38,612 nt of DNA, from NCBI GenBank assembly GCA_021297855.1, contig JAJTHM010000077.1, positions 1 through 38,612 on the forward strand, read 5' to 3'. Below the pieces are notes generated by a model, which saw only the letters and a program-made list of their open reading frames with translations, had not been told where the DNA came from and did not search any database. Made by a program: the position numbers and the translations under genes. How positions within the stretch are numbered: position 1 is the stretch's first letter; every line of letters starts with the position of its first letter. The stretch comes from Sphingobacteriales bacterium. GTDB lineage: Bacteria > Bacteroidota > Bacteroidia > Chitinophagales > JADJOU01. This document shows, in pieces, positions 1 through 38,612 of this stretch.

Positions 1-1
1 G

Positions 2-421
2 ATAATTGATAATCCCGCAGGCGTACAGACGCGATTTATCGCGTCTCCACAAATCAATCCACAAATCAATCCACAAATCGAAACAGATGATCCTTCGATA
101 GAAAAGACGCGATTAATCGCGTCTCTATCGGAATCGGAATCAACCACACCCTTAACGCCAACAGAAAACGATTCCCCTCCAACAACCAAAACCGGCGGAA
201 TCACTGGGGATAAAAATCCTATGTTTCACGAAAACATTTCACGCATCATACGATGGTACAAGGGGCGGTGTTCATTTGAAATACGAAAAACCCATTCAGA
301 TTTCGGTTGGCAATCCAGATTTCACGACCACATTATTCGCAATTCTACATCCTTTGAAAACATTCAAAATTATATAGCGAATAATCCGCGAAACTGGAAT
401 AAGGATAAATTTCATGGTTGA
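2..421 (+). CDS. REP-associated transposase (Y1_Tnp family), C-terminal part, cut by window start
   Basis: The frame is open from the window edge to a TGA at 419-421, so this is the 3' part of a longer gene and the ATG at 221 is internal. The C-terminal end (WQSRFHDHIIRNSTSFENI, then YIANNPRNW) is typical of Bacteroidota REP-associated (RAYT, Y1/IS200-like) transposases, which cut and join single-stranded DNA at palindromic sites. The catalytic HxH region should lie upstream of the window. The middle of the visible part is odd: it reads through two REP-like palindromes, giving TRFIASP and TRLIASL, and a short direct repeat giving QINPQINPQI, followed by a Thr/Pro/Ser-rich linker. Such inserts look like a low-constraint linker invaded by the element's own palindromes. 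Family call is fairly sure; activity is unknown. Confidence 0.72.
   Translation: MIDNPAGVQTRFIASPQINPQINPQIETDDPSIEKTRLIASLSESESTTPLTPTENDSPPTTKTGGITGDKNPMFHENISRIIRWYKGRCSFEIRKTHSDFGWQSRFHDHIIRNSTSFENIQNYIANNPRNWNKDKFHG
27..46. repeat. REP-like palindrome inside the transposase frame
   Basis: AGACGCGAT (27-35), two-base loop, ATCGCGTCT (38-46): a perfect 9-bp stem. It is translated as TRFIAS in the open frame. A near copy sits at 105-124. Confidence 0.8.
51..79 (+). repeat. 12-bp direct repeats (AAATCAATCCAC)
   Basis: The unit AAATCAATCCAC occurs twice in tandem from 51 and is followed by a partial third copy ending near 79. The period is divisible by three, so the frame is kept and the protein reads QINPQINPQI. 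Confidence 0.7.
105..124. repeat. REP-like perfect 20-bp palindrome inside the transposase frame
   Basis: AGACGCGATT (105-114) abuts its reverse complement AATCGCGTCT (115-124). It shares 9-bp arms with the palindrome at 27-46 and is read as TRLIAS in the same frame. Confidence 0.8.
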
Positions 422-509
422 GAAATTGATTCTATTTTTTGATTGCAACTGTTTTTTAGCTAACTTGCTCGTCACTTTGAAATTACTCAAGAAATACACG
501 GTCTCCTAA

Positions 510-1445
510 CTACCTCGGCTCCAGTATCTTGACCTTTTCCTTAGCTTCGGGTAGCAAAGGCAAAACCTTTGCTTTAATTTCTTTTTCTATCTGCAAGAGG
601 AGATTCTTTTTGACAAAATGCTGATGGACGACCAGGCCTATCGTGCGCATAGGAATGGGAGCGGAAAACTTATGCAGATATTTGGTATCTTTTTTAGGGA
701 GATCTTTAGCAGCAAGGAACGGCAGCAGCGTGGAGGCTTCACTCGCTTTGACAAATCTCAGCAGACTATCGATCGAACCCGCTTTATAGTCAAAATGAAG
801 TTTATTGTTTATTTTTTTCTTGTGCAGTTCACATAGATTGAGCACTTGCGTTCGCATACAATGCCCCTCTTCGAGCAGACAGAGTTGATTAAAAGCCAGC
901 TTCTTTAATTCGATATCATTTTTAGTTTTGAGTTGGGTATCGAAGAGCAGAAAAGGTTCATCGTAGATTGGATACTCGATGATATCTTTTTCATACAAAG
1001 GGGTCGAAAGTATGCCAATATTTATGGCTCTGCTCCGCAATTGACGAATGATTTCATCTGTCGTTTGTTCCCGAATTTCTATTTGCAATTGAGGGTATTT
1101 TGTGACAAAATTGGGCAAAAAAAGTGGCAATAAATAAGGCGCTATGGTGGGTATCACTGATATACTCAGTTTTCCCTTAATTTCACCGCGAATTTCGTGA
1201 GCCATTTCTTCAAGCTGATTGAAGTTGGTGCGAATAGTTCGAAGTTGACCGAGTATGGTATGACCTTCTTGGGTAATATCTAAAGGCTTTTTCTTTCGAT
1301 CAAAAATTTTCAAGCCTATTTCATCTTCAAATTTTGCTATCATAGTGCTCAGAGTTGATTGAGTAATATAACATTTCTCGGCAGCCAATTCAAAATGTCG
1401 GTATTCCGCCACGGCAAGTATGTAGTCTATTTTTCTTAGATTCAT
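510..1445 (-). CDS. oxyR: OxyR-type LysR family hydrogen-peroxide sensor
   Basis: This 311-residue protein has the LysR layout: an N-terminal winged helix-turn-helix (about residues 1-60; AAEKCYITQSTLSTMI is the HTH) and a C-terminal sensor domain. Two cysteines, C196 in EEGHCMRTQ and C205 in LNLCE, are nine residues apart in the same context as the E. coli redox pair C199/C208, which form a disulfide on reaction with hydrogen peroxide. The gene is divergent from katG with about 90 bp between the start codons, the usual setting for a regulator and its peroxidase target. A CTAT array in that gap is a candidate operator. The ATG (CAT at 1443-1445) has normal family length. The call is secure; the regulon is inferred from position. 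Confidence 0.93.
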   Translation of the reverse strand: MNLRKIDYILAVAEYRHFELAAEKCYITQSTLSTMIAKFEDEIGLKIFDRKKKPLDITQEGHTILGQLRTIRTNFNQLEEMAHEIRGEIKGKLSISVIPTIAPYLLPLFLPNFVTKYPQLQIEIREQTTDEIIRQLRSRAINIGILSTPLYEKDIIEYPIYDEPFLLFDTQLKTKNDIELKKLAFNQLCLLEEGHCMRTQVLNLCELHKKKINNKLHFDYKAGSIDSLLRFVKASEASTLLPFLAAKDLPKKDTKYLHKFSAPIPMRTIGLVVHQHFVKKNLLLQIEKEIKAKVLPLLPEAKEKVKILEPR

Positions 1446-3792
<2,347 letters not shown>

Positions 3793-3818
3793 TTTTAAAA
3801 TTGGATGACCTAGTAATT

Positions 3819-3848
3819 AAAGGCAGCTTTTTAATGAGCTGCCTTTTT
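3819..3848. terminator. Bidirectional rho-independent terminator between katG and terC
   Basis: AAAGGCAGCT (3819-3828) pairs with AGCTGCCTTT (3837-3846), an 8-base loop between them, followed by T residues on the plus strand and a T-rich tract on the minus strand. The loop holds the terC stop codon, so one arm encodes the last residues (KKKAAH) of that protein. Confidence 0.8.
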
Positions 3849-4529
3849 CTTATCTGCTCTCATCTGAATCACATCTACCAAGAAGGAGAAGAACATAGCG
3901 AAGTAAATATAGCCTTTAGGGATGTGGAATTGCAATCCTTCGCCGAGAAGGGAAACACCAATCATCATCAAGAAGCAAAGTGCCAGAATTTTAAATGAAG
4001 CGTGTTGCTTGATGAAATCGCTAATTGGTTTGGAAGCTAAGAGCATAATGATGACTGTCACAATGACAGCTGTGTACATTATCCAAAGTTCCTCTACCAT
4101 CCCTACCGCGGTGATGATAGAATCTACAGAGAATACTATGTCCAAAAGAATCACTTCTACTAATAGTTTATTAAACGTTTTTGCCTTCGTATGCACGGGG
4201 GAATCTTCATCCTTAATTTCTGTTTGATGATAGATTTCTTTCGTAGCCTTGAAGAGTAAGAATAATCCTCCTAAAATCAAAATGAGAGACTTGCCTGAAA
4301 AATCAATTTCTAGAAAAGTAAATAAAGTATTATCTAATTTGAGAATCCATGATATGAAAAATAAAAGGACTAGACGCATAGCCATAGCCAGTCCTAAGCC
4401 CCAATAGCGCAGTTTATCTCTCTGCTCAGGTGGTAGCTTATCTGCGAGTATCGAGATGAAGATTACATTATCTATTCCGAGTATGACTTCAAGAATGATA
4501 AGTGTGATTAGCGGGACTAAAAATTCCAT
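3831..4529 (-). CDS. TerC family integral membrane protein
   Basis: A 232-residue polytopic membrane protein. The start, MEFLVPLITLIILEVILGIDN, and the internal VILLDIVFSVDSIITAVGM are the paired TerC signatures, each with an acidic residue inside a helix (the E/D-x-x-x-x-D motif likely to bind metal). TerC relatives act in metal ion (manganese) handling and tellurite resistance. About seven hydrophobic segments are visible. The gene follows the TetR gene with four bases between them on the same strand, so the two are probably co-transcribed and the regulator may control it. The 3' end overlaps a terminator hairpin. Family call is secure; the ion is not known. Confidence 0.9.
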   Translation of the reverse strand: MEFLVPLITLIILEVILGIDNVIFISILADKLPPEQRDKLRYWGLGLAMAMRLVLLFFISWILKLDNTLFTFLEIDFSGKSLILILGGLFLLFKATKEIYHQTEIKDEDSPVHTKAKTFNKLLVEVILLDIVFSVDSIITAVGMVEELWIMYTAVIVTVIIMLLASKPISDFIKQHASFKILALCFLMMIGVSLLGEGLQFHIPKGYIYFAMFFSFLVDVIQMRADKKKAAH

Positions 4530-4533
4530 AAAA

Positions 4534-5205
4534 TTAGTTTAGTGATTTAAAAATAAGATCGGAGAGAAAATGATGGGTATATGAATTTTTATTTTCTTCA
4601 TTGACGTCTGTAAGGCGGGGTAGATTTTCTGTAAAAAAGATATGTAAATGGGAAGTTTCTACTAGTGTGCTCGCCAGAGAGTGCGAGAATTTGTAGGATG
4701 AATTGTAGGTTTGAAAAAGTAAGGATATTTTCTCACATAGATCTTTGTAGGGCTTATACAACTGTATTTTATTGATTTCTTTTACTTCCGTGTGGAGGTA
4801 AACTTTGTTCCCTTCACGTATGACTATTTCAAATATCGCAGCCATATTGTAATAGGACGTGAGCTTCGTTTCACTCAGATTTTGGCTGAGAATAGAAATA
4901 ATTTCTTGTATTTTCTGCTTGGGCTCAGCGAGGTTTTGGATTTTATAGTCTATCAAGAAATCTAGATAATGCCAGTACCAGCTAACAATGTATAGTAAAA
5001 GCATTTGTTTATTTTCAAAATATCTATAAATAGTTGCTTCTGTATGTTGTATCTTCGTGGCTAATTTTTTGAAGGTAAAATTTTCTATGCCTAGGTTATT
5101 TATAAGATCAATACTATTAGATACAATTTCTCTTCCAATAGCGGATTCCTCAGGATTTTTCTTGAATAAGTGAGGATTGATATGAAAACTGAAATTAGCG
5201 ACCAT
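4534..5205 (-). CDS. TetR/AcrR family transcriptional regulator
   Basis: A 223-residue regulator. After about 25 residues comes a TetR-type DNA-binding domain: IVSNSIDLINNLGIENFTF, then a helix-turn-helix ending in the recognition helix TEATIYRYFENKQML. The remaining all-helical part would bind a ligand and dimerise; its specificity cannot be read. It is followed at four bases by the TerC gene on the same strand. On its other side it is divergent from the ABC/HlyD/TolC exporter, so it is well placed to control the exporter as well, a common pairing for efflux operons. Both roles are inferred from position only. Confidence 0.88.
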   Translation of the reverse strand: MVANFSFHINPHLFKKNPEESAIGREIVSNSIDLINNLGIENFTFKKLATKIQHTEATIYRYFENKQMLLLYIVSWYWHYLDFLIDYKIQNLAEPKQKIQEIISILSQNLSETKLTSYYNMAAIFEIVIREGNKVYLHTEVKEINKIQLYKPYKDLCEKISLLFQTYNSSYKFSHSLASTLVETSHLHIFFTENLPRLTDVNEENKNSYTHHFLSDLIFKSLN

Positions 5206-5219
5206 AATTGATATAAAAG

Positions 5220-5227
5220 CAAATGTA
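5220..5227 (-). promoter_or_regulatory. -7 box for the TetR-TerC operon (TACATTTG on minus strand)
   Basis: CAAATGTA on the plus strand reads TACATTTG on the minus strand, an exact TAnnTTTG match. It lies 15 bases upstream of the TetR start, leaving a very short leader. No clear -33 box. Confidence 0.4.
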
Positions 5228-5258
5228 TAAAAAATGTTATAGTTGGAACCAAAAAATA

Positions 5259-5266
5259 TATATTTG
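5259..5266 (+). promoter_or_regulatory. -7 box for the exporter operon (TATATTTG)
   Basis: TATATTTG is an exact TAnnTTTG match about 50 bases upstream of the likely ABC gene start. Together with the opposing TetR promoter 32 bases away, it leaves a compact divergent control region. No obvious palindromic TetR operator was found. Confidence 0.4.
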
Positions 5267-5315
5267 CTGTTAATTGTGATAGTAAAGCTATTAATGTAAA
5301 CTAAAAATTCATAGA

Positions 5316-6980
5316 ATTATCAAGACAATAGAAACTTGGAGCCGTGTTTTAAATCTCGTTCGCGAGTATAAAAAAGAAATCACAGCTATCTACTCATTTG
5401 CCATATTGAGTGGTTTGGTGCAGCTCACTTTGCCCTTGGGCATTCAGGCTATTATTGGCTTTAGTTTCGGAGCACAGTTGGTCGTCTCTATTTATGTTCT
5501 GATTATACTGGTTATACTAGGTGTATTTGTAGTGGGCGTTTTGAACTTGAATTTGATCAAGCTCATAGAAATTCTTCAGCAAAAAATATTTACCAAGAGT
5601 TCTATAGAAATCACAGAAACACTTCTGGGAATAGATTTACAAGATAATAATAAGTATTATCTGCCAGAAAAGGTCAATCGATACTTTGAAATATTTAGCA
5701 TTCAAAAAGGCTTATCTAAGCTGCTATTGGATATTCCTCTAGCCTCTATTCAGATTATCATTGGCCTCATCGTTTTAGCATTTTATGATAGCAGTTTTAT
5801 CATTTTTGGACTATTTCTTATCGCCCTGCTTTGGCTGATATTAAAATACACTTCTAATCTGGGACTTGAAACTTCTATGAAGGAGAGCAACGATAAATAT
5901 GTTTTAGCTTCCTGGATCGAGGACCTGGCTAGAACGGTTCGCACATTTAAGTTTTCACAAAATTCAGATTTGCATATCAGAAAGACCGATGAATTCGCTA
6001 CAAAATACCTTACAGATAGAAATGATCATTTTCAAGTTTTAATGATACAATACAAAGCTTTGATTGGATTTAAAGTGATGATAACTGCGGCTATGCTTGG
6101 GGTAGGAACCTACCTATTAATAGAACAAAAAATAAATATTGGCGAATTTATAGCTGCAGAAATAGTTATATTGATGGTTATTGGTGCTACGGAAAAATTG
6201 ATTTACCATTTAGATAGTCTATATGATGTGGCTACAGGGTTGTCAAAACTAGAGAGCATTTTTGAACAGCCTAAAGAGAGGGATTGCAGCCAGCTTTGGA
6301 TGCCTAATGAGCATTCTGGACCGAATTTCCAGTTAGTCAATTTCAATTTTAAATTTGACGATACGAATCAACCTACCTTAAAAAATCTGAATCTAACGAT
6401 CAACGCGAATTCCATAACGACTATTACGGGAAATGAAGGCGAAGGTAAAACTACACTACTAAAAGTATTGTCTTCGTTATACAAAAGATACGAGGGGAAT
6501 TTGCTAATAGATGATTTCGAACTATCGGGCTACAATTCGGATTCTCTGAGAAGGTGGTCAGGGTTTTATTTTAGAAATCAAGAAATAATAACGGCGAGTA
6601 TTTTAGAGAATATAACATTAGGTAAAGATGGAATCACAGTAGAGGACGTAATTTCTCTGATTAAGAAATTGAATTTTCACTCAATAGTTCATGGAAATCC
6701 AAATGGGCTGAATGCAATTATAGAGCCCATGGGTTCAAGACTTTCCACGAATGTTGTCAAGAAAATTTTAATACTCAGAACCTTGATTCATCAGCCTAAA
6801 ATGGTCTTTATGGATGAGCCATTTATAGGTTTGTTTGAGGCAGAGAAAAAATCTCTTTTAAACTACTTAAAAGAAATAAAAACACGTACGACCATAGTGC
6901 TAGTAGCCAATGATAAAGAAGTCGAAGAAATGAGCGATCTAGTAATTCATATTGAAAATGGTCAAGCAAGCTTAAAATAA
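5316..6980 (+). CDS. ABC exporter, membrane domain fused to a divergent ATPase domain
   Basis: This gene encodes an ABC transporter half-molecule of the type I secretion/toxin-export type: a membrane domain with several hydrophobic segments, then an ATPase domain from about residue 325. Walker A (GNEGEGKTT) and Walker B (MVFMDEP) are intact. The signature loop, normally LSGGQ, reads LSTNV, and the switch histidine is replaced (VLVANDKE). The first canonical start codon is TTG at 5406, but the frame is open back to 5295, and KTIETWSRVLNLVREYKKE just upstream looks like the normal N-terminus of the family. I therefore begin at an ATT (5316), which would be a rare start; 5406 is the conservative alternative. 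HlyD and TolC genes follow, so the product should export something across both membranes. No C39 peptidase domain is present and the substrate is unknown. Confidence 0.82.
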   Translation: MIKTIETWSRVLNLVREYKKEITAIYSFAILSGLVQLTLPLGIQAIIGFSFGAQLVVSIYVLIILVILGVFVVGVLNLNLIKLIEILQQKIFTKSSIEITETLLGIDLQDNNKYYLPEKVNRYFEIFSIQKGLSKLLLDIPLASIQIIIGLIVLAFYDSSFIIFGLFLIALLWLILKYTSNLGLETSMKESNDKYVLASWIEDLARTVRTFKFSQNSDLHIRKTDEFATKYLTDRNDHFQVLMIQYKALIGFKVMITAAMLGVGTYLLIEQKINIGEFIAAEIVILMVIGATEKLIYHLDSLYDVATGLSKLESIFEQPKERDCSQLWMPNEHSGPNFQLVNFNFKFDDTNQPTLKNLNLTINANSITTITGNEGEGKTTLLKVLSSLYKRYEGNLLIDDFELSGYNSDSLRRWSGFYFRNQEIITASILENITLGKDGITVEDVISLIKKLNFHSIVHGNPNGLNAIIEPMGSRLSTNVVKKILILRTLIHQPKMVFMDEPFIGLFEAEKKSLLNYLKEIKTRTTIVLVANDKEVEEMSDLVIHIENGQASLK

Positions 6981-6982
6981 AG

Positions 6983-8314
6983 ATGAGAGACTATAAAGTA
7001 AAATCATTCGGGCATATATACAGTGAGCGCCGTGTTATGCATTTTGACTATTGGTTCAAGGGACTCATTATTGCATTTATTCTTTTCCTATTTCTCCCTT
7101 GGACTCAAAATATTCAAAGCAATGGCCTTGTCACTACAAGACTTCAAGAGAATAGACCGCAAAATATTCAAACACAAATAGCGGGCAGAATAGTAAAATG
7201 GAATGTCAAGGAAGGCGATGCGGTCAAGAAAGGGGATACCCTCATTATACTGACAGAGGTCAAAGATGATTATTTAGATCCAAGACTGGTAGAAAGAACC
7301 AAAGATCAGGCCAAAGCCAAGCGAGCGAGCATAGACTATTATAGAGGAAAAGCCAATGCGACCCAATTTCAAATAGACGCCATAGAGAAAGGAAGAGCCT
7401 TGAAAATACAACAATTGAAAAACTATTTAAATCAGTTAAAAAGTAAATTGAAAGCAGAGCAAGCCGAGCTCGTAGCAGCAAATAATGATTACAATCTGGC
7501 TCTGGATCAACGCGACCGACAGAGAAAGATGTTTCAAGACGGCTTGGTCTCCCAAACCCAGCTACAGCAGCGCGAAGTGTCCTATCAAAATGCGATGGCG
7601 AAGAAAATAATCGTAGAAAATAAAATAGCTCAAACCCAACAAGAAATAGCTAATAACCAAGTGGAGCAGAATAGCGCTATTCAGGATTATATGGAGAAAA
7701 GACAGAAAGCGGAGGGGGATAGACTTTCCTCTCTAAGTGATGCGAATACCTCTCTCGCCGACGCCTCTAAGTTGGAAAATCAAGCAGCGAATTATGAAAT
7801 GCGTAGTGAGCAATATGTAATTAAAGCTCCGCAAGATGGACAAGTAGTGCAGGTAGCGCGCTCTGGAATAGGAGAAATATTGAAAGAAGGAGAAGTGATA
7901 GGCCTAGTAGTTCCAGATAGAAATAATGCCTATGCGGTAGAAGTATTTGTGCGCCCCGTGGACTTACCTTTGATTGATAAGGGACAGAAAGTGCGCTTGA
8001 TTTTCGATGGATTCCCCACCATTGTTTTTACTGGCTGGCCCAAAGGCAGTTATGGTACTTTCGGGGGAGAAGTAGTCGCTTTTGAAAATACGATCAATGA
8101 AAATGGGATGTTTCGAGTGCTAGTCGTCGAAGATAAAAAAGAGGATCCTTGGCCTAAGCAGATTAAAGTAGGTTCTGGGGCTAAGAGTATTGTATTGCTA
8201 AAAAATGTGGCGATTTGGTATGAGATATGGCGAAATATTAATGGTTTCCCTCCAGATTATTACAAAGTAAATTCAAAAGGAGTGAAAAAGGATAGCTATA
8301 GTTTAGATAAATAG
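6983..8314 (+). CDS. HlyD family membrane-fusion (periplasmic adaptor) protein
   Basis: A 443-residue adaptor that would bridge the inner-membrane ABC exporter and the outer-membrane TolC channel. A short cytoplasmic tail leads to one membrane helix (about residues 26-42), then a first half lipoyl/barrel-sandwich segment (GRIVKWNVKEGDAVKKGDTL), a long coiled-coil hairpin (about 100-275) and the second half (YVIKAPQDGQVVQVARSGIG), followed by a beta-barrel part (EVFVRPVDLPLIDKGQKVR). This order is diagnostic of HlyD/EmrA-type proteins. It starts two bases after the ABC gene stop, so the genes are translationally close, and TolC follows 20 bases later. Confidence 0.92.
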   Translation: MRDYKVKSFGHIYSERRVMHFDYWFKGLIIAFILFLFLPWTQNIQSNGLVTTRLQENRPQNIQTQIAGRIVKWNVKEGDAVKKGDTLIILTEVKDDYLDPRLVERTKDQAKAKRASIDYYRGKANATQFQIDAIEKGRALKIQQLKNYLNQLKSKLKAEQAELVAANNDYNLALDQRDRQRKMFQDGLVSQTQLQQREVSYQNAMAKKIIVENKIAQTQQEIANNQVEQNSAIQDYMEKRQKAEGDRLSSLSDANTSLADASKLENQAANYEMRSEQYVIKAPQDGQVVQVARSGIGEILKEGEVIGLVVPDRNNAYAVEVFVRPVDLPLIDKGQKVRLIFDGFPTIVFTGWPKGSYGTFGGEVVAFENTINENGMFRVLVVEDKKEDPWPKQIKVGSGAKSIVLLKNVAIWYEIWRNINGFPPDYYKVNSKGVKKDSYSLDK

Positions 8315-8334
8315 TTATTCATTTCTAATCATCT

Positions 8335-9780
8335 ATGTTGAAAGAAAAAGTATTGAAAAGGATAAAGTACATAGTGATTGTTTTCAGTCTAGTAGTCAAT
8401 ACGAGCCCTAGCTTGTATAGCCAAGACAAGGTCTCGGCATTCAATAGACTTTCACCAGATCAGGTATTGACGATTATGCGGAAATTTCATCCCGTCATAC
8501 GTCAAGCGAATATTCAAGTAGAAATTTCCGAGAATGATATTCTCAATAGTCGGGGAAGTTTTGATCCGTTTCTTACTGGAAAAATGGGCGCGAAAAATCT
8601 AAAACAAGAAGACTATTATCAAACTAAAGAGTTAGGATTAGAAATACCTACATGGTACGGAATCGATTTTGAAGCGGGTATAGCCAATATGACTGGACAG
8701 CGGCTTGATAATGCAGTTACCACTGGGAATACTTCCTTTGTAGGGGTGAATATTCCCTTATTGAAAAATTTAGTGTACGATAAGCGCAGAGGGTATCTAG
8801 AGCAAGCAAAAATCATGAATAGATTATCTAATCACGAACAGCGAAAAATAGTCAACGATGTGATGCTCGATGCTATGAAAGCCTATTGGGATTGGGTCAA
8901 GGCTTATGAGACTTATAAAATATTAGATGATCTTGTCGATAACAATATCGCTCGATTGAAATTTGTCAATCAAAGCATAGGCTATGGCGAGCGACCTGCC
9001 ATAGATTCGGTAGAAGCAAAAACACAGTTGCTCAGTTTTCAAATCGAAAAAGAAAATCGATGGACTGACTTTTTAAACGCAGGAAATGAGCTCTCCATCT
9101 TTTTGTGGAAAGAAAATCAAACGCATTATAGTCTTCCTCCTTCCGTGATTCCCAATGAAAATTGGGATCAGAAATTTCGATCAGCGCAGCCGAACTTAAA
9201 CTATGAAGCTTTGATGAATGAAGGAACTGCGAATCATCCTGAAATAAGAATGTACGAAGAACAGTTGAATTTTTACCGCGTCCAACGCAGGATGTATTTT
9301 CAAGACCTCTTGCCAAAATTGGATTTAAATTATAGAATGCTGAGCAACACTGGACCTCAAAATTTTTCTGTCAATGAGGTGAGGCCTTTTACAGAGAATT
9401 ATCAATACAGTCTCAAGCTCGATATACCCTTGCGATTGTCCGAGGGGCGGGCGAACTACAAGTCTGCAAAACTGAAAATCAACTACGGTGAATTAGCTCT
9501 TCAACAAAAAGCCCAGAGCGTTTCGCTCAAAATCAAAACCTATTTCAATAGCTATCTCAATTTCGAAAAACTGAATCGCCTCCAATACGAAAACTATGAA
9601 AACTATTCGACTATGGTACGCGCAGAGGAAACCAGATTTAAAAATGGAGAAAGCAACCTCTTCACTATCAACGCCCGTGAAATCAAAGCCCTCGAAGCCT
9701 TAGAGAAAATGATAGAACTCAAAACCAAATACTTCAAATCTATCTATGAAGTTAAATGGAGTGCGGGGGTTTTGAAGTGA
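8335..9780 (+). CDS. TolC family outer-membrane efflux protein
   Basis: A 481-residue outer-membrane channel. The N-terminus carries a signal peptide ending near SPSLYSQ (about residue 29). Two repeated long-helix halves follow, with the family's QANIQVEISENDILNSRGSFD segment near residue 60 and the second-half KLKINYGELALQQKAQSVS near 385. It is the last gene of the ABC-HlyD-TolC operon and would supply the outer-membrane duct for the exported substrate. Several plausible shadow frames on the other strand were discarded. A weak AT-rich stem (9784-9801) follows but lacks a T-tract. Confidence 0.92.
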   Translation: MLKEKVLKRIKYIVIVFSLVVNTSPSLYSQDKVSAFNRLSPDQVLTIMRKFHPVIRQANIQVEISENDILNSRGSFDPFLTGKMGAKNLKQEDYYQTKELGLEIPTWYGIDFEAGIANMTGQRLDNAVTTGNTSFVGVNIPLLKNLVYDKRRGYLEQAKIMNRLSNHEQRKIVNDVMLDAMKAYWDWVKAYETYKILDDLVDNNIARLKFVNQSIGYGERPAIDSVEAKTQLLSFQIEKENRWTDFLNAGNELSIFLWKENQTHYSLPPSVIPNENWDQKFRSAQPNLNYEALMNEGTANHPEIRMYEEQLNFYRVQRRMYFQDLLPKLDLNYRMLSNTGPQNFSVNEVRPFTENYQYSLKLDIPLRLSEGRANYKSAKLKINYGELALQQKAQSVSLKIKTYFNSYLNFEKLNRLQYENYENYSTMVRAEETRFKNGESNLFTINAREIKALEALEKMIELKTKYFKSIYEVKWSAGVLK

Positions 9781-9847
9781 GGATACTAAATTTGTTTAGT
9801 ACAAAAAAGAATGCGAACTAAAACTTCAATTTTTTTTGAATAATTGT

Positions 9848-9855
9848 TATATTTG
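9848..9855 (+). promoter_or_regulatory. -7 box for the toxin-antitoxin pair (TATATTTG)
   Basis: TATATTTG matches TAnnTTTG and lies 19 bases before the antitoxin ATG at 9874, so the pair can be transcribed independently of the exporter operon upstream. Confidence 0.45.
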
Positions 9856-9873
9856 TATATCATAATAAAATGT

Positions 9874-10080
9874 ATGGATGCAATTATAATACCCGCAGAA
9901 AAAAAGAATAAGGAAAAACTTATTGAGTTTTTGAAATCCTTAAAAATTAGTTTTGAAACAATTACAAATGTTGAAGATTCAATATATAGTAAGGAGTTTC
10001 AAAAATTGCTTGACCAAAGTCTTAAACAAGCTGATGAAGGAGAAGTACGAAAGGTGCATCTTGATGAGATATGGAAATAG
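9874..10080 (+). CDS. Antitoxin of a Txe/YoeB-type toxin-antitoxin pair
   Basis: A 68-residue protein starting MDAIIIPAEKKNKEKLIEF. The ATG at 9874 is preferred over an upstream TTG because a -7 box lies just before it. It resembles the small antitoxins (DUF2683-like) found before Txe/YoeB toxins in Bacteroidota: a short strand and helix at the start, then a charged C-terminal helix (KLLDQSLKQADEGEVRKVHL) that would wrap the toxin. Its last ten bases overlap the start of the toxin gene, as expected for a co-translated pair. Function is deduced mainly from the partner. Confidence 0.75.
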   Translation: MDAIIIPAEKKNKEKLIEFLKSLKISFETITNVEDSIYSKEFQKLLDQSLKQADEGEVRKVHLDEIWK

Positions 10081-10331
10081 TATTTACGGACATTGCTTAC
10101 GAACATCTACAATATTTTCAATCACAGAATCAGACTATTATTTTAAAAAAGGTTAGAGAAATAATTGAATCGATTACTAAATCACCTTTTATAGGAATAG
10201 GTAAACCAGAGCCATTGAAATATAAATATTCAGGTTGCTGGAGTCGCAGAATTTCTAAAGAGCATAGATTAATCTATAAAGTGGAAGATAATTGTTGCAC
10301 TATTTTATCATTGAAAGGGCATTATGAGTAA
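10071..10331 (+). CDS. Txe/YoeB family mRNA-cleaving toxin
   Basis: An 86-residue RelE-superfamily endoribonuclease, which would cleave mRNA on the ribosome when released from its antitoxin. The C-terminal half is characteristic: KPEPLKYKYSGCWSRRISKE followed by HRLIYKVED and a terminal GHYE, corresponding to the catalytic Arg/His and the C-terminal His-Tyr of YoeB. It overlaps the antitoxin by ten bases. Length is standard and no damage is seen, so the pair looks intact. Confidence 0.87.
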   Translation: MEIVFTDIAYEHLQYFQSQNQTIILKKVREIIESITKSPFIGIGKPEPLKYKYSGCWSRRISKEHRLIYKVEDNCCTILSLKGHYE

Positions 10332-10475
10332 TAGCAGAAAAGCAAATTATATTAAACCGAATTCTAAAATATTACAAAAATATATACTGCCCATAATTAT
10401 TCTTATTGAGGAACAGCCTGTCCCGATTTATTTTCGAGAAACTTAGAATTAATCGGTTCGGTATAATCATATAGT

Positions 10476-10688
10476 ATGGGTGTAAAATATGCGATAGTTA
10501 TTTACTGGAGTGCAGAAGACAATAGTTTTATAGCTGAAATACTAGAGCTGTCTGGGTTTATGGCAGATGGCGAAACATATCAGGAAGCACTAAAAAATGC
10601 AGAGATAGTAGCAAATGAATGGCTAGAAACTGCCAGAAAACTCGAACGACCAATCCCTGTGCCTAAGGGAAAATTAATTTATGCGTAA
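10476..10688 (+). CDS. HicB-like antitoxin domain protein, no HicA partner
   Basis: A 70-residue HicB-fold protein: a three-stranded sheet with the hallmark EDNSFIAEILELSGFMADGE, then the helix YQEALKNAEIVANEWLETAR, ending in a proline-rich tail (RPIPVPKGK). HicB proteins neutralise HicA mRNA interferases, normally encoded next door. Neither the 144 bases upstream nor the 79 downstream has room for an intact HicA, so this is an orphan or acts alone. It lacks the C-terminal DNA-binding domain of longer HicB proteins. Confidence 0.8.
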   Translation: MGVKYAIVIYWSAEDNSFIAEILELSGFMADGETYQEALKNAEIVANEWLETARKLERPIPVPKGKLIYA

Positions 10689-10767
10689 AAGAAGAATCAA
10701 ATTTGCTCTAATGTAGTTAATCAATTTAAATCAACATCATTTTAAAGCCTAGTTTGTATTGAAATAT

Positions 10768-11610
10768 TCAAGAATATTCTATCATAGTTTTGCAAATATC
10801 CCTGACCACTTCTCTATGAGCAGAGGAATATTCTTTCCAAGCAAGACCATTCTTTTTCATGTCAATAATATCTACAATAGTCCCTCCAGGTATAATAGAC
10901 CTCCCATCTTTCTCAAATCCTATAATGTAAATTAAATCCGCTATCTCAACGGCTAAGTCTATATCATGGGTAGAGAAAATGACAGTATTCATATCATTTT
11001 GGTCTGCTATTTTTCTAAAACAATCTTTGACTTCTATGATATTGACCACATCTAATCCTGAAAATGGCTCATCAAAAACCATAAAATGATGGGAGCATAA
11101 GAGCTGTTCGATTATAGCTACTCTTTGTTTTTGACCGCCAGATAATTGATTTGTATATAGATTCCGTTGATCTGCTAATCCCCAATTCTTCAGATAATCT
11201 TCTATTAAATCTTCGGATGCTGACTTAGTATGTCCTCCCATGTTACATGCAGAGAACAACATATCTTTGACAGATTGATTACGCGACAGTGGATAATTTT
11301 GTTGTACATAGCCAACTTCTCCTTCACTTACAGTCTTATATTCTCCAGGGTTAGCAATATTCGGTATGGTTACTAATCCGTTAGTTGGAGCTACTAAACC
11401 TGTTAGGATTTTAAATAAGGTAGACTTGCCTGAACCAGATCGACCCAGTACCGCAACTATCTGACCCAATGGATCCATTTTAGTACTTGTCAAATTATGT
11501 ATTTCAAAAGGAAGCTTATCATTCCCTACATTTCGCAATATTTTTTTATTCTGAATAGAATACTCAAGATTTTCTATACTGATAAGTTTTTCTGCGATTG
11601 AATATTCCAT
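10768..11610 (-). CDS. ABC importer ATPase (SsuB/TauB type)
   Basis: A 280-residue ATPase with all motifs intact: Walker A GRSGSGKST (about residue 57), signature LSGGQKQRVAI (about 157), Walker B HFMVFDEP and the switch histidine in FSTHD. It would power the permease encoded two bases upstream. It is the last gene of the five-gene minus-strand operon that begins at 16097. The N-terminal 30 residues and C-terminal 60 residues are longer than the core domain. Family resemblance is to the nitrate/sulfonate/taurine importers, but no substrate can be assigned. Confidence 0.9.
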   Translation of the reverse strand: MEYSIAEKLISIENLEYSIQNKKILRNVGNDKLPFEIHNLTSTKMDPLGQIVAVLGRSGSGKSTLFKILTGLVAPTNGLVTIPNIANPGEYKTVSEGEVGYVQQNYPLSRNQSVKDMLFSACNMGGHTKSASEDLIEDYLKNWGLADQRNLYTNQLSGGQKQRVAIIEQLLCSHHFMVFDEPFSGLDVVNIIEVKDCFRKIADQNDMNTVIFSTHDIDLAVEIADLIYIIGFEKDGRSIIPGGTIVDIIDMKKNGLAWKEYSSAHREVVRDICKTMIEYS

Positions 11611-11612
11611 GT

Positions 11613-12392
11613 TTATTTTCTTTTGTTATTGACTGGGAATTGATTGATAACAAATCTTAGAAACATATCAATAGAAATCCCAATGACAAAAATGACTATC
11701 TGTAAAGCAAAAATTTTGGGAAAATTTAATCCACGATTGCTATCGGTAATCAATGCACCTATGCCACCAAATGATTTATACATAGCCTCTACTGATACGA
11801 GCATCATTAGCATAATACTTATATTTTGTCGAATAATTTCTAACAAATAATCAGCTCTATCCTTTACTGCTACTTCCCATAAGATTCTCCATCGCCCCAT
11901 TTTCATAGCTTTTCTTCTATTGATATCTTCTTCGGGAATATCATGGATAATACTAGCCAAAGCAGTGATGAAATAAAATGACATAAAAATAACCAACATG
12001 GCTATTTGCAGCGAACGACCACCTCCAGTAGCCGTAGTTAAAAATAAGGTAAATCCTTGAATTGGATTATTTCTTAATTGCGACAAAAATTTTACAATCG
12101 GCTTAAAGAAAGGTATTGTAGAAAAATAGGCCAATAAACTAGATATAATTATTCCTATAAAAATAGCTTTACCACATAGAGCTAAACTGCTTAGTATTTG
12201 ATAAAATAACCCATTGTACCATAATTCGTTTAGTGCTATAAGTACATCAGATAACTTAGGAAAAAAACTTGATTCACTAACACCAAACTGCCAAAACAAA
12301 AGTAAAAACCCTAGCTGAAAAAGAGCAATAGTGTACAGTACAGTATTATCCACATACTCGAATGGGGTAAAAATTTTTCTTAGAAAATTCAT
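11613..12392 (-). CDS. ABC importer permease (SsuC/TauC type, BPD_transp_1)
   Basis: A 259-residue inner-membrane permease with about six hydrophobic helices. The cytoplasmic coupling (EAA-type) loop is visible as RRKAMKMGRWRILWEVAVKD, just before the last two helices, and the C-terminal SFGGIGALI segment is typical of SsuC/TauC-like proteins. It lies between the binding protein (10 bases upstream) and the ATPase (2 bases downstream) and would form a homodimeric channel with them. Nothing is missing. Confidence 0.9.
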   Translation of the reverse strand: MNFLRKIFTPFEYVDNTVLYTIALFQLGFLLLFWQFGVSESSFFPKLSDVLIALNELWYNGLFYQILSSLALCGKAIFIGIIISSLLAYFSTIPFFKPIVKFLSQLRNNPIQGFTLFLTTATGGGRSLQIAMLVIFMSFYFITALASIIHDIPEEDINRRKAMKMGRWRILWEVAVKDRADYLLEIIRQNISIMLMMLVSVEAMYKSFGGIGALITDSNRGLNFPKIFALQIVIFVIGISIDMFLRFVINQFPVNNKRK

Positions 12393-12402
12393 GTATATCT
12401 TA

Positions 12403-14250
12403 TTATTGTAATAAGGATATCTCTACTCTTCTATTTTTAGCTTTTCCTTCTGATGTAGCATTGTCACCTACTGGACTTGTATCACCTAATCCATCTACAC
12501 TAAATCGTTCTGAAGGGAAAGTGTTTTTAGATCGTTGAATAAGCCAAGACTTGACAGCCTTAGATCTACGAAGACTCAAAGCTAAGTTTTTATCTGCATC
12601 TCCTACATTGTCCGTATGTCCTGTTATATTTACTCTCGCTTTTTCCGCTATATTTAGTGACGTAAACAACTCTTCTAAAAGCTTTTTACCTTCTGGGAGA
12701 ATCTCATCTGAACCAGTTTTGAATTGAATTTGAAATGATTTTTTGGCAAATACTTCGCCACTATTATTGGAATAGTTGACTGCTTCTGTTTTTCCTTCGA
12801 AAGTATTTAAATTATTAAGATAAGAAAGGTCTACAGCTTCTTCGTAGGTAGTCAATTTCTGTACATTATCCATAAACCCTGCGGGATTCAATGTTTCAAT
12901 TACATTAGAAAAATAATCATATACTGATTTATAATAATTATTACCGCCTTTGATGCCATAATATTTTTGATTATCTGCTAGGTTAGCCATCTGCGTTCCT
13001 CCTATTAGAGTTTGAACTCCATTTACATTAGTAAAACTGGCTCCGTTTGGTTTAGCATATCGATACCAATCATCAGCCGTTTCACTACAGTCACCTGTTG
13101 AAGCACAGAATACTTTTGGGGCCAACTGTGTAGCAAATTTAAACCAATTATCGTATTGCTTGATTTGATTACTAGCTGTCAAAGATGCTTCTAAAAATTT
13201 CTTGACTAAATCGCTGTTTTCCTTCATCCATTTATCACATCCTACGATAACTGTCGGCATTTGATTCGGGTATTGTGCCGTAGAAATGACACGAACCATA
13301 TTCATTTTTTTAGCCATTTGAAGATCACCTGGGAACCATGTAGCAGCACCCTCAATTTCCTTGGTAATCATTTTGCCAGTATAGTTTCCTTTGGCATCCT
13401 TTTCTTTTAAATCTACTTTCTTGTGAGCAATAGCATCTTCGGCGGCTTTCAAAAAGTCATCATCTGGTGCCGCTGTAAAGTTGATAGCATCAGGGTCATA
13501 AGCACTCGGGTCTGGATTGACTTTAATACCATTATCTGCAGCATATCGCACTGTCAATGCCCAATCTCCATCCCCAATTACTGCAGATATCACAGATCCT
13601 TTGAGTGATTGTGGATTTGTTTTCCATCTTTCAGGACCGAATAAGCAATCCTCGCCCATGGAGAATCCAACATTACCAATGATTTTTAAATTATATTCTT
13701 TGCCCACAGCTTTTTCTATTTGCTCATTCATAGCAGAAATATAAGCAGGAGCTCCATCGCCCATAATGGTTACAAAATGAACGCCAGTCGAAGGATTTTT
13801 ATTTCCTTCGGAAAATTCTTTTATAAATGCTAATTGCTGCGTTTTCATATCTGCAACAGAATTATTTACAAGAATTTTTAGATTAACATTATTGACTTCC
13901 ATCAATGAGTTTTTCGCTGTTTTTAATCCGCCATTTGCCGAGAATATACCTGCATTGCCAAACCAAATCCATTCCATGAGTCTAATCTCAGGTTGTGAAC
14001 TGACTTTGTCAGAAAACTCAATATCATTGACATCCAACGTAGGTAATTCGGTAGCTGTCATATTGGAGTTAATCCCATCATTTCCTGCTGAGAATTTTGC
14101 TATATCCTTTGAAGTGTCGCTTTTAAGACCAGGTATCCAACCAAAATGAGATGCTGCCCAAATGAGTGTAATGATAGGCAATGCAAGAATAATTGCTTTG
14201 ATAGGCCATCTAAGTCCAGCCCAGATGGAGGTATTGTTAGAATTTTCCAT
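12403..14250 (-). CDS. Membrane-tethered solute-binding protein fused to an OmpA peptidoglycan-binding domain
   Basis: A 615-residue fusion. Residues 14-33 form one transmembrane helix with a short cytoplasmic tail and no lipobox or cleavage site, so the protein should stay in the inner membrane facing the periplasm. Residues about 90-470 resemble a periplasmic substrate-binding protein of the SsuA/nitrate class. Residues about 497-615 are an OmpA-like domain: VNITGHTDNVGDADKNLALS, with LRRSKAV and a final KAKNRRVEI, which carry the Asp and Arg that bind meso-diaminopimelate in peptidoglycan. The binding part has several Cys (GEDCLFG, VGCDKW, CASTGDC), unusual for an importer subunit. Permease and ATPase genes follow at once. 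I infer a transporter pinned to the cell wall; the ligand is unknown. Confidence 0.85.
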   Translation of the reverse strand: MENSNNTSIWAGLRWPIKAIILALPIITLIWAASHFGWIPGLKSDTSKDIAKFSAGNDGINSNMTATELPTLDVNDIEFSDKVSSQPEIRLMEWIWFGNAGIFSANGGLKTAKNSLMEVNNVNLKILVNNSVADMKTQQLAFIKEFSEGNKNPSTGVHFVTIMGDGAPAYISAMNEQIEKAVGKEYNLKIIGNVGFSMGEDCLFGPERWKTNPQSLKGSVISAVIGDGDWALTVRYAADNGIKVNPDPSAYDPDAINFTAAPDDDFLKAAEDAIAHKKVDLKEKDAKGNYTGKMITKEIEGAATWFPGDLQMAKKMNMVRVISTAQYPNQMPTVIVGCDKWMKENSDLVKKFLEASLTASNQIKQYDNWFKFATQLAPKVFCASTGDCSETADDWYRYAKPNGASFTNVNGVQTLIGGTQMANLADNQKYYGIKGGNNYYKSVYDYFSNVIETLNPAGFMDNVQKLTTYEEAVDLSYLNNLNTFEGKTEAVNYSNNSGEVFAKKSFQIQFKTGSDEILPEGKKLLEELFTSLNIAEKARVNITGHTDNVGDADKNLALSLRRSKAVKSWLIQRSKNTFPSERFSVDGLGDTSPVGDNATSEGKAKNRRVEISLLQ

Positions 14251-14289
14251 TTAAAATTTATTGTTTAGTTTAATAATTGGTTTAATTTT

Positions 14290-15405
14290 TTAGTCTATTA
14301 ATTTGAAGCTAGGGTCAGCCATTTCTTCAGGCTTTAGATCATAACTAGCATCACTCACCTCACTCACATTGAGGGATTTTAGTCTACCACTATCGATTTG
14401 TTTTACAAATTCTTCGAGCTCAGATTGGCTGGCTTTAATACCAAGTACAGCTCCTTTATTCCCATCTAAAAAGTCAATATTTGAACGAATATTTGCAATA
14501 TTATTGCTGATGGCAGAAGACGCAGCGTCCATTGCTTCCTTGAATCTCCAGCTTTCTTTTATATTGAATACATCGGAGAGTCCTTCCGTTGCGGATTTCA
14601 TCTTATCTGTAGCCTCTAGCTTTTTAGAGATTATAGAAATACTGCTTGATAATGCATTGACATAAATTTTGGCCGCTGATTCATTGTCTTTTAATATTTC
14701 AAACACCTTTGCAAATTGATTGGCGTATTGAGCATAAACTTTGGCATTTTCTTCGGAAGCTTTACCTTCTTGCATTCTTAAATTTGCAGAAAGCCTTGTT
14801 TCATTGGCTTCTCTCTCCTTGCTGCGCGCTTTTTCTTTGTTTCCATCTTTCGCTAGGGATTTAGCTTCTTCGTCCATTTTCGCAGCTATTTCAGTTAATG
14901 ATTTGACTTGATTATACTTTACTTCTGCTTCTCGTTTAGAATTTTCAGAACTACTAATCATATCTAATTTTACCCCATCTACAGACGCTATCTTTGATTT
15001 TACTTTTCTGAGCGTCTGATTAGCATCTTCTTGCAATATTTGTAATGTTTCAATGGGATTATTTCTAATGATTGATTTCTCTCCCTTAAATAATATCATA
15101 GAACCGGCATTATATATTAATGAAATTATCTTTGGATATAATAAAAGCAAAACGATAATCAGTATAGACATAGCTATAAGCAAAAGGGTCTGACTTGCAA
15201 ACATAATTAAGCTGGGCAAATACTTAAAAAACAAAAGGGCAACTCCAACTAATCCTCCCCAGAATACAATTTTTGCAACAAGGCTATTTGGATTGGATAG
15301 TTTTTGAGTTTGTTGTTTAACCTGATTGCCAATGACTTGAAAAATTGGAAGAGACTTTAGTTCTGCGGGAATAGTTATTGGTCGGGTTGCTAATTCTGTA
15401 GACAT
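14290..15405 (-). CDS. Membrane-anchored coiled-coil protein of unknown function
   Basis: A 371-residue protein I do not recognise. Two hydrophobic helices (about residues 45-65 and 70-95) are followed by a short amphipathic stretch and a long, strongly helical, charged region (about 125-300) rich in Lys, Glu and Ala, for example EIAAKMDEEAKSLAKDGNKE, with heptad-like spacing. The helical part resembles PspA/IM30-like envelope proteins in composition only, and no family is claimed. It sits second in the operon, 39 bases before the binding-protein/OmpA gene and 8 bases after the first gene. It could be a scaffold or gating subunit on the cytoplasmic face of the transporter. Confidence 0.7.
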   Translation of the reverse strand: MSTELATRPITIPAELKSLPIFQVIGNQVKQQTQKLSNPNSLVAKIVFWGGLVGVALLFFKYLPSLIMFASQTLLLIAMSILIIVLLLLYPKIISLIYNAGSMILFKGEKSIIRNNPIETLQILQEDANQTLRKVKSKIASVDGVKLDMISSSENSKREAEVKYNQVKSLTEIAAKMDEEAKSLAKDGNKEKARSKEREANETRLSANLRMQEGKASEENAKVYAQYANQFAKVFEILKDNESAAKIYVNALSSSISIISKKLEATDKMKSATEGLSDVFNIKESWRFKEAMDAASSAISNNIANIRSNIDFLDGNKGAVLGIKASQSELEEFVKQIDSGRLKSLNVSEVSDASYDLKPEEMADPSFKLID

Positions 15406-15413
15406 ATTATAAA

Positions 15414-16097
15414 TTAAAGTGTTTTATTAACTAAAGCTATTATGTGATTGATTTCGGCAGATATTTTTTCAATAGCATTTGTGCCAGCGGCTATTTTGGT
15501 TTGGACTTCTTTTATCTTTGGTTCGTATTTAAATTCTAAATCTTTAATAAAACTACCTGTCTGGGCAAATTCAGATTGCAATTTTTTTATGTTATCTTCT
15601 ATTTCTTTCTTTTTTGATACTAGAAATGCAGATTCATCTTTCTTTTTAGCATCTATAGTTTGTATTTCATTTTTTTTAGATTTTACATCTTCATTTAATT
15701 GAGTTAAAATTTTATTAAGATATCCTTGTCCAGAATTCACAATAATGTCTTTGCTTAGATTCCCTTTGGAAGCTACTTTCATTGCTGCAAAAGTCGCCTT
15801 CAGATTCGTTTCGTTTACACCACCCATTTCTTCCATTGCATCCCATACTTCTATGAAATCAATTTCAGTTGAATTAATAGAATCGAGATACTTATATATT
15901 TTGTCAATTATATTTTTTGACTCCTTTTCCAATAAGGCTGGGTCAGATATTGAAAATTGATTTACAATAGTTTTATTTTCTTGCTCAGTGGGTAGTTCTT
16001 TGGATTGAATTTTATTGCTTACCGCTGATTCTTCAATATACTCGTCGGTAAAAAAAATTTTTTTTAACCCTGCGAATTTTGATTTTTTTTCTTCCAT
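15414..16097 (-). CDS. Cytoplasmic coiled-coil protein of unknown function, first gene of operon
   Basis: A 227-residue soluble, highly charged protein that I do not recognise. Residues 1-70 are low in order; 70-125 look globular and helical (STEIDFIEVWDAMEEMGG); and 125-227 form a long coiled coil rich in Lys, Glu and Gln (NEDVKSKKNEIQTIDAKKKD). No signal peptide or membrane helix is seen. It leads the five-gene operon and ends 8 bases before the membrane coiled-coil gene, so the two may interact through their coils. Its promoter lies just upstream. Confidence 0.7.
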   Translation of the reverse strand: MEEKKSKFAGLKKIFFTDEYIEESAVSNKIQSKELPTEQENKTIVNQFSISDPALLEKESKNIIDKIYKYLDSINSTEIDFIEVWDAMEEMGGVNETNLKATFAAMKVASKGNLSKDIIVNSGQGYLNKILTQLNEDVKSKKNEIQTIDAKKKDESAFLVSKKKEIEDNIKKLQSEFAQTGSFIKDLEFKYEPKIKEVQTKIAAGTNAIEKISAEINHIIALVNKTL

Positions 16098-16119
16098 TAA
16101 TATTAGTAATCAGTACACA

Positions 16120-16146
16120 CAAATTTAGATAAAAAAAATTATTCAA
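16120..16146 (-). promoter_or_regulatory. Promoter of the ABC-OmpA operon
   Basis: On the minus strand this reads TTG (CAA at 16144-16146), 16 bases, then TAAATTTG (CAAATTTA at 16120-16127), a good match to the Bacteroidota -33/-7 pattern. The leader to the ATG at 16097 would be about 15 bases. Confidence 0.55.
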
Positions 16147-16199
16147 TTGAAAAATGTAACTTTTATCCAAGTAAACCCCTGAATAATAAGATTTTTCTC

Positions 16200-16207
16200 T
16201 AAATTTG
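16200..16207 (+). promoter_or_regulatory. -7 box of the hexosaminidase gene (TAAATTTG)
   Basis: TAAATTTG is an exact TAnnTTTG match 23 bases before the GTG start at 16230. It faces away from the operon promoter at 16120-16146. Confidence 0.5.
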
Positions 16208-16229
16208 CTTATGCAAATATTCGCAACCC

Positions 16230-17999
16230 GTGAGAAGAAATTTAACCATACTATTATTATTTATAGGCTATATTAGTCTCCAATCCCAACAATACGGCCT
16301 CATACCCAAACCTTTTTCTACGAAGGTTACAGGTCCGAAGTTTACCATGAAGGGGACTCAATTTGTAGGCTATTGTCCAGATAGTTTTTTCAATATCCAG
16401 TATGTCAAGAAGTTTATGAAGTCCAATGATACGGCTACGAAGTTTACACGAATAGATTTAGAAGTGGACACGTCGGAAGCTCCAAAAGATAACTTTAAGA
16501 TGCGGATTTTCAAAAATGATATTACCATTAAGGCGGGAAAAGTTGGAGCATTCTATGCCCTTCAAGCGTTAAAAAAAATGGATGAAAATGGTACCTTGGC
16601 GGAGGGAGAAATCATGGCAGGAACTAGAGCAAAATACCGTGGTATGCATTTGGATGTTTGTCGGCATTTCTTCCCGGTAGAAGAGGTAAAAAAGTACATT
16701 GATATGATGGCACGCTATCAATTCAATTATTTTCATTGGCATTTGACCGAAGATCAAGGATGGCGAATAGAAATAAAAAAATATCCAAAACTGACGGAGA
16801 TAGGTAGCAAGCGAAGTGGTACCTTGATAGGTCGTCAGACGAGTCCAGAGGGCGATGGAAATTATGACAATATTCCTGTCAGTGGATATTATACTCAAGA
16901 GCAAATCAAAGAAGTAGTAGCTTATGCCAAAGAGCGATTTATCACCGTAGTGCCTGAGATAGATATGCCGGGGCACATGTTGGCAGCTATCGCTTCTTAT
17001 CCGCATTTGAGTTGTACGGGAAAGCCTGTAGAAGTAGGCAAGCGCTGGGGCGTCTATGACGAAGTTCTATGTCCTTGTCAGGAATCTACTTATAAATTTG
17101 TGGAAGATGTTTTGGATGAAGTGATTGCTTTATTTCCTTCTGAGTATATTCATATTGGGGGAGATGAAGTCGTTAAGACTACTTGGAAAAATTCAACCCA
17201 ATGCGCAAGCTTTATGAAAGAAAATAGGATTCGCGATGTAGAGGAATTGCAGAGCTATTTTATAAAACGAGTGGAGAAATATGTCAATAGTAAAGGCAGA
17301 AAAATTATTGGTTGGGACGAAATTCTAGAAGGCGGATTAGCTCCTAATGCTACTGTCATGAGTTGGCGGGGGGAAGAAGGCGGCATTGCGGCGGCCAAAG
17401 CCAAACATAATGCTATCATGACTCCTGGTAAGCCATTATATTTTGACCACGCATATAGTAAATCCAAAGAGGAACCTGTAAACATCGGAGGAAAGAACAC
17501 CTTAGAGGATGTATATAACTATAAGTACAGTCCTTTCTCTTATTATGATACAAACTACAAGTATATCCTCGGTGCACAAGGCAATGTATGGACGGAGTAT
17601 ATGAAAAATTGGAAGAAAGTGGAATATATGGTTTATCCAAGAATGCAAGCCTTAAGCGAGATTTTTTGGATTCCTGACGACTTTAAAAATATGTACGATT
17701 TCTATGAACGATTAGGGTTAGAATTGGAATGGATGGACAAGCAAGGAATCCATTATAGAATTCCAGAGCCAATAGGCTTTATGGATACTTTGGGGGTTAA
17801 TGAAAAGAAAGAACTTAATCTTTGGCCAATTTGTAAGAAACATAAAGTTTCGGTGTGGGTAGATGAACAAGCTATTCCTTTGTCTAATAATATTTTAATC
17901 CTAGAGCCAGAAGTCAAATCACGGATCGTTAAAATTGTAGTTAGCAATGAAACCCGCTCTAGCCTGCCTTACTATATATATCTACTCCCAAAAAAATAA
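16230..17999 (+). CDS. Secreted beta-N-acetylhexosaminidase, glycoside hydrolase family 20
   Basis: A 589-residue enzyme that removes terminal N-acetylglucosamine or N-acetylgalactosamine from glycans such as chitin fragments or peptidoglycan. The start is GTG: no in-frame ATG exists upstream, and the signal peptide (RRNLTILLLFIGYISLQSQ) begins right there. A GH20 N-terminal domain (about 22-135) precedes the catalytic barrel (about 136-490), which shows FHWHLTEDQGWRIEIKKYP, VPEIDMPGH and HIGGDEV; D312-E313 in the last motif are the catalytic pair. A small C-terminal domain follows. No T9SS sorting domain is visible, so it is probably periplasmic. Confidence 0.94.
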   Translation: MRRNLTILLLFIGYISLQSQQYGLIPKPFSTKVTGPKFTMKGTQFVGYCPDSFFNIQYVKKFMKSNDTATKFTRIDLEVDTSEAPKDNFKMRIFKNDITIKAGKVGAFYALQALKKMDENGTLAEGEIMAGTRAKYRGMHLDVCRHFFPVEEVKKYIDMMARYQFNYFHWHLTEDQGWRIEIKKYPKLTEIGSKRSGTLIGRQTSPEGDGNYDNIPVSGYYTQEQIKEVVAYAKERFITVVPEIDMPGHMLAAIASYPHLSCTGKPVEVGKRWGVYDEVLCPCQESTYKFVEDVLDEVIALFPSEYIHIGGDEVVKTTWKNSTQCASFMKENRIRDVEELQSYFIKRVEKYVNSKGRKIIGWDEILEGGLAPNATVMSWRGEEGGIAAAKAKHNAIMTPGKPLYFDHAYSKSKEEPVNIGGKNTLEDVYNYKYSPFSYYDTNYKYILGAQGNVWTEYMKNWKKVEYMVYPRMQALSEIFWIPDDFKNMYDFYERLGLELEWMDKQGIHYRIPEPIGFMDTLGVNEKKELNLWPICKKHKVSVWVDEQAIPLSNNILILEPEVKSRIVKIVVSNETRSSLPYYIYLLPKK

Positions 18000-18047
18000 A
18001 TTGAATCCACCGCTTATTATACGTTAATTTTACATAAAATTGATTTT

Positions 18048-18281
18048 ATGGATGATGTAAATCAAGAACAACATGTTCATAATGAAAATGATAAAAAATT
18101 TGAGTCTAGAGTAGCGAATGGTTGGAAACTAATGGCTCTAGGCAGCGTATTGGGTTTCATAGGCTGCGTATTGACTATTTTAGATATTATTCCAGAATGG
18201 AGAGATATCTGGATGTATGGTTTGACCAGCGTTGGAGTATCCGTAGCTTTCTTTGGGTGTTATCTTGTATTTGAGCGATAG
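18048..18281 (+). CDS. Small two-helix membrane protein, unknown function
   Basis: A 77-residue protein with a charged N-terminal tail (MDDVNQEQHVHNENDKKFES) and two hydrophobic helices (about residues 30-46 and 54-74) separated by PEWRDIW. I do not recognise a family. It lies 48 bases after the hexosaminidase and converges with the next gene 11 bases on. The ATG and the amino-acid pattern look genuine, since tail and helices are well separated. Confidence 0.6.
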   Translation: MDDVNQEQHVHNENDKKFESRVANGWKLMALGSVLGFIGCVLTILDIIPEWRDIWMYGLTSVGVSVAFFGCYLVFER

Positions 18282-18292
18282 GAAAGCTGTTT

Positions 18293-18943
18293 TTACTTTT
18301 TCTCAGGAATATTCAGCATAGATTCTTCTATTTTCATAGACTCTATTTTTGTAGCTGCCATAATCCAATTTCCAAGTAAACTCTGCTGGTGAATAATCAT
18401 AGGGAAAGATTTTCCAATACTCGTCATGTCTGATAAATGATTGTATTTATGATTTTTCCAAAAGCTGGGATTCGTCTTCAAAGCAAGTGGGGAATAGAAA
18501 AAAGTTTTCGTATCCCATTTGGTATGTATTTCCTGGGCTATAAGTCCATAACCAAGGAGCGTTTTGGTTAAATTAGACTTTATTATTTTTTCGGCTTTTT
18601 CTTCTACAAAACTCGCGGGTGTATAATATATCGAATCCTCTTTGCGTTTGGACATGATAGCTATTTGTTGTGTTTTGGGATTATAAAATTCTATCCGATC
18701 TTCATATTCCCACTTATATTGATTAGCTTTTATGTACAAAGTGACAATAGATTTGCCCGAATTTCGGATATCTCTATAAAACTCTTCATCGGAGATTAAG
18801 GCTTTATTTGGATTTAAAACTTGATAAATATAAGTTACCTTCCCTTCAAAGAGCCCGTCTGTGCTGCTTGTATCTTGTGAAAGTAAGCCATGACCCAGGA
18901 TACAAAAAATAGCAAGCGGAAGAATTCTTTTCAAATACATCAT
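18293..18943 (-). CDS. Secreted GLPGLI/DUF4412-like protein
   Basis: A 216-residue exported protein. Residues 1-23 are a signal peptide (KRILPLAIFCILGHGLLSQ). The rest is beta-rich with the pattern GLFEGKVTYIYQ at the start, ANQYKWEYEDRIEFYNPKTQ in the middle and LLGYGLIAQEIHTKWDTKTF, as in periplasmic GLPGLI or DUF4412 proteins common in this phylum. Their role is unknown. Two consecutive ATGs are possible starts. It converges with the small membrane protein and follows the acyltransferase gene on the same strand with 50 bases between. Confidence 0.6.
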   Translation of the reverse strand: MMYLKRILPLAIFCILGHGLLSQDTSSTDGLFEGKVTYIYQVLNPNKALISDEEFYRDIRNSGKSIVTLYIKANQYKWEYEDRIEFYNPKTQQIAIMSKRKEDSIYYTPASFVEEKAEKIIKSNLTKTLLGYGLIAQEIHTKWDTKTFFYSPLALKTNPSFWKNHKYNHLSDMTSIGKSFPMIIHQQSLLGNWIMAATKIESMKIEESMLNIPEKK

Positions 18944-18993
18944 GTCTCGAACGAAAATATTAAGAAGTTAAAGTAAAAATAGTATTCATTGCT

Positions 18994-20127
18994 TCACTCA
19001 CTTCCTATTTGCAACTGATATATACCATAAGTTTTGTACTTCACTCCATTGACTACCTGCACTCCTTTATTCATACCTTCATTGGATTCTAATATCCAAC
19101 TGGCTTCTGCATGCTTTATATTGAGCAAAATGCCGTTTTTAATGATTTCATAATACATGACAGCGTCTAGACCTTTTCCCCTATATTCCGGTAGTATGCC
19201 TAAAAGCAATACTCTTAGCCAATCCATTTTACCTTTGTTGAAAATTAGTTGTAGAAAATTAAACGGAAAAAGATTGCCGTTAAAGCTTTTAGTGATTTGG
19301 TTTATATCGCGCATAGCCAATGCAAATGCCACTACTTCACCCTTTTCGTTTACTATCATAGGGGCTAGGGATGGATCTAAGATTAACTTGAGTTCGTTTG
19401 CCATCAGCTCTAGTTCTGGGTCGCTCATGGGCACAAAACCCCAATTATTCTCCCAGGCCTTATTATATATTTTTTTGATATTATCGATTTCTAGATTGAG
19501 TTTTTTGGGGTCTATAAATCGAAGGGTACATTTAGAGCGGGTTAGAGCCACATCTTTGACGCGTAGAAATTTTTCATTCTTCAATACATCTTCATCCTCG
19601 AATTTATAGGCGAACATGCGCATCTCTAATTTCATACCAAAACCCTCGAGCAATTTTATATAGTATGGAGGATTATAAGTCATCATGATTTTAGGGGGAG
19701 AATCAAAGCCTTCAATCAATAGTCCAGATTCATAATTGGTCGATGGATTGACTGGTCCATGTAGAAAGCTATTGCCGGATTGAATATGATAATTCTTGAC
19801 TTTTTCCAACAGAGCTGAGGCTACTTCCTGCTTATCAATACATTCAAAGAACCCAAAGAACCCAATCTTGCTTCCATGGAATTCATTGTACTTGTAATTG
19901 TCAATAGCGGCAATTCTACCCACAGCTTGTCCATCCTCATAAGCCATAAATGCTTTGATACTCCCTATCTTGTAAAACGGATGATTTTTAGTGTTCAATC
20001 GCTGATTTACATCCATACGCAGAGGCGCTACCCAGTTGGGATAATCTTTGTATATAGAATAGTCAAAATTGACAAAAGCCTTTTTTTGAGCGGTGTTCGT
20101 TAAATCTATTTCTTTTATTTCTAGCAT
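18994..20127 (-). CDS. GNAT-fold acyltransferase, possible ceramide-synthase-like
   Basis: A 377-residue protein of the acyl-CoA N-acyltransferase superfamily. The N-terminal half has the pattern NWVAPLRMDVNQRLN, QAVGRIAAIDNYKYNEFHG, FFGFFECIDKQEVA and GPVNPSTNYESGLLIEGFD; the C-terminal half has a second GNAT-like core with LLLGILPEYRGKGLDAVMY, matching the acetyl-CoA-binding loop. Proteins of this layout are usually annotated only as N-acetyltransferases. The bacterial ceramide synthase of Caulobacter also belongs to the GNAT-like acyltransferases, and here a lipid kinase gene sits directly upstream on the same strand, so a sphingolipid role is a reasonable guess. A promoter (20148-20177) allows separate expression. 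Confidence 0.72.
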   Translation of the reverse strand: MLEIKEIDLTNTAQKKAFVNFDYSIYKDYPNWVAPLRMDVNQRLNTKNHPFYKIGSIKAFMAYEDGQAVGRIAAIDNYKYNEFHGSKIGFFGFFECIDKQEVASALLEKVKNYHIQSGNSFLHGPVNPSTNYESGLLIEGFDSPPKIMMTYNPPYYIKLLEGFGMKLEMRMFAYKFEDEDVLKNEKFLRVKDVALTRSKCTLRFIDPKKLNLEIDNIKKIYNKAWENNWGFVPMSDPELELMANELKLILDPSLAPMIVNEKGEVVAFALAMRDINQITKSFNGNLFPFNFLQLIFNKGKMDWLRVLLLGILPEYRGKGLDAVMYYEIIKNGILLNIKHAEASWILESNEGMNKGVQVVNGVKYKTYGIYQLQIGSE

Positions 20128-20147
20128 AAACAGAAAGGGTTCTGATA

Positions 20148-20177
20148 CAAATTTAATTTTTAATTATTAATTCTCAA
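20148..20177 (-). promoter_or_regulatory. Promoter of the acyltransferase gene
   Basis: On the minus strand TTG (CAA at 20175-20177), 19 bases, then TAAATTTG (CAAATTTA at 20148-20155), close to the Bacteroidota consensus. It precedes the ATG at 20127 by about 20 bases and lies just after the lipid kinase gene. Confidence 0.5.
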
Positions 20178-20180
20178 GGC

Positions 20181-21086
20181 CTAATTCGAAGTCGTCGGCA
20201 TTAAAATACGTTTTTCTAAAATAGTAACCTTTTGAGGACAGGCCATCTCCTCGCCATCTGCTTCGCAATCGAGATTAGATGTGTGGAGAAGTTGGATAGA
20301 TCGTGCTTTAAAACTTTTTGATGGTATATGATTCAAATAGCTGCCATCCTTTAGCGTGTGAAGATAGCGCAGTAACTTCCAAAGACTCACTTTTTCTATA
20401 ATATTCATATCGAATAGCCCGTCATCAATAATTGCCTGAGGGCATAATTTCATATTATTCCCGGCATATTTTCCTATTCCTATAGATAGCTGAAAACAAT
20501 CCCAACTATGCGCTTGATCATCGATGGTTAGCTCGATTTTTTCAGCTTGATAACTAAAAAAGGTATCAATCAAGGCGAGATAGTAACTCATGCCGCCAAG
20601 CCATTTGTATCGATTTAATTTTTTAACAACTGCTGCGCTGAAGCCTAGTCCGAGCATATTGATAAAATGTTTATCGCCATGAGTGTAGCTCAAAAGACCA
20701 ATATCTACTTTTTTATATTGTTGAGCTATTATAGCTTGTAGGATGTCTCGTTTGGATTTGAAATTAAAATTCCGTGCATAATCATTCCCCGTTCCCTTTG
20801 GGAGGATGGCTAGTTTTAGTTTAGAAATATCTTTTACTTGGCTGAATAACTGATTGACTAAATGATGTAGGCTTCCATCGCCACCGATAGAGACAAATTC
20901 ATTTACATCATTGTCCAAAGATTCTTTTACTTTCTTTTTTAAATCTTCTAACGAACTTGTTTGAAATAAACTGACCTCGATTCCGCTATTAACTAATCGA
21001 TCATAGACAAAGCGGTCAAATTTGAACTGATTTCGAGAATTGTTGGAAGTCAGATTCGCTATGAGGGCTATTTTTCGTTGACTCAA
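20181..21086 (-). CDS. Lipid kinase of the diacylglycerol/sphingosine kinase family (YegS-like)
   Basis: A 301-residue kinase with the DAGK catalytic motifs: SIGGDGSLHHLVNQLF (ATP binding), LPKGTGNDYARNFNF, and near the C-terminus DGLFDMNIIEKVS and DCEADGEE. It should phosphorylate a membrane lipid with a free hydroxyl, such as diacylglycerol or ceramide. There is no ATG: the frame has a stop at 21108-21110 and the start is most likely the TTG at 21084-21086, seven bases after the biotin carrier gene's stop. The acyltransferase gene lies downstream on the same strand. Family is secure; substrate is not. Confidence 0.9.
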   Translation of the reverse strand: MSQRKIALIANLTSNNSRNQFKFDRFVYDRLVNSGIEVSLFQTSSLEDLKKKVKESLDNDVNEFVSIGGDGSLHHLVNQLFSQVKDISKLKLAILPKGTGNDYARNFNFKSKRDILQAIIAQQYKKVDIGLLSYTHGDKHFINMLGLGFSAAVVKKLNRYKWLGGMSYYLALIDTFFSYQAEKIELTIDDQAHSWDCFQLSIGIGKYAGNNMKLCPQAIIDDGLFDMNIIEKVSLWKLLRYLHTLKDGSYLNHIPSKSFKARSIQLLHTSNLDCEADGEEMACPQKVTILEKRILMPTTSN

Positions 21087-21093
21087 TAGATTT

Positions 21094-21582
21094 TTAATTG
21101 AATTCGATTAGCAATTGATTTTTCTCCACGGCCACCCCTTTTTGTGGGTGTATTTTCTTAATAGTACCTTCCCCTGCTGACTTTATGACATTTTCCATTT
21201 TCATCGCTTCTAAAATGAGCAGTTTATCTCCAGCCTGCACAGAATCGCCCTCCTTCACAAACCAATCCACCACCAGTCCAGGCATTGGAGCTTTGAGAAT
21301 GGAGATTTTGGAAGAAGCACTCGTATCGATTCCCATCTGCTCCAAGAGCAAATCTATTTTTGTACTATACTTCACTTGGGTTGCCACTCCGTCTATCGTT
21401 AAAGAAATAGTCCTAGTTTCCAATTCGATTTTTGATATTGAAATCTCATGGCTTTTATGGTTGTGAAGTACACTATATATATTCGAGCCTAAATCAATGA
21501 CATCTAATTCTTTGGTGAACTGATTTACCTGTTCTTCAGTGAAGACTTTTGACTCTTGATTGCCTACTTGTATTTTTATCAT
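21094..21582 (-). CDS. Biotin carboxyl carrier protein (biotin/lipoyl attachment domain)
   Basis: A 162-residue protein whose last 70 residues form a biotinyl domain, with APMPGLVVDWFVKEGDSVQ and the biotinylation site EAMKMEN (the central Lys is the target). The first 90 residues are a small beta-rich domain like that of propionyl-/acyl-CoA carboxylase carrier subunits in this phylum. Carboxylase and carboxyltransferase genes are not present here, so it works with enzymes encoded elsewhere. The lipid kinase starts seven bases after its stop. The ATG at 21582 is the only sensible start. Confidence 0.88.
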   Translation of the reverse strand: MIKIQVGNQESKVFTEEQVNQFTKELDVIDLGSNIYSVLHNHKSHEISISKIELETRTISLTIDGVATQVKYSTKIDLLLEQMGIDTSASSKISILKAPMPGLVVDWFVKEGDSVQAGDKLLILEAMKMENVIKSAGEGTIKKIHPQKGVAVEKNQLLIEFN

Positions 21583-21655
21583 ACTTAATTATTCCGTGAA
21601 GTAAAGATATAAAAAACGTGGAAATGTTATGTGAAGAAAGAAAATACGTTTCTTC

Positions 21656-21994
21656 TCATTCGCCTTTTTCCATATTCATGAGGTCATCCATATCATCTTT
21701 AGATACATTATATATGATAATATTTCCATGATTGAAAACGGATTTATTTCCATGATTGTTAAATATATTTCCACTATTAGTTAGTTCATTAAAATTGGTA
21801 TTCAAGACAGATGCTATCTGCATTGTTTCATCCAGAGTTAAAGGGTGCTCTCCTTTCTCCAATCGAATATAACTCGATTTACTCATATTCATGCGCTGAG
21901 CCATTATTTCCTGTGATAATCGCAACTCATTTCTTAGTTGAATAATTCTATCTACTACTTTTTGGTTCAAACTTTCTTTTATTTTAGTATTCAT
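21656..21994 (-). CDS. XRE family transcriptional regulator with an Asn-rich tail
   Basis: A 112-residue regulator with a helix-turn-helix at about residues 15-70 (RLSQEIMAQRMNMSKSSYIRLEKGEHPLT), a clear XRE/Cro type. The tail is unusual: SGNIFNNHGNKSVFNHGNII, with repeated Asn-His-Gly, then an acidic helix. The start codon is embedded in a TCATATTTGA motif that recurs inverted at 22034-22043, and its own -7 box overlaps the middle copy, so self-repression is likely. The gene is divergent from the 22120-28689 surface-protein cassette and is the obvious candidate to control it. Confidence 0.85.
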   Translation of the reverse strand: MNTKIKESLNQKVVDRIIQLRNELRLSQEIMAQRMNMSKSSYIRLEKGEHPLTLDETMQIASVLNTNFNELTNSGNIFNNHGNKSVFNHGNIIIYNVSKDDMDDLMNMEKGE

Positions 21995-22043
21995 ATTTGA
22001 TTATATTTTCTCAAATATACTATAAAATTATATTCAAATATGA
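21991..22043. promoter_or_regulatory. Candidate XRE operator: three TCAAATAT half-sites
   Basis: TCATATTTGA (21991-22000) and its exact reverse complement TCAAATATGA (22034-22043) flank a middle TCAAATAT (22011-22018). The middle half-site overlaps the minus-strand -7 box (CAAATATA at 22012-22019), and the two forward copies are 23 bp apart. The first arm overlaps the XRE start codon. Confidence 0.6.
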
Positions 22044-22067
22044 TTTTATTTTTTTTGATTATTAGTG

Positions 22068-22075
22068 TAAATTTG
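22068..22075 (+). promoter_or_regulatory. -7 box of the surface-protein cassette (TAAATTTG)
   Basis: TAAATTTG matches TAnnTTTG, 45 bases before the ATG at 22120 and 25 bases from the nearest XRE half-site. A T-rich tract precedes it in place of a clear -33 element. Confidence 0.5.
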
Positions 22076-22119
22076 CAATAATTGATATTATTATTTAACA
22101 ACAGTAAAACCAAAGGGTC

Positions 22120-24519
22120 ATGAAAAACAAATTATTAACAATTATCATCTTAGTCTGTATTCAGCATTTATCTATTTCCGCACAAGGAGATCCAATTCCA
22201 GATTCGCTCCCAAAACCTAAGGATAGTTTTCAAATGGAGACTATTAGTTTTGAGGATAGTATGAAATACATTCAATTCGATAGTGAAATTGCAACCAAAA
22301 AGCAAGATATGGAAAGAATGGCTAATCTATACCCTAAAGTCCATTCAAAGGTAAAATTGGAATTCGCTGGCGTATTTTATCCAGAGCCAGATTATGCCTT
22401 ATATAATCTAAGACTTAAAAAAGAAGATGATTTCATTATGGAAAATGATAAATTTTCACTTAGTCTATATAAGCTATCTGATTTGAATGAAAAAATTTGG
22501 ATAAAAACATACGATTCTGACACAATTGATTGCTTAAATTTTGTCATAAAACTACCGTATCTGCCCGTCGTAAAAAATTCCTACGTTCTAGACTACGTGG
22601 ACAAAAATGGAATAGTAGCTAAAATGGACGAAATCAACCTTGATTATCAACAAAGAAGTCTTCTACATCTTTCAAAATCTATGTATGATAGGGCTGCGGA
22701 ACACTCCCATTATAAGGAAGAATCTTTCCAAGATTTTATTTTAAGAGATAATGGAGACGAAAACTATGTAGAGAAGCTCATTTATACTCAGAATCAGTTC
22801 AATATTTTCCCACCTGAAATCTTGATTGGTAACTCTAAACAATCTCCACCTTGGTGTCTTACAGCCGAACCGATAAACCCATGTGATAGTATATTTTATA
22901 AAAAGTGGCTAGCTCAGTACATTATAGACTTGAAGGGGCTTCGAGAATTAAACTTCTATACTATAGAAAGATGTCTTTTATCTAACAAAAGATTTAGTGA
23001 CTTATTCAATAATTATGTGAAGAAACTACTACCCACATGGAAATCATGGAAGGATAGTTGTTATGTAGATCCTGATTTAAAACCTAGAGGTGATGAGCTG
23101 CCTTGCGACTGTCAGCGACTGGGGATACTGGGTGAAGAAATGAATAATGGATCTTATTTTACTAAGCAAGTTCACCCCCATTCCCCACATCAAATGTGGG
23201 TAAATTCTTCTTCAAATGGCAATGAAATCAAAGAATATTGGGATGGTACGGATGGGAAATCACATTTTATAGGCAATTTTTTTGGACCGAGTTTTTGGGC
23301 GGTCGTGGAGTCTTGGGGTAGCTGCACGCCAGCGTTTCAGGGGCCAACTTATGGGGCTGGGTATGAAGCATGGCAGGATCCGACTAAAACAATGACAGCG
23401 AAAAATTCTCCGCTGCACGTCATATTTAGCTTCAACTACGTCTGCGAAAAAAATAATAAGGATGCTGGACAATGGCCGGCGGATTGTGCTTGTCCATTAG
23501 ACGTGAGAGGGAAAATGTATCTGGAAAATAAAATGACAACCAGTACTAAGCCCTCGTGGTCATGCTGGAGAACCTCTGTAGCTCAAGCAGTGATTGAGAA
23601 TGCTGGACTTGGATTGGTTCGATCCAAGTATTTTGAATTGGGCACCAATAGTCCTAAAATCTATTTTAGTGATGCTGCAGGGGGAAGTTGTGAATCAATT
23701 TATAAAAGCACATTTAGCTTAGATTTCCTATTTTCCCTAGCTAAAACAGTAGCTGCAGGTGCTGCATCTTATTTTGCACCTATCGCTGGAGTTGTATTAG
23801 CCGATCCTATTAGAAATACATGGAGAAATACTTCTCCAATATTATCGGTCTTTTCAACAGGAGTAGTTTCTAAGAGCAATGTACTCGTGGATATGGATTG
23901 GCAGATGTCATTGAATGCGAATACACCGATAGAAGCGAGACTATACAGTTTCTATAAAATATCTGCAAAGGGCGAAGATGGATGGCACGCGAAAGCTGCC
24001 TTGGAGTCTGATGCTATAAATTCTTATTTTATAGAAGGCAATGTGCCTTTACCAAGTCAAAATCAATATTGCTGTAATGATTTTATAGCCAAATGGTACC
24101 AGTGCGGTGGTGGTGGAGTATGGAACACCACGATGAAAACCAAGACGGAGTCTTTCATTAATTTTAATAGTAGTGCACCTTGGATCAGCATAAAAACAGA
24201 TGATAATTATAGACATTATGAATCCAAACTAGGCTGTTCTTTATTCAAATTCAAACATAATTTGAAAGGAAATGGAATCAAAATAGACAATAGTTATCTG
24301 AAAATATTAAAGAACGAAGTCAAGTGGAATATCAGTAAGGATAACAAGGTCATGATAGAGATAGTCGATATTATGGGAAGGAAAATATACTCTAATAGCT
24401 TGTCACCTCAAAAGGATTTGACGATTTTTAATTCTACTAACTTTCCGAATAGGCTCTTAATGATTTTAGTCAAAGATGGCGAGCATGAAGAGATGTATAA
24501 ACTATTAAACAATGAATGA
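22120..24519 (+). CDS. Large secreted protein with T9SS type A-like C-terminal domain, paralogue 1
   Basis: A 799-residue exported protein of no family I know. It has a signal peptide (residues 1-22, ending ISAQ), an N-terminal region shared with the paralogue at 25907, a cysteine-rich middle (WCLTAEPINPCDS, LPCDCQRLG, ESWGSCTPAF, WPADCACPLDV, NQYCCNDF) and a C-terminal segment of about 65 residues (VMIEIVDIMGRKIYSNSLSP) that looks like a type A sorting domain for the type IX secretion system. The many cysteines suit an extracellular, disulfide-bonded surface protein. A lipoprotein gene overlaps its stop (ATGA). It faces the XRE gene and is probably regulated by it. Function unknown. Confidence 0.8.
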   Translation: MKNKLLTIIILVCIQHLSISAQGDPIPDSLPKPKDSFQMETISFEDSMKYIQFDSEIATKKQDMERMANLYPKVHSKVKLEFAGVFYPEPDYALYNLRLKKEDDFIMENDKFSLSLYKLSDLNEKIWIKTYDSDTIDCLNFVIKLPYLPVVKNSYVLDYVDKNGIVAKMDEINLDYQQRSLLHLSKSMYDRAAEHSHYKEESFQDFILRDNGDENYVEKLIYTQNQFNIFPPEILIGNSKQSPPWCLTAEPINPCDSIFYKKWLAQYIIDLKGLRELNFYTIERCLLSNKRFSDLFNNYVKKLLPTWKSWKDSCYVDPDLKPRGDELPCDCQRLGILGEEMNNGSYFTKQVHPHSPHQMWVNSSSNGNEIKEYWDGTDGKSHFIGNFFGPSFWAVVESWGSCTPAFQGPTYGAGYEAWQDPTKTMTAKNSPLHVIFSFNYVCEKNNKDAGQWPADCACPLDVRGKMYLENKMTTSTKPSWSCWRTSVAQAVIENAGLGLVRSKYFELGTNSPKIYFSDAAGGSCESIYKSTFSLDFLFSLAKTVAAGAASYFAPIAGVVLADPIRNTWRNTSPILSVFSTGVVSKSNVLVDMDWQMSLNANTPIEARLYSFYKISAKGEDGWHAKAALESDAINSYFIEGNVPLPSQNQYCCNDFIAKWYQCGGGGVWNTTMKTKTESFINFNSSAPWISIKTDDNYRHYESKLGCSLFKFKHNLKGNGIKIDNSYLKILKNEVKWNISKDNKVMIEIVDIMGRKIYSNSLSPQKDLTIFNSTNFPNRLLMILVKDGEHEEMYKLLNNE

Positions 24520-25199
24520 TGAGACTTAATCTTGTGTTAATCCTTAGTTTTTTAGTATTATCTTATGGCTGCTCTCCCGAAGTGGATAAGTGCAATAATA
24601 GCTGTGGAGACAGGGCTATATGCGATGAGAATGGACAATGCCAACCAAAAACGAATCAAGATTTTTATAATCCAATAACTAAGAAGTATGAGTATTTTTT
24701 TAATATCGGTTATGAGACTTCTAAGAATTGTCTATTTTATAATTATTCTTTAAATGATACACCTTGGATTTTTCCTTCGTTAATTGATATTGGGAGCACT
24801 AATAGGTTTAATGGCGTAAGACTAACAACCTTAGCTATGGATACAATTAGTGGGTTATGGGAAGACCAAAATGTAACGTCTTACGATTTAACATTTAAGC
24901 GTGACATCAACAATAAGGTGACGGAACTTAATATTGTTTATGTTTCATTTAATAATTTTGATCATCAAGTGTTTTTTGATTATAATCTTTTTAAAAAATA
25001 TCAAAATAAAAATGTGGTCAGTAGCTGGGTGGGAAAGGTATCACAAGATAGGAAGCGGATAGATTTTACGATTTACTTTTATGTGAATAAATCGTCTCAG
25101 ATATTTGAAAACTCGGATACGATAAAAGTTATCAATAGATCTTATGTTGTGCACCCAGAGTGTAAATCAGATTGTCGTTTTTGTTTTGAATGTGAATAA
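24516..25199 (+). CDS. Lipoprotein with EGF-like cysteine motif, copy 1
   Basis: A 227-residue predicted lipoprotein: the signal peptide ends in a lipobox-like LSYGC, so the mature N-terminal Cys would be lipidated. Next comes a four-cysteine, EGF-like stretch (DKCNNSCG, AICDENGQC), then a beta-rich body and a second Cys cluster at the very end (HPECKSDC, CFECE). It overlaps the upstream gene by four bases (ATGA), a sign of translational coupling, and its neighbour at 25209 is a clear paralogue. Probably an outer-membrane surface protein; unknown function. Confidence 0.75.
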   Translation: MMRLNLVLILSFLVLSYGCSPEVDKCNNSCGDRAICDENGQCQPKTNQDFYNPITKKYEYFFNIGYETSKNCLFYNYSLNDTPWIFPSLIDIGSTNRFNGVRLTTLAMDTISGLWEDQNVTSYDLTFKRDINNKVTELNIVYVSFNNFDHQVFFDYNLFKKYQNKNVVSSWVGKVSQDRKRIDFTIYFYVNKSSQIFENSDTIKVINRSYVVHPECKSDCRFCFECE

Positions 25200-25208
25200 A
25201 TAAGAACC

Positions 25209-25883
25209 ATGAAGCTGTTAAGTTTAGGATTTATGACTTTTTTACTCTTAGGCTGTGGTCCTGAAGTAGATAAGTGTAATAATAGCTGTGGAGCAAATGC
25301 AATATGTGATGATGCGGGTATATGTCAGCCCAGAACGAGAGAAGATTTCTACAATCCTGCTAGGGGTCGATATGAAAGATTTTTTAATATTGCTTTCGAG
25401 ACATTTCCATATTGCATTTACTACAATTATTCTTATGCAGATACCCCTTGGATCCTCCCCTCTCTAATGAGTATTTATAATACCCATAGATTTGATGGAT
25501 TTGAGTTACGTACGCTCATTTTTGATTCAACAAAAACAGTAAGAGAAGATAATCGCATCAAGACCTACGATTTAATTTTTAAGCGAGATGCAACTAATAA
25601 AGTGACGGATATGAATTTAATATTTCGATCTAATAAATATTTTAGCTTTGATATATTTTTTGAGCATTACATATTCAGAAAGTATGAGAATAAGAGTATG
25701 GTGAGCAGTTGGGTTGGAAAATTATCTCCGGATCGCAAAAGGATTGACTTCAAAATTTATTTTTTTGAAAATAAATCAAGATGGCTGTATGAAGTGACAG
25801 ATACCGTAAAAATAATCAATAGATCGTATGTGGTTCATCCAGAGTGTAGATCAGATTGTAAATTTTGTTTTGATTGCGAATAA
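25209..25883 (+). CDS. Lipoprotein with EGF-like cysteine motif, copy 2
   Basis: A 224-residue paralogue of the preceding gene, with the same order: signal peptide ending LLLGC, the EGF-like EVDKCNNSCGANAICDDAG, a body beginning DFYNPARGRYERFFN, and the C-terminal HPECRSDC and CFDCE. All cysteines of copy 1 outside the signal peptide appear conserved. It starts nine bases after copy 1 stops and is followed by the second 799-residue paralogue. A tandem gene duplication is the simplest origin. Confidence 0.75.
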   Translation: MKLLSLGFMTFLLLGCGPEVDKCNNSCGANAICDDAGICQPRTREDFYNPARGRYERFFNIAFETFPYCIYYNYSYADTPWILPSLMSIYNTHRFDGFELRTLIFDSTKTVREDNRIKTYDLIFKRDATNKVTDMNLIFRSNKYFSFDIFFEHYIFRKYENKSMVSSWVGKLSPDRKRIDFKIYFFENKSRWLYEVTDTVKIINRSYVVHPECRSDCKFCFDCE

Positions 25884-25906
25884 ATTAACTAAAAAAATAT
25901 AATGCT

Positions 25907-28307
25907 ATGAATTTAAAGAATTTTTTTGTTCTACTATCCCTTCTTATAGGAATTAATATGCATGGAATGATGTTGCCAGATAGTACTCGGTTAGACAGTG
26001 TGGGTCATAAGTACTATAGTAGTGTGGAAGATAGTTTAGCTATCCTCGAGTTCGATGTGGCATTTGCTGGAAAAAAAGCAGAAATGCAGCGTTTTTCAGA
26101 AAGTTATCAATCTATTCACTGCAAGGTTAAGTCTGAATTTTCGGGCATCTTCTATCCAGAAACAGATTACGCAATTTATAATTTGCGATTAAAGAAAGAG
26201 GATGATTTTAATATAGAAACTGACAAATTCACTTTAAGATTATCTAAGTTAAATGATTTGGGTGATAAGGTATTACTCAAATCGTATAGCTATGATACAA
26301 TCGATTGCCTTAATTTTATTATCAAGCTACCCTATTTCCCTAGCTTGAAAAATAAGTATACAATTGATTACGTTGATATTAATGGCAAAATAAGCCTTTT
26401 CGAAACTATAGATTTAAGCTACAAGCAAAATTCATTTTTGAAAGTGTCTGAAGAATTATATGATAAGACAGCAGATTATGTGGAAACGAAAGCTGAATCG
26501 TATAAATCATTTATATTGAATTATGGAAATGAAAATCAGGCATTAGAAAGATTAATTTATACTCAAAATCAGTTTAATATATTCCCGCCTGAGGCTATCG
26601 TGGGCTCTTCAAAAAAATTGCCCCCTTGGTGTATATCTCCGGAGCCAGTAAACCCTTGCGATTCTTTATTCTTGAAAAAAATGGATAAATGAGTATACTG
26701 TAGATATTAAAGGACTTCGTTCACTAGACTTTTACACCATAGAGAAATGTCTTTTAAGCAATAAACGATTCTCAGATTTGTTAAATTCATATATCAAAAA
26801 ACTACTCCCGGCATGGAAATCATGGAAAGATTCATGTTATAAAATAGAACTAGAACCGCGAGGAAGCGAGATGCCATGCGACTGTCAGCGAATATCCGTT
26901 CATGATCAATTTATGTATAGTGGGAAATATTTTAAAGATCAAATTCACCCACATTCACCTATAAAGATGATAGTAAAATCTGCAGCGAATGGCAATGCTA
27001 TTCATGAGTATTGGGATGGGACAGATGGCAAATCCTTGTTTCAAGGAAATATTTTTGGACCTACTATGTGGGTCGTTCATGAATCCTGGGGTAGCTGTAC
27101 CCCTTCGTTTTATGGACCTGAATACAATGCCGGGAATCGACTAGTTAACCCGCCTCATCTTCCCTATTCAGTTGATGATGAACCTTTATCTCAGACCTAC
27201 ACTATGACTTATGTCTGTATTGGTTGGGACGAATTTGATGAGAATTATTGGCCAATAAGTTGTGCCTGTCCGCTAGATGTCAATGGCAAAATGTACTTAG
27301 AAGCTACTTTAATGACCAATACAGATTTTAGATCTAATTGTTTCTGGGAGACTTACTCACAAGCAGATGCAGAGGTTGCGGGTCTAGGTCTAGTCCGACG
27401 TTATAAACCTGTTAGTAATGTTTTAGGAGGAAGAGCTGGGGATGTTTTGTTTTGGAATTCCAGTTTAGCTTCTGCACAGTCCTCATTTAAGAGCAGATTT
27501 AACTTTGGAGCACCTTTGCAGATATTCCTCGACTTGACACAGGTGACAGCATTTACTATAGCAATGCAAGATATTATGGCACCTCAATATATGAAAACTT
27601 TGCATAACTCTTGGAAGTCGATAGCTCCTTTTAAAAGAACCTTTGCAACAGGCCCAATAAAGAAAAATGAAATATTGGTTGATATGCCATGGCGATATCA
27701 GCTTGAACCGAATTTTCCTATTCGAGCTGACTTGTATACCTTTTATAAATTAAGTGCAAAAGGTCAAGATGGATGGCATTCTAAATCAGCAATTGAAACA
27801 CGAGGATTAAATACCTATTTTATTGAGGCCAATGAACCATCAAGTGGTCAAAATGAGTATTGTTGTAATGATTTTGTATCTAGATGGTTTCACTCTGGGG
27901 AAGGTGGAGTATGGAATACAACGATGAAGAACAAAGTAGAGAGTTTTATAAATATGAATAATACGGTGCCTTGGATTACAGTAAAGACTGATGATAACTA
28001 CGGAGATCATTTTTTATCCTTAGGTTGTTCTAATTTTGAGGCATATGTAAGAAAGGCTGCCGGAGTCCTAAAGAGGTTTGAATACACATATTATGATGGA
28101 AGAACACTACGGTGGATTGATGATGCTAAGGAAGATGTTGGGATAAATGTATATGATATTATGGGGAAATTACTGTATTCTAATAAGTTAGTACCTCAAA
28201 AAGGTATGTTAATCTTTAGCCCAAAGAGCTTTAACCGCGGAATCATTTTAGTCCAAATAAATGGCACTATGGGAGAACAATTTATTAAGATTTTGTCTGG
28301 TGATTAG
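25907..28307 (+). pseudogene. Paralogue 2 of the 799-residue secreted protein, broken by a one-base frameshift
   Basis: Two frames, 25907-26692 (261 residues) and a continuation whose first ATG is at 26778 (ending 28307, 509 residues), together make one paralogue of the gene at 22120. The break is an A7 run at 26675-26681: as written it reads FLKKMDK and stops, but with six A it reads FLKKWINEYTVDIKGLR, matching the paralogue's FYKKWLAQYIIDLKGLR. With one base removed the gene encodes 799 residues, exactly the paralogue's length. The second half keeps the cysteine-rich blocks and the sorting-like end (INVYDIMGKLLYSNKLVP). It may be a recent mutation, a slippage-controlled switch, or a sequencing error. 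The signal peptide is shorter than in paralogue 1. Confidence 0.8.
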
Positions 28308-28689
28308 GTATGAGTTCTTAAATAGGATAGGCTTGTTTTGCAGTTTTCTTATAATATTTCTTTTCTCCTCCTGCGTGCGCGATCTCACCTGTGATTGTTA
28401 TAAGAAAAAAGGAGCACGCGTGCTAGTCGCTATAATTACAAATAGTCATCAGCATAGCTATATTGCAGAAAAGAGGCGCTACTACCCTAGTCTAGACTAT
28501 GACAAAGACACTGGATATAAGGCTATAGTGCGAGAGATGAAAATAAAATTCGATAGTATACATAAAAATAATCAAACCACTGTATTTATTGGCGTTCAGG
28601 ATTCTTTTGTATTAGATACTATACGCATTAAAGGTTTTGAATTGGACAAATACAGAAGGGCTGGTTATACTTACAAATGCTGGGAGTAG
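28300..28689 (+). CDS. Small lipoprotein, end of surface cassette
   Basis: A 129-residue predicted lipoprotein. The frame is open further upstream, from an ATG at 28261, but that would overlap the previous gene by 47 bases. Starting at the GTG at 28300 gives a basic start and a lipobox (MIRYEFLNRIGLFCSFL, then FLFSSC) and overlaps the previous stop by eight bases; a TTG at 28333 is another option. The mature part (VRDLTCDCYKKKG then a C-terminal KCWE) has few cysteines and is not obviously related to the two lipoproteins upstream. It is the last gene of the cassette. Unknown function. Confidence 0.6.
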   Translation: MIRYEFLNRIGLFCSFLIIFLFSSCVRDLTCDCYKKKGARVLVAIITNSHQHSYIAEKRRYYPSLDYDKDTGYKAIVREMKIKFDSIHKNNQTTVFIGVQDSFVLDTIRIKGFELDKYRRAGYTYKCWE

Positions 28690-28815
28690 CCAATGGATTC
28701 ATTTTTATATAAATTATGCTATTAGAAGCAACTTTGTTGTGAACATTTGATGATCTGTTCTCATGTGAAAACGGCTAAATTTTCCATTATTTGAGCTAGA
28801 TTTTGTTTCAATCCC

Positions 28816-28881
28816 GTACGTACGGGATTGAATTACAAGATCTTATTCGTTTACGCATTTCTAATGCGCATCTGGGTTAAA
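28816..28881 (+). repeat. Dispersed intergenic repeat, copy A
   Basis: Begins GTACGTACGGGATTG and ends TGGGTTAAA, with a CGCATT/AATGCG stem (28854-28868) between. Upstream the first palindrome is complete (22 bp, 28809-28830). A second copy lies at 33362-33429. It occupies the 268-base gap between the surface cassette and the dihydroorotase-like gene, in which no gene was found. Confidence 0.65.
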
Positions 28882-28945
28882 TGCTAGTTTAGATTGATTT
28901 ATCTCTTATTTTGATAAATATTCATCACTTTTCTCCTGATTACCC

Positions 28946-28953
28946 TAACTTTG
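28946..28953 (+). promoter_or_regulatory. -7 box of the dihydroorotase-like gene (TAACTTTG)
   Basis: TAACTTTG matches TAnnTTTG only eight bases before the ATG at 28961, so transcription should begin at or within a base or two of the start codon: a likely leaderless message. Confidence 0.5.
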
Positions 28954-28960
28954 CTCTTTG

Positions 28961-30229
28961 ATGAAATGTATTATCAAAAACGTCTTAATACTAGACACCC
29001 GCTCACCCTTCTATAAGAAAAAGATAGATATCGAGGTCGATAAAGGGAAAATAGTCCGAGTGGATAAAAATTTAGCTCCAGACAAGAGTCATCGCATAGT
29101 AGAAGGAAAGGAATTAATACTTTCTACAGCCTTCATAGATATAAATGCCAGCTCCGGTGAACCGTTTCGACTAGAGGCAGAGACATTGGATAGTTTCATA
29201 GATACAGCAGGTCGTGGTGGATTTGGCTATGTTTGCCATATGCCTGGACAGGGAAAATATGCCCAGAGCAAGTCTGATATCGCCTTTTTGAAATCAAAAA
29301 ATCACACAAGTATTTGCCAAGTTTTCCCCATAGGAAATCTGACCAAGAATGATAATGAAAGTGTCATTTCAGCTATGATGGATATGAAGCAGGCAGGAGC
29401 GGTTGCATTTTCTGATGGCAATGAGTTGACACTAAGCCTGGGGGTTTTGAAAAATGCTATGCTATACAGTCAGGGATTTGGAGGCAAATTGATGCTTAGC
29501 CCAGATAAAAAAGGGCTCTCAAAGAAAGGTCAAGTCAATCAAGGAATTATGTCACTGATGCTCGGTTATAAGGGGATACCCAAAGAAGCTGAGTTTATGG
29601 CTGTAGCCGAAATTATTCAACTGGCCCAGTACACGAATACAGAGATTCTATTTTTGAATATCACTACCCCGGAGAGTTTAAAACTTATAGGTGCGGCGAA
29701 CAAAGAGAAAAAACAATTTTATACCAGTATAAGTAGTCTCCATTTAGCATTCAATGAAGCTGTCCTGAATGAATATGATACGAACTATAAACTCACACCT
29801 CCTTTGCGCTCGGCAAAAGATCAGAAAACCATGATCAAAGCCGCTTTAGATGGGAAAATAGACATAGTATATTCACAGCATACACCATGCACTCCGGAAG
29901 AAAAAGTTCTAGAATTTGATCTAGCATCGCATGGGGTGATAAATCTTCAAACAAGTGTCTTGGCCTGTATTGAAGCCTTGGGCAAAGATAATATAGAGTC
30001 CTGTATTAATCTTATGTCCACCAAGCCTGCTGAATATTTAGGTATAGAGATGCCCGTGTTTGAAGTTGGAACCATCGGGTCATTTACCATCTTAGATTTA
30101 AATTCTAGTTTCGAATTCAATGCTAAAATTAACGCATCGAAAAGCATCAATGCCCCATTTTTGGGAAAGAAATTTTCTTCTAAAGTGGTAGGACTTATTT
30201 CTAATGGCAAACAACAATTTTACAACTAA
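28961..30229 (+). CDS. Dihydroorotase-like protein lacking the metal site (PyrC pseudoenzyme)
   Basis: A 422-residue amidohydrolase-fold protein. The ATG at 28961 is preferred to the TTG at 28958. It has the dihydroorotase layout (GRGGFGYVCHMPG at the usual place; C-terminal NLMSTKPAEYLGIE), but the metal-binding residues are gone: the HxH of the active enzyme (FIDMHVHLREPG) reads FIDINASSGEPF, and the later His/Asp positions are NITTPES and SQHTP. Such inactive homologues support aspartate carbamoyltransferase in some bacteria, so a structural role in pyrimidine synthesis is likely, with the active enzyme encoded elsewhere. Downstream neighbours are the DUF4199-like and GT2 genes. Confidence 0.86.
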   Translation: MKCIIKNVLILDTRSPFYKKKIDIEVDKGKIVRVDKNLAPDKSHRIVEGKELILSTAFIDINASSGEPFRLEAETLDSFIDTAGRGGFGYVCHMPGQGKYAQSKSDIAFLKSKNHTSICQVFPIGNLTKNDNESVISAMMDMKQAGAVAFSDGNELTLSLGVLKNAMLYSQGFGGKLMLSPDKKGLSKKGQVNQGIMSLMLGYKGIPKEAEFMAVAEIIQLAQYTNTEILFLNITTPESLKLIGAANKEKKQFYTSISSLHLAFNEAVLNEYDTNYKLTPPLRSAKDQKTMIKAALDGKIDIVYSQHTPCTPEEKVLEFDLASHGVINLQTSVLACIEALGKDNIESCINLMSTKPAEYLGIEMPVFEVGTIGSFTILDLNSSFEFNAKINASKSINAPFLGKKFSSKVVGLISNGKQQFYN

Positions 30230-30353
30230 TAACTAATAATTCTTATCTAATATCTAACTACCCCTTTCCTAATACATAATACCTTGTACCCAATTCTAAA
30301 ATTTAATATCTCCTATCTCACATCTATAATCTAACATCTCAAATCTACCACCT
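30230..30353 (+). repeat. Low-complexity intergenic stretch
   Basis: Degenerate repeats of the type CTAAT, TAATATCT and CATCTATAAT fill the gap before the small membrane protein. No gene or strong hairpin is seen. CACCTTTG at its end is a weak -7 match. Confidence 0.4.
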
Positions 30354-30758
30354 TTGAAACCATCCCTCATTGTCGGACTAGTATTCGGCCTAGTCACTTT
30401 CGGCATCAATGCACTTCTTGTTCTGCCTTTGCCGGAAAAAACTCCTGGGTTTATTCTTATTTCTGGCTTATTATTTTTTAATACCATGTTTTCCGTTTTA
30501 TTCACCAAACGAGCAAACGGATATGTTCTAACTTGGGCAGAAGGATTTAAGGCTGCAATTCAAAGTGGGATTCTGCAGGGCATATTTTATTATATTTCAG
30601 TATTAATGATACAATTTTTCATTCGACCGGGCTTTTTCCCTGAACTCAATAGTTGGAAGCATTATTTATTGTATTTTAATATCTATATCATCGCCTTTTC
30701 CATTTTTAGCGCTATCTTTGGGTTTATAACCAGTAGTTTATTTCACAATAAAAAGTAA
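30354..30758 (+). CDS. DUF4199-like small membrane protein
   Basis: A 134-residue membrane protein with four hydrophobic helices (about 4-23, 30-50, 70-90, 103-127) and the conserved-looking WAEGFKAAIQSGILQGIFYY in the third. It starts at a TTG (30354), because no ATG exists upstream or within the first helix, and ends by overlapping the glycosyltransferase start (TAATG). This gene-pair order (four-helix protein then GT2) is common in Bacteroidota. Its function is unknown. Confidence 0.75.
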   Translation: MKPSLIVGLVFGLVTFGINALLVLPLPEKTPGFILISGLLFFNTMFSVLFTKRANGYVLTWAEGFKAAIQSGILQGIFYYISVLMIQFFIRPGFFPELNSWKHYLLYFNIYIIAFSIFSAIFGFITSSLFHNKK

Positions 30759-31705
30759 TGGAATTATCTATAATAATACCTCTATATAATGAGGAAGAGA
30801 GTTTGCCAGAATTAATTTCATGGATAAAGTCCGCAGTAGATAAAATGAATATAAACTACGAAGCCATATTGGTAGATGACGGAAGCAAAGATAAATCGTG
30901 GGAGGTTATTGAAAAATTATCTGGGGAATACAATTTCGTCCGCGGCATTAAATTTCAGAGAAATTATGGAAAAAGCGCGGCACTGCATGAAGGGTTTGAA
31001 GCAGCTCAAGGCAACGTAGTTATTACTATGGATGCGGATCTACAAGATAGCCCAGATGAAATACCGGATCTCTATCAAATGATTGTAGAGGAGAACTTGG
31101 ATTTAGTGAGTGGCTGGAAACAAAAAAGACATGATCCACTTTCCAAAACAATTCCAACTAAATTATATAATTGGGCGGCAAGAAAAATGAGTGGAGTCTA
31201 TCTTCATGATTTCAATTGTGGGTTGAAAGCATATAATAGTAAGGTCATAAAATCTATTGAGGTATACGGAGAGATGCATCGCTATATTCCTATTATGGCT
31301 AAGCGTGCAGGATATGTCAAGATCAAAGAAAAGGTCGTGCAGCATCAGGCGAGAAAGTACGGAGTTACTAAGTTTGGCTTAGAGCGTTTTGTCTTTGGCT
31401 TTTTAGATTTAATGTCTATTACATTTGTATCTAGATTTTCTAAAAGTCCAATGCATTTCTTCGGAACCATGGGTGTACTTATGTTTTTTGTTGGAATTTT
31501 GATGGCTGGGTATTTGGGATTTGAAAAATACTGTGCATTAGCAAATGGAGTTATTGCGCCTCTAGTGACCAATAGTCCTTTCTTTTATTTTGCCTTGACT
31601 TTGATGGTTATAGGTTCACAAATGTTTCTAGCCGGTTTCCTCGGTGAGTTGATTTCGCGTTCGTCCGCAGATAGAAATCACTATTTGATTGAAAAAAGAG
31701 TTTGA
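30758..31705 (+). CDS. Polyprenol-type GT2 glycosyltransferase with two C-terminal membrane helices
   Basis: A 315-residue family 2 glycosyltransferase of the ArnC/DPM1-like type. The N-terminal catalytic domain has IIIPLYNEEESLP, VDDGSKDKS and the metal-binding ITMDADLQDSPDE; KYGVTKFGLERF near residue 205 and two membrane helices (about 230-255 and 270-295) follow. Such enzymes transfer a sugar from a nucleotide donor to undecaprenyl phosphate at the inner membrane. The start overlaps the preceding stop by one base, showing tight coupling with the small membrane protein. Confidence 0.9.
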   Translation: MELSIIIPLYNEEESLPELISWIKSAVDKMNINYEAILVDDGSKDKSWEVIEKLSGEYNFVRGIKFQRNYGKSAALHEGFEAAQGNVVITMDADLQDSPDEIPDLYQMIVEENLDLVSGWKQKRHDPLSKTIPTKLYNWAARKMSGVYLHDFNCGLKAYNSKVIKSIEVYGEMHRYIPIMAKRAGYVKIKEKVVQHQARKYGVTKFGLERFVFGFLDLMSITFVSRFSKSPMHFFGTMGVLMFFVGILMAGYLGFEKYCALANGVIAPLVTNSPFFYFALTLMVIGSQMFLAGFLGELISRSSADRNHYLIEKRV

Positions 31706-31706
31706 T

Positions 31707-32366
31707 ATGAGCGCACTAAAAGGTGTTCAATGTCTCGTGACAGCAGGACCAACTTATGAAGCCATTGACCCAGTTCGGTATATAGGAAACAGATCGAGCG
31801 GTAAAATGGGCATAGCGATAGCCGAAGAACTGAGTCATAGAGGCGCTCAAGTCACCTTAATTCTTGGCCCTTCATCTATTTCTGTGCCAGAAAGTATCGG
31901 TAAAATTATTCGAGTGGAGTCTTCAGATGAAATGTATCAAGCCGCTGTCAAGGTATGGAGCGGTTGTCAGTTGGGAGTATTTGCAGCAGCTGTAGCAGAT
32001 TATAAGCCCAAAGAAGTAGCCAATCAAAAAATTAAGAAATTGGGTGATACAATATCCATAGAGCTCGTGAAGACTTCAGATATTCTTCAATTCATAGGTA
32101 AGTCAAAAGGGGCCGATCAAATACTGGTTGGCTTTGCTTTGGAAACGCAAAACGAACTAGAAAATGCAAAACAAAAAATAGCTAAGAAAAACCTTGATAT
32201 GATTGTGTTAAATTCTCTCAACGACAAAGGAGCGGGCTTCCAATATGATACCAATCGAATAACACTCATAGATAGTGAAAATAAAATCACTAAATTTGAG
32301 TTAAAGACGAAACGAGAAGTTGCTATCGATATAGTGAATAGTATTGAATCAAAATATTTTAGTTAG
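31707..32366 (+). CDS. coaB: Phosphopantothenate-cysteine ligase, stand-alone CoaB
   Basis: A 219-residue enzyme joining cysteine to 4'-phosphopantothenate in coenzyme A synthesis. CoaB landmarks are LVTAGPTYEAIDPVRYIGN, RSSGKMGIAIA, FAAAVADYKPKE and FALETQNE. In most bacteria, including this phylum, CoaB is the C-terminal half of a fused CoaBC of about 400 residues. Here the N-terminal decarboxylase half is absent, since the gene starts two bases after the glycosyltransferase stop. The ATG at 31707 is preferred to an upstream TTG at 31689. PorD follows without a gap, as it does after fused coaBC in relatives. Confidence 0.9.
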   Translation: MSALKGVQCLVTAGPTYEAIDPVRYIGNRSSGKMGIAIAEELSHRGAQVTLILGPSSISVPESIGKIIRVESSDEMYQAAVKVWSGCQLGVFAAAVADYKPKEVANQKIKKLGDTISIELVKTSDILQFIGKSKGADQILVGFALETQNELENAKQKIAKKNLDMIVLNSLNDKGAGFQYDTNRITLIDSENKITKFELKTKREVAIDIVNSIESKYFS

Positions 32367-33287
32367 ATGCGAATAATACTCTTTCTTTTTTCTTTATTGT
32401 CCTTGTTAGCAGGCCAAGCCCAAGAGCTAAATTGCAGAGTTCAGGTCATCTTAAATGCAAATACCACTTCGATTAATAAAGCGGTTTTTACCAATATGGA
32501 AAAAAGCATTTCGGAGTTTATGAACCTGCGAAAATGGACAGATGAAAACTATGCGCCCCACCAGAAAATCAACTGTTATTTAACGATAAACATAACAGAT
32601 GCTGGCAAGGAGAATGCCTACACCGCTGAGTTTACGATTCAATCAGAGCGTCCGGTTTTTAATAGTACTTATACCTCTCCACTATTGCGCCATAAGGATC
32701 CGGGAATTCCTTTTGAGTATATTGAAAATCAACCCATCGACTATGCTGATAACAATTTTATAAGCAATCTTTCTGCTACCTTAGCTTTTTACGCCTACTA
32801 TATCATAGCTTCTGAAAATGAAACGTTCTCTGCAAAGGGTGGACAATCGCTACTAGAAAAATGTAATAATATCTGCAATATGGTACCTGCCAATCTAAAT
32901 GTTGCAGGAAGCCCAGCGAAGGGCTGGCAAGCCAGTCAGGCCATGGATATATCAGGTCAACAAACCCGTGTGGGCATCATTTTGGCTATGATTGGAAATT
33001 CCAATGATAAGTTTCGCAATGCGGTATTTAAATACCACATAGACGGAATAGACCTTTTGGAAAGCAATTCAAAACAGGCGCTGGATAATATAGAAATGAG
33101 TATTAAGGAAATCTACGATATCCCCTCAAAACATTATATACACAAGCACTTCATCTTGACCAAGGCCGATGAGTTGGCCAATCTTTTCGCCAAAGAGTCG
33201 GTCATTCGACGCAAAAAAATAGTCGAAATGGTCTCTGGTATTGAACCCAATATCAGTGGAAAAATCAATCAGGGGTTAGGTTTGTAG
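32367..33287 (+). CDS. porD: PorD-like (DUF4835) type IX secretion component
   Basis: A 306-residue exported protein with a signal peptide (LFLFSLLSLLAGQAQ), followed by the family's ELNCRVQVILNANTTSINKA start and the central NQPIDYADNNFISNLSATLAFYAYYI. DUF4835 proteins are now named PorD-family T9SS components. It begins directly after the CoaB stop; in many Bacteroidota the order is coaBC, this gene, recN, but no recN is found here. The organism's T9SS use is supported by the sorting domains at 22120 and 36102. Confidence 0.85.
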   Translation: MRIILFLFSLLSLLAGQAQELNCRVQVILNANTTSINKAVFTNMEKSISEFMNLRKWTDENYAPHQKINCYLTINITDAGKENAYTAEFTIQSERPVFNSTYTSPLLRHKDPGIPFEYIENQPIDYADNNFISNLSATLAFYAYYIIASENETFSAKGGQSLLEKCNNICNMVPANLNVAGSPAKGWQASQAMDISGQQTRVGIILAMIGNSNDKFRNAVFKYHIDGIDLLESNSKQALDNIEMSIKEIYDIPSKHYIHKHFILTKADELANLFAKESVIRRKKIVEMVSGIEPNISGKINQGLGL

Positions 33288-33361
33288 ATCGTTTAATACT
33301 CGCCAGTCCTGAAAGCTATATATTCCGTTTAGTAATTTGATCAAACTAATTTTATACTTGT

Positions 33362-33429
33362 GTACGTACGGGATTGAAATTCAATTTCTTGTTCGATCAC
33401 GCATTTTTTAATGCGTAATGTGGGTTAAA
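33362..33429 (+). repeat. Dispersed intergenic repeat, copy B
   Basis: Same start (GTACGTACGGGATTG) and end (TGGGTTAAA) as copy A at 28816-28881, with a 7-bp stem ACGCATT/AATGCGT (33399-33416). The rest differs by scattered changes and a few indels. Confidence 0.65.
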
Positions 33430-33609
33430 CAGACGAATAATACCAATAGCGGTTTTAAAATGGTCCAACCCATTTTAAAACCTTGCTATGGTAAATGCCG
33501 TAGCTGTATTTGTTTAGTGCAATGAGCCATGCGACATTGGACTATTACTAATACGCTTACGGTATAATAACATAGATGCAGGATTTTATTGTTCTATAAA
33601 TTTCAATCC
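33371..33609. other. MITE-like structured stretch with 10-bp inverted ends
   Basis: GGATTGAAAT (33371-33380) and its reverse complement ATTTCAATCC (33600-33609) bound a gene-free stretch. Inside are a stem GGTTTTAAAATGG/CCATTTTAAAACC (33451-33463, 33470-33482), extended outward by near-matching CCAATAGC and GCTATGG, and a second, imperfect one, CCGTAGC/GCTTACGG (33498-33504, 33555-33562). No clear target-site duplication was seen, so a miniature transposon is only a guess. Confidence 0.4.
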
Positions 33610-33629
33610 AACGTTTACCTATGCATACT

Positions 33630-33637
33630 TATTTTTG
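33630..33637 (+). promoter_or_regulatory. -7 box before the 49-residue gene (TATTTTTG)
   Basis: TATTTTTG fits TAnnTTTG, 15 bases ahead of the ATG at 33652. Confidence 0.4.
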
Positions 33638-33651
33638 TATAAACAAATAAT

Positions 33652-33801
33652 ATGACCGCCGCTCATACCCTAAGAACAGAAATGTATAAGACCTACGCCA
33701 CCAAAGAAGATTTGTCTAATGCCAAATTAGACATTATAAATTGGATGGTAGGTATGTGGGTCGCCCAGATGGCAGCGATAGTATTTCTTATTATCAAATA
33801 A
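33652..33801 (+). CDS. Miniature coiled-coil membrane protein (49 residues), short paralogue of the next gene
   Basis: A 49-residue frame that is easily missed. It reads MTAAHTLRTEMYKTYATKED, then LSNAKLDIINWMVGMWVAQM and a final hydrophobic AAIVFLIIK. It lines up with the 90-residue protein at 33868: the same MTA start, the ATKED motif, then Trp-Met, a W-V-x-Q-M motif in a membrane helix and a terminal Lys. The coiled-coil part between start and ATKED is much shorter here, as if deleted. It has its own -7 box. It may be a functional short form or a decaying copy. Confidence 0.6.
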   Translation: MTAAHTLRTEMYKTYATKEDLSNAKLDIINWMVGMWVAQMAAIVFLIIK

Positions 33802-33844
33802 AAACTGTCTTCCCAAAAGTCCTAGAGTTTTTCTAAATATTATC

Positions 33845-33852
33845 TATCTTTG
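33845..33852 (+). promoter_or_regulatory. -7 box before the 90-residue gene (TATCTTTG)
   Basis: TATCTTTG fits TAnnTTTG, 16 bases before the ATG at 33868. It overlaps the end of a REP-like fragment (33809-33826 and beyond). Confidence 0.45.
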
Positions 33853-33867
33853 TAAAAATGGAAAATT

Positions 33868-34140
33868 ATGACGGCACAGCATACAATATCTATTTATGAA
33901 ATTCTATACCCAGTCATCAAATCCGAGGCTAAAACCAAGGAGCTAGTAGCTTCTATCGAAAAGGTAGTGGACCAGAAGTTCGATGATAATAAAAATTTAC
34001 TGGCTACAAAAGAAGATATAGCAAATCTGCGAACAGAAATGAAAGAAATGAAATCAGAAATGATTAAATGGATGTTCATTTTCTGGGTAGGGCAGATGGC
34101 AGTTACGTTTGGTTTTATCTTATTATTTCTTAAAAAATAA
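33868..34140 (+). CDS. DUF1640-like coiled-coil protein with C-terminal membrane helix
   Basis: A 90-residue protein: a helical N-terminus, a coiled coil through the ATKEDIANLRTEMKEMKSE segment, and a C-terminal membrane helix (about 67-88, WMFIFWVGQMAVTFGFILLF) ending in Lys-Lys. ATKED plus a C-terminal helix is typical of DUF1640-like proteins, whose job in bacteria is unknown. The related 49-residue gene lies just upstream on the same strand with its own promoter. Confidence 0.7.
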   Translation: MTAQHTISIYEILYPVIKSEAKTKELVASIEKVVDQKFDDNKNLLATKEDIANLRTEMKEMKSEMIKWMFIFWVGQMAVTFGFILLFLKK

Positions 34141-34221
34141 GCAAATCTTTTTCTACTTCTCGAAAGCCCCATCTTCCTAAAATTTTACTCCAAATTCAAT
34201 CCCATAGTTTCCACCAGGGCT

Positions 34222-34584
34222 TCATTGAAGTTTTGTTGAAAGTCGATTAAAGCTTCTTTTCCGCCTCCTGCGAAGCAAATATGAATGCCGTTTAAAATTA
34301 AAAATAGTATGAATAAAGAAGTCTAGGATAATATCGGTTTTGACTCTAGATTTAAATCTACTTGTATAGGCGTGATAGGATGTAAATGTCCAATCTAGTG
34401 GGTCATCTATGTATCCATGTTTGACAGGATTGAGGTGAATATAGGCTACAAGTTGCGTGAAATAAAATGGATCATCTACCAGTTTGCGTTTGAAGTTGGG
34501 CATAAACAAAGAACCCTTTCTGCCAGTTCGCTTATTAAGTGATTGGGTATAGGAGCTAAACAGCTTACCAAATTGACGAGACAT
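34222..34584 (-). pseudogene. REP-associated transposase, N-terminally truncated
   Basis: A 120-residue frame that matches only the second half of REP-associated (Y1/TnpA_REP) transposases: SRQFGKLFSSYTQSLNKRTG, KGSLFMPNFKRK and the core LVAYIHLNPVKHGYIDDPLD followed by WTFTSYHAY. The HxH metal site and the first strand-helix elements are missing, and the frame stops a short way upstream of the ATG at 34584. A REP-like hairpin (34585-34615) lies directly at the truncated end, which suggests loss by recombination or excision at the palindrome. The C-terminal tail is Arg-rich (LLRRRRKRS). Not expected to be active. Confidence 0.78.
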
Positions 34585-34615
34585 ACTTCCCGAAAGTCCT
34601 AGATTTTCGGGAAGT
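34585..34615. repeat. REP-like hairpin at the truncated transposase end
   Basis: ACTTCCCGAAA (34585-34595) pairs perfectly with TTTCGGGAAGT (34605-34615) across a GTCCTAGAT loop. The left arm plus loop recurs at 33809-33826 with one change (CTTCCC then A for G, AAAGTCCTAGA). Confidence 0.7.
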
Positions 34616-34620
34616 CTTAG

Positions 34621-34995
34621 CTAATCCCCCTTCTCCAATCGATCTATATATCTTCTCAGTATTTCTATTTCCTTGTCTTTGCTAGCTATGAGTTTTTCGT
34701 ACAGCACTTTAGATTCTGTGTCCATATTTGGAGTCAGGGCATTGCTGTTACCCGGATGATGGGCATGGGGATGATAGATCACGGCACTTTCTAGCTCTAA
34801 GATTTCACGCAGTTCTACCTCTAGGACATCAGAAATCTGAATTAAATGCAGCACCGTCAGCTTCGTCTCTCCAGTTTCGATTTTGGAATAGGCTTTCTGT
34901 GTTATACCCATGCGCTGACCTAGATAGGCTTGACTATACTGTTTTTTGCGTTCACGCCACTCTTTTATGTTATCCAAAATCTTTTTTACGGTCAT
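34621..34995 (-). CDS. XRE family regulator with C-terminal coiled coil
   Basis: A 124-residue regulator. Residues about 8-65 hold the helix-turn-helix (YSQAYLGQRMGITQKAYSKI, then the ETGETKLTVLHLIQISDVL segment), and the last 35 residues form a charged coiled coil (SKDKEIEILRRYIDRLEKGD), common in plasmid- and prophage-style XRE proteins of this phylum and probably for dimerisation. Between them is a His-rich linker (YHPHAHHPG). Its promoter region holds two direct repeats 23 bp apart. Its target is unknown; the plus-strand surface locus downstream (35478 on) is divergent from it. Confidence 0.85.
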   Translation of the reverse strand: MTVKKILDNIKEWRERKKQYSQAYLGQRMGITQKAYSKIETGETKLTVLHLIQISDVLEVELREILELESAVIYHPHAHHPGNSNALTPNMDTESKVLYEKLIASKDKEIEILRRYIDRLEKGD

Positions 34996-35033
34996 TTTTT
35001 ATATATTTATTTTATCATTTTTTTATATATTTA
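34992..35033. promoter_or_regulatory. Candidate XRE operator: direct repeats 23 bp apart
   Basis: TCATTTTTTATATATTTA (34992-35009) recurs at 35015-35033 with one more T. The first copy overlaps the XRE start codon. The 23-bp spacing equals that of the forward half-sites at the other XRE gene (22011 and 22034). Confidence 0.4.
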
Positions 35034-35143
35034 CATTTATTTTCTGCAAGGAAGTATAATACGTCTGACTTAGGCTGATACTTCGAGGAAGTGAAAAAGG
35101 GGGACTTTCTTAAAGTTTTTTTTTATAACTTGAACTAATTTTA

Positions 35144-35350
35144 GTACATCATACCTGGCTCTTATCCGTTTAAAAATTGTTTAGAAATCATGATTCACAC
35201 TAAAAGTACGTCTTTTGATCGTTCTACCTACCTACCTAGAGCCTATCATTTTTTATTTAGTACTTGCGGTATCGTTTGCAAATCTAAGAAAAAAATCTTT
35301 AACGACAATAAAAGTACTAAAAAAGTACCAAAAAAGTACTTCATAAGTAC
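35144..35350 (+). promoter_or_regulatory. GTAC motif array upstream of the surface locus
   Basis: GTAC occurs at 35144, 35206, 35260, 35314, 35325, 35336 and 35347. The last four are each 11 bp apart and sit in AAGTAC contexts; 35206, 35260 and 35314 are each 54 bp apart. The 482-base gap 34996-35477 holds this array, the XRE direct repeats and an AT-rich leader, and no other gene is credible. A regulator-binding array is inferred. Confidence 0.45.
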
Positions 35351-35432
35351 CGAGAGAGACTCTTTTTTACTTAGTTTGGCTTGACCTTTGTAGCAATTAT
35401 TTCAAAAGATATAACACAACATAATATTAATA

Positions 35433-35468
35433 TTTTAAAAATTTCAAAAATTTTAAAAATTTCAAAAA
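35433..35468 (+). repeat. Two 18-bp tandem repeats in the leader of the surface locus
   Basis: TTTTAAAAATTTCAAAAA occurs twice end to end, nine bases before the ATG at 35478. It lies in the expected 5' leader. Confidence 0.65.
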
Positions 35469-35477
35469 CCAATCACA

Positions 35478-36059
35478 ATGACAAAAAACACTTTTACCAA
35501 AAAAATCCTAATCTTAGTTATGCTGTTAGGTATGACATTGGTGGTAAATGCCCAGTCCAAAGTAGGGCAGAACGTCATCAGTCTCAATTCTAATGCAGTT
35601 TTTGAGATGGAACACAATGCAAAAGGTATGCTACTGCCTCGCTTAGCTTTGACCTCTACGACTGCATTCACACCCCTAACTGTGCACGTACGTGGTATGG
35701 TAGTTTATAATACTGCCAATACAGGAGATGTAACGGAGGGCTTTTACTACAATGATGGACTCAAGTGGGTGAGAATAGCAGGTTCTCCTTCATCTACTGG
35801 TTCGGGAAACCTAACCAATGGTAATGGGATCATCGTCACTGGTGGCACAGGTGCCACACTGGTGAATACAAGCCTTCGAATTGACAGTTCCGCCATAGCT
35901 AAAATGGTAGGACAAGTTCCTGTCAGAGACAGTATCATTAGTACAGTCAATAATCAAATCACGGTCGGCAATGTAACAGGTCAAAACTTGACTTCCACTT
36001 CTGGAGGTGCATTAATCGTGACAGGTGGTTCAGGAACTTCTTTGAAATCTACGAACTAA
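35478..36059 (+). CDS. Secreted tail-fibre-like surface protein, copy 1 (short)
   Basis: A 193-residue exported protein: signal peptide (KKILILVMLLGMTLVVNAQ), then a module reading NAVFEMEHNAKGMLLPRLAL, GMVVYNT and EGFYYNDGLKWVRI. This module is common in secreted Bacteroidota proteins that resemble phage tail-fibre or adhesin stems. The remaining 90 residues are Gly/Thr/Ser-rich with repeats such as TGGTGATLV and TGGSGTSLK, and the gene stops abruptly. The protein at 37838 has the same front module with nearly the same DNA and a much longer repeat region, so this copy may be a truncated form. A T9SS type B cargo follows 42 bases on. Confidence 0.68.
   Translation: MTKNTFTKKILILVMLLGMTLVVNAQSKVGQNVISLNSNAVFEMEHNAKGMLLPRLALTSTTAFTPLTVHVRGMVVYNTANTGDVTEGFYYNDGLKWVRIAGSPSSTGSGNLTNGNGIIVTGGTGATLVNTSLRIDSSAIAKMVGQVPVRDSIISTVNNQITVGNVTGQNLTSTSGGALIVTGGSGTSLKSTN
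35621..35713 (+). repeat. 93-bp conserved DNA block, copy 1 (also at 37981-38073)
   Basis: The block beginning AAAAGGTATGCTACTGCC is shared with 37981-38073 with four differences by eye, and the first 54 bases are identical, although flanking coding sequence has diverged. Confidence 0.8.
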
Positions 36060-36101
36060 TCTAACTATATCAACTAAACAAACTTTATAAATTATATAGA
36101 A

Positions 36102-37721
36102 ATGATAAAAAAATTACTCAGCCAAACCAAAAACTACACAGCCTTTCTGTGTATGGTTTTGTATGCTTGGTCTAGTATAGCTCAGGATTCTTCCGCTATA
36201 CACGGATCTCTGATTGTACATGAAGGGGAAGTTCGTTTTGACCAGGGAGAGTTAGAGTTAGGAACGGTATCCATAGCCGATGGCTACGTTATAGGTACAG
36301 CGCGTCAAGTGCCGTCCTATATGAGCTTTATGAGTACCGCCACTTGGAAGGGTGCCTCCGCTACTAGCTATGTTGATGGCTATGTGCGAAGTTATAAAAC
36401 AAATGCATTTATATTTCCTATCGGTGATAATGGGGTGTTTAGACCAGTGGCATCCTCTGTAGCTAGTCCAGTGACTCCCATTGATGCGGCCTACTTTCAC
36501 GCAGACCCATCAGCAGCTATCACCTCCAGCATATTTGGTGGTTCTGAAAATGTACTCCCTATTGGCGGACCTTTTCCCACTTCGTCCAAACAAGTAGGTA
36601 TTCAGACGATAGACCCTACTGGCTATTGGCATATAAAGGGAACATTACCCACCCGTATATCACTCTCATGGCTACCATCTACGGCTATGGCCAATTTTAC
36701 CGCCAATGACCTCAAAAATCTGACAATCGTAGGATGGAAAAACAACCAATGGCATGTGATACCATCCGCAGTGGATGTTAGTTCTATTTTAGGTGGCTCT
36801 TCAAATTATACCTCGGGTAGCATCACTACTAGTGAGAATATAGTGCCGAATGATTTTGTCGTACTGGCTCTAGGCTCTCGAGCGATACCAAAGACAAGGG
36901 ACACTACGATTATTGTATCCAATTCAGATATAAAAACGATTGGACCAGCAGCCATTTCGGATCCTAATATTGATTTCAGGTTATCGGGACCTTTCCGCGG
37001 TTCAGGTACAGCTAGTATTGACCCTAAGACGGGACTGGTTAGCTTTACTCCTGTGGTACCGGCATTCGTAGGTAGAGATACTATTTATAAGATAAGATGT
37101 GTACTCGTAGGTTCGGTTATTGTCTGTGATACGACACGTATTTTTATAGAGGGAAGACCTAATAGAACACCAGTTTCTGAATCTACTAATTTCAATACGG
37201 GTAAAGTGTTAGCGGATCTACCTCCTATATCTACAGGTGGCAAACCGTTTACTACCTCTACGACTTCTAGTGCAGGCAGCACAGTTTCGATTGATGCCAA
37301 TGGCAAGGTCAATTACATCCCTCGTATGAACTTCTTCGGTACCGATACGGTGCGTGTCAGTCGCTGTGTAGATGGTGTTTGCGATATAGTCACTTACCTG
37401 ATAGTCGTCAATCCTCCGCTAGACACAGAGATACCAAACTACTTCTCACCGAATGGCGATGGTGTCAATGATGTATGGAATCTCGATAATCTTCTCATCC
37501 TGTATCCAAAAGCGAGTGCAATTATATACAATAGATGGGGTAATATCGTGTGGAGGAGCACGGGTCCTTATGGACTATCGACTTCGGGCAGAAATCTATG
37601 GTACGGTCAGCTAGAAGGCAGTCAAGACAATGTTCCTGATGGCGTCTATTACTATCTATTAGAGCTAGAAGATAAGTTCAAAACCACTAAAACTGGATTT
37701 ATTGAACTCATGAGACAATAA
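36102..37721 (+). CDS. Surface protein with T9SS type B (gliding-motility associated) C-terminal domain
   Basis: A 539-residue exported protein with a signal peptide (about 1-27, ending SIAQ). Residues about 30-260 form an unfamiliar beta-rich region (GELELGTVSIADGYVIGTAR). Two Ig-like repeats, with SIDPKTGLVSFTPVVPAFVG and SIDANGKVNYIPRMNFFGTD, follow (about 265-445), and the last 95 residues are a type B (CHU_C) sorting domain: IPNYFSPNGDGVNDVWNLDN, IYNRWGNIVW and VPDGVYYYLLEL. Such proteins are sent through T9SS to the cell surface. It lies between two tail-fibre-like genes and is probably co-expressed with the first. Confidence 0.88.
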   Translation: MIKKLLSQTKNYTAFLCMVLYAWSSIAQDSSAIHGSLIVHEGEVRFDQGELELGTVSIADGYVIGTARQVPSYMSFMSTATWKGASATSYVDGYVRSYKTNAFIFPIGDNGVFRPVASSVASPVTPIDAAYFHADPSAAITSSIFGGSENVLPIGGPFPTSSKQVGIQTIDPTGYWHIKGTLPTRISLSWLPSTAMANFTANDLKNLTIVGWKNNQWHVIPSAVDVSSILGGSSNYTSGSITTSENIVPNDFVVLALGSRAIPKTRDTTIIVSNSDIKTIGPAAISDPNIDFRLSGPFRGSGTASIDPKTGLVSFTPVVPAFVGRDTIYKIRCVLVGSVIVCDTTRIFIEGRPNRTPVSESTNFNTGKVLADLPPISTGGKPFTTSTTSSAGSTVSIDANGKVNYIPRMNFFGTDTVRVSRCVDGVCDIVTYLIVVNPPLDTEIPNYFSPNGDGVNDVWNLDNLLILYPKASAIIYNRWGNIVWRSTGPYGLSTSGRNLWYGQLEGSQDNVPDGVYYYLLELEDKFKTTKTGFIELMRQ

Positions 37722-37741
37722 GATTTTAAAAACTACCTAAA

Positions 37742-37776
37742 AGTTTTCCAAGGACAGATTTTCCTTGGAAAACTTC
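37742..37776. terminator. Perfect 14-bp stem hairpin after the type B cargo gene
   Basis: AAGTTTTCCAAGGA (37742-37755) pairs with TCCTTGGAAAACTT (37763-37776) with a seven-base loop. No T-tract follows directly, so it may stop or stabilise transcripts rather than act as a classic terminator. The remaining 60 bases to the next gene are A/T-rich. Confidence 0.5.
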
Positions 37777-37837
37777 TGGGAATTAAAATATTAAAAAAAA
37801 AAATAAATAATATAATTAAATCACTAAATTTTTAACA

Positions 37838-38612
37838 ATGACAAAATCTCTAATTCTCAAACAACTTTCGCTCTTGGCGATATGCTTATTTTTAGGTCTA
37901 TCCGCTCGGGCGCAGGTAAAAGTGGGAAACAACCCTACGATCAAAGATTCGAATGCCATTTTCGAAATGGAAAGTACGAAAAAAGGTATGCTACTGCCTC
38001 GCTTAGCTTTGACCTCTACGACTGCATTCACACCACTAACCGCACACGTACGTGGTATGGTAGTTTATAATACGAACCCTACAGGTGTAGATGTAACAGA
38101 GGGCTTTTACTACAATGATGGTACAAAATGGGTGCGTGTGTCGGGTGCTCTTACAGCCCAGAATACAACTGGAGGAACTTTGACTACGATTACAAACGGT
38201 GCAGGTGCTACCTTGACTGCGATGTCAGTTGCTGTGGATACAGCTGCCTTGAAGATATTTATCAATAATGCTGCGCAGTCGGGTTCTCTCTCTGGAAAGA
38301 ACACTTCAGGAGGTTCACTTATCACTGTAACGAATGGAGCAGGGGCGACATTTACTGCTATGACTGTTGCAGTAGATACGACAGCCTTAAAGACATTTTT
38401 AAATGGTAAGATTCAAACTTCTGTATCTGCTCCATTCACAGGAAACGGAACCAGCGCTTCACCTTTAGGTTTACAAAGTGGTACTTCTACAGGACATGTT
38501 CTTACATGGAATGGTACTTCGTGGGTATCTCAAAGTCCTGGTTCTGGTGCGGATAATTGGGGTAATGATTCTGTTCAGATTCGCGCCAATACGTTACTAG
38601 TAGGTAGTGGTA
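37838..38612 (+). CDS. Secreted tail-fibre-like surface protein, copy 2, cut by window end
   Basis: The frame runs from the ATG at 37838 to the window edge without a stop, so at least 258 residues are present. A signal peptide (about 1-26, LFLGLSARAQ) is followed by the same front module as at 35478 (NAIFEMESTKKGMLLPRLAL, EGFYYNDGTKWVRV), then two repeats of about 45 residues with TNGAGATLTAMSVAVDTAAL and TNGAGATFTAMTVAVDTTAL, then TGNGTSASPLGL and a Trp-containing stretch (LTWNGTSWVSQ) as in tail-fibre-type stems. It is probably a long repetitive surface fibre. The C-terminus, which would show the sorting or chaperone domain, is outside. Confidence 0.78.
   Translation, partial: MTKSLILKQLSLLAICLFLGLSARAQVKVGNNPTIKDSNAIFEMESTKKGMLLPRLALTSTTAFTPLTAHVRGMVVYNTNPTGVDVTEGFYYNDGTKWVRVSGALTAQNTTGGTLTTITNGAGATLTAMSVAVDTAALKIFINNAAQSGSLSGKNTSGGSLITVTNGAGATFTAMTVAVDTTALKTFLNGKIQTSVSAPFTGNGTSASPLGLQSGTSTGHVLTWNGTSWVSQSPGSGADNWGNDSVQIRANTLLVGSG
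37981..38073 (+). repeat. 93-bp conserved DNA block, copy 2 (also at 35621-35713)
   Basis: Near-identical to the block in the upstream gene (four differences by eye), lying at the same place in the front module. The protein segments before and after are less alike. Confidence 0.8.

Follow-up and report, generated by a model that had tools for sequence, protein, structure and literature searches.

A five-gene operon that pairs a predicted wall-anchored ABC importer with a PspA-like membrane protein in Bacteroidota and huge phages

Organisation of the operon

The window (the whole 38,612-nucleotide stretch of Sphingobacteriales DNA that was analysed) carries five consecutive minus-strand genes, which open reading frame analysis showed to be complete and free of frame breaks. 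In order of transcription, preceded by a putative promoter element, they are:

16120..16127, minus strand: candidate Bacteroidota -7 promoter box TAAATTTG, upstream of P5
15414..16097, minus strand: P5, 227 aa, soluble coiled-coil protein that opens the operon
14290..15405, minus strand: P4, 371 aa, predicted membrane-anchored PspA-like protein (AlphaFold, pLDDT 73.7, and hhalign)
12403..14250, minus strand: SBP-OmpA, 615 aa, binding protein with a predicted N-terminal transmembrane anchor and C-terminal peptidoglycan-binding domain
11613..12392, minus strand: ABC permease of the SsuC/TauC/NrtB class, 259 aa
10768..11610, minus strand: ABC ATPase, 280 aa, catalytic motifs complete

The gaps from P5 through P4, SBP and permease to the ATPase are 8, 39, 10 and 2 nt, which bears out an earlier note, made from the sequence of the window, that described five tightly spaced genes. 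That note also placed all five under one promoter; a single candidate -7 box does lie 5' of P5, and transcription from one promoter is plausible only. As the note had also observed, no metabolic gene is present in or beside the operon, and a desulfonating enzyme (SsuD/TauD or similar) is absent. The flanking genes in the window are GH20 and TolC-type. The operon contains no AAA+ ATPase gene; two AAA_lid_6 matches occur in an open frame of 901 aa on another contig (G000:C113).

The window copy lies within the following feature, defined by comparison with sister species:

9779..16187, strand not assigned: 6.4-kb insertion containing toxin-antitoxin-type genes and the operon

An empty site with a 31-bp gap was found in genome G002, and the two genes that flank the insertion are adjacent in both G002 and G003. 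No convincing direct repeats were found at the insertion ends. A prophage origin of the region was considered and rejected, as no phage genes were recognised in the 6.4 kb. The window copy groups with a viral contig.

The transporter components

The ATPase matches PF00005 at 91.7 bits, and direct reading of its sequence identified Walker A (GRSGSGKST), signature (LSGGQ), Walker B (FMVFDEP) and switch (STHD) motifs. The permease scores 29.4 bits against PF00528 (cut-off 26.4), matches phrog_6743 at E 4.5e-16, and has weak matches to TIGR01183 and to the NtrB/SsuC class. The permease gene is complete and the ATPase intact, in agreement with the earlier note.

The note's description of a membrane-tethered binding protein with an OmpA domain is likewise supported by the AlphaFold model, which places a TauA-type and an OmpA domain after a helix at residues 15-35. 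The SBP features are:

14146..14208, minus strand: transmembrane anchor, residues 15-35 (AlphaFold)
12811..14001, minus strand: TauA/NMT1-type solute-binding domain, about residues 84-480 (structure and HMM match)
12406..12729, minus strand: OmpA-like peptidoglycan-binding domain, residues 508-615 (PF00691, TagL match)

The solute-binding domain matches NMT1 (PF09084) at 22.0 bits (cut-off 20.5) and the TauA HMM at E 8e-7. Structure comparison of the model with TauA (6ssy) gave a Z score of 27.7 and an rmsd of 2.7 over 290 residues, and the closest folds are TauA, CmpA, NrtA and SsuA. The OmpA domain matches PF00691 at 64.7 bits and TagL (7bba) with a Z score of 18.5, and its residues D547 and R562 are invariant in 21 diverse homologues. 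The SBP is predicted to be an inner-membrane-tethered protein of TauA/NMT1 fold that ends in an OmpA domain. Together, the ATPase motifs, BPD_transp_1 permease and modelled NMT1/TauA-type fold point to a transporter of the NitT/TauT class of ABC importers. The earlier note had suggested transport of wall or lipid turnover products or reporting of envelope strain, whereas the fold of the SBP is of the taurine/sulfonate/nitrate class.

P4 and P5

A two-helix membrane coiled-coil protein, as the earlier note had described P4, is also what AlphaFold predicts: hydrophobic helices at residues 40-66 and within 71-115, then a long hairpin (117-186/190-280). The model has no more than moderate confidence values (pTM 0.49, pLDDT 73.7). 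Its features are:

15208..15288, minus strand: first transmembrane helix, residues 40-66 (AlphaFold)
15109..15201, minus strand: second transmembrane helix, about residues 69-99 (AlphaFold and hydrophobic sequence)
14566..15057, minus strand: long antiparallel hairpin, residues 117-280 (AlphaFold)

The C-terminal tail of P4 is conserved. In hhalign, residues 90-374 of the P4 profile aligned with the whole length of PspA (1-255) at 94.5% probability (E 7.7e-8), compared with 12.7% for a reversed control. The window P4 had no match to the Pfam PspA_IM30 family (PF04012), whose gathering cut-off was not reached; the best E value among 22 P4 family members was 0.0037, and one P4 relative was matched at E 9e-4. 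A structure search returned Vipp1 and CHMP1B at Z scores of 10-11, level with unrelated coiled coils, helical hairpins being matched by many unrelated chains. The hhalign result supports P4 as a PspA/IM30 homologue at the profile level.

From its sequence and family alignment, P5 comprises an amphipathic N-terminus (KSKFAGLKKIFF), a conserved middle domain and a C-terminal coiled coil. Among solved structures, searches matched only generic coiled coils. The earlier note had proposed a comparison of both coiled-coil proteins with PspA/IM30, and its outcome was divided: P4 aligned as described above, and P5 as a PspA homologue found no support (1.1% in hhalign). Kinship of P4 or P5 with XpaC/TelA was set aside too: no Pfam TelA or XpaC match was obtained except for one weak TelA match in one P5 member. 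P5 and P4 are separated by about 8 nt at almost every locus. At three loci (L025-L027) the pair occurs without ABC genes, so its function need not be transport.

Conservation in bacteria

A neighbourhood survey was carried out with the SBP as the only query; an SBP alignment of five sequences was too diverse to serve as a search query. The order P5-P4-SBP-permease-ATPase was complete in 69 of the 80 bacterial loci, which are mostly Bacteroidota, and in 39 of the 53 viral loci, with three more permuted. The earlier note had named loss of the coiled-coil genes from the transporter's neighbourhood as evidence against its reading; in these loci they are conserved with it. More than 100 loci show this order, some of the viral ones being near-copies, and the arrangement is thus more than chance. 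In six Saprospiraceae-type genomes P4 is not adjacent, and in all six it is encoded elsewhere. Many bacterial copies have ordinary chromosomal genes beside them, for example atpG in many Flavobacterium, and the operon has CbbX-type AAA+ genes as neighbours in Flavobacterium and Aquimarina. One match from a Comamonadaceae metagenome-assembled genome (Limnohabitans, L135) branches inside the Flavobacterium clade, probably because the contig was mis-binned.

Huge phages

The module occurs in several megaphage groups. It is complete in the Prevotella megaphage Lak-A1 (541 kb), in a 735-kb and in a 462-kb huge phage, and is permuted in Bacillus phage G, where it lies within gp243-gp250 and the SBP corresponds to gp249/gp250. 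The order was also found in 13 of 18 further, divergent viral contigs. One viral contig (L073) encodes SBP, permease and ATPase without P4 in the 479 kb of its sequence that was covered. Of four named huge phages examined for AAA_lid_6, only phage G has it, and there it is unlinked to the module. As a phage marker, Terminase_6N worked in nine records; Terminase_6C missed even Lak and was uninformative. Scanning viral contigs with the permease or SBP of the window as a single query sequence gave no match because the window copy is too divergent, and a plasmid search with the window permease was also negative. The literature search found no report of the module in phages, nor of P5 as its constant partner, nor any experimental work on one of the parts.

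Discussion

We give about an even chance to the reading that the five proteins constitute an envelope module, in which a type-I ABC importer of the taurine/sulfonate/nitrate class operates at wall-anchored sites and is coupled to a PspA-like membrane scaffold. Solute import at such sites, organised by the scaffold, is the likely activity. The analysis establishes which genes are present, their order and conservation, the folds predicted for them, the intactness of the catalytic motifs and the distribution in phages; what we infer is the substrate class and direction of transport, the mechanism, the assembly of a complex, the polymerisation of P4 and the role in infection. The SBP would span from the inner membrane, through its transmembrane helix, to the peptidoglycan, through its OmpA domain, and would capture a small solute and deliver it to the permease, driven by the ATPase. 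On the cytoplasmic side, P4 may form a two-TM-tethered PspA/IM30-like hairpin that polymerises into a patch and stabilises or clusters the transporter membrane, with P5 as a possible soluble partner or adaptor in the complex. Bacteria keep the module as a chromosomal operon; in megaphages it probably keeps the inner membrane sound and feeds the cell over a long infection. A broader proposal, to which we give somewhat less than even weight, is that the complete set of wall-anchored importer and membrane-anchored PspA-like scaffold recurs among the largest phages, including Lak, phage G and the phages of 735 and 462 kb. They would install it early in infection to feed the host and keep its inner membrane and wall intact, and the module would have been exchanged between phages and Bacteroidota.

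An envelope sensor or actuator is unlikely, though less so than the other alternatives. Here the SBP-OmpA protein and ABC components would mainly sense a periplasmic solute or the state of the wall or membrane, ATP hydrolysis would control P4 assembly for membrane repair or remodelling, and net import would be secondary. The PspA-like character of P4, the P5-P4 pairs that lack a transporter and the missing metabolic gene are consistent with it, as are the CbbX-type AAA+ genes beside the Flavobacterium and Aquimarina operons, which recall ESCRT/Vps4 pairs (PMC11237479). However, the solute-binding fold, the permease and the full set of ATPase motifs resemble a working importer, the window operon has no AAA+ gene, and AAA_lid_6 was confined to phage G among the four named phages, away from the module.

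Another alternative is a plain nutrient importer of the taurine, sulfonate, nitrate, bicarbonate or thiamin-precursor class, with the coiled-coil neighbours only as stability factors and the phage copies as ordinary auxiliary metabolic genes. The folds nearest the SBP and the weak NtrB/SsuC-class permease matches point this way, but no catabolic or biosynthetic gene is linked to it in the window, an SBP anchored at both ends would be unusual in this class, and two extra proteins hold their place in the gene order among phages and bacteria that are very far apart; we consider this reading quite improbable. PspA proteins maintain membrane integrity, and the phage module might instead block superinfection or counter membrane-depolarising defences, the bacterial copies being captured and defensive. 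Such a role in phage-host warfare would suit a module widespread in huge phages whose window copy is an accessory insertion beside toxin-antitoxin genes and groups with a viral contig. It is nevertheless very unlikely, given the many bacterial copies set among ordinary chromosomal genes and the absence of PADLOC system matches other than to generic domains.

Should our proposal be right, an ESCRT-III/PspA-like scaffold would be tied physically and genetically to a solute importer, a link until now only suggested, from bacterial gene neighbourhoods. Conservation in phages of about 460-735 kb, whose hosts are as unlike as Prevotella and Bacillus, suggests that these phages control the host's envelope and uptake with machinery of their own.

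Comparison with known systems

The earlier note was aware of no known system that combines the five parts. This holds in part: Ravi et al. (2024, mSystems, PMC11237479) reported, as a prediction, bacterial operons in which genes for an ABC ATPase, its permease and a PBPB-OmpA protein stand, as in the window, beside a PspA/Snf7 homologue with a transmembrane segment, and proposed that membrane remodelling and solute transport are linked (section 'Associations with Vps4...'). Those operons carry an AAA+ ATPase, which the window operon lacks; nothing named there can be recognised as P5, for which no similarity to PspA was detected, and the main text does not mention phages.

The NitT/TauT systems TauABC, SsuABC and NrtABCD share with the window their binding-protein fold, permease class and ATPase architecture, but the window SBP is predicted to be membrane-anchored with a C-terminal OmpA domain, and its operon lacks catabolic genes and adds two coiled-coil proteins. 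P4 resembles PspA/IM30/Vipp1 (bacterial ESCRT-III) in its alignment over the full length of PspA and its predicted long helical hairpin; unlike them, it has two predicted N-terminal transmembrane helices and scores below the Pfam PspA cut-off, and the operon has no pspF/B/C partners. The conserved Asp and Arg of OmpA-like domains are diaminopimelate ligands, and those of the wall anchors Pal, MotB, TagL and YiaD correspond to D547 and R562; there the domain sits on a lipoprotein, stator or type VI secretion anchor, whereas in the window it sits on a solute-binding domain. The 2018 survey of viral ABC transporters (PMC6163359), in the part of it considered here, also deals with virus-encoded ABC proteins and names them only in eukaryotic viruses; the present module places a complete importer and scaffold in huge tailed phages.

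Genes of the operon and their domains

The earlier note described a five-gene operon in the window (10768-16097), and all five open reading frames proved to be complete and closely packed on the minus strand, in the order P5, P4, SBP, permease and ATPase. Domain searches gave clear curated-family assignments for the ATPase, the permease and the substrate-binding protein (SBP-OmpA, 615 aa), and the catalytic motifs of the window ATPase are all intact. In the SBP, a predicted N-terminal transmembrane helix (residues 15-35) precedes a domain of TauA/NMT1 type, and the C-terminus is an OmpA domain. The protein's wall-ligand residues, D547 and R562, are unchanged in 21 diverse homologues. The coiled-coil proteins P5 (227 aa) and P4 (371 aa) had no match above any family's cut-off in the curated-family search.

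Conservation in bacterial genomes and viral contigs

Homologues were sought with an alignment of the SBP alone, and the loci were then annotated with profiles of all five proteins. GTDB genomes gave 117 candidates, of which 80 were kept, and IMG/VR gave 50 loci. The complete five-gene order was found at 69 of the 80 genome loci and 39 of 53 viral loci, the latter partly near-copies of each other (e.g. L062 of LR756500 and L078 of phage G), with three more viral loci permuted in the manner of phage G. Contig ends truncate several of the incomplete loci. The two coiled-coil genes are conserved with the transporter. P5-P4 spacing is almost invariant (medians 7-8 nt), and in six genomes with SBP, permease and ATPase genes that lack an adjacent P4, P4 is located elsewhere in the genome. 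P5-P4 pairs also occur in other Bacteroidota without ABC genes (L026 6239-12321; L027 2937-7949) and are therefore not confined to this transporter. These two pairs lie close to genes similar to those of a Na/phosphate symporter and a DASS-type transporter, neighbourhoods that suggest a possible wider role for P5-P4 as a scaffold associated with transporters.

Bacterial copies are often adjoined by a multi-TM protein of 166 aa, upstream of P5, and by a CbbX-type AAA+ gene, a candidate Vps4-like partner. The multi-TM protein was not found in the window's genome.

Recurrent neighbours of the operon in bacteria
L091 5470-5970; L021 6332-6838; L023 4737-5240: multi-TM protein of about 166 aa, no known family, beside P5 or P4
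L102 11478-12995; L082 4318-5784: CbbX-type AAA+ (AAA + AAA_lid_6), beside the operon of Flavobacterium and Aquimarina

The ATP synthase gamma subunit gene, atpG, often directly precedes the operon on the same strand (L112 4917-5777, L020 8336-9193 and other Flavobacterium loci). One viral group carries an ATP-dependent DNA ligase gene within the module, between SBP and permease (L041 9904-11301).

The module in huge phages

With the permease as tblastn query, phage records yielded a single match, the 462-kb uncultured phage LR756500, whose neighbourhood contains all five genes ordered as in the window. The SBP search added LR756501 (735 kb), with the same five genes in the same order, and Bacillus phage G, with the order permease-ATPase-P5-P4-SBP-SBP. 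The coiled-coil proteins of two of these phages are pairwise similar to those of the window (e.g. P4 against LR756501, E 5e-8); P5 and P4 of phage G were assigned by profile and position. The tandem SBP-OmpA genes of phage G, gp249 and gp250 (L005 7320-10525), are 47% identical and accompany one permease/ATPase pair.

With the SBP of the 735-kb phage as query, 15 Lak megaphage records were matched. Lak-A1 (541 kb) encodes P5, P4, SBP-OmpA, permease and ATPase in canonical order, with profile matches of E 1.5e-22 for P5 and 3e-24 for P4 (database size set to 100). A further scan yielded 18 contigs of up to 513 kb, 13 with five genes in order by profile; several of the remainder have an ORF of the right size in the slot of the missing gene. 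Nine of 16 records tested (LR756500, phage G, LR756501 and six IMG/VR contigs of 166-362 kb) contain a terminase large-subunit domain, which identifies them as tailed phages rather than mis-sorted chromosomes; the phage status of the remaining contigs is the IMG/VR label.

TAG is a reassigned codon in Lak-A1. In-frame TAG is absent from all five module genes (L161 5370-11736), and a neighbouring 505-aa ORF (2021-3538) contains nine. This codon pattern fits, but does not prove, translation of the module early in infection, before recoding.

Relationships and local history

In an unrooted tree of joined SBP, permease and ATPase sequences, which gives no direction of transfer, huge phages and viral contigs grouped in one large clade; among bacteria, the Flavobacteriia and Cytophagia types made up two clades and Chitinophaga/Saprospira a further one. 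Phage G and the 735-kb phage were outermost. On a deep branch, the window paired with L069, a viral contig of 122 kb (53% identity). A copy on a Limnohabitans MAG contig (L135) fell within the Flavobacterium clade and is probably binning contamination.

The TolC-type and GH20 genes that flank the operon in the window are neighbours in two same-genus genomes, and P4 is absent from all four same-genus genomes. Alignment to the sister species G002, which has a 31-bp gap at this point, placed a 6.4-kb insertion at 9779-16187, containing the operon and two other genes.

Further genes inside the insertion
10071-10331, + strand: YoeB-family toxin gene (PF06769)
10476-10688, + strand: small HicB/UPF0150-like gene, no obvious toxin partner

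P4 resembles PspA

The AlphaFold model of P4 has a pair of membrane helices and one long hairpin, and in a structure search its Vipp1/ESCRT-III matches were not separable from other coiled coils. Profile-profile comparison did make the distinction: P4 and Bacteroidota PspA align over the whole length with a probability of 94.5% (E 7.7e-8), whereas the control with the P4 alignment reversed reached 12.7% and P5 1.1%. The PspA/IM30 relationship considered for both coiled-coil proteins is supported for P4 and not for P5. The Pfam PspA model matched one P4 relative, below cut-off. Because of the unmet cut-off and the transmembrane helices, P4 is called PspA-like on these comparisons and is not named a PspA member.

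Proposed function and comparison with known systems

Beyond the established parts of the module, their order, predicted folds, intact catalytic motifs and phage distribution, a mechanism can be proposed. P4 and P5 would together build a membrane-bound scaffold on the cytoplasmic side, the SBP would be held between membrane and wall, and the ABC components would act as importer of a small taurine/nitrate-class solute. In phages, the module would help to keep the membrane intact and sustain uptake while a long infection lasts.

Ravi et al. 2024 (PMC11237479) noted that TM-bearing PspA/Snf7 homologues and an AAA+ ATPase may share an operon with a permease, an ABC ATPase and a PBPB-OmpA protein; the authors suggested that solute transport and membrane remodelling are linked. 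The bacterial kind of module had therefore already been noted, as a prediction, and the earlier note's statement that it knew of no described system with all five parts is only partly right. The main text of that paper does not mention phages. The searchable main texts on Lak and huge phages, one of which names a Lak magnesium transporter, do not mention an ABC transporter, permease or OmpA, and annotation in their supplements is possible. The complete module in several megaphage groups, P5 as its constant partner, and the divergent, horizontally placed copy in the window appear to be new.
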